Source: Candidatus Hinthialibacter antarcticus (GTDB lineage Bacteria > Hinthialibacterota > Hinthialibacteria > Hinthialibacterales > Hinthialibacteraceae). Taken from it: a stretch of DNA of 64,000 nt. Below, one piece after another: positions 1 through 64,000 of this stretch; the first letter of the stretch is position 1; each line of letters starts with the position of its first letter. The stretch is from assembly GCA_030765645.1 (NCBI GenBank), contig JAVCCE010000004.1, positions 1 through 64,000 of the forward strand, in the 5' to 3' direction. The notes beneath the pieces are model-generated. The model searched no databases. It saw only the letters and a list, made by a program, of their open reading frames with translations, and was not told the DNA's origin. A program made the translations under genes and the position numbers.

Positions 1-5
1 AACGG

Positions 6-35
6 TTGTCAATCCACAAGCGGATAAGGTATAAC
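6..35 (+). promoter_or_regulatory. sigma70-like promoter ahead of the GntP permease
   Basis: A TTGTCA box at 6-11 and a TATAAC box at 30-35 are separated by 18 bp. Each matches its consensus at five of six positions. The predicted start lies near 42, about 50 nt before the permease ATG. A purine-rich ribosome site (GGGGAG) sits just before that ATG. Confidence 0.5.
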
Positions 36-93
36 AATTCTCAACAACCATGCGAAAACAAGCAATGTATGAATTGATATCCGGGGAGATGTT

Positions 94-1506
94 ATGTTTG
101 GTCCGTTAGTGTGTTTAATCGTAGGCGTCAGTCTCATTTTATTTTTGATTTTGGTGTTGCGGTTTCACGCCTTTTTGGCGCTGACGCTGGCAGCCTTATC
201 GGTCGCAATTTTATCAGACCAAGTTCCACTCAACGGGGCGGTTTCGTTAGTGACCGGGCAATTCGGCGCCGCGATGGGCGGACTCGGCATCCTTCTCGTG
301 CTGGCGGCGATCATCGGTAAGTGCATGATGGACAGCGGCGCCGCCGACCGCATCGTACGCGCATTCAATCGCCTCTTTGGTGCAGGACGCGAGGAGTTCT
401 CGCTGTTCGCCAGCGGTTTTGCCTTGTCGATCCCGGTGTTTTTTGACACAGTGTTTTATTTGCTGGCGCCGCTTGCGCGGGCGGCCTATGCGCGGCGTAA
501 ACGCGACTATATCTTACTCGTTACGATGACAGCGGCAGGCGGCGCGGTCACGCATGCATTGATTCCACCAACGCCAGGGCCGATTCTGGTGGCGGAAGCG
601 CTGGGCGTTTCGATCCTGACCGCGATGGGCGTCGGCTTTATGGCGTCGATTGTTCCGACCTTCTTCGGCGCGTGGTTTTACGCCTCCTGGATCAACAAGC
701 GCATTCAAGCCGAACCAAAAGACATGCTCGGCATGTCGCAAACCGAACTCGAACGCACCGCCGCCAAACCTGACAGCGAATTGCCCTCATTATTTTTTTC
801 CTGCGTGCCGTTTTTACTACCGGTTTTTCTTCTCGCAGGATCAACGTTTATCGGTGAATTTTTGAAGTCAGGTTTATACCAACGGTTAATTGAACTGATA
901 CCACAAATTGAAACGGTACTACATAAGGACGCTGCATGGATATCACTCATGGGCGACAAGAACCTGGTGTTCTTTATCGGCGCCGCGTTTGGAATCTGGC
1001 TGCTAGTTTCATCGAAAAAGCAGTCGCTTAACGATACGTTTAAATCGTTGGAATCCGCCATCGCCAGCGGCGCGGTGATCGCGTTCATCACCTGCGCGGG
1101 CGGGGCGTTTGGCAAATCGTTGGCGGCGGCGGGCGTTGGCGCTTACATCGCCAGCGGCGCCGAAACCTGGGGCATCTCACTGATGGCGCTGGCGTTTTTC
1201 TGCGCAGCCTTGATGCGCGTCGCGCAAGGCTCGGCGACGGTCGCGATGGTGACCACAGCGGGAATCATCGCCCCTGTGTTGCAAACCACCACGCTGAGTT
1301 ATCACCCGGCGTATCTGGTCGCGGTCATTGGTTTCGCGGCGACGGCGTTTTCATGGATGAACGACAGCGGCTTCTGGATCTTTGGACAAATGACGGGGCT
1401 CACCGAACGCCAGACCCTGCAAACCTGGACGGCCACATTGAGCCTGATGGGCGTACTCGGCGCCGCGTGGGTGTGGGTGCTCAGCATCGTGTTGCCGCTG
1501 GTGTGA
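94..1506 (+). CDS. GntP family permease (gluconate/organic-acid:H+ symporter type)
   Basis: A 470-residue integral membrane protein with about 12 hydrophobic segments over its whole length, close to the usual size of GntP transporters. The N-terminal hydrophobic pair, the glycine-rich stretch near residues 50-75, the loop with PVFFDTVFY near 110-120 and the HALIPPTPGP segment near 150-160 are typical of the family, which imports gluconate or related sugar acids and hydroxy acids with protons across the inner membrane. The substrate cannot be read from sequence, and no gluconate kinase or catabolic gene is adjacent. The start is supported by a GGGGAG site a few bases upstream and by the promoter-like boxes at 6-35. 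The gene stands alone; the next genes are a toxin-antitoxin pair on the other strand. Confidence 0.85.
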   Translation: MFGPLVCLIVGVSLILFLILVLRFHAFLALTLAALSVAILSDQVPLNGAVSLVTGQFGAAMGGLGILLVLAAIIGKCMMDSGAADRIVRAFNRLFGAGREEFSLFASGFALSIPVFFDTVFYLLAPLARAAYARRKRDYILLVTMTAAGGAVTHALIPPTPGPILVAEALGVSILTAMGVGFMASIVPTFFGAWFYASWINKRIQAEPKDMLGMSQTELERTAAKPDSELPSLFFSCVPFLLPVFLLAGSTFIGEFLKSGLYQRLIELIPQIETVLHKDAAWISLMGDKNLVFFIGAAFGIWLLVSSKKQSLNDTFKSLESAIASGAVIAFITCAGGAFGKSLAAAGVGAYIASGAETWGISLMALAFFCAALMRVAQGSATVAMVTTAGIIAPVLQTTTLSYHPAYLVAVIGFAATAFSWMNDSGFWIFGQMTGLTERQTLQTWTATLSLMGVLGAAWVWVLSIVLPLV

Positions 1507-1516
1507 CAATAGAAAC

Positions 1517-1804
1517 TTATAAATTGGCTTGAGGATTTTGTCTTCCTAGCACTCTAACAATTAAGACCTCATTGTTGACGATCTGATAATAGATCGAGTG
1601 CGACTGAAAGACGCTACGTCTATACCCTTCACACAGATCATTAACTGAAGGATATGCTTCAGGATTAGTAGCAATTCGTTTTAAGTGTTGAATTATCTCA
1701 GCGGAATACCTTTCCGCCTGATTGATTCCAAAATGTAAGATGCCGTAAGTGAACAGTTGATCTAAATCAGATTCGGCTAATTCAGAAAGTTTATATCTTG
1801 CCAT
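1517..1804 (-). CDS. RelE/ParE superfamily toxin
   Basis: A 95-residue small basic protein with the ParE-like layout: an N-terminal strand (ARYKLSELAESDL), a long helical pair with the A-x-x-Y-S-x-x-I pattern, then G-Y-R-R-S and the late strands YYQIV and LIVRVLGR. ParE toxins usually poison DNA gyrase and RelE toxins cleave mRNA on the ribosome; which applies cannot be decided here. The ATG overlaps the last 14 bases of the upstream antitoxin gene, so the two are translationally coupled. Length is normal and the protein looks intact, unlike the two decayed toxins at 38801 and 61773. The pair is more A+T-rich than the flanking permease and esterase. Confidence 0.85.
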   Translation of the reverse strand: MARYKLSELAESDLDQLFTYGILHFGINQAERYSAEIIQHLKRIATNPEAYPSVNDLCEGYRRSVFQSHSIYYQIVNNEVLIVRVLGRQNPQANL

Positions 1805-2048
1805 CTTTTGTCAATCGTGCTTTTGCAGATGCAAAGATTTCTTCAGGCGTCTTTGAACTGATACCACTATTTTCACCTTCGATGAGAGCAGCCCGTATCA
1901 TTTCAATTTCACTGACTCTCATTTGTTCTTTACGAATCAAATCGCGCACAATTTCACTCTCATTCTCATAATTGCCTTGAGTGATCAGCGATTCCATCCA
2001 ACTTGATTGCTGGTCTGTTAAAGAAATCGTTTTATTTGTCATTGTCAT
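1791..2048 (-). CDS. ParD-like ribbon-helix-helix antitoxin
   Basis: An 85-residue protein with an N-terminal ribbon-helix-helix DNA-binding region (strand KTISLTDQQ, then helices containing YENESEIVRDLIRKE) and a charged C-terminal tail that would wrap the toxin. This is the ParD/CopG antitoxin layout: it neutralises the toxin encoded immediately downstream and would repress its own promoter. A GGAG site lies about 10 bases before the first ATG. A second in-frame ATG at 2042 is also possible. Gene order antitoxin-toxin and the 14-bp overlap are standard for type II modules. Confidence 0.85.
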   Translation of the reverse strand: MTMTNKTISLTDQQSSWMESLITQGNYENESEIVRDLIRKEQMRVSEIEMIRAALIEGENSGISSKTPEEIFASAKARLTKDGKI

Positions 2049-2114
2049 CTTTCAATTTCTCCAATTAATGAAGAACTTTAAATAAAGTTTATCATTCAAT
2101 CTAATCGAATCAAA

Positions 2115-4364
2115 TCAATTTTTCAATGGAAAATCATCCGTCTCGGCGACGCTCCAATGTTTGTCGAACAGGCCGCCCCAGATGTAATGTCCATGCGGGC
2201 CGATGACAACAAAGTCGCCTTCGGATAACGTGCGCAATGACGACCGCCCCGATTCGAAATCTTGCAGCGCGTGCAATCCCTGCACCGTCGTTGAAATCAG
2301 CAACAGCAAATATTTTTGCGGATTCGCCGGGTTCGCAACCACCGCAACCAACGCTTGATCGGGCGTGACCAACCGCTCGGCAAAATGGATGCCCTTATCA
2401 TCCCAACTCATGGGAAGTTTGTCTTTATGCTTCTGTAAAAACGACGATGCGCCCGTCGTCGAATACAAGACGACGTGATTATCTTGCAAAATATCTTCGC
2501 TTAAATCCGAACCAGCAAGCACCTTCCATTGCACATCCGCGTTGCCGCCGCGCATCGACCGTTTGAACGCCAGTCCCTTGGCGACTGTCGTCTCATCACT
2601 GGAGCCATCAGAACCAAACGCGTAAACATGCTTGCCCCAAAACGGCGCATGAAGCCCCTGGCGCGCGGGATAGATATGAGCGCGCTGCATCGGCTGGCTG
2701 AGTGACCATGTTTCATTTTTAAATTCAAAATGCTGCGACGAACCATAGGCAATCGGCGCAACCTCTTGTCCATCAATGACGACTTTGATCTTTTCTCCCT
2801 CAGGGAACAACGACGTTGGAGGCGATAGCCGCAAGCGTTCCACGTTGTCCGTCTTCACGGTGATGGTATTGCCTTCCGCCCTGGCTTCGATTTGCGCATG
2901 TTGGCGGATGGTTTTCAGTTCATCAATCGCCGTCCAATAGGCGCTGCCGCCATACGGCTCTCCGGTTTTAAAGATCACTTCGCGGGGATACGGATCGCGC
3001 TTGAATTGCTTAAACCAATCAAACACCCGCGCGTTTTGATATGCAGGCTCCCAGGCGGCGTGATCGACGCCGGGGTAGATTTCGAGTTTCGATTGATAGC
3101 CTAATTCACGCAGGCGCTTATCAAGCGTGAGTGAGTTGCTGACCGGCACCACCGGGTCTTTGTCGCCGTGCATAAAAAACACGGGCGTATATTTCATATT
3201 GACCGCGATCTGCTCGACCGTCGCCGATTGTTGTAATTTGTGTTGAAACTCCGGCGCATCCGCATCGGGAATATCCGAATGCAGATACACCGATCCACAC
3301 ACCGGCGCCGCAGCGGCAAACACGCCCGGATTACGAAACGCAAGTTTCAGCGTCCCGCCGCCGCCCATCGAAAGCCCGGTGATATAAGTGCGGTCTTCAT
3401 CCACATTGAACAACGCCTTCACTTCGTCCATTACGCGCCACACGTCTTCCTCTGCGTAGCCTTCATACGATTGCGTTTCAAAACCATTGACCGAAACCAC
3501 AATATAAGGAACGTCCGGCAGCTGCGGCATACGGCGCTTGGCGGCGTCGTCATCTTCTCCGCGCTTGTTGGTCAATCCAAACACGCGCCGCAAAGCGAGG
3601 TGATGGTTTGACCAGGCGCCGTGCAGCATCACCACAAACGGCCACTCTTGATTGCCGTCATACTCTTTTGGGATATACAGCGAATAGAGTTGCATCTCGC
3701 CGTTGATCTCAGAACGATAGCCGCGCAATTGATAGCCGGATTTTTCGCCGAGTGGATCGCGGCCTTTTTCTAACGAATCCGCCTTAGCGGTGATCGCATT
3801 AAGCCGACGGCGCAGGTCCCACACTTCGCCTGCGGTGGCTTTTTTGGCGCGTTCCATCAAGTCTTCGCCATAGGCCAACGCCGCCCACGCCGCGCGCAAC
3901 ATGACGGCATCATTCTGCGAAGACGCCTCAACCGCTTCGATGCGTTTCATCTGCTCGCGCAATTCGTCAAACCAGCTGTCTATTCGCCGCACCGACGCTT
4001 CGGCAACCACCACGGCTGAGTCGCCGTCAATCATTTCAACTTGCACTTTGCATTCATCATCAATTCCATCGGGAACTTCAACCATCGTTTGAAAGACCGA
4101 AGCGTTTTTGGGAACGGTTTCTGACAAAAGTTCAGCGCCGTCTGGCCCGCAAAACCGCACGCGCAATTCACAATCGGGATCAAAGCGCCGCACCGAAACC
4201 GCCGATTGCGTTTCATTCACCAACATCGCGGGAGACACGCTCACTTGCGCAACCTTGCGATGAATTTTGGCAATCTGCGCGTAGGTGAATTCGAGTTCGA
4301 GTAAGTTAATGACGTGCATAATCAACAGCGCTCCTAAGAAGAATATCAATCGTTGTGTTTTCAT
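2115..4364 (-). CDS. secreted alpha/beta-hydrolase (esterase/prolyl-oligopeptidase-like)
   Basis: A 749-residue exported protein. Residues 1-30 form a signal peptide or membrane anchor. Residues about 40-200 are an uncharacterised N-terminal region, partly helical. Residues about 205-455 form an alpha/beta hydrolase of the PHB-depolymerase/feruloyl-esterase/dienelactone-hydrolase type: oxyanion-loop motif VVMLHGAW near 244-251, nucleophile motif GLSMGG with Ser332, acid Asp403 in HGDKDPVVP and His434 in GVDHAAW. Residues 455-749 are a C-terminal domain I cannot name. It would hydrolyse an ester or peptide bond outside the cytoplasm; the substrate is unknown. It lies 20 bp downstream of the propeller protein gene on the same strand, so they are probably co-transcribed. 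Confidence 0.75.
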   Translation of the reverse strand: MKTQRLIFFLGALLIMHVINLLELEFTYAQIAKIHRKVAQVSVSPAMLVNETQSAVSVRRFDPDCELRVRFCGPDGAELLSETVPKNASVFQTMVEVPDGIDDECKVQVEMIDGDSAVVVAEASVRRIDSWFDELREQMKRIEAVEASSQNDAVMLRAAWAALAYGEDLMERAKKATAGEVWDLRRRLNAITAKADSLEKGRDPLGEKSGYQLRGYRSEINGEMQLYSLYIPKEYDGNQEWPFVVMLHGAWSNHHLALRRVFGLTNKRGEDDDAAKRRMPQLPDVPYIVVSVNGFETQSYEGYAEEDVWRVMDEVKALFNVDEDRTYITGLSMGGGGTLKLAFRNPGVFAAAAPVCGSVYLHSDIPDADAPEFQHKLQQSATVEQIAVNMKYTPVFFMHGDKDPVVPVSNSLTLDKRLRELGYQSKLEIYPGVDHAAWEPAYQNARVFDWFKQFKRDPYPREVIFKTGEPYGGSAYWTAIDELKTIRQHAQIEARAEGNTITVKTDNVERLRLSPPTSLFPEGEKIKVVIDGQEVAPIAYGSSQHFEFKNETWSLSQPMQRAHIYPARQGLHAPFWGKHVYAFGSDGSSDETTVAKGLAFKRSMRGGNADVQWKVLAGSDLSEDILQDNHVVLYSTTGASSFLQKHKDKLPMSWDDKGIHFAERLVTPDQALVAVVANPANPQKYLLLLISTTVQGLHALQDFESGRSSLRTLSEGDFVVIGPHGHYIWGGLFDKHWSVAETDDFPLKN

Positions 4365-4384
4365 TGGTTTTGCTCCCCAAAAAA

Positions 4385-6517
4385 TCAGTCAATCAATCCA
4401 TGATACCGGGCCATCCAATAGGGCAAAAGCCACGCGCCGGGATCAAGCGCATACGTCCCCGCCCCACCCTCGACGCGATAGGGATTTCCGTTCCAGCGCT
4501 GCAAAATCCGTTCATCCGGCGGCAAGAGTTGCGCGATTTGCGGCTTGCCGAAGCGGTCGGGATAACGATCAAGAGTCACGTCCAAACGGTGCGCCGCTGG
4601 CACGGGCCAGTCGATGGAACCGAGCGGCCATTCACGCAGCGACCACAGCGCGTCATCCATACGTCTAGGTTCGAAACAAACCGAAGTGATAATCGCCCAC
4701 AGGCTGCTTTTGTGTTGCTGAACATGCTGCCAGGCGCGTTCTAAACTCGCATCAAAAATCGGCTGATAGCGTTCAGCCGGGTTCGTCTGAAAGAGCGTGT
4801 AATAAGGCAGATAGGCCAGTTCATCGTCAGAATGATTGTCTTCATACGGCAGAGTGATTTTTTGATTGATGGTGTTGTTCGCATAGCCGTGTGTTGATAA
4901 CAATTGCTGAAGCGCATCGCGAAATTTCGCGTCTTCGGTTACATGATAGGCCGCCGACAGAAACGAAACCATCTGCAACGAATTGAGGCCGCGTTCAAAC
5001 GCCCAGGCGGGGTCGTCGTTGAGTTTCTCCGGCGCCCATACGCCCCAGCGGGTGGGCTTGCCGTCCACGTCGATGAGAGAATATCCGTTGTCAACAATGT
5101 GCGACATGATGCGCGAAACCAGGCCGCGCACTTGCGCCTTTTCCGCCTCGGTCTCAGCCAGCAAGTCATAAACGAGCGGATACACAAACATGTGTCCGAC
5201 AATTTCATCCGAAGAGGTATCGCCCTTCCACATCCATTCACCATCGGCGCTGGGATGCCACTCGCCGCCAATCGAATCGTCGTAGTCTTCTTTTTTCATA
5301 AACGACCGCGCAGGAAACCCCGGAACGCCGGTAATCGTTTCAAGGCGTTCCATCGCCTCAAAATGTTTCCAGGCGCGTTCTTTCACTTGTGGATCATTGG
5401 TCACTGCGTATCGAAAACACTGCGACGCCAGATACATCGCCGTCCATAATCCGTCGTTATCGTCCGAGCGCTGGATGTACGAATCCAGGTTGCCAGGCTC
5501 TTTCAGTGAGACACCCGCCACCAGGCCATAGCGGTCATGGCGCGGGTAAACCTGCGCTTGAAAATGCTCGGCTTTTTGAGATAGCGTCCAGTCGTTTAGG
5601 CGAATTATCGTTACGCCTTTTTCATCAGCGAACACGGCGCCGCCTTCGAACGCGTCGATGTGTGAGACGCGTTCGCCGGTTTGCCAACGCGGCCCAACAT
5701 AATAACTTTTGTTGCGAATTACTCCCTTGTCGGTCGCATACCAAACAGCGATACCATCAGGTTCAAAAAAGATTTGGTTAATATGGTTGTATGGCAACCC
5801 ATCCTCACCGTCGATGCGCTGCAACCCGTTCGCGCCCATTAGATGAACGCACTCCTCGCCGCCGATGACGAGCGAACCATCGTCGCCATACGCGAGCGAA
5901 GACGGATTCGGGCCGAGCAGAAACTGCGTCCATTCCCAGCGCCACTTGCGCCCATCGAACAGCCACAGTTTATCGCCCGCCAGCGCCGCCGCGTTTCTTG
6001 TATGCACAGCGATCCGTTCCACGGGCGAGGGGACTTCTTCAATCTTCTCGACGGTCTCTTTCGTGCGCCGCAAGACATGCAACCCGTTTTGCGCGGCAAT
6101 CCAGATATCGCCCGTCGGCGAGACGCAAAGGCCATTCACCTGTCCAAACGCCGCAGCGTTCAGTTTTGGCTTCAAACCAGGGGTAATCAACATTACGCCT
6201 TTCGGCCCTGCCAAGACCAAACCACCGCCAGCGATGGAATGCGACGCCAGCTTCATCCCCGGTGTGATTTCGACGCCGAGTGGTTGGTCTATCCGGCGAA
6301 CAGCGCCGTCTTTATAAACAGACAGCGCATCGTCGCCCAATATCCACACCCCGCCCGTGGGGCCGTAAGCGACATCTTGAATTGGCGGTGTGATGTTCAG
6401 CGTTTCGTAGGGAAGTTTTTCAACCATCTCTTGTTTGAACGGCGCATCCGGCTCGCCGCTGTAGATCGTGCTGACAAAAAGAAAACTCAAAAGTAATGCG
6501 AATAGGGTTCGGTTCAT
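4385..6517 (-). CDS. exported beta-propeller protein with alpha-helical C-terminal domain
   Basis: A 710-residue protein with an N-terminal signal peptide ending near residue 20. Residues about 40-330 contain repeated short units such as GPTGGVWILGDD, SPTGDIWIAAQNGL and GDDGSLVIGGEE, which is the two-component-regulator-propeller type of repeat. Residues about 350-710 are rich in aromatic helices (LWTAMYLASQCFRYAVTNDP, ending near PYWMARYHGLID) that resemble an alpha/alpha barrel as in secreted glycosidase- or lyase-like proteins. I recognise no catalytic motif. It is probably the first gene of a two-gene minus-strand unit with the esterase 20 bp downstream. Function unknown; a role in binding or processing polymers outside the cell is only a guess. 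Confidence 0.6.
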   Translation of the reverse strand: MNRTLFALLLSFLFVSTIYSGEPDAPFKQEMVEKLPYETLNITPPIQDVAYGPTGGVWILGDDALSVYKDGAVRRIDQPLGVEITPGMKLASHSIAGGGLVLAGPKGVMLITPGLKPKLNAAAFGQVNGLCVSPTGDIWIAAQNGLHVLRRTKETVEKIEEVPSPVERIAVHTRNAAALAGDKLWLFDGRKWRWEWTQFLLGPNPSSLAYGDDGSLVIGGEECVHLMGANGLQRIDGEDGLPYNHINQIFFEPDGIAVWYATDKGVIRNKSYYVGPRWQTGERVSHIDAFEGGAVFADEKGVTIIRLNDWTLSQKAEHFQAQVYPRHDRYGLVAGVSLKEPGNLDSYIQRSDDNDGLWTAMYLASQCFRYAVTNDPQVKERAWKHFEAMERLETITGVPGFPARSFMKKEDYDDSIGGEWHPSADGEWMWKGDTSSDEIVGHMFVYPLVYDLLAETEAEKAQVRGLVSRIMSHIVDNGYSLIDVDGKPTRWGVWAPEKLNDDPAWAFERGLNSLQMVSFLSAAYHVTEDAKFRDALQQLLSTHGYANNTINQKITLPYEDNHSDDELAYLPYYTLFQTNPAERYQPIFDASLERAWQHVQQHKSSLWAIITSVCFEPRRMDDALWSLREWPLGSIDWPVPAAHRLDVTLDRYPDRFGKPQIAQLLPPDERILQRWNGNPYRVEGGAGTYALDPGAWLLPYWMARYHGLID

Positions 6518-6607
6518 ATTTCACTCTCAGAATCGGGCGCAGCATGTTCCCCGAAGTTTTGTTTCACGATATTATGATGACGCCAACTGGGCATTGAGGC
6601 TACTGAA

Positions 6608-7090
6608 ATGAGCGTTCCGTTTCGTATCGGGTTTGGGCTGGACTTACATCAATGGGCGGAAGGCCGCCGTCTGGTGTTAGGCGGGGTCGAGATTCCCTTT
6701 ATGAAGGGCCTGTTGGGCCACTCTGACGCCGACGCGCTCACGCACGCCATCATCGACGCTCTGTTGGGAGCGCTTGCCAAAGGCGACATCGGTCAGCATT
6801 TCCCCGATACTGACCCTGCGTATAAGGATTGCAATAGCCTCGACCTGTTGCGCGAGACCATGAAGATCGTCGCGGGCGAAGGCTACAAGGTCGGCAATAT
6901 CGACTGCACGGTGGTGACTGATTCGCCCAAGATGGCGCCGCACATCCCCGCCATGCGCAACACGCTAGCGCCGTATCTGGGCGTCGAAGCCGATTGCGTC
7001 AGCATCAAAGCGACCCGCACCGAAGAGGTGTTGTTCCCGCCCGAGAAAGGCCTACTCGCCACCGCCACCGCGCTGTTGTTGAGGGAGTAG
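6608..7090 (+). CDS. ispF: 2-C-methyl-D-erythritol 2,4-cyclodiphosphate synthase
   Basis: 160 residues, full length for IspF. The enzyme converts CDP-methylerythritol 2-phosphate to 2-C-methyl-D-erythritol 2,4-cyclodiphosphate with release of CMP, the fifth step of the non-mevalonate isoprenoid pathway in the cytoplasm. Visible family marks are the N-terminal G-x-D-x-H (GLDLH, metal ligands), the LLGHSDADALTHA block with the third metal-binding His, the FPDTDP loop and the late KATRTE segment that corresponds to the KATTTE nucleotide-binding motif. The motif has Arg for the second Thr and the following loop departs from the usual G-x-G-x-E form. No ispD is adjacent; the gene reads away from the secreted-protein pair and faces the A+T-rich insert that follows. 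Confidence 0.95.
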   Translation: MSVPFRIGFGLDLHQWAEGRRLVLGGVEIPFMKGLLGHSDADALTHAIIDALLGALAKGDIGQHFPDTDPAYKDCNSLDLLRETMKIVAGEGYKVGNIDCTVVTDSPKMAPHIPAMRNTLAPYLGVEADCVSIKATRTEEVLFPPEKGLLATATALLLRE

Positions 7091-7140
7091 CGACTACCGT
7101 AGGCGCAATTTAGAACAAAAGATATTGAGCATGCTATTTT

Positions 7141-8157
7141 TCATAGCGCCATACCTATTTGCATGGCTATTTTTTCTGCAAGTTGTTTAAAATCTTTTCT
7201 CGCATCTTGAACAGCATTCGCATGGCTACCAATGGCTCCTTCAGCCGATGTCAAATTGAATATGGGTTTCCTACGTTCCTGAGCCATTGGAATCAGGCTT
7301 CGATAATGTTTGATCGTAGCTAAACAATATGGATCATCTTCTAGTTTAATGTTTGAATCGGCTTTCGTTTTTAACACCGCTTCACGATAAACATTTGGAA
7401 TACGGTTTACCCATTTGTCGTATGCCTTAACAGGTCGATCAAGCCTCACACTATGTTGCTGACATAGATAACCGATTGCTTTCATTTTCCCCTGAGGTAG
7501 TAGAAAATCTAGATGTTCATCCACCTCTGAATTCCCCCTCCAGTTATCCAATCTTTTATTCCATAGGCTCTTCCAACTCGTCAACGTAGGACCCAGGTTT
7601 TTCAACCCTTGTAGGGAGAATAAGTCGGCGCCTAAGGGGATTACGACATAATCGGTTGCTATTAATACGGATCGGTTGATCGCCCCAAGATTTGGACCAA
7701 TATCAACCAATATGATGTCTGCTTGGACTTTTTCAGAGGCTTGTTGCATGACTTGCCAAAAGGAACTCAAAATCCGCATGGGACGGTAAAGGTTATTGTC
7801 TCCCATACTATCTGGCCATTGATTAGATAATGCATCTTCATAGCCTGACAAACTAACATCTCCAGGTATCAGATAAAGATCAGTTGTGATATTTTTCAAT
7901 CTTGGTTCGGCGATATCTCCAACACCAGTGAGAGGCTTTACGCATTGATAAATCGTTGAGCCAACCTCTTGGCTGTTCCATATTTCTTCAATCTTATCTT
8001 CATCCAAAAAGGCGGCGGTTAAATTAGCCTGAGGGTCAAGATCAACAATAACGACTCGCTTGCGTAAACTCGCAAACATCCAACCTAGATGGTAGATTAG
8101 GGAGGTTTTTCCTACACCACCTTTATTATTAAAAAATGTCAAAACAGGCGAAGTCAT
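7141..8157 (-). CDS. ParA/Soj-like P-loop ATPase coupled to the AlbA_2 gene
   Basis: 338 residues from the ATG at 8157. The deviant Walker A motif KGGVGKTS at residues 12-19, the Walker A' stretch VDLDPQANLT and the Walker B-like segment IILVDIGPNLG mark the ParA/MinD superfamily, which dimerises with ATP and usually positions cargo such as DNA or protein assemblies. No parB or parS-like site is adjacent. The start chosen forms an exact ATGA overlap with the stop of the upstream AlbA_2 gene (8154-8157), which argues for translational coupling and a joint function; an upstream ATG seven codons earlier is less likely. The C-terminal half is longer than a minimal ParA. The gene pair is clearly more A+T-rich than ispF and tpiA around it, suggesting transfer. 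Confidence 0.8.
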   Translation of the reverse strand: MTSPVLTFFNNKGGVGKTSLIYHLGWMFASLRKRVVIVDLDPQANLTAAFLDEDKIEEIWNSQEVGSTIYQCVKPLTGVGDIAEPRLKNITTDLYLIPGDVSLSGYEDALSNQWPDSMGDNNLYRPMRILSSFWQVMQQASEKVQADIILVDIGPNLGAINRSVLIATDYVVIPLGADLFSLQGLKNLGPTLTSWKSLWNKRLDNWRGNSEVDEHLDFLLPQGKMKAIGYLCQQHSVRLDRPVKAYDKWVNRIPNVYREAVLKTKADSNIKLEDDPYCLATIKHYRSLIPMAQERRKPIFNLTSAEGAIGSHANAVQDARKDFKQLAEKIAMQIGMAL

Positions 8158-9362
8158 ATTTCCCTCTTTAATGTGCATACAACAGCACTCTGATTCGTCA
8201 CAAACTCCAGTTCAGGGTTGCCATTTTTGTCCATTTCCGCTCTGGCAGTTGCAATTCCCCGCCCAAACGCTTGGATAAATCCAAAAGTCTTTAACACATC
8301 TCCAATATTAGGATTACGATAGTCTGTTATTCCTGGGCTGCCAAAGTTTTCATTTGTAACATTCCCAAACGGACCACCAGGGCTGTTGATTTCGATTCGG
8401 TCATTAAACCAGTATATTCGTACAGGCGCATTTGTACTTTCGTAAGTTCGGTGCAATACAGAATTATACACAATTTGCTGGAATGCTGCTGGAGGATATG
8501 GACTTTTTATCTGATGCACTGAGTTTGACACTATGTCAATCGCAGTTCGGTTATGCGCCTTCAATTTTTCCTCTGTACGGCGAAGCATATCAACTAAAGT
8601 ACCTCTAATATTTTCTTCATCTATCACCGAATCGGCTAGTTCGGTTCCATCTATTCGTAAAAATTGAATATGCGCACCTGGCAAAAAATCTTGAGGAGTC
8701 TTGCCAATTGCCAAAAGTCCAAGAACTGTAGGAATTGCTTCATCAGGCGAAACAATCATTTTGCATGATGCCAAACGCTCCTCATAGGATCGGTTATTTT
8801 GTTCAAGTACATCCGCCGCAAATGCTGACGGGAGATATTCATTTTCAAAAATCGTCTTGGAAAGGTCTGTGATCTTGGCTGAGGGGATAGGATGAATATC
8901 AAAAGGAATGTTTTTGTACCTTCTTTTTTCATTCAAAATTCGCTCTTCTTGTTCGTTAGCAATTGAGCGTCTAGGCCCCGTACGGATCCAGATTCTTCCA
9001 TCATATTTTACAGGCGGCATATCCGAGGGCATGACAGTTACCACTGCCATTTCAGCCCCTTTTAAACTTCTTTTTTCCACTGTTAAAACAGGAAGAGGCA
9101 AAATCTTGCCATCAGATTTCATATCAGATAATATTTGTAATAATTGATCTGTAACCTGTATTTCAGAAGGTTCTCCATTATCTTTTGCACCAATAAATAA
9201 TACACTCACGTCATTATGGTTCGGGAAGTCATTGGAAAAAGCACAAACCGTTTGTCTCGCCCTATCGGAATTATCACCTCTAAAGGTTTCTTTTCTCTCG
9301 CTTCGATCAGATTCAATGTCGTCAAGCAATGCTATAAGTTCATCGTCTGTGAGTCTTCTCAT
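8154..9362 (-). CDS. Schlafen AlbA_2 domain protein with C-terminal HATPase_c_4-like domain
   Basis: 402 residues from the ATG at 9362, preceded by an AGGA site. Residues about 14-140 look like the AlbA_2 (divergent AAA_4/Schlafen) domain: the E-x-K-E-T-F-R start, the hydrophobic strand SVLFIGAKDNG and RIWIRTGPRR. The C-terminal part (NDRIEINSPGG, then IGDVLKTFGFIQAFGRGIATA) matches the GHKL-type ATPase fold often attached to AlbA_2 domains. Such proteins are poorly characterised; some act as transcription regulators and others occur in anti-phage contexts. The gene is the first of a two-gene unit with the ParA-like ATPase. An upstream in-frame extension to 9473 exists but lacks a convincing ribosome site. 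Function in this pair is not established. Confidence 0.75.
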   Translation of the reverse strand: MRRLTDDELIALLDDIESDRSERKETFRGDNSDRARQTVCAFSNDFPNHNDVSVLFIGAKDNGEPSEIQVTDQLLQILSDMKSDGKILPLPVLTVEKRSLKGAEMAVVTVMPSDMPPVKYDGRIWIRTGPRRSIANEQEERILNEKRRYKNIPFDIHPIPSAKITDLSKTIFENEYLPSAFAADVLEQNNRSYEERLASCKMIVSPDEAIPTVLGLLAIGKTPQDFLPGAHIQFLRIDGTELADSVIDEENIRGTLVDMLRRTEEKLKAHNRTAIDIVSNSVHQIKSPYPPAAFQQIVYNSVLHRTYESTNAPVRIYWFNDRIEINSPGGPFGNVTNENFGSPGITDYRNPNIGDVLKTFGFIQAFGRGIATARAEMDKNGNPELEFVTNQSAVVCTLKREI

Positions 9363-9393
9363 CACACTATCCTGTTTTAAATACAATTTCTCA

Positions 9394-9410
9394 CTATTTA
9401 TAGGAAATAG
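9394..9410. promoter_or_regulatory. short palindrome upstream of the AlbA_2 gene
   Basis: CTATTT and AAATAG arms of 6 bp are separated by 5 bp, about 30 bp upstream of the chosen AlbA_2 start. It could be an operator for self-regulation. The sequence is A+T-rich, so chance is a real alternative. Confidence 0.2.
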
Positions 9411-9655
9411 CAATTTAAGAGAGTATATAACAGTGAAAGATAAGATAGCAGATGAATGAAGCCAACGAAACATTCAAAAACAAAGACAATGCCACAGGTT
9501 TTTCAACCGCTCAATCTCCATCAATTTGAGAAAATGGCGATTGCGCCGATTAACATTTTATTACACACTTTTCCCGTTAGCATAATAACAAAAAACAATC
9601 TCCGTTTCAAAAACCTATAAATTCAGCGACTAAGCCCATTGCCCTGAAAATAGTT

Positions 9656-9684
9656 TTGATGTTATCCGAGTCATAAGATAAACT
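9656..9684 (+). promoter_or_regulatory. possible sigma70-like promoter for the candidate small RNA
   Basis: TTGATG at 9656-9661 and TAAACT at 9679-9684 are separated by 17 bp, each matching consensus at four of six positions. The predicted start near 9690 coincides with the beginning of the long hairpin of the candidate RNA. Confidence 0.35.
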
Positions 9685-9687
9685 ATT

Positions 9688-9843
9688 GGTAAGAAACGAA
9701 TCGTTGAGTGGTTCTGGTTCGCATTCAAGATCAGGCAAAACGAACCGACAATCATTTCAACGGCATTTCGTTCTCCTTATCTCTTTTCTCAGGATGAGTC
9801 TTAGAGGACGTCCCCCTTCTTCTCGACTCATCCTCTTTTTTTT
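9688..9843 (+). ncRNA. candidate structured small RNA (rod-shaped hairpin plus intrinsic terminator)
   Basis: Bases 9690-9721 pair with 9741-9779 in one long interrupted hairpin: TAAG with CTTA, AACGAA (9695-9700) with TTCGTT (9767-9772), CGTTGA (9702-9707) with TCAACG (9757-9762), a stretch of about six more pairs including one G-U, and GGTTCG (9716-9721) with CGAACC (9741-9746), closed by a 19-base loop. About 10 bases after it an intrinsic terminator ends the unit at a run of T. Promoter-like boxes lie just upstream. The overlapping 62-codon frame starting at 9686 has a low-complexity, arginine/serine-rich product and no family resemblance, so a non-coding RNA is the better reading. It lies about 330 bp upstream of the AlbA_2 gene on the opposite strand. 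I do not recognise it as 6S, 4.5S or tmRNA. Confidence 0.5.
9791..9843 (+). terminator. intrinsic terminator of the candidate small RNA
   Basis: AGGATGAGTC at 9791-9800 pairs perfectly with GACTCATCCT at 9825-9834 and is followed by C and nine T. No recognised plus-strand protein gene ends here, so the terminator needs a transcript to terminate; the candidate RNA supplies one. Confidence 0.75.
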
Positions 9844-10048
9844 GGCAACTCAAATTACGTTTGTCATAACATAACTTCTTCTGTTTCTATTTATCTTTCG
9901 TTCCCGTTAGTTTTCTCGAACTACATCTGCTGCTCTGGGGTGAATAGACTGACGGTGATAAAATGAACGGATATGTTTCGTCTATTTCGCCGGGTTTCTG
10001 CAAGACCACTTGCGGCGCGGCGTGAACCCATCCTATAGGAGAATCTTC

Positions 10049-10813
10049 ATGCGTAAGTTGATCATTGCTGGAAACTGGAAAATGAACGCTGGCAGCGCCA
10101 GCGACGCGAGCGCCCTCGCCAAAGGCATCGCCGACAAACACGGCCAGACCGACGCCCTCGATATCGTCTTCTGCCCGCCGTACACCTCATTGCGCGAAGT
10201 CAGCGCCGCCATCCAAGGCACAAAAATCGGCCTCGGAGGCCAGAACCTCTACCCGAAATCCGGCGGCGCCTTCACTGGTGAAATTTCGCCCGATTTTCTC
10301 AAAGACTGCGGCTGCCAGTATGTGATTATTGGTCACTCCGAACGCCGCACCATCTTTAAAGAATCAAACGAATTCATTAATGAAAAGGTGAAATTCGCCT
10401 TTGAAAACGGCCTGGTTCCGATCCTCTGCATCGGCGAAACCGAGCAGGAACGCGAAGCCGGCAAGACCGAAGCCGTCTGCGAAGACCACCTCAAAGGCGG
10501 CCTGGCGGGGCTTTCCGCCGACCAAGTCAAAAGCATGGTCATCGCCTACGAACCCGTGTGGGCTATCGGCACCGGAAAAACCGCCACGCCGCAAGACGCG
10601 CAAAACACTCACGCCTTCTGCCGTAGCGTAGTCGCCGGGCTGTATGACGACGCCGTTGCGCAAACCGTACGCATTCAATACGGCGGCAGCGTCAAAGGCG
10701 ACAACGCGGGCGACCTGCTCACCCAACAAGACATCGACGGCGCCCTGGTGGGCGGCGCAGCGCTGAAAGCCGACGCATTCATCGCCATTATCGAAAACTG
10801 CGGCGCACTCTAA
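10049..10813 (+). CDS. tpiA: triose-phosphate isomerase
   Basis: 254 residues, normal length for TpiA, which interconverts dihydroxyacetone phosphate and glyceraldehyde 3-phosphate in glycolysis and gluconeogenesis. Conserved landmarks are GNWKMN at residues 8-13 (Asn9 and Lys11 in the active site), IIGHSERR with the catalytic His near residue 95, AYEPVWAIGTG with the catalytic Glu near 168 followed by the mobile loop, and YGGSVK plus GALVGGAAL phosphate-binding loops late in the barrel. The start at 10049 is preceded by AGGAGA at the correct distance; an upstream in-frame ATG at 10010 has no such site. A strong terminator follows at 10837. No other glycolytic gene is adjacent. Confidence 0.97.
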   Translation: MRKLIIAGNWKMNAGSASDASALAKGIADKHGQTDALDIVFCPPYTSLREVSAAIQGTKIGLGGQNLYPKSGGAFTGEISPDFLKDCGCQYVIIGHSERRTIFKESNEFINEKVKFAFENGLVPILCIGETEQEREAGKTEAVCEDHLKGGLAGLSADQVKSMVIAYEPVWAIGTGKTATPQDAQNTHAFCRSVVAGLYDDAVAQTVRIQYGGSVKGDNAGDLLTQQDIDGALVGGAALKADAFIAIIENCGAL

Positions 10814-10836
10814 GCATCAATCCAATCGCGATCACG

Positions 10837-10863
10837 AAAAGGGGCCTCACGGCCCCTTTTTTT
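10837..10863 (+). terminator. intrinsic terminator after tpiA
   Basis: AAAAGGGGCC pairs with GGCCCCTTTT around a four-base loop, ending in seven T. It lies about 25 bp after the tpiA stop. The A-rich left flank would allow function in both directions. Confidence 0.9.
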
Positions 10864-10931
10864 GTTCAAAGCCGTTTTTTTCCACAATCACCGAATGCTC
10901 ACCATTACCGCTCTAACCAATCTATAGAAAA

Positions 10932-10940
10932 TGCTATACT
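10932..10940 (+). promoter_or_regulatory. extended -10 element ahead of the DUF1318/M48 pair
   Basis: TGCTATACT gives an extended -10 (TGn plus TATACT at 10935-10940) about 85 bp upstream of the lipoprotein start. The -35 region is weak. The same 11-base string ATGCTATACTT occurs upstream of secA at 58798-58808. Confidence 0.4.
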
Positions 10941-11024
10941 TGTTTAGTTGCTCGCCAGTTAGCAACGATTGTTAACTTATAAACGAAATGTGGACCTTTC
11001 CACTGATTGAGGAGGATCATACCA

Positions 11025-11660
11025 ATGCGTAGTCCTAAATTGTTAGCGCTAATGGCCTGCTGGGTGTGCGTGAGTTGCGTCAGCCTGACAGTCAATGTCT
11101 ATTTCCCTACGTCTGAAGTTGAAAAAGCAGCGGAAGAAATCGAAGGCCGCATCCGTTCCGGTCAGGGCATCGAAGGGCTGGAAGAAACCCAAGCCCCCAT
11201 CCCAACCCATACGCGCCGCTATCTGGCATTCACATTTGAAACCGCCCAAGCGTATGCTGCCGATGAAATCGACATCAATATCAATACGCCTGCCGTCAAG
11301 TCCGTGATTCAATCGCGGACCAAACGCTTTAAGACGCTGGTTCCCCATCTCGACACTGGCGTATTCGGCGAGGGATTTGACGGCTATCTGGTTTTGCGCG
11401 ACAAAACCGATCTCGACCTCAAGCAAATGACGGAGTACAAAAAACTCATCAACGAAGAAAACGCCGACCGCGAAAAACTCTACCTGGAAATCTTGCGCGC
11501 CAATGGTTTAAGCCGCGACGAAGAAAGCGTAGAGCGTGTTGGAAAAATCTTTGCCGAAGCCATTCAAAAGAAATTGAAAAAAGGCCGTTGGTTCCAAAAA
11601 GATAAAGACACCTGGGTGCAGAAAAAAGAAGACCCCAAAAAAGAAGAAAGCGGTTCATAA
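11025..11660 (+). CDS. DUF1318 (YdbL-like) lipoprotein
   Basis: 211 residues from the ATG at 11025, which has a GAGGAGGA site just upstream; an earlier ATG at 11007 lacks one. The N terminus is a lipoprotein-type signal with a V-S-C lipobox near residue 17, so the mature protein would be anchored in the outer or inner membrane facing the periplasm. The C-terminal third (KKLINEENADREKLY, LRANGLSRDE, then KKGRWFQKDKDTWVQK) matches the DUF1318/YdbL domain; the segment after the lipobox (SLTVNVYFP) recalls the partner protein YnbE, so the two parts may be fused here. YdbL has been linked to the YdbH/YnbE envelope pathway in Escherichia coli. It is followed after only 19 bp by an M48 protease lipoprotein, likely co-transcribed. 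Confidence 0.75.
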   Translation: MRSPKLLALMACWVCVSCVSLTVNVYFPTSEVEKAAEEIEGRIRSGQGIEGLEETQAPIPTHTRRYLAFTFETAQAYAADEIDININTPAVKSVIQSRTKRFKTLVPHLDTGVFGEGFDGYLVLRDKTDLDLKQMTEYKKLINEENADREKLYLEILRANGLSRDEESVERVGKIFAEAIQKKLKKGRWFQKDKDTWVQKKEDPKKEESGS

Positions 11661-11679
11661 ATTGAAACCAAACGTATTG

Positions 11680-12492
11680 ATGAAGTTTAAAACCACGCAA
11701 CCATTCGCCGCCTGCGTCGCGGTCGCGCTCGTGTGCAGTTGCGCGACGACCGATCTGTTGGGCAATTTTAATCTGATTTCGCCCAATGAAGAAACCAAAC
11801 TGGGGCGCGACCTCGCCGGGCAGATCGCGACGGAGAAAGAGATCGTCGAAGACCCTGACGTGCGGGGATACATCAACAATATCGGGACGAAACTGGTCGA
11901 GGCTTCGACCAACCCCAACGGCCCCTACACTTTTCTTGTCGTGAAAGACGAGACCGTAAATGCGTTTGCGATTCCCGGCGGCTATTTGTATGTGCAGACC
12001 GGCTTGATTTCTGCAGCGGAGAGCGAAGCCGAAATCGCCGCCGTCATGGCGCATGAATTAGGGCACGCCGAGCAACGCCACCCCACCGAAAGCCTGTCGC
12101 GGCAAATGGGCGCGAAAATGGTCATGGACATCGTGTTGGGCAAAGACGCTGGCCAATATAAACAGCAGGCCGCGAACCTGCTGATGGCGGGCGGCATCAG
12201 CGCCTACAGCCGCAGCGCCGAGCTGCAAGCCGATGAAATTGCGGTCTATGTATTAAACCGCGCGGGCTACGACCCCAATGCAATGGTGAGTTTCTTCGAG
12301 AAACTGGTTGCGCTCGAACAACAAGCAGGCGCAAGCGGCGGCATGACGTTGTTCGCGTCGCACCCGCCAACGCAAGAGCGCATCAACGCCGCCAAAAATC
12401 TCATTGCATCCTTTGGCGCGGTGCGCAGCGACAGCGAGCAACTGGTCGGCGGATTTGAAAACATACAGAATAAAGTGAAACAGTTGCATTAA
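11680..12492 (+). CDS. M48 family zinc metalloprotease lipoprotein
   Basis: 270 residues. Residues 1-21 are a lipoprotein signal (V-C-S-C, lipidated Cys21). The zinc-binding HELGH lies at residues 125-129, and the third ligand Glu lies in the downstream SAELQADEIA segment near residue 185. Position and size match the periplasmic M48 proteases of the LoiP/BepA class, which degrade or help assemble outer-membrane proteins. A C-terminal TPR domain as in full BepA is missing. The start is uncertain: a TTG at 11662 in frame adds six residues and neither has an obvious ribosome site; the ATG gives the more typical signal peptide. It probably forms an envelope-maintenance operon with the DUF1318 lipoprotein before it. 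Confidence 0.88.
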   Translation: MKFKTTQPFAACVAVALVCSCATTDLLGNFNLISPNEETKLGRDLAGQIATEKEIVEDPDVRGYINNIGTKLVEASTNPNGPYTFLVVKDETVNAFAIPGGYLYVQTGLISAAESEAEIAAVMAHELGHAEQRHPTESLSRQMGAKMVMDIVLGKDAGQYKQQAANLLMAGGISAYSRSAELQADEIAVYVLNRAGYDPNAMVSFFEKLVALEQQAGASGGMTLFASHPPTQERINAAKNLIASFGAVRSDSEQLVGGFENIQNKVKQLH

Positions 12493-12501
12493 TGATTACT
12501 T

Positions 12502-12588
12502 AATAGGCGTGGGCGCATCTCTCTTCGCTTCCGTGCGGGCTATCAGGCCCTATACACAGGAGATCACAGAGACGCACCCACGCCTATT
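12502..12588. repeat. 87-nt structured dispersed element, copy 1
   Basis: A 21-base outer arm at 12502-12522 pairs with 12568-12588 with only two imperfect positions, both of which become G-U pairs on the minus strand. The core holds GTGCGGGCTATCAGGCCC with an inner GGGC/GCCC hairpin. It sits between the convergent ends of the M48 protease and DUF4097 genes and could also act as a transcription barrier there. Confidence 0.85.
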
Positions 12589-12632
12589 ATATTTCTTGCC
12601 ACTCCAACAAAAAGCATCAAGAGATTCGCTGC

Positions 12633-13859
12633 TTATCGCCGTTCCTCATTAAATAAAATGTGCAACGGCGCGTAGCTGCTGCTGGCTGTGATTTTCCCTT
12701 TTCCGTCGCCGAGTTCGCCTTCGGCTTTTTCGCTAAACATTTCTTTCTTCTTCTTTAGCGAATCAGGCACTTTTACGTCGCCGAATGAGGCCGCCGCTTC
12801 GATGCGTCCCGCGAAGTCTTTTTGAATATAGATTTTGCCTTCGCCAAACGAAAATGAACCTTCAAAATTCGGGGTGGAATTATTCAAATACACTTTGGAC
12901 TTTCCATAACTGGCCTTGACGCTTAACGGGTAACCGAATGCGCTGCGCACTTTCAATTCACCAAAACTGCAATGGATTTTCGCAGGGCCGTCATGTCCGC
13001 TGACATTCAATGGCCCAAACTGCGCGAAGACGCCAAGGTCATTCGCTGTGTCTACGATTCTGGTCGCGCCAAACTGATTGCGGCATTCAATTTTCGCTTT
13101 GATCTCTTTGATCGCCAGGTCTCCAAACTGATTGTCAATCGAAAGCGGTGTGTTCACCGGGACAGTAATTTTTCCGCTCGTATGAAAGAAGGAATTCTTA
13201 TATTCTTTCTCGTCCTTCTTATCTAATTCGACCGTTACTTCTACTCCTTTTGAAGTCTGCTCTGCGGTCAGTTTGATTTTCCCCAGCAGTTCTTTCGCAA
13301 GGGCTTTGGTTTCGCCTCCGGCAGAACATTCAAGTTGCATGGAGATTTCGCCCGCATCGCCCGGTTCAATTTGAAACGATCCAAATTGCGATTTGATAAT
13401 CAAGGGCGTTTCAGGTTTTACTTGAAAGCGTTTATCAATCGTAACCGATTCGACTTTGCCTTTGAAATCTTTTTGTATTCCAAACTTGCTTTCGGTGTTG
13501 TATTCAAAATCAATTTCATCTAAATCAAAATCGAGGTCCAGGTCGAGATCAAAATCTTCCAATTGCACGATGGCTTCACGGAGTTTGTGTTTGATATGCG
13601 GAAGTTCTTTTTTGAGTTCAACGCGTACCTTGTCCATCTCTTTGTGGACGCGCTTCATCTCTTTTTGCACTTCTTTCATTTCTTTCTGAACAACAACGGC
13701 TTCGTCTTTCGCTTCTTGCAATTCAATTTCTATTTCGTCGTTTGTTGATTCAATGACGGCCTCTTCGTCTTCATCCAAAGCGAAGCCGACTGGGGTTGCG
13801 TAAAATGACAAGCAAGCAAACAGAGCAAGAATTGAGAGTAGGTTCCAAAAGCGTTTCAT
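12633..13859 (-). CDS. exported DUF4097-type (adhesin-like repeat) protein with N-terminal coiled coil
   Basis: 408 residues from the ATG at 13859, preceded by AGGAGA. The first 27 residues form a signal peptide (hydrophobic stretch then a small-residue site before DEDEEA). A highly charged helical region follows (repeated KEMKEVQKEM, KEMDKVR patterns), which should form a coiled coil. The rest is made of short beta repeats: SIDNQFGDLAIKE, CRNQFGATRI, AQFGPLNVSG, CSFGELKV, ASYGKSKV, FSFGEGKI, ASFGDVKV. This matches the DUF4097 single-stranded helix fold. Function is unknown for the family, but such genes often follow an ECF sigma/anti-sigma pair, as here, 25 bp after the anti-sigma gene. It is probably a member of that regulon or a membrane-side sensor part. 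Confidence 0.75.
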   Translation of the reverse strand: MKRFWNLLSILALFACLSFYATPVGFALDEDEEAVIESTNDEIEIELQEAKDEAVVVQKEMKEVQKEMKRVHKEMDKVRVELKKELPHIKHKLREAIVQLEDFDLDLDLDFDLDEIDFEYNTESKFGIQKDFKGKVESVTIDKRFQVKPETPLIIKSQFGSFQIEPGDAGEISMQLECSAGGETKALAKELLGKIKLTAEQTSKGVEVTVELDKKDEKEYKNSFFHTSGKITVPVNTPLSIDNQFGDLAIKEIKAKIECRNQFGATRIVDTANDLGVFAQFGPLNVSGHDGPAKIHCSFGELKVRSAFGYPLSVKASYGKSKVYLNNSTPNFEGSFSFGEGKIYIQKDFAGRIEAAASFGDVKVPDSLKKKKEMFSEKAEGELGDGKGKITASSSYAPLHILFNEERR

Positions 13860-13884
13860 CTTGGTTTCTCCTAAATAAGCCTGA

Positions 13885-14544
13885 TTAGATGGCGCCCTGC
13901 GGCGCGGTTTGTATGGCGGTAAAATCAAAATCGGGTATGCCCTCAGAGGTTTTGATATATTCGTTCAACGATTGCAATACGGTGATGTTGTTGGCGACCG
14001 CCAGCGCAAGTCCGCGCTCGATGACCGGGTCGTTGGGGCGTTTGTCGTAGAGCGCCGCCATCTGCAGCGTGGCGCCTTTGAGTTTGGCGATGGGCGCGCT
14101 CCACGGCGTCAACTCGCCAGCGGCCAGTTGGTAATTGCGGTCAATACTGGCTTCGAGTTCCGCGATGAGTTGCACCTGTTTCTCCAAAAGCAGCGGGAAC
14201 GGCTGCTTGAGTTGCGCATTCGGCTGAAACCAAACGCCCAATCCGAAAGCGACCAAGGCGACCACCGCCAACACGCCAGCCCGGGCAGCGTGATAAACCC
14301 AGCGCGAGGGCGTTCGACGCGGCGCGTTCAGGCATCTGGCGGCTAAATCGTCAGGCGGCTGCGGCGCAGGAACGTGAGCCAGCGCTTGATAGTTCGCTTC
14401 GATTTGTTGCATCTCGTCGCGTAGTTCATCACTCGCGGCGAGTTGCGCTTCGAAGGCTTCGCGTTCGGTTTGCGGCATGGCGTCGGTCTTGCCGTGTTTG
14501 GCCTCGACGTAGAGATAGAGATTTTGGCGGAGTTCATCGTTCAT
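13885..14544 (-). CDS. probable anti-sigma factor, single membrane span
   Basis: 219 residues. The N-terminal cytoplasmic part is helical and acidic (MNDELRQNLYLYVEA, then EREAFEAQLAASDELRDEM), the layout of anti-sigma domains. One hydrophobic segment near residues 85-106 (AGVLAVVALVAFGLGVWF) is the only membrane span, and a periplasmic domain of about 110 residues follows. The zinc-binding H-x3-C-x2-C motif of ZAS-type anti-sigma factors is not seen, so assignment rests on context: its ATG overlaps the stop of the ECF sigma gene by ATGA at 14541-14544. It would hold that sigma factor at the membrane until a signal outside releases it. Confidence 0.65.
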   Translation of the reverse strand: MNDELRQNLYLYVEAKHGKTDAMPQTEREAFEAQLAASDELRDEMQQIEANYQALAHVPAPQPPDDLAARCLNAPRRTPSRWVYHAARAGVLAVVALVAFGLGVWFQPNAQLKQPFPLLLEKQVQLIAELEASIDRNYQLAAGELTPWSAPIAKLKGATLQMAALYDKRPNDPVIERGLALAVANNITVLQSLNEYIKTSEGIPDFDFTAIQTAPQGAI

Positions 14545-15146
14545 ACAGCGCCTCCCAACCAGTCTTGAATATCATGCGCGTTGAGCCGGTCGCGTAATTC
14601 ACGTTCGGCGCGAAACGCCAGCGTTTTGACGGTGCCTTCAGGTTTATTCATAATGTCTGCAATGTCCTTGTACGTCCGCTCTTCAAAGTAGCGCAAGATG
14701 ATGACGGCGCGTTTGTCAGGTTTCAGCCCGCCCAATGCGCGCTGCACCGCCTGGTCGATGCCCTTGGCGCAGGCATTGTCGCGCGGCGTCGCTTCGGTCC
14801 CAGCAATCATTTGTTCGCCTTGCGGCGACAGCGGATTCAGAACTTTGCGCACTGTACGCCAACGAAATTTACTGATCGCCTTGCGCCGCGCAATGGTGAA
14901 CAAGTAAGGTAGCGGGCCCACGTCGCGGCGTATCTTGGCGCGGTTGCGATGGATTTCATAAAACACGTCCTGCGTTAAGTCTTCCGCGTCTTGCTGCGAC
15001 CCCAACATGCGAAACAGAAAGCGATACACTGGCGTCGAATACAGCTTCACCAATTCCGCAAAGGCATGGTCGTCGCCCTGCGCCAATCGTTCGAGGCAAT
15101 CGCTTTCAATGTGATTTTGAACCGGGGCCGCCGTCATAGTCTTCAA
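14541..15146 (-). CDS. ECF-type RNA polymerase sigma factor
   Basis: 201 residues with the two-domain layout of extracytoplasmic-function sigma factors. Region 2 covers residues about 25-95 (YSTPVYRFLFRMLGSQQDAEDLTQDVF, with the conserved D-A-E-D-L-T-Q-D-V-F block that contacts core polymerase and the -10 element). Region 4 covers about 130-185 (ALGGLKPDKRAVIILRYFEERTYKDIADIMNKPEGTVKT, the helix-turn-helix for the -35). It directs polymerase to a small regulon in response to an envelope signal. It is the first gene of an operon with a membrane anti-sigma factor (ATGA overlap) and the DUF4097 protein. ECF genes usually activate their own promoter; I see no certain site. Confidence 0.92.
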   Translation of the reverse strand: MKTMTAAPVQNHIESDCLERLAQGDDHAFAELVKLYSTPVYRFLFRMLGSQQDAEDLTQDVFYEIHRNRAKIRRDVGPLPYLFTIARRKAISKFRWRTVRKVLNPLSPQGEQMIAGTEATPRDNACAKGIDQAVQRALGGLKPDKRAVIILRYFEERTYKDIADIMNKPEGTVKTLAFRAERELRDRLNAHDIQDWLGGAV

Positions 15147-15227
15147 ACCATTGTTGTCTGCATCATCACTACTAAGTTCGCCCAGGGAGTTGAGATCGTT
15201 TCACTTTTTTTTAACTTTAACATATTC

Positions 15228-15264
15228 GCAAAAAAACAGCCGCCCGGTCTCCCAGGCGGCTGTT
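15228..15264 (-). terminator. intrinsic terminator of the complex I operon
   Basis: On the minus strand AACAGCCGCC (complement of 15255-15264) pairs with its partner at 15235-15244 around a 10-base loop and is followed by seven T. It lies about 30 bp beyond the nuoM stop. Confidence 0.85.
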
Positions 15265-15292
15265 TGATCGTAGAGATTTCGATAGAAACCAC

Positions 15293-16837
15293 TTAGTGGT
15301 CGGTATCGGCGTGATGCTCGGTTTCGACTTTTTCGAGTGATTCATGCCAAGTCTCATCTAAATGCGGTTTGACGTATTCGATAATCTGGTTGGTGGTCGG
15401 CTCAATGGTCTTCAACAATGGCTGCGGGTAGAGGCCGATAATAAAGCAAAGAATCGCAAGCGGAAGCAGAATAAAGAACTCGCGGGAATTTAAATCTTTG
15501 AGGTCTTTGTTTTCTTCAATCGTAATCGGCCCGAACATCATGCGCTTGTAGAGACGCAATAAATACGCCGCGCCCAGAATCACGCCCAAGCCTGCAATCA
15601 CCGCCGCCGGGATCGACGCGCCCATCAGCCCGACCAGAATTAAAAATTCGCCGACGAAGCCGTTCAGGCCGGGCAAGCCAATCGAAGACAAAGAGAAGAT
15701 CAGAAAAAACGTTGCGAAGACCGGCATCACTTTCGCCAGTCCACCAAACTGCGCCACATCGCGGGTATGGCGGCGGTCATAAATCATACCAACCACCAGG
15801 AACAACGCGCCCGTGGAAAGACCGTGGTTGATCATTTGTACGATGCCGCCCTGCAAGCCCTGGACGTTCCAGGCGAGAATGCCCGCAAACAACATGCCCA
15901 TGTGGCTGACGGACGAATAGGCGACCAACTTCTTCACGTCCTGCTGTACCATCGCCACCATCGCGCCGTAGATCACGCCGATCAGCGCCAAGAGCAACAG
16001 CCACGGCGTAAACGCCACCGCCGCTTCGGGGAAAATCGGCACAGCGAAGCGCAAAAAGCCATAAACGCCCGTCTTCAACAAGACGCCCGCCAGAATGACG
16101 GAGCCTGCCGTTGGCGCCTCGGTGTGCGCGTAAGGCAGCCAGGTATGAAACGGGAAGATGGGCATCTTAATCAAAAACGCCAGAATAAACCCGACGAACA
16201 ACCAGCGCTGCAAGGTCGGGTCAATCGTAAGCGCGACAAAATTCTGATAATTAAACGACGGGCTGCCGCCGAATTGCTCCCAAGCGAGGAAGTACAAATA
16301 GAACATTACAAACAGCAACAACACCGAACCAAATGCGGTGTATAAGAAAAACTTGATGCTGGCGTAAATTCGTTGTTTGCCGCCCCACACGCCGATGAGA
16401 AAATACATCGGCACCAGCAGCAACTCGAAGAACAAATAGAACAAGAAGAGGTCGAGCGCAACGAATGAACCGAACATGCCGGTCTCAAGCACCAGCATGA
16501 AGAAGTAATATTCTTTTTCGCGATCTTTAATCGCTTCAAACGAAGCCGCAATCGACAGCGTTGTCAGCAATGCGGTCATCACCACCAACACCAGGCTCAT
16601 GCCGTCAACGCCCAGGCGAAAATCAACGCCCAGCGCGGGAATCCACGGCTCTAAAACTTGCAGGTGAAATCCCGGTTCGCCGTACGGAAACGCCAGACAC
16701 AATCCGCCGCACAGCGCCAACGGCGCCAGCGAAACAATCAACGCAAACTGTTTGTGCATCCCCTCGAACATGCGGGGGATAAGCAACAGCGCAAAGGCGC
16801 CGATCAACGGCGTGAAGACGATTAACGTCAATAGCAT
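15293..16837 (-). CDS. nuoM: NADH-quinone oxidoreductase subunit M
   Basis: 514 residues from the ATG at 16837. NuoM is one of three antiporter-like membrane subunits of complex I that move protons. About 14 membrane spans are visible. Family marks include the Glu in FLFFELLLVPMYFLIG, the KMPIFPFHTWLPYAHTEAPTAGSVILAG signature with the discontinuous helix, and the Lys in QQDVKKLVAYSSVSHMG. The frame runs on upstream of this ATG, but the start matches the MLLTLIVFTPLIGA beginning of homologues and slightly overlaps the nuoL end at 16828. It is the last gene of the operon and is followed by a strong terminator. Confidence 0.96.
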   Translation of the reverse strand: MLLTLIVFTPLIGAFALLLIPRMFEGMHKQFALIVSLAPLALCGGLCLAFPYGEPGFHLQVLEPWIPALGVDFRLGVDGMSLVLVVMTALLTTLSIAASFEAIKDREKEYYFFMLVLETGMFGSFVALDLFLFYLFFELLLVPMYFLIGVWGGKQRIYASIKFFLYTAFGSVLLLFVMFYLYFLAWEQFGGSPSFNYQNFVALTIDPTLQRWLFVGFILAFLIKMPIFPFHTWLPYAHTEAPTAGSVILAGVLLKTGVYGFLRFAVPIFPEAAVAFTPWLLLLALIGVIYGAMVAMVQQDVKKLVAYSSVSHMGMLFAGILAWNVQGLQGGIVQMINHGLSTGALFLVVGMIYDRRHTRDVAQFGGLAKVMPVFATFFLIFSLSSIGLPGLNGFVGEFLILVGLMGASIPAAVIAGLGVILGAAYLLRLYKRMMFGPITIEENKDLKDLNSREFFILLPLAILCFIIGLYPQPLLKTIEPTTNQIIEYVKPHLDETWHESLEKVETEHHADTDH

Positions 16838-18762
16838 AATAAGAACACCACCACGAGAAATACCATACCCGCCAATGTCGCGATTGCGTAATGAGGAACA
16901 AGCCCGGTCTGAATGACGCGTAAGCGCTCCGCAAGGCCGCCCACCCATCGGGCGAGCGCGTTGAGACCGCCGATAATCGCGGCGTTGTCAAACCAGTTGG
17001 CTGCGTGACAACTTTTGTAATAGGGCTGAATCAACGCCGCGTCATACATCTCATCGACGTTGTATTTTTCAAATAACATTTTATGAATTGACGAAAACGC
17101 CTCTCGCATCCGTTCCGCTAACGCCGGGAACCAAACGTAAATGATGCGCGCCAGAATAATCCCCGCCAGCGCAACCATCACGGACACACCAGCCAGCATC
17201 CATTCGAGCGTCACTTTCGAGAAGACCGAACCCGCAATGAAACTGGTTTTCTCTTCGTGGCCGCCGCCATGCGCAAGCACGGGATGCAGAAAATCATGGA
17301 AGCCGTGGAAGCCCAACAGCGGCATGTTCAGCCAGCCGATAAAAATGGAGAACGCCGCGAGAACCATCAGCGGCCCCCACATCAAAAATGGCGATTCATG
17401 CAAGTGAGATTTCTGTTCGTCCGTCCCGCGAAATTCGCCGGAGAACAACAAGTTATATAACCGGAACATATAGAACGCGGTACAGAACGCCGCTAGCAAG
17501 CCCAACACCCATAAGAAGATGCGGCCTGCGTAGAAGGCTTCCCAGAGAATTTCGTCTTTTGACCAGAAACCCGCCAGCGGTGGAATGCCCGCGATGGCGA
17601 TGGTCGCAACCAGGAAGGTAATTCGCGTAAACGGCATTTCTTTACGTAAGCCGCCCGCTTCAAAGACGTCAACGTCGGTATCGCGATGAAAAGCGTGTAA
17701 CACCGAACCGGCGCCGAGGAACAAGCAAGCCTTGAAGAAGGCGTGTGTCATCAAGTGAAAAATCGCCGCCACATACGCGCCGCTGCCGCAGGCGAGGAAC
17801 ATATAGCCCAACTGGCTGACGGTTGAGTAGGCAAGAATTTTTTTCGAGTCGCGCTGCACCAGGGCAATGCTCGCAGCGAACAGCGCCGTCATTCCGCCGA
17901 TGGTCCCAACAACCAACAACGTCGCGGGCGCGAGGCTGAACAACGGGTTCAAGCGCACGATCATGTAGACGCCCGCCGTCACCATGGTCGCGGCGTGAAT
18001 CAACGCACTGACCGGGGTCGGGCCCGCCATCGCGTCCGGCAGCCAGACGTATAACGGCAGCTGGGCCGACTTGCCAGTGGCGCCGATAAACAGCAGCAGC
18101 GTAATCACCGTGATGGGAACGCCCGCCGCAATGAATACGGATGAATAGGTATCAAAGATTCCGGTGAATTTCAGGGTCCCGCAATAATAGAAAATCAGCA
18201 ACATGCCAATGATAAAGGCGAAATCGCCGATGCGGTTGACGATAAAGGCTTTCATGCCTGCGTCGGCGGCGTAGTTGCGGTCGTAGTAGTAGCCGATCAA
18301 CAGATACGAACACAGCCCCACGCCTTCCCAACCAACGAACAGCAACGGCAACGAGTTGCCCATCACCAACAGGAACATGAAGAAAGTAAACAGCGGCATG
18401 TACGTAAAGAAACGAACGTAGCCGGGGTCGTCGTGCATATAGCCGATGGCGTAAATAAAGATCACCGCGCCGACGAACGACACCACCATCATCATCACGG
18501 TGGTCAGCGGGTCAATATAAACGCCGAAGGGGATATCCAGAGCGCCGACGCTGATCCAAGTGAAATAGTCGATGTCGAGCGCATGAAAATCATGCCCCTG
18601 CGCGAGAACAATCATCAGCGTGATCGCTGAAAGGACAAGCGAACCGATCATCGACGCAGCGGCGACGTGTCCGGCCCATTTACCGGTGACGCGCGGCGCG
18701 AGGCCGTTCAATGCCGCAGCCAGGCCGGGCAGTATGGGGATCAACCAAAGATAGCCGCTCAT
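16828..18762 (-). CDS. nuoL: NADH-quinone oxidoreductase subunit L
   Basis: 644 residues, the largest antiporter-like subunit, placed at the distal end of the complex I membrane arm. Conserved features are WEGVGLCSYLLIGYYY, the KSAQLPLYVWLPDAMAGPTP signature with the conserved Lys and broken helix, HAATMVTAGVYMI and QRDSKKILAYSTVSQLGYM. The C-terminal part has the long lateral helix region and a final span (AGMVFLVVVFLL). The start at 18762 forms an ATGA overlap with the nuoN stop (18759-18762). Gene order here is nuoN-nuoL-nuoM rather than the common L-M-N. Confidence 0.96.
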   Translation of the reverse strand: MSGYLWLIPILPGLAAALNGLAPRVTGKWAGHVAAASMIGSLVLSAITLMIVLAQGHDFHALDIDYFTWISVGALDIPFGVYIDPLTTVMMMVVSFVGAVIFIYAIGYMHDDPGYVRFFTYMPLFTFFMFLLVMGNSLPLLFVGWEGVGLCSYLLIGYYYDRNYAADAGMKAFIVNRIGDFAFIIGMLLIFYYCGTLKFTGIFDTYSSVFIAAGVPITVITLLLFIGATGKSAQLPLYVWLPDAMAGPTPVSALIHAATMVTAGVYMIVRLNPLFSLAPATLLVVGTIGGMTALFAASIALVQRDSKKILAYSTVSQLGYMFLACGSGAYVAAIFHLMTHAFFKACLFLGAGSVLHAFHRDTDVDVFEAGGLRKEMPFTRITFLVATIAIAGIPPLAGFWSKDEILWEAFYAGRIFLWVLGLLAAFCTAFYMFRLYNLLFSGEFRGTDEQKSHLHESPFLMWGPLMVLAAFSIFIGWLNMPLLGFHGFHDFLHPVLAHGGGHEEKTSFIAGSVFSKVTLEWMLAGVSVMVALAGIILARIIYVWFPALAERMREAFSSIHKMLFEKYNVDEMYDAALIQPYYKSCHAANWFDNAAIIGGLNALARWVGGLAERLRVIQTGLVPHYAIATLAGMVFLVVVFLLCY

Positions 18763-20222
18763 GCAGCCCCCGTGCAAAGGCGAATCGCCCCCCACAACAA
18801 GTTGGGGAACACGCCCAGAATCAATAATCCAGCGGCGCATAACGTCAGCGCCAAGCCGTTTGAGATCGAATAGCGGTTAAAGTAATCTTCGTCGTTCGCT
18901 TCATGCACATACATGGTGATGATGACGCGAAGGTAGTAGTAGAACGATAGCAGCGTGGTCAACACGCCGACCATCGCCAAGGTGTAATACTGGGCTTGAA
19001 TGGCGGCGCCGAACAACCATAACTTACCGACGAAGCCCGCCGTGCCCGGCATACCCGCCAGCGACAGCATGAAGACCACCATCAATCCCGCCAGGTAAGG
19101 CCGCTGTTTTGACAGCCCTGACAAGTCGGAAATCGTTTCGCAATCTTTGCCGCAACGGCTGGCGATAATCACCACGCCGAACGCGCCAACGGTCATAAAG
19201 AGGTAAGCCGCGAGGTAGAACAACAGCGCTTCCGCGCCGATCTGGTTGTGTGAAGTAAAGGCCATGCTGAGGTAGCCGCCGTGCGCGATAGACGAATAGG
19301 CCAACATGCGTTTGATATCGGTTTGAACCAACGCCCCGGCGTTGCCGATAATCATGGTAATCAGCGCCAGCCAATAAATACCGTCCACCCAGTACTCCGC
19401 CAGTGGAGCGAACGACATGCCGGGCCAGATGAAGATTCGTAACAGGGCGACAAAACCCGCGATTTTTGAACCGGTCGCGATCCAGGCGCTGACGGGCGTG
19501 GGTGCGCCCTGGTAAACGTCCGGCGCCCACATGTGAAACGGCGCCAGCGAAATCTTAAAACCAAGCCCGACAAGCAATAGCGCAAACCCTAATACCAACA
19601 GCGGGGTGGCTTCTCCGCCGGTTTCGACCAGCGAATGGCCGATCACGATCAGGTTGGTGGTGCGGGTGATGCCAAAAATGAAGGCCATACCGTACACCAG
19701 AAAGCCCGTTGAGAAGGCGCCCAGCAAGAAATATTTTAAGGAGGCTTCGCCGGAGGCGAGGCGGTGTTTGTCGGTTCCGGCCAAAACAAACAGCGAAAGC
19801 GAAAGCAGTTCGATGCCGACGAACATCGCGATCAGGTCTGCGCTGGAGGCGATGACCATCATGCCCAGCGTCGAGAACAATATCAGCGCCATAAATTCCG
19901 CATATTGTTTGGGCGCGCGGCGCGCATAGTCATGGCTGATGAGCGTCACCAGAATGGCGCCGATGATAAAGATTTGATCGAGCAGCAGACTCAGCCCGTC
20001 GCGCACCAGCATCCCCGCGAAAATCGGGTCGCTGGAGGCTTCGAGGCTGCGGGTCGCAAACAGGGCGATCAACAATCCCAAGATGGAGGTCAAGGTGATG
20101 TTAATGCGCTGCACCCGCTTGACGGCCAAATCGCCCAACAACGCGCCGACCGCAGTGGCCAGCACAATGAGTTGGGGCAGCACCGCCCACAGGGAAATAT
20201 CGGGGTATTGAATCTCAGTCAT
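18759..20222 (-). CDS. nuoN: NADH-quinone oxidoreductase subunit N
   Basis: 487 residues with about 14 membrane spans; the third antiporter-like proton-pumping subunit. Visible marks are VGIELLSLSLFVLAG with the key Glu, KISLAPFHMWAPDVYQGAPTPVSAW with the central Lys and broken helix, and QTDIKRMLAYSSIAHGGYL. Length is normal. It lies 15 bp downstream of nuoK and is coupled to nuoL by a 4-base overlap. Its place before nuoL, instead of at the end of the operon, is a reordering. Confidence 0.95.
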   Translation of the reverse strand: MTEIQYPDISLWAVLPQLIVLATAVGALLGDLAVKRVQRINITLTSILGLLIALFATRSLEASSDPIFAGMLVRDGLSLLLDQIFIIGAILVTLISHDYARRAPKQYAEFMALILFSTLGMMVIASSADLIAMFVGIELLSLSLFVLAGTDKHRLASGEASLKYFLLGAFSTGFLVYGMAFIFGITRTTNLIVIGHSLVETGGEATPLLVLGFALLLVGLGFKISLAPFHMWAPDVYQGAPTPVSAWIATGSKIAGFVALLRIFIWPGMSFAPLAEYWVDGIYWLALITMIIGNAGALVQTDIKRMLAYSSIAHGGYLSMAFTSHNQIGAEALLFYLAAYLFMTVGAFGVVIIASRCGKDCETISDLSGLSKQRPYLAGLMVVFMLSLAGMPGTAGFVGKLWLFGAAIQAQYYTLAMVGVLTTLLSFYYYLRVIITMYVHEANDEDYFNRYSISNGLALTLCAAGLLILGVFPNLLWGAIRLCTGAA

Positions 20223-20237
20223 TCGTTTCCGACCGCG

Positions 20238-20582
20238 TCAGCCTTTCAACAAGTGCGCCGCTTCGATGTTCACAGTGTGTTTTTGTCTATATAAGTTAAT
20301 GACAATCGCGAGGCCGACGCCGACTTCCGCCGCAGCCACGGTCATGATGAAAAAAACCATCGCCATGCCGTTTCCGGCGGCGAAGTAGTCTTGGCTCACA
20401 ATGGTTCCGCTCTCTGAAAACAGCGGGTAACGGACAAACGCCACGATGGCGAGGTTGGCGGCGTTCAACATCAGTTCAACCGACATCAGAATGATGAGCG
20501 CATTACGGCGCAGCAACACGCCCATTACGCCCAGGCTGAACAACACGCCGCTAAGTATGAGATAATGATAGAGACCGATCAT
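20238..20582 (-). CDS. nuoK: NADH-quinone oxidoreductase subunit K
   Basis: 114 residues with three membrane spans. NuoK is part of the proton path in the membrane arm; the two conserved acidic residues in the membrane are visible, one in [11 protein letters not shown] and one in [13 protein letters not shown]. The ATG overlaps the nuoJ stop by ATGA (20579-20582). It is slightly longer than most NuoK proteins because of an insertion between spans 2 and 3 ([21 protein letters not shown]). Confidence 0.95.
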
Positions 20583-21112
20583 ACCGCTGAATCGCCCCCT
20601 TCTTCGTCTTCGGGTTTACGCGCCACCACGACGGCGCCGATAACGGCTGCGGTCAGCAACACGCCCGCCAGTTGAACAACCACCATGTAGCGCGTGAACA
20701 GATCAATCGCCAGCGATTTCGCAGAACCCCAGTCATCCGGCAACATGGGTTTCTCCGGCGTAGTCAGCGTCACCATCGGGTCGCTGAAAAGATAGGCCAG
20801 GAAAAACAGGAAAAACAAAACGAGAACCGCAAGCCCCCATTTTCGTTGCGTGGTGTAATCAATCGGTTCTTCGCGGTCCAGGTTCAATAGTGAAATCACG
20901 AAGATGATAAGGACCATAACCGCGCCCGTGTAAACAATCACCAGAATCCAGGCGAGAAACTCGGCGTGCAGCGTCAAGAATAGCCCGGCGATCGAGACCA
21001 GGGTCGCGATCAGGCTCACGGCGCTGTGCATGGGGCTGCGCGCAACAATAACGCCCAGTCCAGCGAAGACCGCCGTCAATGCGCAGACCCAGAAAAAGAG
21101 AGTTCCAGCCAT
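20579..21112 (-). CDS. nuoJ: NADH-quinone oxidoreductase subunit J
   Basis: 177 residues with five predicted membrane spans. NuoJ lines the core of the complex I membrane arm. The family segment [19 protein letters not shown] is clear. It begins only 3 bp after the nuoH stop, a place where most operons carry nuoI; no nuoI frame exists between them on either strand. The C-terminal VGAVVVARK is typical. Confidence 0.94.
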
Positions 21113-21115
21113 GTC

Positions 21116-22174
21116 TTACATATTCCCGGAGGCGATCAGTCCAATCGCCGCAAGTATGATATTCACCAATGCCAGCGGAAGAAGAATCTTCCATCCAAAA
21201 TACATCAATTGGTCGTAACGGAAACGGGGCAAGGTCGCCCGAATCCAGATAAAAATGAAGACCAGAAAATACACTTTTAAGATAAACCAGATCACGCCGG
21301 GCACCAACGTGAACGGCGCAAACGGCAGCGGCGAATGCCACGCGCCCAGAAACAACGTGGTCGCGACCGAACAGACGCCGAGAATGTTCACATATTCCGC
21401 CATGAAGAACATGGCGAATTTCATGCTGCTGTATTCGGTATTGTAACCGGAAACCAATTCGGTCTCGGCTTCGGGCAAATCAAACGGCAGGCGGTTGGTT
21501 TCGGCGAACGCTGAGGTGATATACAAAAAGAAACCAATCACGCCAGGAACCACAAACCACTGCGGCGAGAATATCCACCAGTTCCAAAAGCCCGCGCCTT
21601 GAGAGGCGACGATATCGCTGATTCGCAGGCTGCCGACCGCCATCAAAATCACCACGACGGATAGCCCCAGCGTCAGCTCGTAACTGATCATCTGCGCGGA
21701 GGAGCGCATGCCGCCCAGCAGTGAGTATTTATTACCGGAACTCCACCCTGCGAGAAAAATGCCGTAGACGCCCAGCGAGGTCACGCCGAACAAGAACAAC
21801 AGGCCGACGTTCACGTCCGCAATTTGCAGCGGCCCCATGTCGTAGCCCAGGATCGAAAATTCAGGCCCGAAGGGAATCACCGCCACCGCCATCAGAGCGG
21901 TAATCATCGAGATTGCGGGCGCGGCGATAAATAAAACGCGGTCGGCGTTGGTTGGAATAATATCTTCTTTGAGAAACAACTTCAGTCCATCGGCGATGGG
22001 CTGCAACAAGCCCCAGGGGCCGACGCGCGTTGGGCCCAAACGCTGTTGAAAACGCCCCAGCAGTTTTCGTTCGAGCAACACCGAATAGGCGACGAAGCCC
22101 AACAGCACTGGAAATATCAGCGCAATTTTGACAACGGCGGGTATGAGGGCGTTGAGCAGTGCGCTTTCCGTCAT
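21116..22174 (-). CDS. nuoH: NADH-quinone oxidoreductase subunit H
   Basis: 352 residues with eight membrane spans. NuoH forms most of the quinone-binding chamber where the hydrophilic and membrane arms meet. Landmarks are ERKLLGRFQQRLGPTRVGP near residue 30-50, IADGLKLFLKEDIIP, and FAETNRLPFDLPEAE near residue 205-220 with the conserved acidic residues. The ATG overlaps the nuoG stop by ATGA (22171-22174). Length and motifs are complete. Confidence 0.97.
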   Translation of the reverse strand: MTESALLNALIPAVVKIALIFPVLLGFVAYSVLLERKLLGRFQQRLGPTRVGPWGLLQPIADGLKLFLKEDIIPTNADRVLFIAAPAISMITALMAVAVIPFGPEFSILGYDMGPLQIADVNVGLLFLFGVTSLGVYGIFLAGWSSGNKYSLLGGMRSSAQMISYELTLGLSVVVILMAVGSLRISDIVASQGAGFWNWWIFSPQWFVVPGVIGFFLYITSAFAETNRLPFDLPEAETELVSGYNTEYSSMKFAMFFMAEYVNILGVCSVATTLFLGAWHSPLPFAPFTLVPGVIWFILKVYFLVFIFIWIRATLPRFRYDQLMYFGWKILLPLALVNIILAAIGLIASGNM

Positions 22175-24699
22175 TTTTGGATCTTCACCCAGGGAGTAGA
22201 CTCTTCGGTTATATGATTGAGCGGGACGCCGTCATACCGCCCAAGGACGGTGACGCACCCCGACTGCGTCGAACAACTGATGCGGGCGGGCAATTGGACC
22301 GAACCGCGTTCGCCCGCCACCGTGATAGATTCGCCTTCGGATACGCCAAGCGCTTCGGCGTCGTCCGGGTGCAATTCTGCAGCGCAGGGAGCGCTGCGAT
22401 CAACCATTGGCGCGGCGAACCGCTTCTCGCCAGCGCGGTCAAACAACGAACGCCCCCCAACCAGGCGGTAAGAATACTCGCCGGACGGCGATCCGTTAAG
22501 GGACGGAAGCGACGCATCCGCAATCGAAAATTGCGATGAATCCACTGGAAGCGACTGCTGTCCGGCTGTGCCTAATTTGCTCCAAGACAAGCCGTTGTAA
22601 TGCGACGCGGCTTGCGAAATATGCTCGAAGATTTGCGGCGGGCGTACCTGGCGCCAGCCCAAGCCCCAACGCTCGCCCAAGGCGAGAAACACCTGGTAGC
22701 CGGATAGCGTTCCGTCCAGTTGCGGCAAGGCTTTTTCGGCGCGTTGAACGCGACCGCCAAAGTTTGTGTATGTACCGTCTTCTTCTGAGTAGGTCGAAAG
22801 CGGTAAGAACACCGTCGCAAGTTCGCCGGTTTCATATTTGAACGGGCCAGCGACAATCAATAACGGGACCGCCTGCAAGGCTTTTTGCGCCAATGCGCGG
22901 TCGGGATATTCTTCTATTAGATTCACGTTGCATAACACCAACGCTTGGATCGAACCGTCGATGCAGCCGTTTAATATTTCCGTGGTATTTTTGCCCGGCG
23001 CACTGATCGGCCCATAGCCCGGGCCGCGATGGGGATAACACCCCATATCCGCTGCGCCGCGTGAGTTCACATAGGGCAAAACCAAACTCAACGGCATCGC
23101 ATGGCTGGTTTTTCCAGCGGCTTTCAACAACGCCGCCGCCAGTTTCACCGCCGCAACGCCTTTGCCGCCGTTATAGGCCGACTCGCCTAACAACAGCGTC
23201 GGCGCTTCAGACCCAATCAGTTGTTTCGCAAACGCGGCAAAGCGTTCGGGGCTGAGTTGGGTTATATCCTGCGCATCTTCAAACGAGGTCGAGTCAAGTA
23301 ATTTCTGAGTCTCAGCATCTGGCGTTTGATTGGTTTCCTGGAACACTGCGTGTAACGCGCCCGCGAGAAACGCCGCGTCGCCGCCGGGGTGATACAACCA
23401 CAGGTCGCTGCAATCGTCGTCCATGCGGGTGTTGCGCGAATACGCAAACAACACTTGCTTGCCCCGCAGTTTGTGTTCGCGCACCTGCAAGCGCAAAATC
23501 GGCGCTTCGTTGGGCAGGTCGGAACCGACGATGATAATATCCGAAGCGCGGCGGGCTTCTTCAAGCGGCTGATTGACCGCGCCCAATGCGAGCGAGGTGA
23601 GATAGCCGTCGTCGTTATCCGTGATGGAATACTCGGTGCGGTGGTCGATGTTTTGCGTCCCGACCGCCTCGCGCATAAATTGCTGAAAGAGAAACAGCGC
23701 TTCGTTGCTCTGGCGGGGGCCGATCAGCCCCGCGACCGACGCGGCGCCCTTTGACTCAACGGTCGCCTTGAGGCGTTTGACGGCCTCATTGATCGCCAAG
23801 CCCCAGTTGGTTGTTTCCAACACGCCGGATTCGTTTTTGATTTCAGGATTACGGCGGCGCTCGCCGCTATTGAACTGGTCGAAGCCAAAGCGCCCCATAT
23901 CGCATAACCAGCGATGGTTCACGTCTTCATTGGGGCGCGGGGTGATGCGTAGCACTTCGCGGGTGCGGTTGCGGTGCTGCATGTTAATGTTGCAACCCAC
24001 CGAACACATGGAGCACACCGAAGGCGCGTCTTTGAGTTCCCACACGCGAACGCGAAAGCGGGTGACCTTGCTGGTCAATGCGCCGACGGGGCATAAATCG
24101 GTAATGTTTCCGGTAAAATCGCCTTGCAGCGGCTTTTCTTTGAAGGTTGAGATATACGACTTGTTGCCGCGCTGAACCACAGCCAGTTCGGCGTTGCCGC
24201 CCTTTTCATCCAAAAAGCGTACGCAGCGGCTGCACAAGACGCAACGGTTGCGCTCGAGATCAATGAAAGGGCCAATGTCAGGCTTGGGGAACGTGCGCCG
24301 CTGAAAACGGAAGCGGGTTTCATGAAAGCCGTGGTTGCGGCTGTATTCCTGCAATTTACACTCGCCGCCCTGGTCGCACACCGGACAATCGAGCGGATGC
24401 TGCACCAGCAGAAATTCCATCTGCATCTTGCGGGCGTCGAGAACTTTTTCGCTTTGGGTAAACACCACCTGCCCGTCTTGAGCGGGCGCGTTGCAAGAGG
24501 GCTGCAACTTGGGTACTTTTTCGATTTCAACCAAACACAAACGGCAACTGGCGACCACCGATAAATCGGGGTCGTAACAGTAATGCGGAATAAAAATGTC
24601 CGCCTGACGGGCCGCCTCGATCAGGCTCGTCCCTTTGGGGACGGTGATCTCGCGTCCGTCTATGGTCAACGTAACCGTTTGTCCGTTAATATCCGACAT
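22171..24699 (-). CDS. nuoG: NADH-quinone oxidoreductase subunit G
   Basis: 842 residues. NuoG carries iron-sulphur clusters that pass electrons along the peripheral arm. In order: an N-terminal [2Fe-2S] ferredoxin fold (residues about 5-80, with CYDPDLSVVASCRLC and a later PSC), the His-containing cluster segment HPLDCPVCDQGGEC near 105-118, a [4Fe-4S] motif RCVLCSRCVRF near 150, and a further C-x2-C-x3-C segment (SVCSMCSVGC) near 230 that opens a molybdopterin-oxidoreductase-like domain reaching the C terminus. The C-terminal 120 residues resemble a molybdopterin-dinucleotide-binding fold, as in long NuoG forms. It lies 26 bp after nuoF. Confidence 0.96.
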   Translation of the reverse strand: MSDINGQTVTLTIDGREITVPKGTSLIEAARQADIFIPHYCYDPDLSVVASCRLCLVEIEKVPKLQPSCNAPAQDGQVVFTQSEKVLDARKMQMEFLLVQHPLDCPVCDQGGECKLQEYSRNHGFHETRFRFQRRTFPKPDIGPFIDLERNRCVLCSRCVRFLDEKGGNAELAVVQRGNKSYISTFKEKPLQGDFTGNITDLCPVGALTSKVTRFRVRVWELKDAPSVCSMCSVGCNINMQHRNRTREVLRITPRPNEDVNHRWLCDMGRFGFDQFNSGERRRNPEIKNESGVLETTNWGLAINEAVKRLKATVESKGAASVAGLIGPRQSNEALFLFQQFMREAVGTQNIDHRTEYSITDNDDGYLTSLALGAVNQPLEEARRASDIIIVGSDLPNEAPILRLQVREHKLRGKQVLFAYSRNTRMDDDCSDLWLYHPGGDAAFLAGALHAVFQETNQTPDAETQKLLDSTSFEDAQDITQLSPERFAAFAKQLIGSEAPTLLLGESAYNGGKGVAAVKLAAALLKAAGKTSHAMPLSLVLPYVNSRGAADMGCYPHRGPGYGPISAPGKNTTEILNGCIDGSIQALVLCNVNLIEEYPDRALAQKALQAVPLLIVAGPFKYETGELATVFLPLSTYSEEDGTYTNFGGRVQRAEKALPQLDGTLSGYQVFLALGERWGLGWRQVRPPQIFEHISQAASHYNGLSWSKLGTAGQQSLPVDSSQFSIADASLPSLNGSPSGEYSYRLVGGRSLFDRAGEKRFAAPMVDRSAPCAAELHPDDAEALGVSEGESITVAGERGSVQLPARISCSTQSGCVTVLGRYDGVPLNHITEESTPWVKIQK

Positions 24700-24725
24700 A
24701 CAATTTCCTCAGCGTCATCCGCCGC

Positions 24726-26024
24726 TTAGCCCGCCAATGCGACGGAAGCGTCGGGCTTTTCGCCAAACTTGCCCTTGCGGATTTTCTCTTCAAATTCTTC
24801 ACGGAACTGCTTAATAAACGCGCGTACCGGCCACACCGCCGCCACCCATAACGGGCAGATCGAAGTGAATTCCGACCGGAAAATATCATGCAACAGGTCG
24901 AGATCGTCAGGATGGCCTTCGCCCTTCATCATCGCGTCTAAAATCTGCACAAACCAGCGGGTGCCTTCGCGGCAGGGCGTACATTGCCCGCACGACTCGT
25001 GCTCATAAAATTTCGCTAACAACAGCGCCATCTCAACCATATCGACGGTCTCGTCCATGACGATAATGGCGCCGGAACCCAGCGACGAACCCGCTTGGTG
25101 AATATCTTCAAACGTGAGTTTGACGTCGAGTTCTTCATCGCGCATCACCGGCATCGACGACCCGCCGGGAATCACGCCTTTGATCTTCTTACCGCCGGGG
25201 ATGCCGCCGCCAAAGTCCATAATAAACTCACGCAGCGTCATCTCGCCCAACACCACTTCATAGACGCCGGGTTTGTTGACGTGACCGCTGATGCACAGCA
25301 ATTTGGTGCCTGTGCTTTTCGCGGTACCCATCGACTTAAACCACTCGCCGCCTTTTTCCACGATGACGGGGACCGCTGCGAGGGTTTCGACGTTATTAAT
25401 AATGGTTGGGGAATCATAAAGCCCTGAGATGGCCGGGAACGGCGGCTTGTTGCGCGGGTAACCCTTTTGGCCTTCGAGCGAGGTCAAAAGCCCGGTTTCT
25501 TCACCGCAAATATAAGCCCCGGCGCCGCGATAGACTTCGATATCGCAATCAAAGCCGCTTCCGAAGATGTTCTCGCCGATCAGCCCCTCGCGGCGGGCGT
25601 CTTCAATCGCCATCGAGAGAATCTGTGCGCCGCGATGAAACTCGCCGCGTATATAAATATAGGCTTTGTGGGAACCAATCGCGTAACAGGCGATCAGGAT
25701 GCCCTCAAGCAGAACATGCGGATTTTCGTCAATAATAACGCGGTCTTTGCAGGTGCCCGGTTCGCTCTCGTCCGCGTTGCAAGCGAGATAAACGGGCTTG
25801 TTGGAATTTTTAGGGATAAACGACCATTTCATGCCCGTGGGGAACGCCGCCCCGCCCCGCCCTTGCAGGCCGGAGGTTTTGACTTCTTCGGTCACTTGCT
25901 CGGGGGACAGCTCTTTCAGCGCTTTTTCGAGCGATTTATACCCACCCGTACCGCGATAGCCGTTGACCGTCAGCAGATCGGGCGTTCCTAAATGTTCGAG
26001 AAGGACACGGGTTTCTTGAGCCAT
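24726..26024 (-). CDS. nuoF: NADH-quinone oxidoreductase subunit F
   Basis: 432 residues; binds NADH, FMN and a [4Fe-4S] cluster and starts electron transfer. Motifs are GRGGAAFPTGMKWSF (NADH site) near residues 55-70, NADESEPGTCKDR, YRGAGAYICGEETGLL and ESCGQCTPCREG with three cluster cysteines near 350. The fourth cluster ligand lies in SICPLWVAAVWPV, where most homologues have CALGDAAAWPV; the Gly-Asp pair is replaced by Trp-Val. That change is worth noting but the cysteines are intact. It lies between nuoE and nuoG in the usual order. Confidence 0.97.
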   Translation of the reverse strand: MAQETRVLLEHLGTPDLLTVNGYRGTGGYKSLEKALKELSPEQVTEEVKTSGLQGRGGAAFPTGMKWSFIPKNSNKPVYLACNADESEPGTCKDRVIIDENPHVLLEGILIACYAIGSHKAYIYIRGEFHRGAQILSMAIEDARREGLIGENIFGSGFDCDIEVYRGAGAYICGEETGLLTSLEGQKGYPRNKPPFPAISGLYDSPTIINNVETLAAVPVIVEKGGEWFKSMGTAKSTGTKLLCISGHVNKPGVYEVVLGEMTLREFIMDFGGGIPGGKKIKGVIPGGSSMPVMRDEELDVKLTFEDIHQAGSSLGSGAIIVMDETVDMVEMALLLAKFYEHESCGQCTPCREGTRWFVQILDAMMKGEGHPDDLDLLHDIFRSEFTSICPLWVAAVWPVRAFIKQFREEFEEKIRKGKFGEKPDASVALAG

Positions 26025-26150
26025 AGTTTACCAAATCACTCAATATAGTTATTTTTTCTGCCAAGCCGTCCGGTGATTGTAACTTTTCAATCGAAACAAA
26101 CAAGCAATAAGAGTTGCGATGATTGCCTGCTTGCCCGCCAGCCTTATTCT

Positions 26151-26621
26151 CTATTCAAGCGAATTAATGATCTCAGTCACTCGCTCGGGTGAAACGCTCT
26201 GGTATTCCTTGCCGTTGACATGCAGGCACGGCGCCCACGAACAGGACGCCAGGCATTCAACGGTTTGCAGCGAAAACTTACCGTCTTCGGTGAGTTCGCC
26301 GCTGTGAATGCCCAACTGGCTTTCACATTGCTTGAGGACGTTTTGAGCGCCGACCAGATGACAGGAGATGTTCGTGCAGACTTCGATGTGGTACTTCCCT
26401 TGCGGCTTGAGCGGAAACATGGTGTAGAAACTGGCGACGCCCTCCACCCATGCGGGCGAGGTGTTCAATATTTCCGATATCTCGACCATGGCGTCTTCTG
26501 AAACGTATCCATATACGTCCCACGCCAGATAGAGCAGCGGAATCGAAGCGGTTTTCCGTTGGGGAAACCGCCTGAGAATGTCGTCAACTTTTTCGGGGCA
26601 TTGCTCGCGCATGCTCGTCAT
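26151..26621 (-). CDS. nuoE: NADH-quinone oxidoreductase subunit E
   Basis: 156 residues with a thioredoxin-like fold that binds one [2Fe-2S] cluster. The four ligands are visible as CTNISC (C-x4-C) and CLASC (C-x3-C), spaced as expected. The N-terminal helical part (EKVDDILRRFPQRK) and GVASFYTMFPLKPQGKYHI are typical. It is the first gene of the visible operon; 126 bp separate it from nuoF. nuoA, nuoB, nuoC and nuoD are not upstream, where a plus-strand nuclease gene begins instead. Confidence 0.96.
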   Translation of the reverse strand: MTSMREQCPEKVDDILRRFPQRKTASIPLLYLAWDVYGYVSEDAMVEISEILNTSPAWVEGVASFYTMFPLKPQGKYHIEVCTNISCHLVGAQNVLKQCESQLGIHSGELTEDGKFSLQTVECLASCSWAPCLHVNGKEYQSVSPERVTEIINSLE

Positions 26622-26908
26622 CGCGCTATCGCCTCATAGCTATAATATTCGTCTGCCAAGAGTTAAGCAGACGAAAAGGGGGTTTCCAGGCTGCGAGAAG
26701 AACTCACGCGTCCTGATCCGCCCGACTATCCAGGTTCAACAAAATTGGGCATACGCCCGTCAATGAAAAAGCAAAGATGCGATAAAAAAGTATCTTACCG
26801 AACCATCCCCAGATAGGAAGGGACAGACGCCTATCTTCAACTTTTGAATTCTACTTTTTAGTATGATACAGTGGCGAAAGTTATTTTTGATTTTATATTC
26901 CGATTGAA
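26622..26908. other. intergenic region between nuoE and the Mrr-type gene
   Basis: This divergent spacer holds a perfect 9-bp inverted repeat at 26648-26656 and 26667-26675 with a 10-base loop, which would lie in the nuoE leader on the minus strand and could be an operator or a leader hairpin. TATTAT and TATAGC boxes lie beside it. From about 26760 the base composition turns A+T-rich toward the nuclease gene. I see no other gene. Confidence 0.5.
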
Positions 26909-27826
26909 ATGGGTTTATACATGAACATTCCTGATTATCAGACTTGTTTATTACCAGTATTGCAAGCATGTTCAGAGCAGCAAGAACACTCTATCAAAGA
27001 AATCCACGATCAAGTTGCAAGTCACTTCAACCTCTCTAATGAAGAATTAAGTGAAATGTTGCCTAGCGGAAACCAATCTGTATTCAACAATCGCATTGGA
27101 TGGGCTAGGACATATCTGAAAAAAGCTGGCTTACTTATTTCACCCTCTCGTGGAATTTTCAAAATCACAGACAGAGGCATCAAAGTTTTAAATGAAAAGC
27201 CGACCAAAATTGACGCGAAATTCTTAATGCAATTCCCTGAATTCGCTAAATTCCAAAAGCCAAAGCCCGATAATGGAACACCGCCCCCACCGCCTATTGA
27301 TCAAACTCCTCAAGAAATTATTGAAAATGAATATCAAAATTTAAAAAAAGAACTCGCAAGCGAAGTTCTAGAAAAACTAAAAGAGATTGATCCATATCGC
27401 TTTGAGAAAATCGTCGTTGAATTACTGGTTAAAATGGGATACGGCGGGACGATTAAAGATGCGGGGAAAGTATTAAAAAAATCAGGCGACGATGGCATTG
27501 ACGGGATCATAAAAGAAGACCGGCTTGGTTTAGACGCGATTTATGTTCAAGCCAAACGCTGGGGACATACCAATGTCGTCACTCAACCAGAGATCCAAAA
27601 ATTTGCGGGCGCATTAGATATGAAACACGCAAGCAAAGGCATTTTCATTACGACATCCTCCTTTTCATCGGGCGCTTCCGCTTGCGTGGAGAAGTTCAAA
27701 AGCAAGATCGTATTAATTGACGGCGAAGAATTGGCTGAATACATGATTGACTTTAACTTAGGCGTTTCGGTAGAATCGACATTCGAAATCAAAAAAGTCG
27801 ATACGGATTATTTTACGGAAGAGTAA
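26909..27826 (+). CDS. Mrr-type restriction endonuclease (winged-helix N-terminal, PD-(D/E)XK C-terminal)
   Basis: 305 residues. Residues about 10-95 resemble the Mrr N-terminal winged helix (YQTCLLPVLQACSEQQEHSI, GWARTYLKKAGLL, GIFKITDRGIKVL). After a proline-rich linker, residues about 165-290 form the Mrr catalytic domain: FEKIVVELLVKMGYGG, then DDGIDGII and YVQAKRW, giving the D...QAK catalytic set of PD-(D/E)XK nucleases. Mrr enzymes cut methylated or otherwise modified foreign DNA. No methyltransferase is adjacent, as expected for a modification-dependent (type IV) enzyme. The start could be the ATG at 26921. The gene is A+T-rich and isolated between nuoE and a nucleoside hydrolase, suggesting recent gain. 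Confidence 0.88.
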   Translation: MGLYMNIPDYQTCLLPVLQACSEQQEHSIKEIHDQVASHFNLSNEELSEMLPSGNQSVFNNRIGWARTYLKKAGLLISPSRGIFKITDRGIKVLNEKPTKIDAKFLMQFPEFAKFQKPKPDNGTPPPPPIDQTPQEIIENEYQNLKKELASEVLEKLKEIDPYRFEKIVVELLVKMGYGGTIKDAGKVLKKSGDDGIDGIIKEDRLGLDAIYVQAKRWGHTNVVTQPEIQKFAGALDMKHASKGIFITTSSFSSGASACVEKFKSKIVLIDGEELAEYMIDFNLGVSVESTFEIKKVDTDYFTEE

Positions 27827-27840
27827 ATCGACAGTCGAGT

Positions 27841-27947
27841 CCCTTCTCCCTCTGGGAGAAGGTTAGGATGAGGGGGCGGCCTCGCCGCCTATTGAAAACC
27901 TCAATGAATAAAAACCCTCACCCCAGCCCTCTCCCAGAGGGAGAGGG
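27841..27947. repeat. paired CCCTCTCCC/GGGAGAGGG palindromic repeats
   Basis: Two imperfect palindromes (27841-27862 and 27927-27947) of the type CCCTCTCCCnGAGGGAGAGGG flank a short spacer. Related units occur at 42014-42035, 53622-53642 and 58361-58380. Such repeats are widespread intergenic elements in many bacterial genomes and carry no protein. Confidence 0.7.
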
Positions 27948-27979
27948 AGACTACGTTCACGTTTCACTGGAGCCGCGCC

Positions 27980-29032
27980 ATGTTCAATAAAATCTCGATC
28001 TTGCTTCTGATTTCATGTTTCGCCTTGCTGCTGCCCGCCCAGGCGCAGCGCATCCCCGTCATTTTAGACACTGACATCGGCGACGATATTGACGACACCT
28101 GGGCGCTGGGGATGATTCTCGCCAGCCCTGAACTCGACCTCAAACTGGTGGTCACCGATTTCGGCGATACCACCGGAAAAGCCAAGATCGCCGCGAAGTT
28201 TTTAGAATCCGTCGGTCGCGGCGACATCCCCATCGGCGTCGGCGTCAAAACCAGCGACAAGGCAGGCCGCCAAATCGCCTGGGCAGAAGACTATGACCTC
28301 GCGGCCTACCCCGGCGGCGTCATTCAAGATGGAATCGGCGCCATCATTGACACAGTGGCTTCAACAACAGACACGGTCACGATGATCGTCATCGGCCCCT
28401 GTCCAAACATTCCAAAGTTGCTGCAACGCGCCCCCGCCATCGTCAATCATGTACGGGTGGTCGCCATGAGCGGCAGCATCGACCGGGGCTACGAAGGCTC
28501 TTACGCCCCCGACGCGGAATATAACGTACGCGCCGACATCGCCGCCGCCCAGGCGCTTTACCGCGCCGGGTGGGACCTCACCATCACACCGCTCGATACC
28601 TGCGGCGCCGTGCGGCTGCGCGGGATCGGCTATCAAGACATGCTGCGCATGGCCAATTCGACGCCGAGAAACCAATTGGTCAATACCATCCAAGAGGCCT
28701 ATCAAGCCTGGGCCAAAGCGGGCAACGCCCGGCTCGATACACAGGTCGCCTCGAGCGTTTTGTATGATACCGTGGCGGTCTACCTCGCCTTTGACCAGTC
28801 AAAATGCGAGATCGAAGACCTCAAACTCAAAGTCGACCATCGGGGCTACACCGTGCGCGACCCCAACGGAAAGACCATCCACACCGCGATGCGTTGGGCG
28901 GTCCCGCTCAACGAGCCTGACGAAGGGTTCCATCAAATGTTGTTTGACCGCTACATGTCCAACATCTTCATTCCGCCCGACGAAGAATACGATCCCTTCG
29001 CCGTGTTGAAAGAAGAAATCAAGAGAAAATAG
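27980..29032 (+). CDS. exported inosine/uridine-preferring nucleoside hydrolase family protein
   Basis: 350 residues. Residues 1-22 are a signal peptide ending at AQA, so the protein is probably periplasmic, unlike the classical cytoplasmic enzymes. The calcium-binding DTDIGDDIDD motif near residues 30-39 is the family signature (D-x-D-x-G-x-D-D). It would hydrolyse the N-glycosidic bond of nucleosides to base and ribose. Downstream calcium and ribose contacts are less clear; the GSIDRGYEGSYAPDAEYNVRAD block near 155-175 matches the usual N-x-D/E-x-D region. It precedes a second exported gene after 51 bp, probably in one operon. Related exported proteins are common in polymer-degrading bacteria. 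Confidence 0.88.
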   Translation: MFNKISILLLISCFALLLPAQAQRIPVILDTDIGDDIDDTWALGMILASPELDLKLVVTDFGDTTGKAKIAAKFLESVGRGDIPIGVGVKTSDKAGRQIAWAEDYDLAAYPGGVIQDGIGAIIDTVASTTDTVTMIVIGPCPNIPKLLQRAPAIVNHVRVVAMSGSIDRGYEGSYAPDAEYNVRADIAAAQALYRAGWDLTITPLDTCGAVRLRGIGYQDMLRMANSTPRNQLVNTIQEAYQAWAKAGNARLDTQVASSVLYDTVAVYLAFDQSKCEIEDLKLKVDHRGYTVRDPNGKTIHTAMRWAVPLNEPDEGFHQMLFDRYMSNIFIPPDEEYDPFAVLKEEIKRK

Positions 29033-29083
29033 GTCTACACCAGAAATATCAGAGAGCCATATTCACCACTGAAAGGAAACACC

Positions 29084-30553
29084 ATGTACGCCCGATTCAA
29101 CGTCACTCTCAGCCTTATCGCTTTTATCTGCGCCTTCGCTGTCTCCAGCCAGTCGCAAACCTGGCAACCGCTGTTTGACGGCGCAACCCTCAACGGTTGG
29201 ACCGCCGCCGAGAACCCGGCGTCATTTCGGGTAGAAGACGGCGCCATCGTCTGCAACGGCCCCCGCGCCCACTTGTTCTATACCGGCGACGTCGAAAACG
29301 CCGACTTTACCAATTTTGAACTGCGCCTCGAATGGAAAACCGAAACCGGCGCGAATTCCGGCGTATTTTTTCACACCGCGTTTCAAGACAAAGGCTGGCC
29401 CGCACAAGGCTACGAGGCGCAGGTCAACAACACTCATCGCGGCTCAGGCGAATATATTGAGCGAAAAAAAACCGGCAGTCTCTATTCGGTGCGCAACCAA
29501 TACCTGCAAATCGCCAACGACTATGAGTGGAACACCATGCGCATTGTGGTGAGAGGCAAGCGCATCCAGATGTTTGTTAATGATGAAAAAACCGTCGATT
29601 ACACCGAACCCGCCCAACCCGGGCGCAGCGAAAATCGTGAAGCCCGCCTACTCAGCCACGGGACCTTCGCGCTGCAATGTCACGATCCCGAAAGCAAAGC
29701 CTACTTCCGCCGTATCGTCGTCAAGCCGTTGGCGAAACCCATCGGCGGCTCGCCAACCGCCCCGTTAGACGAAATCGACATGCAAATCGTCCAGTTGCAT
29801 AACGCGAACTTCCCTGTGGTTGACTATCACGTCCACCTCAAAGGCGGTTTGACCTTGCAGGAAGCGCTCGAAAATTCGTTCCGGGTTGGGATCAATTACG
29901 GCATCGCGGTCAATTGCGGGCTTGGCTTCCCCGTGCAGGATGACGCAGGCGCGTTGGCGTTTTTATCCCAGTTCAAACACCAGCCCGCTTTCACCGCCAT
30001 CCAAGCCGAAGGCCGCGAATGGACGACGCTGGTCTCGCCCGAAACCGTCGCGCAATTTGACTACGTGTTTTCAGACGCACTCACCTGGACCGACCACAAA
30101 GGCCGCCGCATGCGCCTATGGATGCCCGACGAAGTCTTCGTCGATGACGAACAGCAATTCATGGACATGTACGTCGACCGCATCGTCGAGATCATCTCAT
30201 CGGAACCGATTGACATCTTCGTTAACCCCACCTTCCTGCCCGAAGTAATCGCCGCCAAGTACGACGCGCTCTGGACGCCCGCGCGTATGCAACGCGTGAT
30301 TGACGCAGCGGTGAAACACGGCGTCGCCATCGAAATCAACGCCCGTTTCAAAATCCCCAGCGCGGCCTTTATCAAACAAGCCAAACAATCGGGCTGTACA
30401 TTTTCGTTTGGAACCAACAACGGCGACGCGGAATTAGGCCGCATGGAATATTGCTTGAAAATAGTTAACGAATGCAAACTGGTTGCAGAAGATATGTTTG
30501 AACCGAAACCCGACGGTCAAAAGCCGATTCAAGTCAAAGGCTTCAAAAAATAG
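29084..30553 (+). CDS. exported DUF1080 (3-keto-disaccharide hydrolase) / amidohydrolase-like fusion
   Basis: 489 residues. A signal peptide ends near residue 24. Residues about 27-215 form the DUF1080 lectin-like jelly roll (QPLFDGATLNGWTA, FELRLEWKTETGANSGVFF, YEAQVNNTHRGSGEY, DEKTVDYTEP), a domain named 3-keto-disaccharide hydrolase and common in secreted sugar-processing proteins. Residues about 245-475 form a second domain that begins VVDYHVHLKGGL and ends with an EINARFKIPS and SFGTNNGDAELG pattern, which resembles a PHP or metal-dependent amidohydrolase barrel. The H-V-H motif supports metal binding. Most DUF1080 proteins lack this tail. It lies 51 bp after the nucleoside hydrolase and may act on products of it. 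Confidence 0.75.
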   Translation: MYARFNVTLSLIAFICAFAVSSQSQTWQPLFDGATLNGWTAAENPASFRVEDGAIVCNGPRAHLFYTGDVENADFTNFELRLEWKTETGANSGVFFHTAFQDKGWPAQGYEAQVNNTHRGSGEYIERKKTGSLYSVRNQYLQIANDYEWNTMRIVVRGKRIQMFVNDEKTVDYTEPAQPGRSENREARLLSHGTFALQCHDPESKAYFRRIVVKPLAKPIGGSPTAPLDEIDMQIVQLHNANFPVVDYHVHLKGGLTLQEALENSFRVGINYGIAVNCGLGFPVQDDAGALAFLSQFKHQPAFTAIQAEGREWTTLVSPETVAQFDYVFSDALTWTDHKGRRMRLWMPDEVFVDDEQQFMDMYVDRIVEIISSEPIDIFVNPTFLPEVIAAKYDALWTPARMQRVIDAAVKHGVAIEINARFKIPSAAFIKQAKQSGCTFSFGTNNGDAELGRMEYCLKIVNECKLVAEDMFEPKPDGQKPIQVKGFKK

Positions 30554-30575
30554 AAGGAATGATCAGTACGCTCAT

Positions 30576-30662
30576 GCCCGGCCAGGGTACGCCTCTCTTC
30601 GCTTCAGTGCGGGCTATCAGGCCCTATGCACAGGCGCTCACAGAGACGCCCCCTGGCCGGAC
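30576..30662. repeat. 87-nt structured dispersed element, copy 2
   Basis: Same length and core as the copy at 12502, with GCTTCAGTGCGGGCTATCAG in the centre. The outer arms (30576-30596 and 30642-30662) have a different sequence that still pairs, with at least five positions changed on both sides in a compensatory way relative to copy 1. Confidence 0.85.
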
Positions 30663-30850
30663 GCGGCATACGAGAGGCCTCATCTGCGCCTCATTTCACA
30701 AGCAAGGCGAATATCCTAGCCCCCTTTTTTAAGGGGGGACGTCCGCTCCGACGGACAGGGTGGATACCAAAAAGATATTAAGTGGATTCCATCGGCGTCC
30801 CATAGCCAGAGCAAGGCGCCGCCGCTTGAATATTCGCAATGAAAACACAT

Positions 30851-30892
30851 ACGCGCCGTAAGGTTTTTTACTTGCGGCGCGTTCTTCTTTTT
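30851..30892 (+). terminator. hairpin with T-rich tail upstream of ppk
   Basis: ACGCGCCGTAAG (30851-30862) pairs with CTTGCGGCGCGT (30871-30882), one pair being G-U, followed by TCTTCTTTTT. It would end transcription coming from the DUF1080 operon or the repeat region before the ppk promoter. Confidence 0.6.
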
Positions 30893-30925
30893 AAGCGCAT
30901 TTTTGAAATAACGCCGGGGCATTCT

Positions 30926-30954
30926 TGTCGGTTTATGCAGGCAATGCTAATTTG
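30926..30954 (+). promoter_or_regulatory. possible ppk promoter
   Basis: TTGTCG at 30926-30931 and TAATTT at 30949-30954 are 17 bp apart, and TGC directly before the second box gives an extended -10. The ppk ATG follows about 25 bp later. Confidence 0.4.
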
Positions 30955-30979
30955 TATGGATACTTGAGGCGATACTCTT

Positions 30980-33052
30980 ATGAAAACCAGTCGTAAACCG
31001 TCAAAATTTTTCAACCGCGAGATCAGTTGGGTCGATTTCAACGAACGCGTTCTGCACGAAGCGCTCGACAGCCGAACCCCCACGCTGGAACGCTTGAAAT
31101 TTATCGCAATTTTTTCTTCCAACCTCGATGAATTCTTCATGAAGCGCATCGGTGGATTAAAACGTCAGCTCTCCGCCGGCATCACCAAGCGCTCGCCTGA
31201 CGGCCTCACGCCCCATGACCAACTCGACATTTTACGCGAACGCACCATCGACCAGGTCTGCCGTCAACGTGAATGCCTTTTGAATGATATTTTGCCGTCG
31301 CTTGAAAAACATGGCGTCAAGATTCTGCGTTTTGACCAGCTCACAAGCCAACAAAAGCGCAAAGTCAATCACGAATATAAAAAATCCATCTTCCCCATCC
31401 TGATTCCATTGGGCGTCGGGCCGGGGCAGCCGTTTCCATTCATCAGCAACATGAGCTTATCCATCGCGGTGCGGCTGCGGCCTCCAGGAAGCCAGGAAGT
31501 CGGTTTCGCCCGCGTAAAAATCCCCACCAACCGTCCGCGTTGGCTGCCGACAGGCGTCCCCAATGTGTTCGTGCCGATTGAAGAAGTGATCGCGGCCAAT
31601 TTGGCGGGCCTGTTCCCCGGCGTCAAAATCATTGAGCAGTGCTCGTTTCGCGTCACCCGCAGCGTCGACATCGACCGCAAAGAAGACGAGGCCGATGACC
31701 TTCTTGAGTTGATCGAAGAAGAATTGATGCACCGGGAGTTCGCCCAGGCGGTGCGGCTTGAGCTCGACCGCTCCTGCTCGCCCGCGATGCAGCGCATTCT
31801 CACGGAGCACATGAAATTACAACCCGACGACGTCTACGTCGTTGACGGGCCGCTCAGCCTGCGCGACCTGATGGCGTTGGGAAAACTCGATTACCCGGAA
31901 CTGAAAGACCCCGCGTGGAAAGGGCCGACCCACCCCGCGATTTTACGCAATGACCTCAGCGACGAACCGCGTTCTTTTTTCTCGCTGATTCGTGAACGCG
32001 ACATCATGGTCCATCACCCCTATGAGTCGTTCAACACCAGCGTATTGCGCTTTTTAGAAGAAGCCAGCAACGATAAGCGCGTGTTGGCCATTAAGCAGAC
32101 CCTCTACCGCACCGCTGACGACTCGCCCATCATCAAGGCGCTCAAACGCGCCGCCGCCAATGGAAAACAGGTAGCGGTGTTAATCGAAATCAAGGCGCGT
32201 TTTGATGAAGCGGCCAACATCCAGTGGGTGCGCACCCTCGAAGACGCCGGCGTACACGTCACCTATGGCTTCGTCGGGCTGAAAACGCACACCAAGACGC
32301 TATTGGTCGTGCGCGAAGAAGCCGATTGCATGAGGCGCTACGTCCACATCGGCACCGGAAACTACCACCCCGGCACCGCCAACCTCTACACCGACTACAG
32401 CCTGCTCAGCTGCCGCGATGAACTCGGCGAAGATATTTCCGACCTGTTCAACACTCTCACCGGATATTCAAGGCAAACCGAATACCGCAAATTATTGATC
32501 GCGCCGGCCAACATGCGCAAAAAATTCGAGCGCATGATCCAGCGTGAAATGAACCACGCAAAAAAAGGCAAACCCGCCCGCATCATCGCCAAGATGAATT
32601 CACTCGAAGACATCCAAATGATCGAGTGGATGTACAAAGCCTCCAAAGCAGGCGTTAAAATCGACCTGCTGGTGCGCGGCATCTGCTGTCTCAAGCCCGG
32701 CGTCGAAGGCCTCAGCGAAAACATTCGCGTCATCAGCGTTATCGGGCGTTTTCTTGAGCATTCGCGGGTTTTCTATTTCCAAAACGGCGGTAAAGAAGAA
32801 GTCTACATTGGCTCAGCAGACTGGATGCGCCGCAACCTCGACTTCCGCTATGAAGCGATTGCGCCGATCGAAGACGCCGAACTCAAAAAGGAATTGCTGG
32901 ACACTCTCGAGCTGTTTTGGAAAGACAACCGCAAATGCTGGGACCTGCATCCCGACGGGACCTACACCCAGCGCACTCCCGGCAACGAGAAAGAACTCTG
33001 CACTCACACCATCTTAATGGAACGCGTACTCGCAAACAGCAAATTATCCTAA
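30980..33052 (+). CDS. ppk1: polyphosphate kinase 1
   Basis: 690 residues, full length. Ppk1 reversibly moves the terminal phosphate of ATP onto inorganic polyphosphate through a phosphohistidine and acts at the inner face of the membrane. The N-terminal domain begins FFNREISWVDFNERVL. Two phospholipase-D-like domains follow; the first ends with VKTHTK-like KTHTKTLLVVR and YVHIGTGNYHPGTANLYTD, which holds the autophosphorylated His region, and the second contains EHSRVFYF and the GSADWMRRNLDFR block. No ppx gene is adjacent. Start is supported by homologue-like beginning and an extended -10 promoter nearby. Confidence 0.97.
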   Translation: MKTSRKPSKFFNREISWVDFNERVLHEALDSRTPTLERLKFIAIFSSNLDEFFMKRIGGLKRQLSAGITKRSPDGLTPHDQLDILRERTIDQVCRQRECLLNDILPSLEKHGVKILRFDQLTSQQKRKVNHEYKKSIFPILIPLGVGPGQPFPFISNMSLSIAVRLRPPGSQEVGFARVKIPTNRPRWLPTGVPNVFVPIEEVIAANLAGLFPGVKIIEQCSFRVTRSVDIDRKEDEADDLLELIEEELMHREFAQAVRLELDRSCSPAMQRILTEHMKLQPDDVYVVDGPLSLRDLMALGKLDYPELKDPAWKGPTHPAILRNDLSDEPRSFFSLIRERDIMVHHPYESFNTSVLRFLEEASNDKRVLAIKQTLYRTADDSPIIKALKRAAANGKQVAVLIEIKARFDEAANIQWVRTLEDAGVHVTYGFVGLKTHTKTLLVVREEADCMRRYVHIGTGNYHPGTANLYTDYSLLSCRDELGEDISDLFNTLTGYSRQTEYRKLLIAPANMRKKFERMIQREMNHAKKGKPARIIAKMNSLEDIQMIEWMYKASKAGVKIDLLVRGICCLKPGVEGLSENIRVISVIGRFLEHSRVFYFQNGGKEEVYIGSADWMRRNLDFRYEAIAPIEDAELKKELLDTLELFWKDNRKCWDLHPDGTYTQRTPGNEKELCTHTILMERVLANSKLS

Positions 33053-33154
33053 GAGCGTCAGACAAAATACTGTGCGTTAAGCGCGCCCGTAGCCTGCCTA
33101 GCAATGACGCCGACGATGTTTTTGTATCAAAAAAGCGCGTGGTTTAAAAACAGA

Positions 33155-33180
33155 AACGGGCGGTCATAAGACCGCCCGTT
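33155..33180 (+). terminator. hairpin after ppk
   Basis: AACGGGCGGTC pairs perfectly with GACCGCCCGTT around an ATAA loop, about 100 bp after the ppk stop. The T-run is short, so it may be a weak terminator; it also lies downstream of the FadL-like gene that reads toward it. Confidence 0.65.
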
Positions 33181-33302
33181 GCGTATTTCGTATTTCTTAC
33201 ATAAAAAGTTCCAGCAGAAATCACTGAGTATCAGTGCGCCCGAAGGGCCCAGCGATAGATTCAGATCACATAATAATTCGGCAAACGAACTTTCATGTCA
33301 CA

Positions 33303-34397
33303 TTAAAACTTGTATGTCAGTTGTGCGCCGACGGTGAAGTCGACTTCGTCAAAGAAGCGAATCATGCCCGCGACGTCGGTCACGAAATTTTCGTTCCATT
33401 CATAACCAAAACCGCTAGAGACATGGGCGCCGTCGATTCCATCAACCAAGGCCGCCGTGGCGGCATCGTTGGTTTCGTAATCATAGTCGGTATAGCCAGC
33501 GCCGCCGCGAAGTTTCAAGCATTCGTTCCAGGCGTATTCCGCGCCTGCGCGGACGGACAACGCTTCGATGGATTCTTCAAACCCAATCGAAGGAAACGCG
33601 GGAATCAGGCTATTGCTGATGTCGCCTTCGGTGTCCATGTCTTCATAGGCGAGGTCGAGGGCCAACAGCAAGTCGCTGGTCGCCATCCAGGCCAAACCGC
33701 CCTGAACGCCCCACGATTCGCGGTCGCCGTCGAAGTTCGCGCCGCTGACCGCGCTCGATTCTGCGTCGCCGTGGCCATAGGTTCCCATCAGGCCAAGGTC
33801 AAGCACATCCGAGGCGGCGAACAACACGCCGAAGCGGTGCAAAAACGCAACGTCCATATCGCCATCATAGCCGCTGGCTTCAACGCTATCGTTGATGTAG
33901 CCAATGCCATAGCCGATGGAGAAGGCGTCTGTAACGTCATACGCCAAACTGATTGGAACATAGAAGTTTTCTGTTTCGCGATTGGAGGCGTCATCGGCGT
34001 CGCCAAAGGTCGGCACAAAACCCCAACCCATGCTGAACGCATCGGTGATCGGATACGCGCCCATCAACAATCCGCCGTAGTTGTCTTCATCCACGCCGTC
34101 TAATGTTGATAGATCGTCGCCGGAAATTTGACCAAACTGCAAACCGCCGGTCATAAAACTGTCCGTCAGCGGCCCAAGCCCGGCGGGGTTGCCGAGGATG
34201 GAAGCCGAATCGCCTTTAATGGCGACAAACGCGCCGCCCATGCCCATCGTACGGGCAGTCATGTGAATGGGGAAATAACGGTTCACCGTATGACGAATGA
34301 AATAACTTTCTGCGTCATCAGCGAAAGCGGTTGGCTGCTGAAACGCCGCTGCTGCGACGAGAGCCAAACTAAGAACTACACGACCTGCATATTTCAT
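33303..34397 (-). CDS. outer-membrane protein of the FadL/OmpP1 (PorV-like) type
   Basis: 364 residues from the ATG at 34397, preceded by AAGGAGA. A signal peptide of about 26 residues ends before DDAES. The mature N terminus reads TARTMGMGGAFVAIKGDSASILGNPAGLG, the hallmark of the FadL/OmpP1/PorV group (G-M-G-G-A-F-x-A, then N-P-A-G-L). The rest is alternating hydrophobic and glycine-rich strands, and the protein ends in F (TVGAQLTYKF), as outer-membrane barrels do. FadL-type proteins admit hydrophobic compounds; PorV-type ones serve secretion. Which applies here is not clear. It stands alone between convergent ppk and the Thr/Pro-linker protein. Confidence 0.82.
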   Translation of the reverse strand: MKYAGRVVLSLALVAAAAFQQPTAFADDAESYFIRHTVNRYFPIHMTARTMGMGGAFVAIKGDSASILGNPAGLGPLTDSFMTGGLQFGQISGDDLSTLDGVDEDNYGGLLMGAYPITDAFSMGWGFVPTFGDADDASNRETENFYVPISLAYDVTDAFSIGYGIGYINDSVEASGYDGDMDVAFLHRFGVLFAASDVLDLGLMGTYGHGDAESSAVSGANFDGDRESWGVQGGLAWMATSDLLLALDLAYEDMDTEGDISNSLIPAFPSIGFEESIEALSVRAGAEYAWNECLKLRGGAGYTDYDYETNDAATAALVDGIDGAHVSSGFGYEWNENFVTDVAGMIRFFDEVDFTVGAQLTYKF

Positions 34398-34431
34398 CTC
34401 TTTGTGTCTCCTTATCAATTAGACGCAACTG

Positions 34432-35952
34432 TTACTGATTGCTGAAATCAATGGTGATCGCATGTACTTGCGGAATCGGTGGGAACCCGCTGGCGAAGGT
34501 GTAGCCGCCGACAATTCCCGTGTTGCCGCCAAGCAATCCAAAATTAAGCGACTCGATTGTTGTCCCGGTTTTGGTGTACGCGATGGCGTCGGGAGCCATC
34601 ACATTCAATGTGATTTTCTTGGTATTAAACAACTGTGGGCTGCTTAAGTCTTCAGCGACCACCTTGCCGCCTTCGATCGCAATACGAAGTTGTCTCATGG
34701 CAACCTGACCGGTCATATTGTTAATGAATTGCGCGTTCCATGTCCCCAAAAACACGTCATAGATGCCAGGCGCAACAATCGAAGGCCCGCTCGGCGTTGG
34801 CGTTGCGACGGGTGATTCGGGCGTTGCGGTCGGCGATTCCGGTACGACGGTTGGTGTAGCCGGAACGGGCGTGGGTGGAACCGGAGTCGATGTCGGTGGA
34901 ACCGGCGTTGCAGTCGGCGCCCCTGGAACCGGCGTATTGATTGGCGATTCAGGCGTCGCGGTTGGCGCCACAGGCGTTGCGGTTGGAGCCAGCGGCGTTG
35001 AAGTCGGCGCAATTGGCGTCGCGGTCGGCGCGCCCGGCGTAGCCGTAGGCGGAAGCGGCGTCGAAGTTGCAACCGGCGCTTGGGTCGCGGTCGCCGTCGG
35101 CGTATTGGTCGGCACTGGAGCAACGTCATCCGGCAGGTTTTCGACTGTACCCGGCTGAACATCGGAGATGATTCCCGCAACGGTCACGCCTTTTGGCAAT
35201 GGCGTCTGCGTTTCAAACACTTCGGCGTCGCCGGTTGAATAAATCATTCCAGTTGAATCAATCAGATATAAACCGAGCCCGGTTGGCGTGAATGAGAAAT
35301 CAACAATTTTCACGCCGTCTTCAAGAGCGAGTTCCGTCGCGGGAACATCGCCGAATGTGAAGATGGAACCGCCGGAAGTCAACACAGCGTATCCCGTCCC
35401 ATCCGGGGAAATTTTCAATGAAACCGCATTCTTGGTTTTAACGTCCGGTAATACGGGAACAGACCCGTTCGACGAAATTTGACCATAGCGGTTGAGCGAA
35501 TAATACCCCAACACGTCGCCAGCTGCGTCTAACGCTAATTCAAGCGAACGCGCAATGGTCAGCGGATTAAACGGCGTCCCGTAAAACTGAGCGCCTAAAA
35601 ATTCCGCATCGCCCAACGGGTGAACGCCGCCGTATTGGTCGAGAAGATAGCCGCCCATCCCGTCCGGGTTCAAAACAAAATCTTTCATGATCGGCATCGA
35701 AAAATCCATGCCTTCAAACGGCGCATCAACGCCGATTCCGATGACTTCACCATAGGCAGTCACCACCAAACGGCCGCCGCCATACGAGACGGTGGCTAAA
35801 GCGCCCTTGATGGGGTCGCCCACAACAACTTCGTCTCCTGGCGAATACACGGTTCCATCACTGAGCAAAATTTGAATATCTTGCGCAGTCGCTCCGATAA
35901 CGGAGAATACGAGTGCAATTGCTAAAACGGCATGAAAACAGACCCTCAACAT
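34432..35952 (-). CDS. exported protein with propeller-like N-terminal part and long Thr-Pro linker
   Basis: 506 residues from the ATG at 35952, which has an AGGAGGG site; the frame upstream has no site. After a signal peptide (residues 1-24), residues about 25-285 hold repeated units such as SDGTVYSPGDEV, DQYGGVHPLGDAEF, TSGGSIFTFGDVP and DSTGMIYSTGDAEV, which look like blades of a beta-propeller. Residues about 295-405 are a low-complexity linker of PTATP, APTATP and PPTSTP units. The last 100 residues form a compact beta domain (DVFLGTWNAQFINN). Such linkers join extracellular domains and may be glycosylated. I do not recognise a function. It lies 35 bp upstream (in gene-strand terms) of the FadL-like gene, possibly in one unit. 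Confidence 0.65.
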   Translation of the reverse strand: MLRVCFHAVLAIALVFSVIGATAQDIQILLSDGTVYSPGDEVVVGDPIKGALATVSYGGGRLVVTAYGEVIGIGVDAPFEGMDFSMPIMKDFVLNPDGMGGYLLDQYGGVHPLGDAEFLGAQFYGTPFNPLTIARSLELALDAAGDVLGYYSLNRYGQISSNGSVPVLPDVKTKNAVSLKISPDGTGYAVLTSGGSIFTFGDVPATELALEDGVKIVDFSFTPTGLGLYLIDSTGMIYSTGDAEVFETQTPLPKGVTVAGIISDVQPGTVENLPDDVAPVPTNTPTATATQAPVATSTPLPPTATPGAPTATPIAPTSTPLAPTATPVAPTATPESPINTPVPGAPTATPVPPTSTPVPPTPVPATPTVVPESPTATPESPVATPTPSGPSIVAPGIYDVFLGTWNAQFINNMTGQVAMRQLRIAIEGGKVVAEDLSSPQLFNTKKITLNVMAPDAIAYTKTGTTIESLNFGLLGGNTGIVGGYTFASGFPPIPQVHAITIDFSNQ

Positions 35953-36157
35953 ACTTTGTCCCTCCTGGGTTTTGTGTAACCTGCAATATTTAATAAGATT
36001 TATAGAATATGTCAATAAAGATTATCAATATTCTTGTTAATATAACTCTTTGTATCGCAAGCACATAGTAAACTAGAACAACATTTGGCGTTTATAAATC
36101 GCTTCCATGTCTCTACGCCAATATTCCTGCTTAAAAAAGCGGGTAAACTATAAAAAC

Positions 36158-36772
36158 ATGGTCTATCCACACTGGAGAATTATACAAATCGGCTCACTCA
36201 GCCGCAACCCATACTGGGGCGAAGATTCGGCCAAGCGAAAGCCGCTATGCACAATTACCCTGCTCGAAACCGCTGACAATATCATCTTGATTGACCCGGG
36301 GTTCGAGTCGCCAGAATGTACGCGCACTCTATTGAACCGCCGCAGCGGATTGCTGCCGGAGCAAATCGACGCCGTCTTGCTGACGCACTTTCACCCGACC
36401 CATTATCAAGAGTTACGGGCGTTCCCCAACGCGACCTGGCTGATGCCGCGACTCGAAATCCGCGCCGCGCTCAACGCGCCCCATCCGGCGCCGTTTGTAG
36501 AGCAAATTGAACCCTTTGAAGACCATTCGCTGCCAGGCGTCGAGTTGTTGCCTGCGCCGGGGCATACCCACGGTTCGAGCGCCTATTTGTTTGAAACCCG
36601 CGACGGCGCTGTTGCGGTAGCGGGCGACGCCATCCTCACCTTCGACCACTTCGAAAACCGCGACCCGGGCGACGGCTGCGAAGGCCGCCCCGAGGCGCGC
36701 AACTCCATCGACCAGATCGCCAAGGTAGCAGACGTCATCGTTCCAGGGCACGATAATTATTTCATCTTATGA
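36158..36772 (+). CDS. metallo-beta-lactamase-fold hydrolase
   Basis: 204 residues from the ATG at 36158; an upstream in-frame ATG at 36107 has no ribosome site and adds a basic extension. MBL-fold marks are the early strand-turn IILIDPGFES, the metal site THFHPTHYQEL, the later His in PAPGHTHGSSAYLF and GDAILTF, and a terminal VPGHDNYF. The metal motif reads H-x-H-x-T-H where most enzymes have H-x-H-x-D-H, so the second metal site or its base may be altered. The substrate is unknown. Its stop codon overlaps a degraded copy of the start of the downstream FGE-like gene, part of a 115-bp duplication. Confidence 0.78.
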   Translation: MVYPHWRIIQIGSLSRNPYWGEDSAKRKPLCTITLLETADNIILIDPGFESPECTRTLLNRRSGLLPEQIDAVLLTHFHPTHYQELRAFPNATWLMPRLEIRAALNAPHPAPFVEQIEPFEDHSLPGVELLPAPGHTHGSSAYLFETRDGAVAVAGDAILTFDHFENRDPGDGCEGRPEARNSIDQIAKVADVIVPGHDNYFIL

Positions 36773-36856
36773 GTAAGGACGCACTCAAATTGACGCCGAC
36801 TTGTTTTAACATATCCATTATCATTTTTCTATCGTTTTTTTTTGGGAAGTTGCGGC
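36741..36856 (+). repeat. left copy of the direct repeat flanking the HEPN gene
   Basis: These 116 bases match 37626-37740 at roughly four of five positions. The unit contains the last codons of the MBL gene and the first 25 or so codons of the FGE-like gene; in this left copy the second frame runs M-S-K-D-A-L-K-L and then ends at a TAG after about 32 codons, so it is a remnant. Confidence 0.85.
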
Positions 36857-36903
36857 GGGTTATTTAGAGAATTATAACTATCGAGAATGCAGAGATTAGA
36901 TAT

Positions 36904-37551
36904 ATGAGTCCACTCCCTACAAATACTGAAAATACATTTAGGCTTCTACAAGAAAAAATTACATGGCTTCATGCATCCTGGAGAATATATAAACAGTTAT
37001 TTGATTCTAGTGATCAGGAACGTATTGATATTCTTGAAGACTGCGCAGGTTCTTTTTTTTATTTAGTAGAGAATTCCATCCTGGATAAAGTCTTACTTAC
37101 GATATGCAAATTAACTGATCCTACATCAAATGGTAAGGACATAAACCTTTCACTAAGTTATCTCTTAAAACTTTTACAAGACAATGAAGACATAAATGCG
37201 AGAGAATACAAAAGATTACTTAATAAAATAAAAAGAGATAGCGAGTCCATTAGAGAGCGGAGGAATAAGCAATTATCTCATTCTGATCTTAAAGTTGAAT
37301 CAAAGATTAATTCATTATCTCCTCTTCACATCAATGAACTCGAAGATGTTCTAAAACAAATTAGAGAATTAATGAACTTAATTGAAACCAACTACAACAA
37401 TTATGAAACAGGTTATGAGCATACTAGTATGAGAGGAGATGGCGATGATCTTATTGCAATACTTAAGTATGCAATGAAGTATGAGAAGATGCTTGAAGAT
37501 GAAACTGTCACTATAGATGAAGATATTAAAGATGCTTGGGATGACGCTTAG
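36904..37551 (+). CDS. HEPN domain protein, AbiU2-like
   Basis: 215 residues, helical and charged throughout. The segment FFYLVENSILDKVLLTICKLTDP followed by DINLSLSYLLKLL, then RERRNKQLSHSD near residues 118-129, matches the layout of the HEPN_AbiU2 family; the R-N-K-x3-H stretch is the HEPN-type R-x4-6-H motif. HEPN proteins are often RNA-cutting toxins or abortive-infection factors. No nucleotidyltransferase partner is adjacent, so it may act alone or be silent. The gene is much more A+T-rich than both neighbours and sits precisely between two copies of a 115-bp repeat derived from the MBL/FGE junction, showing that it was inserted there. Family assignment is from memory of the pattern and is moderately sure. 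Confidence 0.6.
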   Translation: MSPLPTNTENTFRLLQEKITWLHASWRIYKQLFDSSDQERIDILEDCAGSFFYLVENSILDKVLLTICKLTDPTSNGKDINLSLSYLLKLLQDNEDINAREYKRLLNKIKRDSESIRERRNKQLSHSDLKVESKINSLSPLHINELEDVLKQIRELMNLIETNYNNYETGYEHTSMRGDGDDLIAILKYAMKYEKMLEDETVTIDEDIKDAWDDA

Positions 37552-37625
37552 TTTGATATCACTTAACTATGAACAAATAAAAGGGTGCCTTCGCTCCACT
37601 AGGTTTCACCTTTGCCACTCAACAA

Positions 37626-37740
37626 TTCCAGAGCATGATAATTATTTCATTTTATGAGTAAGGACGCATTCAAATTGAGGCCAACCTATTTTAATACATC
37701 GCTATTCATTTTGCTATTGGTTTTTTCATGGGGATGCGGC
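37626..37740 (+). repeat. right copy of the direct repeat flanking the HEPN gene
   Basis: Contains a remnant of the MBL C terminus (frame P-E-H-D-N-Y-F-I-L then stop) whose TGA overlaps the ATG of the intact FGE-like gene. This shows that the MBL and FGE-like genes were once joined by an ATGA overlap. Confidence 0.85.
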
Positions 37741-38481
37741 CCAAATAACGCCGCAAAGGTTGAAACCACCGACGCCGGAATCGAAGTCGTGTTTTCAGAC
37801 GGCGTTAAGATAGAGTTTGTGAAAATCCCCGCCGGGGCCTTCGTAATGGGCAGCCCCGATGCGGAAAAAGACCGCGACGACGACGAAAGCCCGCAACATG
37901 AAGTCACCATCTCAAAGCCGTTTTATCTGGGACAGTTTGAAGTAACGCAGAAACAATGGACGGCGCTGATGAGCGCCAATCCCTCAAAGTTTAAAAATCC
38001 CGACCACCCTGTTGACAGCGTATTGTGGGACCAATGCCAACATTTCATCGACCGATTGAATTCACTCCAAGCAGGCGTCTTTCGCCTGCCCACCGAAGCC
38101 GAGTGGGAATACGCCTGCCGGGCGGGAACCACCACCCGCTACCCCTGGGGCGACGACCTCCATTTTGTTGATATGCCTGACTACGCGTGGTTTGATTACA
38201 ACTCCAGCCGTTCCACGCATCCCGTCGGCTCGAAACAGCCCAACCCGTGGGGACTGTATGACATGAGCGGCAACGTCAACGAGTGGTGTCAGGATTTCTA
38301 CGCGCCCTATCCGTCAGCGCCGCAAACCGATCCGCTCATACAAGAAGGAAGCACCCGCATCAAACGCGGCGGCGGTTTTTATGACTTCTCCTGGAACGCC
38401 CGCTCCGCCGCCCGCAACCCCGAAACCAACCCGACCCAATTAGAACTGCTCGGCCTGCGAGTGGTGAGAGAAATGGAGTAG
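37654..38481 (+). CDS. formylglycine-generating-enzyme-like (SUMF1 domain) lipoprotein
   Basis: 275 residues. The N terminus is a lipoprotein signal (hydrophobic stretch, then W-G-C near residue 28). Residues about 55-272 are the SUMF1/FGE domain: FVKIPAGAFVMGSPD, the E-V-T-x2-Q-W segment, FRLPTEAEWEYACRAG, YPWGDD, GNVNEWCQDFY and the late RGGGFYDFSWNARSAARN. True FGE enzymes carry two active cysteines in the last block; here the region has none, so sulfatase activation is unlikely and the domain probably binds something or has another role. No sulfatase lies nearby. It was originally coupled to the MBL gene, before the HEPN gene was inserted. Confidence 0.82.
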   Translation: MSKDAFKLRPTYFNTSLFILLLVFSWGCGPNNAAKVETTDAGIEVVFSDGVKIEFVKIPAGAFVMGSPDAEKDRDDDESPQHEVTISKPFYLGQFEVTQKQWTALMSANPSKFKNPDHPVDSVLWDQCQHFIDRLNSLQAGVFRLPTEAEWEYACRAGTTTRYPWGDDLHFVDMPDYAWFDYNSSRSTHPVGSKQPNPWGLYDMSGNVNEWCQDFYAPYPSAPQTDPLIQEGSTRIKRGGGFYDFSWNARSAARNPETNPTQLELLGLRVVREME

Positions 38482-38548
38482 GGAATACATAATTGTCGAT
38501 TATGAGGATTTCTTGTATAATCATCTGAATGAAAGGAGATATTTATTC

Positions 38549-38800
38549 ATGCCGCAATTATTAATTGATTTGACCAATGACCAACATGAACGAATCAAAG
38601 CCTTAGCTGATTTAGAAGGCAAAAGTGTGAGTGAATATGTTTTAGATTGTTCAATGACTCCTGATTCAGACGACGCTGCGCTTCATCAGATTAAATCATT
38701 GTTACAACCGCGAATTGAACAAGCCGGACGCGGCGATTTATCTGACAAAACATTCGAAGATATAAAACGAGAATGCCGAGATACATTGACTGACAAATAA
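38549..38800 (+). CDS. orphan ribbon-helix-helix (ParD-like) antitoxin
   Basis: 83 residues from the ATG at 38549, preceded by AAGGAGAT. It begins with a strand QLLIDLTNDQHERIKALADLEGKSVSEYVL, typical of ribbon-helix-helix antitoxins, and has an acidic C-terminal part (QAGRGDLSDKTFEDIKREC). It would normally repress its promoter and neutralise a ParE-type toxin encoded immediately downstream. That toxin gene is missing except for a six-codon stub at 38801, so this is an orphan that might still act as an antidote to related toxins or as a repressor. Confidence 0.7.
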   Translation: MPQLLIDLTNDQHERIKALADLEGKSVSEYVLDCSMTPDSDDAALHQIKSLLQPRIEQAGRGDLSDKTFEDIKRECRDTLTDK

Positions 38801-38821
38801 ATGCCTTCGTTCTATCTATAA
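38801..38821 (+). pseudogene. six-codon stub of a ParE-type toxin
   Basis: An ATG directly after the antitoxin stop opens the frame M-P-S-F-Y-L and then meets TAA. ParE toxins often begin in this way and directly follow their antitoxin. The truncation point is next to the palindromic repeat at 38833. The stub is too short for a firm family call. Confidence 0.4.
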
Positions 38822-38832
38822 AAAAACTCAAT

Positions 38833-38855
38833 GGTGGGTTAAGAACCCACCCTAC
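38833..38855. repeat. GTAGGGTGGG-type palindromic repeat
   Basis: GGTGGGTTAAGAACCCACC plus CTAC, an 8-bp-arm palindrome. The same 23-base unit occurs at 58311-58333 and, inverted, at 61553-61575, with a variant at 58417-58434. Here it overlaps the stop codon of the glycosyltransferase gene. Confidence 0.8.
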
Positions 38856-40141
38856 ATTTTTTGCCCTTCTCTCATCCGCCCCTCAATAAACTTGACCGCG
38901 GATTTGACGCCGTTTTCGGCGCGGATTTTTTCGCCCAGCGCGGCGGCGTTTTTGCGGATATCCGAGTTGGTCGTCACTTCGCGGATAGCGGCGGCGAGAT
39001 TTTCCGGCGTGAGTTTCTTTTGCGGGATCGGCTTGCATCCCACCCCCAGCGCATGAACGCGGCTTCCCCAATAAGGCTGGTCGCCAAAGAACGGACACAC
39101 CACCGTCGGGCGCCCCGCCCGCAGCCCCGCCGAGGTCGTACCCACACCGCCGTGATGCACCACCGCCGCCATGCGTGGAAACAACCAGTCATGCGGCGCC
39201 TGCTCGATCTTGAAAATCGTCTCCGGCAATTGGCTGGCGTCGAGTCCGCCCCATCCGGTCGCGATGATTCCCCGCACGTTCGCCCGTTGCAACGCCTCAA
39301 TTACAATCTCCGCCGTGCGTTGCGGCTTGCGCCCGGAGATGCTGCCAAAGCCGACGTAAACTGGAGGTTCGCCCGTATCGAGAAAGCGTACTAATTCGTC
39401 GGGCGGCTGCCAGTCGTCGAGGCGGTCCAGAAACCAGAAACCGGTCACTTTCACGTCGTCGGGCAAATCCGCTGGACGCGGCGTGACATGCTCGCTGTAG
39501 CCATAGGCAATCGGAATTCGCTCGCCCGCGTTGGTATGGACGGTATCGACTTTGCGCGAAAGCGGCGGCAGGCCGTTTTCTTTGCGCCAGGGCTTGATGT
39601 ATTTGTTACACGCCAGCGCGGTCACTTTCAAAATGAGCCAATAGGTCAGGCGGTTATACCACGCGCCCAGGTTCCAATTGGGAAACCCCGCTGCCGGGAA
39701 CGCCCCAGTGGGCGTATAGATCGGCAGATAAAACGCCATCATCGACGGGACGCCCAGTTTCTCGGCGAAGTGCGGCGCCCCCAGCCCTTTGACGTGAAAA
39801 AGGATCAGGTCGGGGTTGCTTTCCTGCGCCGCCCGCCAACTCTCCGCCATGATTTTGCGCTGCATGGGCGCGACCTGTTTTATCAGACGCAAGTAGACCT
39901 TGAACATCCCCCAGAAATTATCGGCGTCCTCCATGATTTCGCTGCCGGTGCTCGACTGGATCATCTGAATGATCTCGTCGTTCATGTAGGCGTAACTCAA
40001 ACCGTGTTCGGTGATGAACGGTTCAAAGGCGGCGCATGTACAAAGGGTGACTTCATGCCCCGCCGATTTGAGACCCTTGCCCAATGCGACGTAGGGCTGA
40101 ACGTCGCCGCGCGTTCCAAGCGTAATGATGAGAATCTTCAT
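38852..40141 (-). CDS. GT1-type (MGT/sterol-glucosyltransferase-like) glycosyltransferase
   Basis: 429 residues from the ATG at 40141. The N terminus MKILIITLGTRGDVQPYVALGKGL is the classic start of GT-B glycosyltransferases of family 1 that move a sugar from a UDP- or dTDP-sugar to a lipid, sterol or natural product. The C-terminal half has the donor-site pattern VYVGFGSISG, APHDWLFPRMAAVVHHGGVGTTSAGLRAGRPTVVCPFFGDQPYW, with the H-x-G-x-G-T block and the terminal D-Q. The acceptor is unknown. An in-frame GTG nine bases upstream is possible. The stop codon lies inside a dispersed palindromic repeat, so the very C terminus may have been remodelled. Confidence 0.88.
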   Translation of the reverse strand: MKILIITLGTRGDVQPYVALGKGLKSAGHEVTLCTCAAFEPFITEHGLSYAYMNDEIIQMIQSSTGSEIMEDADNFWGMFKVYLRLIKQVAPMQRKIMAESWRAAQESNPDLILFHVKGLGAPHFAEKLGVPSMMAFYLPIYTPTGAFPAAGFPNWNLGAWYNRLTYWLILKVTALACNKYIKPWRKENGLPPLSRKVDTVHTNAGERIPIAYGYSEHVTPRPADLPDDVKVTGFWFLDRLDDWQPPDELVRFLDTGEPPVYVGFGSISGRKPQRTAEIVIEALQRANVRGIIATGWGGLDASQLPETIFKIEQAPHDWLFPRMAAVVHHGGVGTTSAGLRAGRPTVVCPFFGDQPYWGSRVHALGVGCKPIPQKKLTPENLAAAIREVTTNSDIRKNAAALGEKIRAENGVKSAVKFIEGRMREGQKM

Positions 40142-40163
40142 TGTGTACACCCACTAAACTTTG

Positions 40164-40197
40164 AGTAAAGAAAGAGGCGCTCGTCAAAGCGCCCCTT
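40164..40197 (-). terminator. intrinsic terminator after the di-haem peroxidase gene
   Basis: On the minus strand AAGGGGCGCT pairs with AGCGCCTCTT around a six-base loop, one pair being G-U, followed by TCTTTA. It lies about 25 bp beyond the peroxidase stop and upstream of the glycosyltransferase start, separating the two genes. Confidence 0.65.
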
Positions 40198-40220
40198 AGT
40201 GTAACACATCGAATTTCATT

Positions 40221-41462
40221 TTAATGCAGCGACCAACCGGAGACGCTGTTCTCTTGCGGAAGCACTTCCAACTCTCCATTGACGTCGAACGGGTCGGACC
40301 ATTTTTCACCGACGTACACATTCGATCCCGTCAGCGTGCGCATGAATTGAACCATCTGGTTGCGTTCTTGCTGAGTCAGATTCAAGCGTTGCAAGTTACC
40401 GCCGGGGCGTAACCTGGGGTCGAGCGCGTTGCGGTTTTGGCGATTGTCATTGATCTGCGGAATCGCGTTGTAATGCCCCAAGACCGCATTCAAATTAGCC
40501 GCCGTCTGTCCGCCGTCGTGCATGAAGCCGGTGTGCGGCGCGCCGTTCTGGTCAACCATATCGCGCAGGGACGGCGACTTGGTGTTGGTCAAATCAATGC
40601 TGCCGTCGATGGCGCGAATCACGCCGTTGTTGCGCGAGTTGGGGTCGATGTCGAATTCCGGCGGGCGATGACACGCAGCGCACCCCGCGCCGCCGCCCGT
40701 ACGAACGCCGTTCGGGCCAAGAATCGGGCGCTGAAGAAATAGCTCTTTGCCCCTGTTTTCATCTTGGGTGAAATTCGCAAACAACTGGTTGTCGTTTCTC
40801 GCCAACACACGCCCGGCGTCGTACTTCGAGTCAAACGATTGGATGCTGCGAACAAATTGCGCTAACGCCCGCTTCATGCGCTCTTCGGTAATGGCGCCGT
40901 CGCCGAATGTGTTGGTAAACAGCGGCGGATAATAATCGAGCGCTTCTAATTTTTCGATCAGATCATCAAAGTCAGGGTTACCGTCCTGCCCGCTGAAGCC
41001 CATCTCGACATGGTCTTGAATGGGCCGGGTGACCTGGTCTTCGATGGTCGCGGCGCGTTCATCCCAAAAGGCGCTGTCTTCTTCGGCGAAGCGCGCATTG
41101 ATCAACCGCATCGAATGCCGCCCGGTGAAACCATTCACGCCCATACTGACCGTATCGGGGTCGCTGAACGCGAATTCCTGCTGGTGGCAAGTCGAACACG
41201 AAACACTATCGTCGATGGACAGTTGCGTATCATAAAACAACACCCGCCCCAGCGTGGCGCCCTCATTGGTGATGGGGTTGCTGGCGGGCGTGTTGTCCCG
41301 CCGGATGTAATTTGGAACCGCCTGGTTGGCGTATTCATGTGGATTGCTTAAATCAAGCACCCCGTCTCCAAACGAAAATGACGGCTGGGCGATAATTGTC
41401 ATCCCAGCGGCGAAAGTGAAGACAAAGAAAGTGAAACTCATATATTTCAGGTAGTTAGTCAT
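40221..41462 (-). CDS. di-haem cytochrome-c peroxidase (CCP/MauG family)
   Basis: 413 residues from the ATG at 41462, preceded by GGAGGG. A signal peptide of about 24 residues exports it to the periplasm, where haem is attached to the two C-x-x-C-H motifs, CSTCH near residue 85 and CAACH near residue 240. Spacing and the phrases GRVLFYDTQLSIDDSVSCSTCH and TKSPSLRDM match bacterial di-haem peroxidases, which reduce hydrogen peroxide with electrons from cytochromes, or the related MauG enzymes. The protein begins with an extra region (FGDGVLDLSN) ahead of the core. It is a single-gene unit between a terminator and a repeat-rich spacer. Confidence 0.9.
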   Translation of the reverse strand: MTNYLKYMSFTFFVFTFAAGMTIIAQPSFSFGDGVLDLSNPHEYANQAVPNYIRRDNTPASNPITNEGATLGRVLFYDTQLSIDDSVSCSTCHQQEFAFSDPDTVSMGVNGFTGRHSMRLINARFAEEDSAFWDERAATIEDQVTRPIQDHVEMGFSGQDGNPDFDDLIEKLEALDYYPPLFTNTFGDGAITEERMKRALAQFVRSIQSFDSKYDAGRVLARNDNQLFANFTQDENRGKELFLQRPILGPNGVRTGGGAGCAACHRPPEFDIDPNSRNNGVIRAIDGSIDLTNTKSPSLRDMVDQNGAPHTGFMHDGGQTAANLNAVLGHYNAIPQINDNRQNRNALDPRLRPGGNLQRLNLTQQERNQMVQFMRTLTGSNVYVGEKWSDPFDVNGELEVLPQENSVSGWSLH

Positions 41463-41670
41463 TGGATATTCTCCCTCCAACTTGAACGCATCCCACAACG
41501 CGTTCAGAAAACGGCGAATGATTCATTAGCGATAGTCTATTGGCCAAATAAACTTTACTTACTTGATCTATAACGAAAGGATTGGGGGACTTATTGAGGA
41601 TAAAGTGAATTTTTTTGGTTCTTCCGAAAACTGGGTGCTTTTTTATAAATTGAATTGAGATTTCGCTGCA

Positions 41671-41756
41671 TGCGGTATGGGTGCAACTCTGCTCGCTTCA
41701 GTGCGGGCTTTCAGGCCCTTTTGCACAGGCGCTTCCAGAGTTGCACCCATGCCTGA
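41671..41756. repeat. structured dispersed element, copy 3
   Basis: Outer arms TGGGTGCAACTCTG and CAGAGTTGCACCCA pair, with the core GCTTCAGTGCGGGCTTTCAG between them. Relative to copy 1 a T-A pair in the arm has become A-T. Homology to copy 4 (44060) runs on for about 40 bases past the right arm, so these two share a more recent duplication. Confidence 0.85.
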
Positions 41757-42120
41757 ATTGGTTTGTCAATTTTGGACAGGCCGGAATACGTTTTCGTAAA
41801 CAAAATTATGGCTATCCATCAATACTAGGTACTCAATTACCAGAGGAACCATTTTTTTATTAAATTGGAGAGGGGTGGCAACGAGAACACTTGAGGCGTT
41901 ACCTGAAATCCCCCCGGCGTCTTCGACGCCACTACCCTTAGGGGACTTCACGGTATAAACCATCTGACCGTCTGTACATTCACCAGCGATTCATAAATAA
42001 AAACCTCCCTCACCCCAGCCCTCTCCCAGTGGGAGAGGGAGCAGGCTTTCGGTATTATCCGGCTCACCAGGAGCCTGCCTGCCGCAGGCAGGGTTCGCCC
42101 TCCCATTATTTCTATCCAGC

Positions 42121-42159
42121 AGAAAGCCCGCACTAAAGCGAGAAGAGACGTACCCAAGA
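42121..42159 (-). repeat. half copy of the structured element, inverted
   Basis: Reads, on the minus strand, as the left arm and left core only (GGGTACGTCTCTTCTCGC, then GTGCGGGCTTTCT). The right half is missing, so it cannot fold like the full copies. It lies about 70 bp upstream of tgt. Confidence 0.65.
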
Positions 42160-42229
42160 CGCAGAGCCTACAGATATACTTGCTTCACGCATATTCTGAA
42201 AATCTCATCCCGCCCTACAATACGGGGCT

Positions 42230-43324
42230 ATGTCACTTTCATTTGAAATTCACCATACAAACAAACAAGCGCGGGTTGCGTCGGTGACGACGCCGCACGG
42301 TTCGTTCGACACGCCCGCGTTTATGCCGGTCGGCACCAACGCCACCGTCAAATCGCTCACGCCCGAAGAGGTCGCCGAGACGGGGTCGCAGATTCTGCTC
42401 TGCAACGCCTATCATTTGTATATGCGCCCCGGGCAGAACATCGTCGCCAAACTGGGCGGGCTGCACTCGTTCATGAACTGGGACGGCCCCATCCTCACTG
42501 ACAGCGGCGGGTTTCAGGTCTACAGCCTGGCGTCGCTGCGCAAGATCGACGACGAAGGGGTTTCATTTCGCTCGCACATCGACGGCTCCGAGCACCGCTT
42601 CACGCCAGAGAGCGTGATGAAACTCGAGAACGACCTGGGCGCCGACATCATCATGTGTTTCGATGAATGTACGCCCTACCCCGCGACCCGCGAGTATGCC
42701 GAACATTCCATTGAGATTACGTCTAACTGGGCGCGGCGTTGCGTCCAGTCTCATCAGCGTGACGACCAGGCGCTGTTCGGCATCGTGCAGGGCGGCGTCT
42801 ATCAGGACCTGCGCGAGCGCAGCGCGAATGACCTGCTGCAATTGGATTTTCCCGGGTACGCCATCGGCGGGTTGATGCTCGGTGAAGACAAAGAAAACAC
42901 CTGGGCGGTATGCGACGCGATGAATGAAATTCTGCCTAAAGACAAGCCGCGCTATTTGATGGGGGTGGGCACCCCCGAAGATTTTCTCGAAGCGATTTAT
43001 CGCGGGGTGGATATGTTTGACTGCGTGGTCCCCACCCGGCTGGCGCGCACCAGCCACCTGCTCACCTGGAACGGAAAGCTCACGCTCAAGCAAGCCCGCT
43101 TCCGTGAAGACGAAAACCCGATCGACGAAAACTGCGGTTGCTATTGCTGCCGAAACTATAGCCGCGCCTACTTGCGCCATCTTTTCCAGGCGGGTGAAAT
43201 TCTCGCATCACGCCTGGCCTCGCTGCACAACATCACCTTCTTTCAACAGTTCATGGCCAAGTGCCGCGAAACCATCCAAGAGGGAACCTTCGAAGCCTTT
43301 CGTAACGAGTGGATGAACAAATAA
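42230..43324 (+). CDS. tgt: queuine/preQ1 tRNA-guanine transglycosylase
   Basis: 364 residues, normal length. Tgt swaps guanine-34 of GUN-anticodon tRNAs for preQ1 on the way to queuosine. Landmarks are FDTPAFMPVGTNATVKSLTPE at the start of the barrel, LTDSGGFQVYSL with the catalytic-site Asp, FDECTPYPA, GYAIGGLMLGE, the second Asp in MFDCVVPTR, and the zinc site C-x-C-x2-C in NCGCYCCRNYSRAYLRH with a following His. No other queuosine gene is adjacent. The ORF begins with the usual S-L-S-F-E-I pattern. I see no preQ1 riboswitch upstream. Confidence 0.97.
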   Translation: MSLSFEIHHTNKQARVASVTTPHGSFDTPAFMPVGTNATVKSLTPEEVAETGSQILLCNAYHLYMRPGQNIVAKLGGLHSFMNWDGPILTDSGGFQVYSLASLRKIDDEGVSFRSHIDGSEHRFTPESVMKLENDLGADIIMCFDECTPYPATREYAEHSIEITSNWARRCVQSHQRDDQALFGIVQGGVYQDLRERSANDLLQLDFPGYAIGGLMLGEDKENTWAVCDAMNEILPKDKPRYLMGVGTPEDFLEAIYRGVDMFDCVVPTRLARTSHLLTWNGKLTLKQARFREDENPIDENCGCYCCRNYSRAYLRHLFQAGEILASRLASLHNITFFQQFMAKCRETIQEGTFEAFRNEWMNK

Positions 43325-43375
43325 GAAAAGAAGACTTTGTTTCTTTTTCAGGGACAGGGCAGGTATACTGTCAAC

Positions 43376-43951
43376 ATGGTCCAATTTAATTCCGATAAAG
43401 ATATTCCAGCGCTGGTGCAAGAAGCAAACCGCCTATTAGACGAAGTCTGTGCGATAACCAAAGATTGCGACGACGACCTCTGGAGACGACGCCCAAGTGA
43501 GGACGAATGGTCAGCGTCTGAATGTTGCGACCACTTGGTTCAAATCTCCTCGAAGGTGATTCCGAAACTACAAGAAGCCCTGCAGATGATGAAGAGCGAG
43601 CAATCCGAGCGCCCCAAGGCCTATCATTATTCCATGTTCGAACGCTTATTTGTTTATTTCGCCAGCGGCAGCGACAGGCGCCCGTTGATCCGCCTAAAGT
43701 CGCATACCGACTATGCGCCGGTTCAATCGCCGTCGATTCAAGAGACCATCACACAATATCAACATTGGCAAAGTGAATTGATCGTCATCATGCAGGCGGT
43801 TCAAGGCAAAGACCCGACAAAGACCAAAGTCGCATCTCCCGCCATAGACTGGCTCAAACTGAGCGTCGGCCAGTGGATTGTCTTATTGCTGGTTCATCAA
43901 AACCGTCATATTCTACAAGCCAGACGCGCTCTTGAACGCGTCGCGGCGTAA
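43376..43951 (+). CDS. DinB/YfiT-like four-helix-bundle protein
   Basis: 191 residues from the ATG at 43376; an upstream in-frame codon is unlikely because it lies in the spacer after tgt. The pattern SASECCDHLVQISSKVIPKLQEAL (first metal-binding His after helix 1) and the late LLVHQNRHILQARRAL (second His pair) match the DinB_2 superfamily of putative metal-dependent hydrolases or thiol transferases. The exact reaction is not known. It begins about 50 bp after tgt in the same direction, so it may be co-transcribed. Confidence 0.75.
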   Translation: MVQFNSDKDIPALVQEANRLLDEVCAITKDCDDDLWRRRPSEDEWSASECCDHLVQISSKVIPKLQEALQMMKSEQSERPKAYHYSMFERLFVYFASGSDRRPLIRLKSHTDYAPVQSPSIQETITQYQHWQSELIVIMQAVQGKDPTKTKVASPAIDWLKLSVGQWIVLLLVHQNRHILQARRALERVAA

Positions 43952-43984
43952 GTGGATGCTCCTATTTTCCCACATGAATGAATA

Positions 43985-44006
43985 ACCCCGCCGCAAGCAG
44001 CGGGGT
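43985..44006 (+). terminator. weak hairpin after the DinB-like gene
   Basis: ACCCCGC pairs with GCGGGGT around an 8-base loop, 35 bp after the stop. There is no T-run, so it is at best a weak terminator. Confidence 0.35.
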
Positions 44007-44059
44007 ATCAAATCGAGTATTTAGAAGCATCTCAAAAATACTTGAACTCCGCTGCGTTT

Positions 44060-44139
44060 GGCATGTGTACAACTCTGCTCGCTTCAGTGCGGGCTTTCAG
44101 GCCCTTTTGCACAGGCGCTCCCAGAGTTGCACCCATGCC
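44060..44139. repeat. structured dispersed element, copy 4
   Basis: Arms GGCATGTGTACAACTCTG and CAGAGTTGCACCCATGCC with the same core as copy 3. It has two imperfect positions in the arm. It lies between the convergent DinB-like gene and the A+T-rich island. Confidence 0.85.
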
Positions 44140-44212
44140 TGATTGGTTTGCCAATTTGTGAAATGCCGGAGTTTAATTTGCTCGGCAGGAGCCTCGCCCT
44201 CCCCAAAAAACA

Positions 44213-44244
44213 TCACGCCAAAGCGAGGAGAAACGCTCCCAAGA
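44213..44244 (-). repeat. degenerate half copy of the structured element, inverted
   Basis: On the minus strand it reads TTGGGAGCGTTTCTCCTCGC, close to the left arm and first core bases of the full element; the GTGCGGGC hairpin is lost. A CAGGAGCCT...CGCCCTCCC stretch before it is shared with the half copy at 42121. Confidence 0.5.
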
Positions 44245-44261
44245 CTCATAACCGCAAACGA

Positions 44262-44288
44262 AAAAGAGGGCGCCGCTTTCGCAACGCC
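44262..44288. repeat. left 27-bp direct repeat bounding the A+T-rich island
   Basis: Identical over 27 bases to 48493-48519. Here the sequence begins AAAAGAGGGCGCCGC and lacks the right half of the hairpin that makes the other copy a terminator. Confidence 0.9.
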
Positions 44289-44292
44289 GTGG

Positions 44293-45372
44293 CTAGCGAT
44301 AATTTTCAGCGCATAAATTTGAGGATTGGTGCAGATAATCATTGATATCCCACAAATGGATTTCGTCGAGAACAATCGAAAATACTTGATGTGAATTAGG
44401 GTGGAACTTGAAAAAACTATACGAATCTAGATGTGGGTATTTAATTTCTGCAATTTTATTCCCCGTCTGAAAATCATATAAAACATAAATATATCCATTT
44501 GTTGAATATGTTAAACCCATCAGCCAACGACGGTCTGGAGATACTTCGATAAAAAGAGGATGTTCTTCATTTCCAAAAGACTGAATAAATTCACCTGTTT
44601 CAAAATTCCATAAAGTCACGCTATATAAATCAGCAATTACAACTTCCTCCTTTTCTTCAACCACATATACATCCGTTAAAACATCTCTGTCTTCAATCGG
44701 CTCACCTATACCATATACGCTTGGATCAAGGACTTGGACTTTCTTTCTTGTTTCAATATCCCACACTTCACGCCCTAAAAACAGATAGCGGTCATCCGAT
44801 GAAATATGCCACATGTCTGGATAGTTAAAATATAGTTCTATTCCTGGATTTATAAAAAAACATTTTTCGCCTGTTTCAGTATCCCAAAAGTGGGCGGCAG
44901 TTGGAAATGGCGTTTCAGAGTTCGTACCCCATGTTACACAATAAGAATGGGTTGAAGAGATACCAACTGCATAAATTGTAGAAACGGAAGAACCTGGCCC
45001 AGTTGATAGCATATAATGTGGACCTAAGTGTTGCAGAACTTCATTAGAAGTCAAATTCCACAATTCAGCATCGTCAGTATAACGATCCCCCGTTAGTAAT
45101 AGAGAATTGTCATTCGATATACGAAGATTAAAAGGCCTGTAGCCATATATATCATCGCCATCTTTTAACACTCTAACCATATCTCCACTCTCAACATCAA
45201 ATTCTACAATTCCATTTGCATACGAAGCATAAAAGAGAGATTTTCCGTCATTTGTCACACATAGATCAACAGGGTTTGTCTCATAATGAAATACCTTTAG
45301 CGGCGACGGTTCTTCCGCCGCCGCTGAGAAAGTAAGGAATAATACAATAATAGTAAATAAGAACTTTTTCAT
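44293..45372 (-). CDS. exported WD40-like beta-propeller protein
   Basis: 359 residues from the ATG at 45372. A signal peptide of about 20 residues ends at SAAAE. The body has about seven repeated units such as DLCVTNDGKSLFYASYANGIVEFD, DLYSVTLWNFETGEFIQSF and DFQTGNKIAEIKY, with the W-x-x-x-T and G-x-x-I/V patterns of WD40 blades. These proteins act as scaffolds or binders; no enzyme motif is seen. It starts one base after the stop of the related gene upstream. It is the last gene of the island operon and ends a few bases from the left direct repeat. A+T-rich. Confidence 0.65.
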   Translation of the reverse strand: MKKFLFTIIVLFLTFSAAAEEPSPLKVFHYETNPVDLCVTNDGKSLFYASYANGIVEFDVESGDMVRVLKDGDDIYGYRPFNLRISNDNSLLLTGDRYTDDAELWNLTSNEVLQHLGPHYMLSTGPGSSVSTIYAVGISSTHSYCVTWGTNSETPFPTAAHFWDTETGEKCFFINPGIELYFNYPDMWHISSDDRYLFLGREVWDIETRKKVQVLDPSVYGIGEPIEDRDVLTDVYVVEEKEEVVIADLYSVTLWNFETGEFIQSFGNEEHPLFIEVSPDRRWLMGLTYSTNGYIYVLYDFQTGNKIAEIKYPHLDSYSFFKFHPNSHQVFSIVLDEIHLWDINDYLHQSSNLCAENYR

Positions 45373-45373
45373 G

Positions 45374-46492
45374 TTATTCACTTTGAGGAGTCCAAAGTAA
45401 ATGGTTGCCATCCTTACTTAATAAAAAATCTCCAAACATTTTAAGACCATCTGGATTTAGTTTTTCATTATTCCATTTCTCACCATTTTTCACAAATTTC
45501 AAAAGGTCACATTCTTCATAGTCACGTACGTCTTTCGTATGGTCAGATTGGACAATCACCATCATTCCGTCCGGCGTCATCCGTGCCCGATCACGAAGTT
45601 TTGGCGTATATCCAATATAGTCAATCTCACTCCATTTGCCTTTCAATTCATTTACAATAGCCAAGCCATAAGAATCCGTCCACACTAATATTTGATCTCC
45701 TTGCAAGTTAATATCATATATATCTGGTTCCAAAGCAGAACCAGATTTAGCAGGCAATGAGAGCCGTGCAGGAGGCAACCATTGATCCTCTTTTTTTTCA
45801 ACCATGAAGACGTCTGTGCGAAGTGCTCTATTCACTCGAGTCGCCGCCTTATAGAATATCCGGTTGCCTTGCTGATTGATCCACATTTTCGATTTCAAAC
45901 CTTCTACCTGACCGATAAGAGTTGGAGAAAAAGAATTACTGTTCTTTTCAACCACATAAATATGGTGTCCTGTAGGGTCGATTCCAGGTTCGAACAAACT
46001 GTAAGCAAAAACGCTTCCATCTCCTGACATTACGAGATGATTTAAAAGGCGAGCTTCATCCACGCGATAATGCGTATAAGTAGCGACATTCTTTTTATTT
46101 TCAACATCATAAAATTCAATCAACCCATAATTGCCCTCTTGCCTTATGTATGCCAACAGTTTTCCATCACTATCTAACGCAGGCGAACCAAAATCATAAA
46201 ATTTCCCATCACTGATTTTGGTAACTTCGTTCCCCTTCGACTTCAATTCAACAATTCGACCATTATTAACAAATATGCTTCCATCGCGATTGATACAAGA
46301 ACTACCACGTTTCACGTCAAAATAAGTTTTAATATCCAAATCGCTTGAAGCAGAATCAGCCTTTGTATCACTTAGAAAATCAACTTTTTTCACCAGCTGA
46401 GTCGGTAGGTTTGTTTGTAATTCTATCGTTTGAGAATGTCCTACAAGTGAAAATGCAAAAAACACTATGATGATTTTATATGATAAAGACAT
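45374..46492 (-). CDS. exported PD40/TolB-like propeller protein
   Basis: 372 residues with a signal peptide ending near residue 20 (FSLVGHSQ). Repeated units GSPALDSDGKLLAYIRQ, LVMSGDGSVFAYSLF, RDRARMTPDGMMVIVQSD and FLLSKDGNHLLWTPQ resemble the PD40 or TolB type of beta-propeller. No catalytic residues recognised. It is the middle gene of the island operon, 28 bp after the glycosidase-like gene and one base before the next propeller gene. Function unknown; propellers of this kind often bind partners or ligands in the periplasm. Confidence 0.6.
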   Translation of the reverse strand: MSLSYKIIIVFFAFSLVGHSQTIELQTNLPTQLVKKVDFLSDTKADSASSDLDIKTYFDVKRGSSCINRDGSIFVNNGRIVELKSKGNEVTKISDGKFYDFGSPALDSDGKLLAYIRQEGNYGLIEFYDVENKKNVATYTHYRVDEARLLNHLVMSGDGSVFAYSLFEPGIDPTGHHIYVVEKNSNSFSPTLIGQVEGLKSKMWINQQGNRIFYKAATRVNRALRTDVFMVEKKEDQWLPPARLSLPAKSGSALEPDIYDINLQGDQILVWTDSYGLAIVNELKGKWSEIDYIGYTPKLRDRARMTPDGMMVIVQSDHTKDVRDYEECDLLKFVKNGEKWNNEKLNPDGLKMFGDFLLSKDGNHLLWTPQSE

Positions 46493-46520
46493 TTGAAATC
46501 TCCTTTATGGTTCCTTATAT

Positions 46521-48248
46521 TTATTTTTCTTCCAATCTCACCCAAAATGCGCGAGCCCAAGGGCTACCCATTCCAACAGATATAGAGTCAGTTCCATTTA
46601 AAACATAAGACCAGTTATATGACAAATTAATCTGATACACAGTTTCAATATTGTGATTATCAAATGTAATTGTTATATCCTGCTCCTCTGGTACAAGTGG
46701 ATCCCCTGAATTAGTTGGCTCTGGAAAATAATAATTACATATCATTAACAAGTATCGTCTGCTAAAATCTGGATCAGGGCGAAGAATAAACCGAGCTTTA
46801 TTTACGTCTTTTGACGCCGTCATATGCACCGATATATTTGGATCAGGTTCCAATAAAGCATCCCTCATTAACCAAGCTTCATGTTGTATGGCGCTGGCTT
46901 GCGCATAGTAATTTGCATCACTAATCGTTAAATCATAAAACATAGCGCCTTGTGCTCCCATTATCCATGGAGCGTAACATGTATAACGAAGCTCTTCGAT
47001 CGTTGGTAAACTTCCGGCAAGCGAGCCTCCTTGCGCCCACATAACATAACCATTGATTCCATGCAATGATGGTTGGACAACATAATCCATAGCAGATTGA
47101 GTTTTATAAACTGCTTCTAGCCAACTTCCATTCGGTCTATAACCATCCGGGTATTTGTTATCCATCAAATAATCAGTAACATCAAGCATATTTAACCATG
47201 CCTGCGCTGGGGCATACAAATATAAATTTTTGGTATCTATCGAGTTGAAATAATTCCTCCAGCTGCGGATATCATTAAAAATCGGCAAGCGTGGTGTATT
47301 AGAATCATTGTTAACAATAATGTTTTTTATATCTACAAGCCGATTATGAATGTGAGATTTAAACCCTGGATAAGCAGGCCAATATTTTATCACATTCCCC
47401 TGCGCATCTCTTTCAACATAATTACCTTGTTCTAAAGATTGAGCAGCACCGCCGCCATACGGTTCATCCGTTAGCGACCAAGCTGCTAAACGGGAATGAT
47501 TTTCAACCGTGTTGACAGTATCAACCATCGTAGGGTATTCATTATTTACCCAATCAACAGGATTGGGAGCAGGAACATTCGGAACTGGAGGTTGATTTTT
47601 AATATATCCATCTTGAAACCACCCGGGGTATTGGACTGAAGAGAAAATATCCCAAGGCCATTGAGGCCAATAGGGCGTGTTATTTGGGAATTCAACAGAA
47701 TCGATTTTATAAGGTATTTTTGCTGCAATATGCGCTACGCCATAAAAATCGTGCGTTGGTGAAATGCTGTGAATATCGTCAAGCGTATCCAGAAAACGAA
47801 CATAAGAACGCTTCCAAGTGTTAGTATCTGAATCCGTCGAATTAAAGACAGGATCAATAGTTGAAGCATACTCCTGTTCTCTATAGTTCGGAAATCCTCT
47901 CAATTTGTAATTTGGATGCGGTCGCAAGAAAATTGTATCGACATGATTAGAGTAAGTTAAATCTTTTAGTCCCCAAACAGAGCCATCCGCCCAAGTATTT
48001 GACCGAGCAGGCCTATCATTATCGCCATAGGGATTATTCAGGCCTCTTACCCAATAAACTTCCGCCGCCCAGCCAATTGGGAACCACCGATTTGAACTAA
48101 CTGTTTTATCTTGCCCAACTCGCTTGGTTAAAGGCGCCCAGTAAGTTTCAGGCCCTCTTTGAGTTTGGGCGAAAGTTGTTTGAATGAATAAGAAGGATAG
48201 ACAAAAAAATAGAGCATTCACAAACAGTTTCAAGTATGAACTTTTCAT
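46521..48248 (-). CDS. secreted glycoside-hydrolase-like TIM-barrel protein
   Basis: 575 residues with a signal peptide ending near residue 27 (FAQTQ). A GGAG site precedes the ATG. The N-terminal half holds aromatic-rich barrel segments; LAAWSLTDEPYGGG near residues 250-263 looks like the acid/base strand (W-x-L-x-D-E-P) of clan A glycosidases, and MWAQGGSLAG near 395 may mark a later strand. The last 120 residues are a beta domain (YLLMICNYYFPEP, QDITITFDN) like the C-terminal sandwich of such enzymes. The family cannot be named with confidence. It is the first gene of the A+T-rich island and the likely functional core of it. Confidence 0.5.
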   Translation of the reverse strand: MKSSYLKLFVNALFFCLSFLFIQTTFAQTQRGPETYWAPLTKRVGQDKTVSSNRWFPIGWAAEVYWVRGLNNPYGDNDRPARSNTWADGSVWGLKDLTYSNHVDTIFLRPHPNYKLRGFPNYREQEYASTIDPVFNSTDSDTNTWKRSYVRFLDTLDDIHSISPTHDFYGVAHIAAKIPYKIDSVEFPNNTPYWPQWPWDIFSSVQYPGWFQDGYIKNQPPVPNVPAPNPVDWVNNEYPTMVDTVNTVENHSRLAAWSLTDEPYGGGAAQSLEQGNYVERDAQGNVIKYWPAYPGFKSHIHNRLVDIKNIIVNNDSNTPRLPIFNDIRSWRNYFNSIDTKNLYLYAPAQAWLNMLDVTDYLMDNKYPDGYRPNGSWLEAVYKTQSAMDYVVQPSLHGINGYVMWAQGGSLAGSLPTIEELRYTCYAPWIMGAQGAMFYDLTISDANYYAQASAIQHEAWLMRDALLEPDPNISVHMTASKDVNKARFILRPDPDFSRRYLLMICNYYFPEPTNSGDPLVPEEQDITITFDNHNIETVYQINLSYNWSYVLNGTDSISVGMGSPWARAFWVRLEEK

Positions 48249-48492
48249 AATGCTTCTCCAAAGAAGAAAGATTTATTTCTCTACACTAGAAAAAAAAAAA
48301 TCAAACGTCAAGTTAAATTTAACAAAATTTGATTAAAATATCATTAGTAAATAAAAAGATTACTATTATCAAAATTTTAAAAATCACGCTGTTTTGATTG
48401 TTGTTCTATGTTGGGTTAGGGTGGGTTTTAAATCAAAGTTGATTTAAACGGATATGTTTATAAATTCATAAAATGCGAGGACTTAACACAAC

Positions 48493-48519
48493 AAAAGAGG
48501 GCGCCGCTTTCGCAACGCC
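48493..48519. repeat. right 27-bp direct repeat bounding the A+T-rich island
   Basis: Perfect match to 44262-44288. This copy lies within an intact terminator hairpin and marks the point where base composition returns to that of the surrounding chromosome. Confidence 0.9.
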
Positions 48520-48525
48520 CTCTTT
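48494..48525 (-). terminator. terminator of the MFS gene
   Basis: AAAGAGGGCG at 48494-48503 pairs with CGCCCTCTTT at 48516-48525. A-rich and T-rich flanks allow it to work in either direction. It lies about 30 bp past the MFS stop. Confidence 0.75.
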
Positions 48526-48553
48526 GTTCTCGAGAGAGATGAGACTCTACCGA

Positions 48554-50167
48554 TTAATCTTCCGGCAATGGGCGGTCTTTGGTTTCCGGCGCCCAGATGA
48601 TCGCGATAATGCCAATCACATAAATAAACGACATCATCACCGCCGCCACCCGGAACGACTCTTCAACATTATTGCTCTGCAATAACGCCGCCAATTGCGT
48701 CAACACAATCGGAGCGGGAGCCGCCAGATAGCGCACCGTGTTATAACAGAAGCCGACCCCGGTGCCGCGCAAACGCGTCGGGAACAACTCAGGGAAATAA
48801 ATCGAATAGCAGCCAAATACCGCGAGTTGGGCAAAGCCCATCATCGGCAGCATCCAATAAGCGTCCGACGGATCATTCAGCGAATAGAACACGAAGATGG
48901 TAATCACCAACGAAAGGCTAAATGCAAACAAGAACGCCAAGCGGCGGCTTAGATAGGTCGCGATAAACGTGACCGCCATCATGCCGCAGAAAGCCCCCAC
49001 GTCTTGCAACGCGGTGCCCCAGGCGCGCACCGAATCAACCACTTCTTGCGGCTGTCCCGCTAACGCGTTACGGATCAATTCAGGCGAGAAGAAACCGATG
49101 CCCCACAAGCCGACCATGCCCGAGACGCCGAACAATAAGCCGATAATGGCGTGGTGGCGCCAACGCGGATGCTTAAACAAATCGGCGATGGTCCCCATCT
49201 GATGGGCCGCTTCGCCCGACTGGGCGCGTTTGACCGCTTCTTTCCAAGGCTCCGGTTCTCTCAACAAAAAGATAATCGGAACAACCAGGACCGACGGCAG
49301 AATGCCGACGAAGAACAATACCCGCCAGCCTTCCATTCCCATAAAGAAATCCGCCTGACCGGGAGGGATACCCAAACTAATCATCGAACCCATGATGTTT
49401 CCCGTTGCTGACAGCGCTTGCAACGAACCCAGCGCCAACGCGCGGAATCCGGCGGGAACGCTTTCAGCGACCAGCGTGGTTGCGGCGCCAAACATTCCGC
49501 CAACGCCCAGCCCCACCAGAAAACGATAGACGACAAATTGCACCCAGGTTTGCGACGTACCCGAAAGGCCGGTAAAGAGAGAATACGTTAGTAACGTCAC
49601 CACCATCGTCTTCACTCGTCCGTATTTGTCGCTCATCATGCCAAAGATGATGCCGCCAGTCGCCCACCCCACAATCATTGAAGTGGTAGCGTAGCCGCCA
49701 AATTTATCGACCATGTTATTGATGAGAGTCCGCACCACGCTTTGCGGCAGCTCAGGCAAAGTTGGTACATCAGCGAGACTTTGGACTTTTTGGATCTCGA
49801 CCAGATCGGTTTCTATTAAACCCACAACGCGATTGACGGTTTCATCGGCGCCGGGCGCTGAACCGTATTGCGCCTGCACCTGTCCGACCAATTCGTTTTG
49901 CAATTCATTGGTTAACACCAAATCGCCGCTGTCACCCATCTGACGCAGGTGAGCAATCGCCAGCGGTTCCAGGATCGAGTCTTGCGATTGAAAGTTGTCG
50001 ACCAATTGTTCGTGCATGACCGATTCAAGCGCCCAGGAGCGGGCGAGAATAAACAACCGCTGGTCCATACAGTCAAACAACCAGCCGCCTGACGCGATAA
50101 TAACCACCAGCCAGTGATACCAATTCACTCCGGCTAGCGGGCTTTTACTTTTAGTATTCACATTCAC
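48554..50167 (-). CDS. major facilitator superfamily transporter with large first periplasmic loop
   Basis: 537 residues from a GTG at 50167, chosen because a GGGAGG site lies seven bases upstream; a TTG six bases further up is too close to that site. About 12 membrane spans are visible. The loop 2-3 signature of the superfamily is seen as GMMSDKYGRVKTM, and FYNTVRYLAAPAP and PTRLRGTGVGF lie in the second half. Between span 1 (WLVVIIASGGWLFDCMDQRLF) and span 2 there are about 110 mostly helical, polar residues, where most transporters have a short loop. Substrate unknown; the D-x3-D near span 1 and the sugar-porter-like R-G-x-G pattern hint at an organic acid or sugar. It is a single-gene unit with its own terminator. 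Confidence 0.85.
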   Translation of the reverse strand: MNVNTKSKSPLAGVNWYHWLVVIIASGGWLFDCMDQRLFILARSWALESVMHEQLVDNFQSQDSILEPLAIAHLRQMGDSGDLVLTNELQNELVGQVQAQYGSAPGADETVNRVVGLIETDLVEIQKVQSLADVPTLPELPQSVVRTLINNMVDKFGGYATTSMIVGWATGGIIFGMMSDKYGRVKTMVVTLLTYSLFTGLSGTSQTWVQFVVYRFLVGLGVGGMFGAATTLVAESVPAGFRALALGSLQALSATGNIMGSMISLGIPPGQADFFMGMEGWRVLFFVGILPSVLVVPIIFLLREPEPWKEAVKRAQSGEAAHQMGTIADLFKHPRWRHHAIIGLLFGVSGMVGLWGIGFFSPELIRNALAGQPQEVVDSVRAWGTALQDVGAFCGMMAVTFIATYLSRRLAFLFAFSLSLVITIFVFYSLNDPSDAYWMLPMMGFAQLAVFGCYSIYFPELFPTRLRGTGVGFCYNTVRYLAAPAPIVLTQLAALLQSNNVEESFRVAAVMMSFIYVIGIIAIIWAPETKDRPLPED

Positions 50168-50333
50168 AAGCAATCCTCCCGATTGATAATTAACGAAACA
50201 GAGCCTTGATTTTTGGGAACAACGGCCCCAATGTCAAGCGGTGCGCCGCCTTGCGATTTGATCTTCCCCATTCGCCCTTGCGCACTTATGCTATCCCTAA
50301 CTCACTCAACCGCGTAAATAAGAAGGCCCATTT

Positions 50334-51752
50334 ATGAATCTGCGTATTTCAATTTCAACTCGATTTCTATCAACCGCGCTTGTTGCGGCGCTATGGATTT
50401 CCGCTCTCTGTCCGGTTCACGCCCAAGACCTGAAGACGCTCACCCTGTCGGACGCCATTTCACAGGCGCTCGAACTCAACCGTGAATTACAAGCGTTGCA
50501 GTTTGAAGAACGCGCCTCCGCCAATGCGCGCAGCGAAGCCCGCAGCGCGTTGTTTCCTCAACTCTCGTGGGAAACGTCCGCCTCAAAAAGTGAATCCGAC
50601 CGCTACAAAATGCAAATTGATACGTCGAGCCTGCCCGATGAATTCAGCGGGCTGTTTAGCGCCGACGACTTCGGCTTCACCGGCGCCAATTACATCAACC
50701 GCTTTCAATGGCAACAGCTGCTTTTCGATTATTCCGTCATTGGACAAATGAAATTATCTGACCTGCAAGAAGAAGCGGCGCAATGGCAAACCAAGGGGCA
50801 AGAGCAAACCGTTGTCTACAACACCGTCGCCGCCTATCTCGACATCTTACGCGCACAAGAATTATTGCAGGTGCAAAAACAACGCCTGCAATTGGCTGAA
50901 GAGCAACTCGACACCGCCCAGGTCGGCTTCGACAACGGCCTGCGCATCCGCACCGACGTGTTGCGCGCCGAGTTGACCCGGTCGTCCGCCATGCGCGACG
51001 TGGTGTCGGCGGAAATCTCCGTCGAACGCGCACAATCGACCTTGAACGAAATCATGGGCGCGCCCATGCAGTCGCGTCACGCCTTCGCGGCGGGCGCCTT
51101 GGGAGCGTACAACCCGCCGCAAGAATACGACGCCAGGTTCCAAGCGTATACGGAGTTGTTTTCTGCAGCGGAAGAAAACCACCCCGCCGTCCACATCGCC
51201 CGCTTGTTGGTCAAACAAAGCGAAGAATCCATCAATATGGCGCGGGGAGAATTTTTGCCCCGGCTATCAGGCCAGGCGTCATGGGGCTTCAACGAACAGG
51301 GCGATCCCCGTTTCAAAGAGGAAGAATGGACGCTGGCGGGCGCGATTACCATCCCCATTTTTGAAGGAGGCCGCCGCACCGCCAAACTGCGCGGCGCCAA
51401 AGAAATCGCGTCCGCGAATGAAAAGCGCTACGAGAACACCGTGCGTTCGATTCACAACATCATCGAACAAACCGCCTTGTCGCTGCGCGAAGAACGCCGC
51501 AACCTCGACATCGCGCTCGAAGCGGTCGAAGTCGGTAAAGAAAATTACGACCGCTTTCAAAATTTGTATGCCGAAGGATTGGCCGACAGCCTTGATGTGA
51601 CCCAAGCGCTGACCGAACTCGTCGAATCGCAAACCAACGTGGTCACAACGCGCTACAATTACCTGTCGTATTACATTCAACTCTTGCAGGCGCAAGGGAC
51701 CATTTCTATCCATGCGCAACAATACAACAACGACCAATGGCTCACGCAATAA
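50334..51752 (+). CDS. TolC-family outer-membrane efflux/secretion protein
   Basis: 472 residues. A signal peptide ends at HAQ near residue 30. The mature protein has the duplicated helical layout of TolC-type channels (LTLSDAISQALELNRELQALQFEERASANARSE at the start, with the repeated QEEAAQWQ and LAEEQLDTAQ patterns, then a second half beginning NHPAVHIARLLVKQSEESI). It would form a trimeric tunnel across the outer membrane for a tripartite pump. No membrane-fusion protein or pump is adjacent; the following gene is an MlaE-type permease after 57 bp in the same direction. The start has an AAGAAGG site eight bases upstream. Confidence 0.88.
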   Translation: MNLRISISTRFLSTALVAALWISALCPVHAQDLKTLTLSDAISQALELNRELQALQFEERASANARSEARSALFPQLSWETSASKSESDRYKMQIDTSSLPDEFSGLFSADDFGFTGANYINRFQWQQLLFDYSVIGQMKLSDLQEEAAQWQTKGQEQTVVYNTVAAYLDILRAQELLQVQKQRLQLAEEQLDTAQVGFDNGLRIRTDVLRAELTRSSAMRDVVSAEISVERAQSTLNEIMGAPMQSRHAFAAGALGAYNPPQEYDARFQAYTELFSAAEENHPAVHIARLLVKQSEESINMARGEFLPRLSGQASWGFNEQGDPRFKEEEWTLAGAITIPIFEGGRRTAKLRGAKEIASANEKRYENTVRSIHNIIEQTALSLREERRNLDIALEAVEVGKENYDRFQNLYAEGLADSLDVTQALTELVESQTNVVTTRYNYLSYYIQLLQAQGTISIHAQQYNNDQWLTQ

Positions 51753-51809
51753 GCGGTTTCATCCAGGCAAACGCGATTCAGACTTCTAGAATTTGAAACG
51801 GAGAACAAC

Positions 51810-52610
51810 ATGCCGGACATCACCTTTGGCGACAAAACCATCAGCGCAAAAGCGTTGTCGGCCATCGCGTATGTCGGACGCTTGTGGCGCTTGTTGATGG
51901 AGTGTTTGTTTTACATCGTGGTCGAGCCGTGGCGCAATCCAAAAATTATCCGCCGCCACGCCACCTTCGGCATGATGGCCGAGACCGGCGTACATTCACT
52001 GCCGATCTTGGCGTTGATCAGTTTCCTCATCGGCCTGATCCTCGCCATGCAAAGCGCCTATCAGTTGCAGCGCTTCGGCGTCTCGGAACTGGTTCCCGGC
52101 ATCATCGGCGTCACCATTTGCCGCGAGATCGGCCCGTTAATCACCGCCATCATTATTTCGGCGCGGGTGGGCGCCGCCATCACCGCCGAGTTAGGGACGA
52201 TGGTCGTCGGCGAAGAAATCATGGCGCTGCAAACCATGGCGTTGCGCCCCATCCCATTCTTGGTGGCGCCGCGTTTAATCGCGTTGGCGTTGATGCTGCC
52301 TTGCGTCACCGTCATGGCGAATTTCATCGGTATGGCGGGCGGCTTCGTCATCGGCGCCTCCGACCTGGGGATGTCGCTCTCTCAATACATCAAAAGCACG
52401 TCAGACCTTTTGACTCTGACCGATTTCCATACCGGTTTAATTAAGAGTTTCGGCTTTGGCATCGTCATCGCCATCGTCTCATGCCACGAAGGTCTCGCGG
52501 TAGAAGGCGGGGCGGAAGGCGTGGGCGTCGCCACCACGCGCTCCGTCGTCAATTCGATTCTGCTCATCATCATCACAGACTTGATCTTCACAATCGTCTT
52601 CTATATGTAA
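51810..52610 (+). CDS. MlaE-family ABC transporter permease
   Basis: 266 residues with about six membrane spans and the MlaE/YrbE signature ICREIGPLITAIIISARVGAAITAELGTMVVGEEI near residues 108-142. MlaE works with the ATPase MlaF and the MCE protein MlaD to move phospholipids between the membranes. Neither partner is adjacent: a plus-strand tolC homologue precedes it and a minus-strand gene follows. The N-terminal part (SAIAYVGRLWRLLMECLFYIV) is amphipathic as in MlaE. A GGAGA site lies eight bases before the ATG. The family call is firm, the role less so. Confidence 0.9.
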   Translation: MPDITFGDKTISAKALSAIAYVGRLWRLLMECLFYIVVEPWRNPKIIRRHATFGMMAETGVHSLPILALISFLIGLILAMQSAYQLQRFGVSELVPGIIGVTICREIGPLITAIIISARVGAAITAELGTMVVGEEIMALQTMALRPIPFLVAPRLIALALMLPCVTVMANFIGMAGGFVIGASDLGMSLSQYIKSTSDLLTLTDFHTGLIKSFGFGIVIAIVSCHEGLAVEGGAEGVGVATTRSVVNSILLIIITDLIFTIVFYM

Positions 52611-52623
52611 GCAAGCCGCTGGT

Positions 52624-53604
52624 TCACTCCAGCGAATATTTCGGCAACGCGACTGGAGCGCCGCCCTGCGCTTTGCTTATGTCCGCCGCTTCCATGAAGG
52701 CGTACATTTCGACGATTTCGTCCGCGCTTAGCGGCGGGTTTCCACTTTTGAAAAACCCGACGATGGCTTCAATGAGGCCTTTATAACTATGGCCTTCAAA
52801 CGCAATGATTTTTTGGGAGCCAAACACCGTCGCGCCGTATCCGCTCTTGCCGTTGCGGATGCCGCGAAACGTCCCGATGCGGCCGTCCGGCCAAACGCCG
52901 ACGACCACGTCCGTATCCTCCGTCGAGGCGCGCGAGACCTGTTGGCACCCCGTCCCCATCGCGGCGTATAGAATCGAAACGCCATGCACGCCGTACCAGA
53001 ACAAATCGGGGTGATGTTCTTCTAAACTACACGGCGAATAGGCGTCGCAGCCGAGAACCTCTCCAACGATTTCCGGGTCGGTTGCGTCGCGCATCCCCTT
53101 CCACCACCGCAGGCTGGAGCCGCCAAACCACGGTACGCCATGCGCCTTGGCGTATCGGGCGATTTCTACTACGTCGGCGAAACTCCCCGCGACGGGTTTA
53201 TCAATAAACAGCGGCAGGCCGGCGTCAATCACTTGTTTGGCTTGCTGAAGGTGCGGGCGTCCGTCGATGCTTTCGATGAGAACTCCATCGACCATTCCGC
53301 ACAATTCAGCAATCGTCTCAACAATTTTCATGTCCCAATCGTCTTTTAATTGCTGGGTGTATCCATCTACCCGCTCGGCGCTGGCTTTCACGTCGGGGCT
53401 GCCGCCTTTCACTGCGGCGATCACCCGCGCACCCGGAACATGGTCCGCATGAGTCGGGTCATTCAGCATCTTCGTGAACGCAATCACGTGCGACGTATCC
53501 AGCCCGATCATGCCCAAGCGAATTTCGTTGGCGGTGTTTTCCGCAGCGTGTACAGCCTGCGAAAGTAAAAGCACTGAAATACCGAGTAAGAGAAAACGTT
53601 TCAT
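52624..53604 (-). CDS. exported Gfo/Idh/MocA-family oxidoreductase
   Basis: 326 residues from the ATG at 53604, preceded by GGAG. A signal peptide of about 20 residues ends at HAA. The Rossmann start IRLGMIGLDTSHVIAF lacks the full G-x-G-x-x-G fingerprint, having G-L-D-T-S-H, which departs from most NAD-binding relatives; DKPVAGSFADVVEI near residue 135 is the conserved E/D-K-P motif of the family. Such enzymes oxidise or reduce sugars, and an exported one must carry its cofactor. The odd dinucleotide fingerprint raises the question whether it binds NAD at all. It is convergent with mlaE. Confidence 0.78.
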   Translation of the reverse strand: MKRFLLLGISVLLLSQAVHAAENTANEIRLGMIGLDTSHVIAFTKMLNDPTHADHVPGARVIAAVKGGSPDVKASAERVDGYTQQLKDDWDMKIVETIAELCGMVDGVLIESIDGRPHLQQAKQVIDAGLPLFIDKPVAGSFADVVEIARYAKAHGVPWFGGSSLRWWKGMRDATDPEIVGEVLGCDAYSPCSLEEHHPDLFWYGVHGVSILYAAMGTGCQQVSRASTEDTDVVVGVWPDGRIGTFRGIRNGKSGYGATVFGSQKIIAFEGHSYKGLIEAIVGFFKSGNPPLSADEIVEMYAFMEAADISKAQGGAPVALPKYSLE

Positions 53605-53683
53605 ATTAATCTCCAATTTACCTACTCTCCCAGAGGGAGAGGGGATTCACGAGTGCGATTATCGAAAGCGGTTCATCTATGAT

Positions 53684-53896
53684 TCAAGGCAATAAAATTT
53701 GCCCTTCGCGCGGGTCGCCCAATCGTTCTCCGCGTTTTTTTTCGTGAAACAGAAATACGCTATACGCCGCCAAGATCGCATCCAGTTGATGGTCACTGAG
53801 CAACTCTTTTTTTATCGCAGGGATGCCTTTTACTCGTTTGCGTAATTGGGTTTGAAGTTGCTCCCTCGCTTTGACGCTCGACTTCGGCTTCAGCCA
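53684..53896 (-). pseudogene. C-terminal remnant of a DUF429 family protein
   Basis: On the minus strand an open frame of about 70 codons ends in S-D-H-Q-L-D-A-I-L-A-A-Y-S-V-F-L-F then ERLGDPREGQILLP, which matches the C terminus of DUF429 (predicted RNase-H-like) proteins: a D-A-x-x-A-A-Y helix and the closing G-D-P-x-E-G. There is no start codon with a ribosome site, and a stop lies just upstream inside the end of the HDAC-like gene. The N-terminal two thirds are gone. The frame overlaps the HDAC stop region by a few bases. Confidence 0.55.
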
Positions 53897-54831
53897 TCAA
53901 ACCCTTCACAAAGCGCTTCAACATGAACAACGCACGACGACGCCAGCGACTTGAGGTTGTAGCCGCCTTCGAGAAACGACAACACCCGCTTACAACCCGC
54001 CGACTGCGCGGCGCTCAACACGTTTTGGGTCATAGCGGTGAAGTGTTTTTCTTCGAGCAGCCAACCGCCCAGCGGATCGTTCTTATGCCCATCAAACCCG
54101 GCGGATATCAAAACTAAATCCGGCTGAAACTGTTTGATGTGCGCGTCAACGCAAATGCCCAGCGCTTCAACAATCGCCCCCGGCGGCGTCTCGGGCGGGA
54201 ACGGCAAATTCTTGTTAAATCCCTCTCCCGCGCCAGCGCCGGTTTCTTCTGACGCGCCGGTTCCTGGATAATGAGGGGACTGATGGGTCGAACAAAAGAA
54301 GACCGAGTCGTCTTGATAGAATGCGTCTTGCGTACCGTTGCCGTGATGGACGTCCCAATCCACGATGAACACTTTTTTCAATCCGTGAGTTTGCTGCGCA
54401 TAGCGCGCCGCGACGGCGACGTTATTGAACAGACAAAATCCCATCGCGGCGTCCGGCAAGGCATGGTGCCCCGGCGGTCGCGTCGCAACGAACGCGCGCG
54501 TTTGGTCTTGTCCGGCGGCGGCGCCTAACGCGTCAAGCAACGCACCAGCGGATCGCAGCGCCGCGTTCCAGGAGCCTTCGCTGACCGCTGTATCCGGGTC
54601 AGCCATCCCACCGCCCTGCGCGGCCAGGTCGCGGACCGACTGGATGTAGTCGCGAGTATGAATCAGCGCGAGTTCATCCTCGGTTGCATTGCGCGGTTCG
54701 AGCCATTCGAGCCGTTCGCCCAGAGCGTCGCGCAAATGGTTTTCGACCGCCCGCAAACGCTCCGGCTTTTCGGGATGCGCTCCGGTTTTGTGCAACAAGC
54801 ACTCTTCAGAAAAATAGATGGGAAACGCCAT
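53890..54831 (-). CDS. histone-deacetylase-superfamily (HDAC/AcuC-like) hydrolase
   Basis: 313 residues from the ATG at 54831, four bases after the gmk stop. Bacterial members of the arginase/deacetylase superfamily remove acetyl groups from lysines, polyamines or small molecules. Landmarks are [15 protein letters not shown] near residue 20, [26 protein letters not shown] near 115-140 with the catalytic His pair, and [11 protein letters not shown] near 155-165 with the zinc ligands D and [12 protein letters not shown] near 240 carries the third ligand Asp. GGY lies close to the C terminus. All key residues are present. It is probably translated from the gmk transcript; the next open frame after it is a DUF429 remnant. 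Confidence 0.92.
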
Positions 54832-54835
54832 CGCT

Positions 54836-55450
54836 TTACCCCAAAATCGAGCGTTCATACAACGAATGATACACCCGCTGTACGCGGTGCCGTTCGGCAT
54901 GGATAATTCGGATCACTTCTTCGGCGGCCTGCTCGACGTTGTCGTTCACGATGGCGTAATTAAACAGGCCGATCAATTTCATTTCATTGCGCGCGGCGGC
55001 GGTGCGTTGGTCGAGGTCGTCGCCTTTGCCGCGCGGGCGGTCTTCCAGCCGTTGTTTCAGCGCCGCAAACGAAGGCGGCATGATATAAATTAATATTGCG
55101 TTAATATAATGCGCCCGCACCAACGACGCGCCCTGCACGTCGAGTTCAAGCACAACATCGTTGCCCTGCTCAAACTGGCCTTCCAGATAGCCTTTGGGGG
55201 TTCCATAGCGGTTGTTGTAGACCTCGGCCCACTCCACCAATTCAAAATTGTTGGCGGCTTCATCAAAGCGTTCAGGAGAAACAAAGAAATAGTGTTTGCC
55301 GTCTTGTTCGCCGGGGCGCGGCGGGCGCGTGGTCATCGAAACCGATATCACCAATTTCTCGTCGTGCTTCAGGGCTTCTTTAATGACCGTCCCCTTGCCT
55401 ACGCCGGAAGGGCCGGAAATCACAATCGGTGCGCCGTGTAAAGCCATCAT
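54836..55450 (-). CDS. gmk: guanylate kinase
   Basis: 204 residues, normal length. Gmk phosphorylates GMP (and dGMP) with ATP. The P-loop reads [11 protein letters not shown] near residues 11-21. The GMP-binding region has [21 protein letters not shown], and the last helices end with [10 protein letters not shown]. The usual operon partners rpoZ and coaBC are not seen here; instead an HDAC-like gene follows after four bases. The first two codons are both ATG, so the start could be the second. Confidence 0.96.
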
Positions 55451-55459
55451 ATTTCCTTT

Positions 55460-56731
55460 TTATGACTGCGTAATTTCACTCACATCTAATAAGTACATTT
55501 GCCGTCCGTCGTTGTGGCGCGAGTCGATGCAAACCAGCCGTCCGTCGCGGCTCCAACCCGGGTGCAAGTCGCAACGGGTTTCGCCCCGTGATTCGGGCGC
55601 CTGATAAAAACGCCCCAGTTTGATCAGTTTCTTGTCTTGAGGACGATAGAGCATCAAGTTTTGCATGCGCTCATTGTCGGGGTAGGTATCGACCAAGACC
55701 CATTGCTGGTCAGGCGAATAGGTGCAATGTCCGTCGCGCATCAACACGCCGTCGCCAATGACGGACACGACATCGGTTTTGTCTGTGTATAAATGGAAGC
55801 GGTCGCCCGGTTGAGGCTCTCGCGACCACGCCAAAATTTGCGCATCGTTTTTCCAGATGAAATGCGAGACCATATCATGGTCGGCGATGCAATATAAATT
55901 GCCGCCGTCCGCGTCCGCCGTAAACATGCGGGTATACCAGCTGCGCCGCCCGTTGACGGTGCGCTCCCAGCGATGCAAAAAGATAAAGCGCTCGCCGGTG
56001 GGGCTAAACAGCAAATGGTTGAACCAATGTTTGGCGCCGCGCATGGTCTCGTTGGGTTTAAAACCCGCGATCTGGTCGAGTGAAACAATCAGCCGCCAGG
56101 CGCCGGTATCGAGCGCCATTTGATAGATGCCGTCATCTTTGGGCTGCGAGTCATCCTGCCACGGGTCGGCGGGGCCGTTATAGCCATATCCCGGGCGGGT
56201 CACGCCCAGCCGCGCAAAGTTGGGGCAGACCGCGTTCTTTCCATCTGGACTGACCGCGTAGATGGGCTTGGGCAGCGCGCGCTGTTCGCCTGTCTTTACA
56301 TTCTGAATTACAGCCTGATAGCCGCCGTCGATGCGGGCGTTATAAATTACGGTATCGGTGGAGCCGGGCAGCCATTGCAACATGCAGCCCTGCTGCCAAC
56401 ACCACGCGCTTGATGAACCGAACTCAATCCATTCGTCATTGTTTTTGACATCCACCATCCCCAGGCGAATGGCTTCATCCGGTTTCGGCGTACGGTCGTT
56501 AAACTCAACCTGCATCCCCAAGGCATAGCGGTTGGTCGCGTCAAACTGCAATTTGTCGTAATAGCCAAACCAGTGCGACTTTGGCCCCCGGGTTATCGCG
56601 CGAAATGGAACATGCGCCTCGAAGCGCGTTTCCGGCGCGGTGTAAGAAACTTGTGGAAAGGCGGATGCGCCTGCAGCGCAAACGCCCGCAGCAACAAATT
56701 GCCTACGTGACAGATTCATTTGAGTTTTCAT
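55460..56731 (-). CDS. Tat-exported beta-propeller protein
   Basis: 423 residues. The N terminus has a twin-arginine signal (N-L-S-R-R-Q-F-V, hydrophobic stretch, small residues near 30), so it is folded before export. The body has propeller-like units with aromatic-rich turns (HWFGYYDKLQFD, WCWQQGCMLQWLP, HFIWKNDAQILAWS, CTYSPDQQWVLVDTYPD, HPGWSRDGRLVCIDSRHNDGRQMYLLD). It resembles proteins annotated near oligogalacturonide lyases in polymer-degrading bacteria, but I see no catalytic motif of a lyase. It lies nine bp upstream (in gene-strand terms) of gmk, which may share its transcript. Confidence 0.6.
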   Translation of the reverse strand: MKTQMNLSRRQFVAAGVCAAGASAFPQVSYTAPETRFEAHVPFRAITRGPKSHWFGYYDKLQFDATNRYALGMQVEFNDRTPKPDEAIRLGMVDVKNNDEWIEFGSSSAWCWQQGCMLQWLPGSTDTVIYNARIDGGYQAVIQNVKTGEQRALPKPIYAVSPDGKNAVCPNFARLGVTRPGYGYNGPADPWQDDSQPKDDGIYQMALDTGAWRLIVSLDQIAGFKPNETMRGAKHWFNHLLFSPTGERFIFLHRWERTVNGRRSWYTRMFTADADGGNLYCIADHDMVSHFIWKNDAQILAWSREPQPGDRFHLYTDKTDVVSVIGDGVLMRDGHCTYSPDQQWVLVDTYPDNERMQNLMLYRPQDKKLIKLGRFYQAPESRGETRCDLHPGWSRDGRLVCIDSRHNDGRQMYLLDVSEITQS

Positions 56732-56749
56732 AGCATTTCCCCTAAAAAA

Positions 56750-58288
56750 TCATCGCCGCCAAAAATCAGGCGCCGTCAGAATTAATACCGAATAAAATTC
56801 CAAGCGGCCCACGACCATACAAAACGTCAACCACCATTTTATCAGAATCGGCAGCCCCGCATAGTTATCATAGGGGCCGACCGCGCCCAAACCGGGGCCG
56901 ATGTTAAATAAACACGCAGCGGTAGCGGTCATCGACGTGACGAAGTCGATTCCATGCGCGGATAAGATGCCAATCGAAACAATAAACACCGCCGTCGCCA
57001 AAATAAAAAACCCGCTGATGCCGCTGAGCACTTTGTCCGGCACGGTCTTCTCATCCATTTTGATCATCACCACTGCGGCGGGGTAGAGCAAGCGGTACAT
57101 CTCCCGGTAGGCGATCTTGGCTAACAACACGATCCGCACCACCTTGATCCCGCCGCCGGTGGAGCCTGCGCAGCCGCCGACGAACATCAGCAAAAATAGC
57201 CCCATCTGCGCGAGCGGGTGCCAGACCTCAAAATCCGCTGTCGCGAACCCGGTGGTCGTCATAATCGACGCCGCCTGAAACAGCCCGTGTTCCAATGAAG
57301 AAAGCACGCTCGGTTGATCGCCGTTCTGATACACGAGAAACGTCAAACCAAGCGTCGCGATGAGAATGATCGAGAAGTAGGCGCGAAACTCGGCGCTCTT
57401 CCAATAGATATTGGTTTGCCCTTTGAGGAACCGGTAGTGCAGCGCGAAGTTGGCCCCGGCGAGAACCATAAAAAACGAAATCACATAGTTAATCGCCGGG
57501 CTTTGATAGCCGCTCACGCTTTGCGCATGAGTTGAAAAACCTCCGGTCGCGACCGTACCGAACGAATGACACAACGCATCGAAGACGGTCATCCCACAAA
57601 ACCACAACGCGGCGGTCTGTAAGAGCGTCAGCAAAATGTAGACTTTGGATAACGTCATTGCGGTGTCGGCGATGCGCGGCTTGAGGCGGTCTTGCACCGG
57701 GCCGGGCGCTTCGGTCCGGAACAGCTGCATCCCCCCGGCGCCGATCAGCGGCAGAATCGCCAGCGACAGAACAATGATGCCCATCCCGCCCAGCCAATGG
57801 GTGGTGCTGCGCCAAAACATAATGCCGTGCGGCTGGTTGAAATCCGTCAACACGCTGGCCCCGGTGGTGGTCAGGCCTGAGAGCGATTCAAACACGCTAT
57901 TGCTGAACGACAACCATAGCCCCGCCGCCGCATTGGCCGGCGTAATCTCCGCGAAGGTTTGCGCAAAAAATGCGGCGTCATTCGCTGGGGCCTGCGGGGC
58001 AAAAGTTTGCGCAAAGAAAAACGGCAGCGCTCCAAACAGCCCGCACAAAAACCACCCGCCGGTGACGATGAGAAATCCGTCGCGCGGGGTGATGTCGTCC
58101 GTCTGATCGTCTGGTTTATGAGTCACCGCCAGCGAAGCGCCCACAAGAGCCGTCGCCAACATCGCCAGCGCAATCGCCTTATCGCCGCCGTCGCCGTAAA
58201 TGTACGAGACCAGCAACGACGGCGCCATGCTCACGCTGAAGAACACCAAAATCCAACCAAGAACAAAAATCACTAAGCGGTATTGCAA
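56750..58288 (-). CDS. TrkH/KtrB-type potassium uptake protein
   Basis: 512 residues from a TTG at 58288, chosen because GGAGG lies about six bases upstream; the open frame upstream runs through a dispersed repeat and has no site. Four repeated membrane-pore-membrane units are visible; the first pore signature is GLTTTGASVLTDFN, with related TVATGGFST, TTTGFATAD and TAACLFNIGPGLG-like segments near the other filters. TrkH works with a TrkA regulator to import K+. No trkA gene is adjacent. The family name TrkH is well supported, the choice between Trk and Ktr types less so. Confidence 0.92.
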   Translation of the reverse strand: MQYRLVIFVLGWILVFFSVSMAPSLLVSYIYGDGGDKAIALAMLATALVGASLAVTHKPDDQTDDITPRDGFLIVTGGWFLCGLFGALPFFFAQTFAPQAPANDAAFFAQTFAEITPANAAAGLWLSFSNSVFESLSGLTTTGASVLTDFNQPHGIMFWRSTTHWLGGMGIIVLSLAILPLIGAGGMQLFRTEAPGPVQDRLKPRIADTAMTLSKVYILLTLLQTAALWFCGMTVFDALCHSFGTVATGGFSTHAQSVSGYQSPAINYVISFFMVLAGANFALHYRFLKGQTNIYWKSAEFRAYFSIILIATLGLTFLVYQNGDQPSVLSSLEHGLFQAASIMTTTGFATADFEVWHPLAQMGLFLLMFVGGCAGSTGGGIKVVRIVLLAKIAYREMYRLLYPAAVVMIKMDEKTVPDKVLSGISGFFILATAVFIVSIGILSAHGIDFVTSMTATAACLFNIGPGLGAVGPYDNYAGLPILIKWWLTFCMVVGRLEFYSVLILTAPDFWRR

Positions 58289-58310
58289 ACAAATCCTCCA
58301 GGGCGATTCT

Positions 58311-58333
58311 GGTGGGTTAAGAACCCACCCTAC
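58311..58333. repeat. GTAGGGTGGG-type palindromic repeat
   Basis: GGTGGGTTAAGAACCCACC plus CTAC, identical in core to the units at 38833-38855 and 61553-61575. It lies 22 bp upstream of the chosen trkH start and inside a spurious upstream extension of that frame. Confidence 0.8.
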
Positions 58334-58580
58334 AAACGAACTCAACTTACAAAACCTGCTCCCTCTCCTACTGGGAGAGGGTTGGGGAGAGGGTTAATAA
58401 ATTGCGCTTGTCGCAAGGCGGGTTAAAACCCACCATGCATTCGTGTCATCGCGAGCGCACCATTTAATTCACTGAAAACCAGGGCGCAGCACGCTGCGCC
58501 CGAATCCCCCCTGGCGTTTTCAGCGCCTACCCCCCTTATTAAGGGGGGTAGGGGGGATCAACAATTGAGAGCATGTCTCA

Positions 58581-58616
58581 ATAGCCCGCACCGACGCGAA
58601 AAGAGATGCACCCAAG
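58581..58616 (-). repeat. half copy of the structured element, inverted
   Basis: On the minus strand it reads GGGTGCATCTCTTTTCGCG followed by a GTGCGGGCTAT hairpin half. Only the left arm and left core are present, as at 42121. Confidence 0.6.
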
Positions 58617-58798
58617 CCGATGCTATTCTACGATTCAATACCACACGCTTAAGTATAAACCCGAACCGCCTCCACGGAATCAGCCGCAGCTCATTCAATC
58701 TTAAATTATTCAATCGAGCGTAACGAAACTCCGGTTCATCCGTTAGCCTTTGGGCGAATATGGCTGACGGATAGGCTCCCTGAATTCACAACGGGATA

Positions 58799-58807
58799 TG
58801 CTATACT
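58799..58807 (+). promoter_or_regulatory. extended -10 element ahead of secA
   Basis: TGCTATACT (TGn plus TATACT at 58802-58807). The 11-base string ATGCTATACTT is identical to the one ahead of the DUF1318 gene at 10931. The -35 is weak, as expected for an extended -10 promoter. The predicted leader is about 155 nt. Confidence 0.45.
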
Positions 58808-58971
58808 TAATTGCTTATAGTAGTTGCCAGTATTATGTGCAGATTGAGTTTCCGTAACGGTATCTATCGCTGAGCCCTACGGGCGCACTTTACGCACATA
58901 TTTACGACAAACGCTCTAACGCCTAATTTTACAAAAATCGGCGCGCCGTGACTACGCCGTCAGGATTCAAT

Positions 58972-61542
58972 ATGTCAGCCGTTCAATATGTCCTCAAAAA
59001 AATCTTTGGAACCAAACAACAACGCGACATGCGCCGCTACGCCCCGATGGTGGAGGCGGTCAACAGCCTCGAAGAATGGGCGAAAGGCCTCTCCGACGGC
59101 GACCTGTGCGCTCAAACCGACGCATTCCGCCAAAAATTGAGCGAAGGCGAGACTCTCGACGACGTGCTTCCCGAAGCCTTCGCCGTGGTGCGTGAAACTT
59201 CGGTGCGCGTGTTGAAAATGCGCCATTTTGACGTGCAACTCATCGGCGGTATGGTGTTGTATGAAGGCAAAATCGCTGAAATGGCCACGGGCGAAGGTAA
59301 GACGCTGGCCGCGACCCTGCCTGCGTACCTCCACGGCCTGAGCGGAAAAGGCGTCCATATCGTCACCGTTAACGATTACCTCGCCAAGCGCGACCGCGAG
59401 TGGATGGGGCCGCTGTTTGAATTTCTGGGCCTCACCGTCGGCACCATTCAACACGACCTCGATTTTGACGAACGCCGCGCCGCCTACGCCTGCGACATTA
59501 CCTATGGAACCAATAACGAATTCGGCTTCGACTACCTTCGCGACAACATGGCCATCGCCAAAGAACATTGCGTTCAACGCAACCTCAACTTTGGCATCGT
59601 TGATGAAGTCGACAGCATTTTAGTTGATGAAGCCCGCACCCCGCTCATTATCTCCGGCCCCGCCGACGCCTCCACCGAAAAATACGGCGTAGTCGATAAA
59701 GTCGTTCGCCGACTCAAACTCGATGAGGATTTCACCGTCGATGAAAAAGATCAGGTGGTCTCTTTAACAGAAGAAGGCCAGGAAAACATCCAAAAGATGC
59801 TCAACGTCAGCATCTATGACGAACAAAATCTCGACTTGGTCCACCATGTCAATCAATCGTTGAAGGCGCATTACCTGTTCAAACTCGATGACCGTTACAT
59901 GATCGAAGACGGCGAAGTGGTCATCGTCGATGAATTCACCGGACGCAAGATGCCGGGCCGCCGCTATAGCGATGGGCTGCATCAAGCCATCGAAGCCAAA
60001 GAAGGCCTTAAAGTCCAGCGCGAAAACCAGACGCTGGCGACCATTACGTTTCAGAATTACTTTCGTTTATATGAAGTGCTCTCCGGCATGACCGGCACCG
60101 CCGACACTGAAGCCGAAGAGTTTATGGAAATCTATAAACTCGAAGTGGTGGTCATCCCCACCAACCGCCCCATGGCGCGAGCGGACCATCCCGACGCGGT
60201 CTACAAAACCATCCGTGAGAAAGACGTCGCCCTCGCTGACGAAATCGAAGAATGCCACAAAAACGGCCAGCCCGCGCTGGTGGGCACCGTCTCGATTGAA
60301 AAGTCAGAAAAAGTCTCGTCGCTGCTCAAAAAGCGCGGCATCAAACATCACGTGCTCAACGCCAAGTTCCACGAACGCGAAGCCGAAATCATCGCCGGAG
60401 CGGGCCAATCCGGCGCAGTCACTATCGCCACCAACATGGCGGGCCGCGGCACCGACATCAAACTCGGCGAAGGCGTCATCGAAGCGGGCGGGCTGCACAT
60501 CATCGGCACCGAGCGCCACGAATCTCGCCGCATCGACAACCAGCTGCGCGGACGCGCGGGCCGCCAGGGCGACCCCGGTTCGTCGCGGTTCTTTTTATCG
60601 CTCGAAGACGACCTGATGCGCATCTTCGGCGGCGAGCGCATCAAAGGCCTCGCTGAGCGCTTTGGCATGGAAGAGGGCGAGGTGCTCGAACACGGCATGG
60701 TGTCGAAAGCCATCGCCAACGCCCAGAAGCGCGTCGAAGGGCACAACTTCGATATCCGAAAACACATCCTCAAATATGACGACGTGATGAACAAACAGCG
60801 CGAGGTCATCTACGGCATCCGCCAGGACCTGCTGCAAGGCGAAGACCCCAAAGACCACTTCTGGGGCATGACCGAAGAGGTCATCGACTACGTTATCGAC
60901 ATTTCCATCAACGATCCGCGCGACGCCGAAGCCTGGCAGCCCGAACTGCTCAAAGACAATCTGCGCAATTTTTTCGGCATCCCCGTCCCGTTCGGCAGAG
61001 AGGTGTTGGATTGGGTGGGCATTAAAAACGGCATGACCGGCGAGGAAATGTTTGACGCCGTCAAAGCCAAAGTGACAGAGCGCTTCGACGAACGCATGGA
61101 GAAATTCGGCTCCGACTTAGGCCGTTGGCTGATGTCGGTCATCATGCTGCGCACGGTTGACTCGCGCTGGAAAGAACACCTCTACACCATGGACCACCTG
61201 AAAGATTCGGTCGGTCTGCGCGCCTACGGTCAAAAAGACCCGCTTCAGGAATATCAAAAAGAAGGCTTCGCGATGTTTGAGCAGATGTACTCCAGCATCC
61301 AACATCAGAGCGTGACCAACTGGTTCTATGTCGAAGTCGCCGACCGCACCCAGGCCGAGCAGTTGCGCCCCAAACAACAGGTGACGTCGACCAACCAGGG
61401 ACAGAGCGCAGCGTCAGCGGGCAAAGGCGGCGGACGCGGAAAAGCCGGGCGTCAGAAAATCAAAGTGAACGATCCCTGTCCTTGCGGCAGCGGCAAGAAA
61501 TACAAAAAATGCTGCATGCTCAAAGAAGCCGCCCGAACGTAA
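58972..61542 (+). CDS. secA: preprotein translocase ATPase SecA
   Basis: 856 residues from the ATG at 58972, preceded by CAGGA; a GTG in frame at 58948 would add eight residues. SecA drives secretory proteins through SecYEG with ATP. The first nucleotide-binding fold has MATGEGKTLAATLPAYLHGL (Walker A) near residues 105-125 and VDEVDSILVDEARTPLIISG (Walker B/DEAD-like). The preprotein cross-linking domain interrupts it, and the second fold has NMAGRGTDIKLGEG and LRGRAGRQGDPGSSRFFLSLEDDLM. The C terminus carries the zinc-binding SEC-C motif CPCGSGKKYKKCC, after a disordered Gly/Gln-rich linker. All elements are present. A leader and extended -10 lie upstream. Confidence 0.98.
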   Translation: MSAVQYVLKKIFGTKQQRDMRRYAPMVEAVNSLEEWAKGLSDGDLCAQTDAFRQKLSEGETLDDVLPEAFAVVRETSVRVLKMRHFDVQLIGGMVLYEGKIAEMATGEGKTLAATLPAYLHGLSGKGVHIVTVNDYLAKRDREWMGPLFEFLGLTVGTIQHDLDFDERRAAYACDITYGTNNEFGFDYLRDNMAIAKEHCVQRNLNFGIVDEVDSILVDEARTPLIISGPADASTEKYGVVDKVVRRLKLDEDFTVDEKDQVVSLTEEGQENIQKMLNVSIYDEQNLDLVHHVNQSLKAHYLFKLDDRYMIEDGEVVIVDEFTGRKMPGRRYSDGLHQAIEAKEGLKVQRENQTLATITFQNYFRLYEVLSGMTGTADTEAEEFMEIYKLEVVVIPTNRPMARADHPDAVYKTIREKDVALADEIEECHKNGQPALVGTVSIEKSEKVSSLLKKRGIKHHVLNAKFHEREAEIIAGAGQSGAVTIATNMAGRGTDIKLGEGVIEAGGLHIIGTERHESRRIDNQLRGRAGRQGDPGSSRFFLSLEDDLMRIFGGERIKGLAERFGMEEGEVLEHGMVSKAIANAQKRVEGHNFDIRKHILKYDDVMNKQREVIYGIRQDLLQGEDPKDHFWGMTEEVIDYVIDISINDPRDAEAWQPELLKDNLRNFFGIPVPFGREVLDWVGIKNGMTGEEMFDAVKAKVTERFDERMEKFGSDLGRWLMSVIMLRTVDSRWKEHLYTMDHLKDSVGLRAYGQKDPLQEYQKEGFAMFEQMYSSIQHQSVTNWFYVEVADRTQAEQLRPKQQVTSTNQGQSAASAGKGGGRGKAGRQKIKVNDPCPCGSGKKYKKCCMLKEAART

Positions 61543-61552
61543 GATTTGTATT

Positions 61553-61575
61553 GTAGGGTGGGTTCTTAACCCACC
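61553..61575. repeat. GTAGGGTGGG-type palindromic repeat
   Basis: GTAGGGTGGGTTCTTAACCC plus ACC, the inverted orientation of the units at 38833 and 58311. It lies ten bp after the secA stop and could serve as a hairpin at the end of that gene. Confidence 0.8.
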
Positions 61576-61599
61576 GAGAAAACGGTGGAGGTAGACGCT

Positions 61600-61785
61600 G
61601 TGGCTACCAAAAAGCAAGAAATACTCGACTTGGTTTCATCCATGCCTGATGACGCTGACTATGACGACGTCATGGCAAAACTCTATTTTAAACAAACAGT
61701 CGAGAATAGCCTGAATGAGATAGACCAAAACAAAACGGTTTCTCACGACCAAGCCAAAGCGCGCCTCTCAAAATGGATTCAATAA
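61600..61785 (+). CDS. small antitoxin of a RelE/ParE-type module
   Basis: 61 residues from a GTG at 61600, chosen because GGAGG lies nine bases upstream; an earlier GTG at 61585 overlaps that site. The sequence (KKQEILDLVSSMPDDADYDDVMAKLYFKQ, then NKTVSHDQAKARLSKW) is typical of short acidic antitoxins that precede RelE/ParE toxins. The stop overlaps the toxin start by 13 bases. Its partner is truncated, so the antitoxin may have no toxin left to neutralise. Confidence 0.65.
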   Translation: MATKKQEILDLVSSMPDDADYDDVMAKLYFKQTVENSLNEIDQNKTVSHDQAKARLSKWIQ

Positions 61786-61949
61786 ATACGATCGTCTGGA
61801 CAGAGAGAGGGATTGAAAGTCTTGAATCCATCGCTGAATTTATTTCAAAAGATTCAGTCTATTATGCAAGCCAATTGGTGAAGAAAATCCTTGAAGCAAT
61901 TGACAGGTTGCAAAAATTCCCACAAATAGGCCGAAATCGAACGTTTCTC
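61773..61949 (+). pseudogene. truncated RelE/ParE toxin
   Basis: The first 54 codons match the N-terminal half of ParE/RelE toxins (INTIVWTERGIESLESIAEF, ASQLVKKILEAIDRLQKFPQIGR). After the F-P-x-x-G-R motif, at about 61935, the expected strands with the active-site region are absent; the frame instead continues as the antisense of the neighbouring pilin-like gene, which ends at 61950. The toxin therefore lost its C-terminal half, probably by a deletion that joined it to that gene. Confidence 0.7.
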
Positions 61950-62678
61950 TTACTCCGTCGCGCTCTGCACATCGCGGCATTTTGTCCAGTCTTTCCATTC
62001 GAGAGGAGCGCGGCCTTCGCGCATCGCCGGGTTTGCGAGACCGGCGGGTTTGATGCGCCACCCCAGGTCGTAACTGGTTTTGATGATCGCCCCGTTGCTG
62101 TTCAGGCCATTGCTCAGATCATACAGAGGTAAGCGCAAGTCGGGTTTGACGAAGTCGTCTTCATCAAATTGAAACGGTCCTACCATCAAATGGTCCCAGC
62201 GCTCGTCCATCAATGAAAACTCGCCAAACCAGCCAATGACAGCGAAGAATTCAGGATACAACAACAAAGAAAATTCGACCCGAATATCAATGTCAGGCAA
62301 TTTTACTTCGGGATACTGCCGCGCAAATTCATCAATATTCACCTGCCGAAACAGATAATCGCCGACATAGCGCATCTCGCCGTCAGGCATCGGAACCAGA
62401 TGGCGAACGCTGCTTGATATCGTGTGCAGCGCATAACCGCCGTTTTGATTGTAGAGAGGGAACGACGCATAGCCGCGGTCGATTTCGGCGAACACGCCGG
62501 GCGTAGTCGCAAGCATATCAGCGATGGAGCCGACCGTTTTTTCGACCGAGGCAATCTGTTGGGTCGATTGCGCGCGCATGAACTGAGGCAGCATTACCGT
62601 GAACAAAACGCTCACGACAGCGATGACGACAATGATTTCAATCCAAATGATCTGGTTACGGTTGTCCTTCCGGCTCAA
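61950..62678 (-). CDS. pilin-like (type II secretion/type IV pilin fold) protein
   Basis: 242 residues from a TTG at 62678, overlapping the end of the upstream paralogue by 23 bases; the frame extends further up without a site. A hydrophobic N-terminal helix (IIWIEIIVVIAVVSVLFTVMLP) follows a short basic leader and has Glu at the position equivalent to Glu5 of pilins. Helix continuation (QFMRAQSTQQIASVEKTVGSIADM) is pilin-like. The C-terminal SYDLGWRIKPAGL is shared with the paralogue. The Gly before the pilin cleavage site is not present, so processing by a standard prepilin peptidase is uncertain. The start is not certain. Confidence 0.55.
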   Translation of the reverse strand: MSRKDNRNQIIWIEIIVVIAVVSVLFTVMLPQFMRAQSTQQIASVEKTVGSIADMLATTPGVFAEIDRGYASFPLYNQNGGYALHTISSSVRHLVPMPDGEMRYVGDYLFRQVNIDEFARQYPEVKLPDIDIRVEFSLLLYPEFFAVIGWFGEFSLMDERWDHLMVGPFQFDEDDFVKPDLRLPLYDLSNGLNSNGAIIKTSYDLGWRIKPAGLANPAMREGRAPLEWKDWTKCRDVQSATE

Positions 62679-63276
62679 GAAAGGCAGGCCGCTTGCGCCA
62701 TCCCGCTTGGTAACTGTCACGATACACGACTCCCGGATTACCCCAGCCATTGTTTGCGCCATAAAGCGGATAGCGAGGCTGCACCATATAATAGCCCTGC
62801 GCGTCTAATACAGGCGCAAAATACAAGTCGTCATTTTTAAAGGTTGCGCTCAAAAAGGAGCGGTCTGCTCCCAACCAAGCGTAGACGACAAATGAGACGT
62901 CTTCCGTCAACGTAAACACATCCACCCAGATTTCGACATCGCTGTTTTGAATGTCCGCAAGCGGAATCCGTTTCTTGTCTAACCAAATACGATCATGATA
63001 GAGCGAAAGCGCAAAACTCGTTTGATCATTAACAAAATAACGCTCGCGCGACTTGGCCCACGCATCATAAAAATACTGGCTGGCGCGAGAGCCGACTCCT
63101 TCATCGCTGGTTTCCGCATACGAACGGGCGATCTCATTCACAATCAGCTGCACTTCATTTAGTTTCGTCGCATTTTGGTTTCTGAAAAAATTGGGAAGCA
63201 TTACGCCAAACAACGCAATAACAACGCCGATGACGATGCACGTTTCAATCCAATATCGTCGTTTCCATTTCGGCAT
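62656..63276 (-). CDS. pilin-like protein, paralogue of the next gene
   Basis: 206 residues beginning MPKWKRRYWIETCIVIGVVIALFGVMLP, a basic leader followed by one hydrophobic helix with a Glu in the place of pilin Glu5, then an amphipathic continuation (NQNATKLNEVQLIVNEIARSYAE). The C terminus SYQAGWRKRPAFLEPEG matches the other pilin-like gene, so the two arose by duplication. As there, no Gly-1 is seen at the usual cleavage site. Such proteins may be minor pilins or unrelated membrane-anchored proteins. It lies three bases after cbiM. Confidence 0.55.
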   Translation of the reverse strand: MPKWKRRYWIETCIVIGVVIALFGVMLPNFFRNQNATKLNEVQLIVNEIARSYAETSDEGVGSRASQYFYDAWAKSRERYFVNDQTSFALSLYHDRIWLDKKRIPLADIQNSDVEIWVDVFTLTEDVSFVVYAWLGADRSFLSATFKNDDLYFAPVLDAQGYYMVQPRYPLYGANNGWGNPGVVYRDSYQAGWRKRPAFLEPEGQP

Positions 63277-63279
63277 TGT

Positions 63280-63885
63280 CTATTGCTCTACGCGCGCAAC
63301 GAGTGAGGGCTGCACACGGTATAAGTAGGAGATGACGAAACCCGTCACTACGCCTTCGATAATCGCCACCGGCAGGTGCGCCAGAAACGCGAATTCCGCC
63401 AGGTAGCGAAATTCCTCGCCCGTCCAAAGCAACAGCAACATCCAAAACGCCCCGGTCAACAGCACCGCAAAACCGCCCAACACACCGCCAATCACGGCGC
63501 GCCATTGCGGGCGCCAGCGGCACAGCCATTCATAGCCCTGCCAACAAATCAACGCGGGAACGCCGAACAGGCACACGTTGACGCCCAAAACGGTAAACCC
63601 GCCGTGCGACAACAACGCCGCCTGCAACGCCAACCCCACCGGAAACGCCATCAGCGCGCGCCGCCCCAACACAACGCCGATCAGCCCGTTAAACATCAGA
63701 TGGACGCTGCCGACCGGCATCCGCAAATGCACCAGCGACGCCACAAAAAACGCGGCGGTGAACAAGGCGATGCGGGGAATTTCATCATCTTTGACTTTGT
63801 ATGACGACCAGACAAACAGGCCGCCCGCTGCGGCGAACCCGCTTGCGAGCGCGGGCCATGATAACAATCCATCCGACAAGTGCAT
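63280..63885 (-). CDS. CbiM/NikM-type energy-coupling-factor metal transporter component
   Basis: 201 residues with about six membrane spans. The N terminus MHLSDGLLSWPALASG corresponds to the MHIPDGxLS metal-binding start of CbiM/NikM, where the exposed His2 binds Co2+ or Ni2+. ASLVHLRMPVGSVHLMFNGLIGVVLG near residues 50-75 is the second signature with the other His residues. CbiM is the substrate-binding component that works with CbiN, CbiQ and the ATPase CbiO; none of these is in the window. Which metal it takes cannot be read. I see no cobalamin riboswitch in the 115 bp upstream. Confidence 0.9.
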   Translation of the reverse strand: MHLSDGLLSWPALASGFAAAGGLFVWSSYKVKDDEIPRIALFTAAFFVASLVHLRMPVGSVHLMFNGLIGVVLGRRALMAFPVGLALQAALLSHGGFTVLGVNVCLFGVPALICWQGYEWLCRWRPQWRAVIGGVLGGFAVLLTGAFWMLLLLWTGEEFRYLAEFAFLAHLPVAIIEGVVTGFVISYLYRVQPSLVARVEQ

Positions 63886-64000
63886 GGTTCGGCTTTCTTG
63901 GCTGTATTACTTACAGAAAAATCGTAACACGAAGTGCGGTTCGATTCAATCGGCGGACGGTGCTATCATAATTGCATCCCATTCCCTCAAAAGAGGTTTA
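63886..64000. other. sequence upstream of the CbiM-type gene
   Basis: The last 115 bp of the window. No gene and no riboswitch-like fold recognised. Confidence 0.5.

What the first reader, a model, noticed from the sequence alone, without database searches (positions are those of the whole stretch)
12502..12588. A dispersed 87-nt element whose outer stem is conserved by compensatory changes
Four full copies (12502-12588, 30576-30662, 41671-41756, 44060-44139) share a core (CGCTTC, GTGCGGGC, TCAGGCCC) but have different outer arms. Aligning copies 1 and 2, at least five positions of the 21-base arm change on both strands so that pairing is kept (for example G-C to C-G, T-A to A-T, A-T to C-G); copy 3 adds another T-A to A-T swap. 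Copies 1 and 2 have exactly the same length. Selection on an RNA or cruciform shape, rather than on sequence, is the simplest reading. I do not recognise the family.
Basis: seen in the sequence. Interest (0 to 1): 0.8.

Follow-up and report, generated by a model that had tools for sequence, protein, structure and literature searches.

The report
Dispersed DNA hairpin with paired arms
About 300 copies of a small hairpin-shaped DNA repeat are scattered through this one bacterial genome; the free-standing copies sit just after genes and keep their two arms matched to each other even where the arm sequence differs at every site, while most other copies ride inside a miniature transposon.

Summary
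The four copies belong to a family of about 300 (157 full copies in the 2.69 Mb read). The family was not found in the other 13 genomes held of the phylum. Among 34 free-standing copies, the six best of 3916 column pairs under a tree-aware covariation null are all outer-stem pairs; two are significant (8-81, 3-86). Three things change the reading. (1) There are two populations. Window copies 1 and 2 are free-standing. Copy 3 is the centre of a 234-bp MITE with ISL3-type ends and an 8-bp target duplication, and copy 4 lies in a remnant of a related element. (2) The core is conserved by sequence. Only the outer stem varies while staying paired, and in free-standing copies the pairing continues 2-7 bp into otherwise unique flanking DNA (mean 2.74 bp against 0.81 by chance). 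(3) G-U and A-C mismatches are equally rare, so nothing points to selection on one RNA strand. Free-standing copies lie at gene 3' ends (none of 34 between divergent genes). Best reading: a REP-like DNA hairpin element, one lineage of which was captured by MITEs. It lacks the REP tag and a cognate RAYT. The flank pairing is the unexplained part.

The parts
12502..12588 (+). Free-standing copy 1: conserved hairpin 12506-12584; AATA (12502-12505) pairs with TATT (12585-12588) outside it
   Evidence: 10 bp after the stop of the M48 peptidase gene (11662-12492 +), facing a convergent ORF (12633-13928 -)
30576..30662 (+). Free-standing copy 2: conserved hairpin 30580-30658; two extra C-G pairs outside it
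   Evidence: 22 bp after the stop of a 3-keto-disaccharide hydrolase gene (29084-30553 +), upstream of polyphosphate kinase (30980-33052 +)
41671..41756 (+). Copy 3, subfamily II hairpin, centre of a MITE
41617..41850 (+). 234-bp ISL3-type MITE carrying copy 3 (ends GGTTCTTCCG / ...GAGGAACC)
   Evidence: 41 complete relatives in 2.69 Mb; right ends of sampled MITEs 79-94% identical to the end of a resident ISL3-family IS
41609..41616 (.). Left target-site duplication ATTTTTTT
41851..41858 (.). Right target-site duplication ATTTTTTT
44060..44139 (+). Copy 4, subfamily II hairpin
44023..44171 (+). Remnant of a MITE-like element around copy 4 (left AGAAGCATCTCAAAAATACTTGA; right TGATTGGTTTGCCAATTTGTGAAATGCCGGAG)
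42122..42158 (-). Half copy: 5' arm only, ending at the apical loop
   Evidence: 21.3 bits
58577..58620 (-). Half copy: 5' arm only, ending at the apical loop
   Evidence: 28.4 bits

Best explanation
This is a lineage-specific dispersed DNA hairpin element of about 80-87 nt that works like a REP/BIME palindromic unit. Shown: a sequence-conserved core (CTCT/AGAG, CGCTT/AGGCG and GTGC/GCAC helices with a GGGC/GCCC tip) on an 8-bp or longer outer stem whose sequence varies but stays Watson-Crick paired, separated from the core by an imperfect internal loop. Shown: about 70 free-standing copies per genome close to gene 3' ends, and about 190 copies carried in two related MITE families, one with ISL3 ends and 8-bp target duplications. 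Inferred: the free-standing form is the older one. It is spread or maintained because a DNA-acting factor recognises the folded hairpin, and at gene ends it is tolerated or used as a hairpin or terminator between transcription units. One lineage was captured by ISL3-type MITEs and amplified by their transposase. The exact Watson-Crick match of the outer arms, running into unique flanks, is probably made at DNA level (template-switch copying of one arm from the other, or insertion into palindromic sites) rather than by RNA selection.
For: About 300 copies and none found in 13 other genomes of the phylum. The top six of 3916 column pairs are stem pairs, two significant under a phylogenetic null; all measures exceed 500/500 shuffles. 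Core differs by 4.8% against 20-40% elsewhere within the same copies. Pairing extends into unique flanks: 2.74 bp against 0.81 (sd 0.14), with 20 G-C pairs against 5.3 expected; two GTAG-type and GGGTGGC-type REP families of the same genome do not show it. G-U is as rare as A-C. Free-standing copies: 0/34 divergent (p 5e-5), 18/34 convergent (p 4e-4), median 29 nt from the nearest gene end; MITE-borne copies follow background. MITEs: 12 of 41 perfect 8-bp duplications against 6 or fewer at any other length, ends shared with an ISL3-family IS.
Against: No enzyme that moves the free-standing form was identified: the genome's three Y1 transposase genes are each flanked by other REP families. No empty site was found, so neither insertion nor boundaries are proved for free-standing copies. 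Template switching alone should also repair the internal-loop mismatches, yet these persist and are not repaired together, and arm extension does not rise with core divergence. Gene calls are my own simple ORF/hexamer calls.
Confidence: 0.6

Rival explanations
1. A structured RNA element (3'-UTR motif or intrinsic terminator) selected at each locus; the MITE captured one copy.
For: Free-standing copies lie downstream of genes, median 29 nt from the nearest 3' end, none divergent. T is enriched in the 8 nt after the stem, 0.42 against 0.24 background. Core sequence conserved, loop free, outer stem covarying.
Against: G-U and A-C mismatches equal (8 against 7; 20 against 22), and orientation with tandem genes 10 against 6. 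The left flank is not A-rich as a two-way terminator would need. No Rfam family. The terminator scan of 12400-12750 does not flag copy 1.
Confidence: 0.2
2. The free-standing element inserts at the centre of short palindromes (4-14 bp), so paired flanks are the split target and carry no selection.
For: Joined flanks form loopless palindromes (TCAA/TTGA, AGTA/TACT, ACGA/TCGT, GTAATTT/AAATTAC) far beyond chance. Only about 6% of intergenic positions have two or more such pairs. Extension is independent of divergence.
Against: Does not explain covariation inside the element at 8-81, 9-80 and 16-73. No empty site found.
Confidence: 0.15
3. Purely neutral homogenisation of inverted-repeat arms by replication template switching; no constraint on shape.
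For: Watson-Crick exactness without G-U, and extension into flanks decaying with distance. The process is documented for hairpins (PMC8794818) and quasipalindromes (PMC7202029). In one tandem pair (C75:46914 and 47084) the left arm differs at three bases, all matching the shared right arm.
Against: Mismatches at 13-17 persist in most copies and are not corrected together. Other hairpin repeats of the genome show no extension. The core is constrained in sequence.
Confidence: 0.2
4. All copies are only IS ends or MITE relics.
For: About 99 of 136 in-register copies have MITE flanks, 41 with both ISL3-type ends; window copy 3 is one.
Against: 31-34 free-standing copies have no MITE flanks, show different arms and flank pairing, and a different genomic placement. 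In MITEs the hairpin is internal, not an end.
Confidence: 0.08

Closest known systems
REP / BIME palindromic units
   Same: High-copy intergenic palindromes, placed between convergent and unidirectional genes, with complementary stem variants (PMC3733652, PMC2817692)
   Different: About 80-87 nt against 20-40 nt; no GTAG or CGTC tag; no RAYT gene flanked by it; stem continues into unique flanks
REPIN (REP doublet hairpin)
   Same: Mobile hairpin of similar length in which compensatory changes are common (PMC3116915)
   Different: REPINs have conserved ends and a variable spacer; here the middle is conserved and the ends vary
ISL3-type MITEs
   Same: Copy 3 and 40 others: ISL3-like ends, AT-rich 8-bp duplications, ends shared with a resident ISL3-family IS; an ISL3-family transposon with 8-bp duplication is described in PMC9782665
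   Different: The hairpin is an internal cargo; free-standing copies lack these ends
ERIC/IRU-type enterobacterial repeats
   Same: Intergenic palindromic repeats of about 100 bp, called MITE-like (PMC2759123)
   Different: No sequence relation tested; ERIC size and target duplication recalled from memory
Intrinsic terminators
   Same: Hairpin just after stop codons, T-enriched 3' flank
   Different: Sequence-conserved core, about 20-bp interrupted stem, T tract absent in many copies

Membership tests
REP (RAYT-associated) | Unpaired GTAG or CGTC tag at one end | tested here: not met
   No conserved bases outside the stem in free-standing copies
REP (RAYT-associated) | Flanks a RAYT gene in inverted orientation | tested here: not met
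   Three Y1_Tnp genes, each flanked by a different REP family; one lies near two copies but has its own REPs inside them
REP (RAYT-associated) | Length 20-40 bp | tested here: not met
   79-87 nt
REP (RAYT-associated) | High copy number, intergenic, downstream of genes | tested here: met
REPIN | Two conserved inverted REPs with a variable spacer | tested here: not met
   Core conserved, ends variable
ISL3-type MITE (copy 3 and relatives) | Terminal inverted repeats shared with an ISL3-family IS | tested here: met
   Ends GGTTC(T/A)TCCG; right 48-56 bp 79-94% identical to an IS end next to a PF01610 transposase
ISL3-type MITE (copy 3 and relatives) | 8-bp target-site duplication | tested here: met
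   12 of 41 perfect at 8 bp, 6 or fewer at other lengths
ISL3-type MITE (free-standing copies 1, 2) | ISL3-type ends around the hairpin | tested here: not met
Rfam structured RNA | Covariance-model match at the gathering score | tested here: not met
Structured RNA in general | G-U tolerated on one strand in covarying helices | tested here: not met
   8 against 7 and 20 against 22
Structured RNA in general | A transcript | not testable with these tools
   No expression data
Integron attC site | RYYYAAC/GTTRRRY boxes and a cassette array | not tested
   Dispersed single copies; boxes not seen by eye

The most novel reading that the evidence does not exclude
The free-standing element is moved or maintained by a process that leaves each copy with its own site-specific arms: it either enters at the centre of palindromes without target duplication, or copies one flank onto the other through its hairpin. 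The stem would then be a record of the insertion or repair event, a mode not described for REP elements as far as I know.
Probability: 0.3. Interest if true: 0.7.

Novelty: new variant of a known kind. Interest (0 to 1): 0.45.

Why it matters
Compensatory changes are usually taken as proof of selection on an RNA. Here a dispersed DNA repeat shows strong, exactly Watson-Crick covariation that runs into unique flanks without any RNA-strand signature. It is therefore a test case for separating selection on structure from DNA-level arm copying or palindromic insertion. It also shows a hairpin repeat captured and amplified by a MITE within one genome.

Tried and rejected
RAYT mobilisation: one Y1 gene lies about 350 bp from two tandem copies, but all three Y1 genes carry other REP families as direct flanks. 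Known RNA family: nothing at gathering score; weak permissive hits are microRNA models matching any long stem. Known protein repeat: translated core, no Pfam match. My memory of a similar repeat in Rhodopirellula was not supported: an exact pattern scan of the species genomes gave five hits in sequences without the surrounding hairpin, judged chance. Relatives: none in 60 genomes by DNA nor in 13 phylum members by covariance model; none in viral contigs or plasmids. Empty sites: none; MITEs without a hairpin prove to be hairpin deletions with arm remnants. Block repair of the internal loop: no overdispersion. Age dependence of arm extension: none.

Full report
Observation. The four copies exist where stated and fold as stated; each predicted DNA fold beats 200 shuffles. 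Copies 1 and 2 differ by five paired double changes in the arms. Copies 3 and 4 are near copies of each other, flanks included.

Family size and spread. A covariance model from 32 copies (A1, R1) matched 150 of 150 scored candidates in the own genome. In 2.69 Mb read in full contigs or large stretches there are 157 full copies, about 300 per genome. The model found none in the other 13 genomes held of the phylum (only 150 candidates per genome were scored) and the DNA query none in 60 relatives. Exact core patterns gave only chance hits in species genomes and none in viral contigs.

Two populations. Base 22 of the alignment splits the copies. Subfamily II is mostly embedded in repeats. Type A is 160-320 bp with ends GGTTCTTCCG...CGGATGAACC, an AT-rich 8-bp target duplication (12 of 41 perfect; at most 6 at any other length) and right ends 79-94% identical to the end of an ISL3-family IS whose transposase fragments (PF01610) are in the assembly. 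Type B has GAAGCCATCTCAAAA / TTTTGAGATGGCTTC ends. Copy 3 is a complete type A element (41617-41850, duplication ATTTTTTT); copy 4 is a remnant. Subfamily I, with window copies 1 and 2, is mostly free-standing. About 99 of 136 in-register copies have MITE flanks and 37 do not.

Covariation. On 34 free-standing copies I ran an R-scape-like test: G-test with APC, null from substitutions re-placed on a FastTree tree. The six best of 3916 column pairs are all outer-stem pairs; 8-81 (E 4e-5; G-C 17, T-A 13, A-T 2, C-G 2) and 3-86 (E 0.005) are significant. The independent pair count on 28 copies agrees: 93% paired cells against 83% shuffled, 78 double-change cells against 27, 0 of 500 shuffles as high, slid controls 28-54% paired. 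With all copies only 8-81 stays significant, because the subfamily split dominates.

What is conserved. Between free-standing copies the core helices differ by 4.8%, the outer arm by 20%, the apical loop by 29% and the internal loop (13-17 with 72-76) by 40%. In MITE-borne copies the figures are 4.6, 6.6, 10 and 19%. So the free-standing copies look older or freer outside the core, while the core is held by sequence. The internal loop keeps its mismatches, such as A-C at 14-75, and is not repaired as a block.

Flank pairing. In free-standing copies the stem runs on into DNA that is unique to each site: mean 2.74 bp against 0.81 (sd 0.14) when left and right flanks are exchanged between copies, with 20 G-C pairs in the first three positions against 5.3 expected, so it is not just an A tract facing a T tract. 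MITE-borne copies barely show it (0.97 against 0.78), and two REP families of the same genome do not show it. This excess is the most unusual feature.

Strand and place. G-U and A-C mismatches in the stem are equal (8 against 7; 20 against 22), so neither strand behaves as the selected RNA. Free-standing copies avoid divergent regions (0 of 34, background 26% by length), favour convergent ones (18 of 34, background 24%) and lie a median 29 nt from the nearest gene 3' end; MITE-borne copies follow background. T is enriched 3' of the stem (0.42), with no matching A enrichment 5' of it. Gene calls were made with a simple ORF and hexamer score.

Mechanism. Placement and compensatory stems resemble REP/BIME units (PMC3733652, PMC2817692) and REPINs, for which compensatory changes are reported as common (PMC3116915). 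Membership fails on the tag, the length and the RAYT association. I therefore file it as working like a REP unit, not as one. That the free-standing form came first and a hairpin-acting factor moves or binds it is inference. For the arms I favour a DNA-level cause: template switching can both create and maintain exact stems (PMC8794818), and one tandem pair shows three left-arm differences all matching the shared right arm. Palindromic insertion remains open, and selection for a terminator is possible.

Limits. One unnamed draft genome, about half of it read; no strain comparison; no transcript data; contig ends often lie in MITEs, so the parent IS is incomplete; the tree-aware test is my own implementation.

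Noticed in passing
L036 1284-1955, L037 1319-2074, L038 1217-2041: Three Y1 (RAYT-like) transposase genes, each flanked by its own REP family (GGGTGGCAAGGGC..., GTAGGGTGGGTTCTTAACCCACC, GGGGAGGGCGAACCTCC...); the open frame in L038 is shorter than the other two and looks frame-shifted.
   Followed up: partly
C11:221030-221247, C63:74867-75093, C11:277098, C1:169482: An element with ends reading CAATGACATT/AATGTCATTG interrupts or abuts several hairpin copies, which suggests another mobile element that prefers them as targets.
   Followed up: no
window 42122-42158 and 58577-58620; C15:4752, C11:5406, C66:132400: Half copies that end at the apical loop, as if the hairpin had been cut at its tip.
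   Followed up: no
C4:67270-67410 (same contig, beyond the window); C21:54118-54204: MITEs that have lost the hairpin but keep arm remnants: deletion derivatives rather than empty sites.
   Followed up: partly
starts of contigs C7, C16, C20, C52, C62, C65, C69, C74: Contigs begin inside MITE copies, so near-identical recent copies break the assembly.
   Followed up: no
window 36741-36841 and 37626-37726: A 101-nt direct repeat, 83% identical, 885 bp apart.
   Followed up: no
window 27915-27949 and 42007-42041: A 35-nt GC-rich palindromic repeat (CCCTCACCCCAGCCCTCTCCCAG...GGGAGAGGGAG), another dispersed repeat.
   Followed up: no
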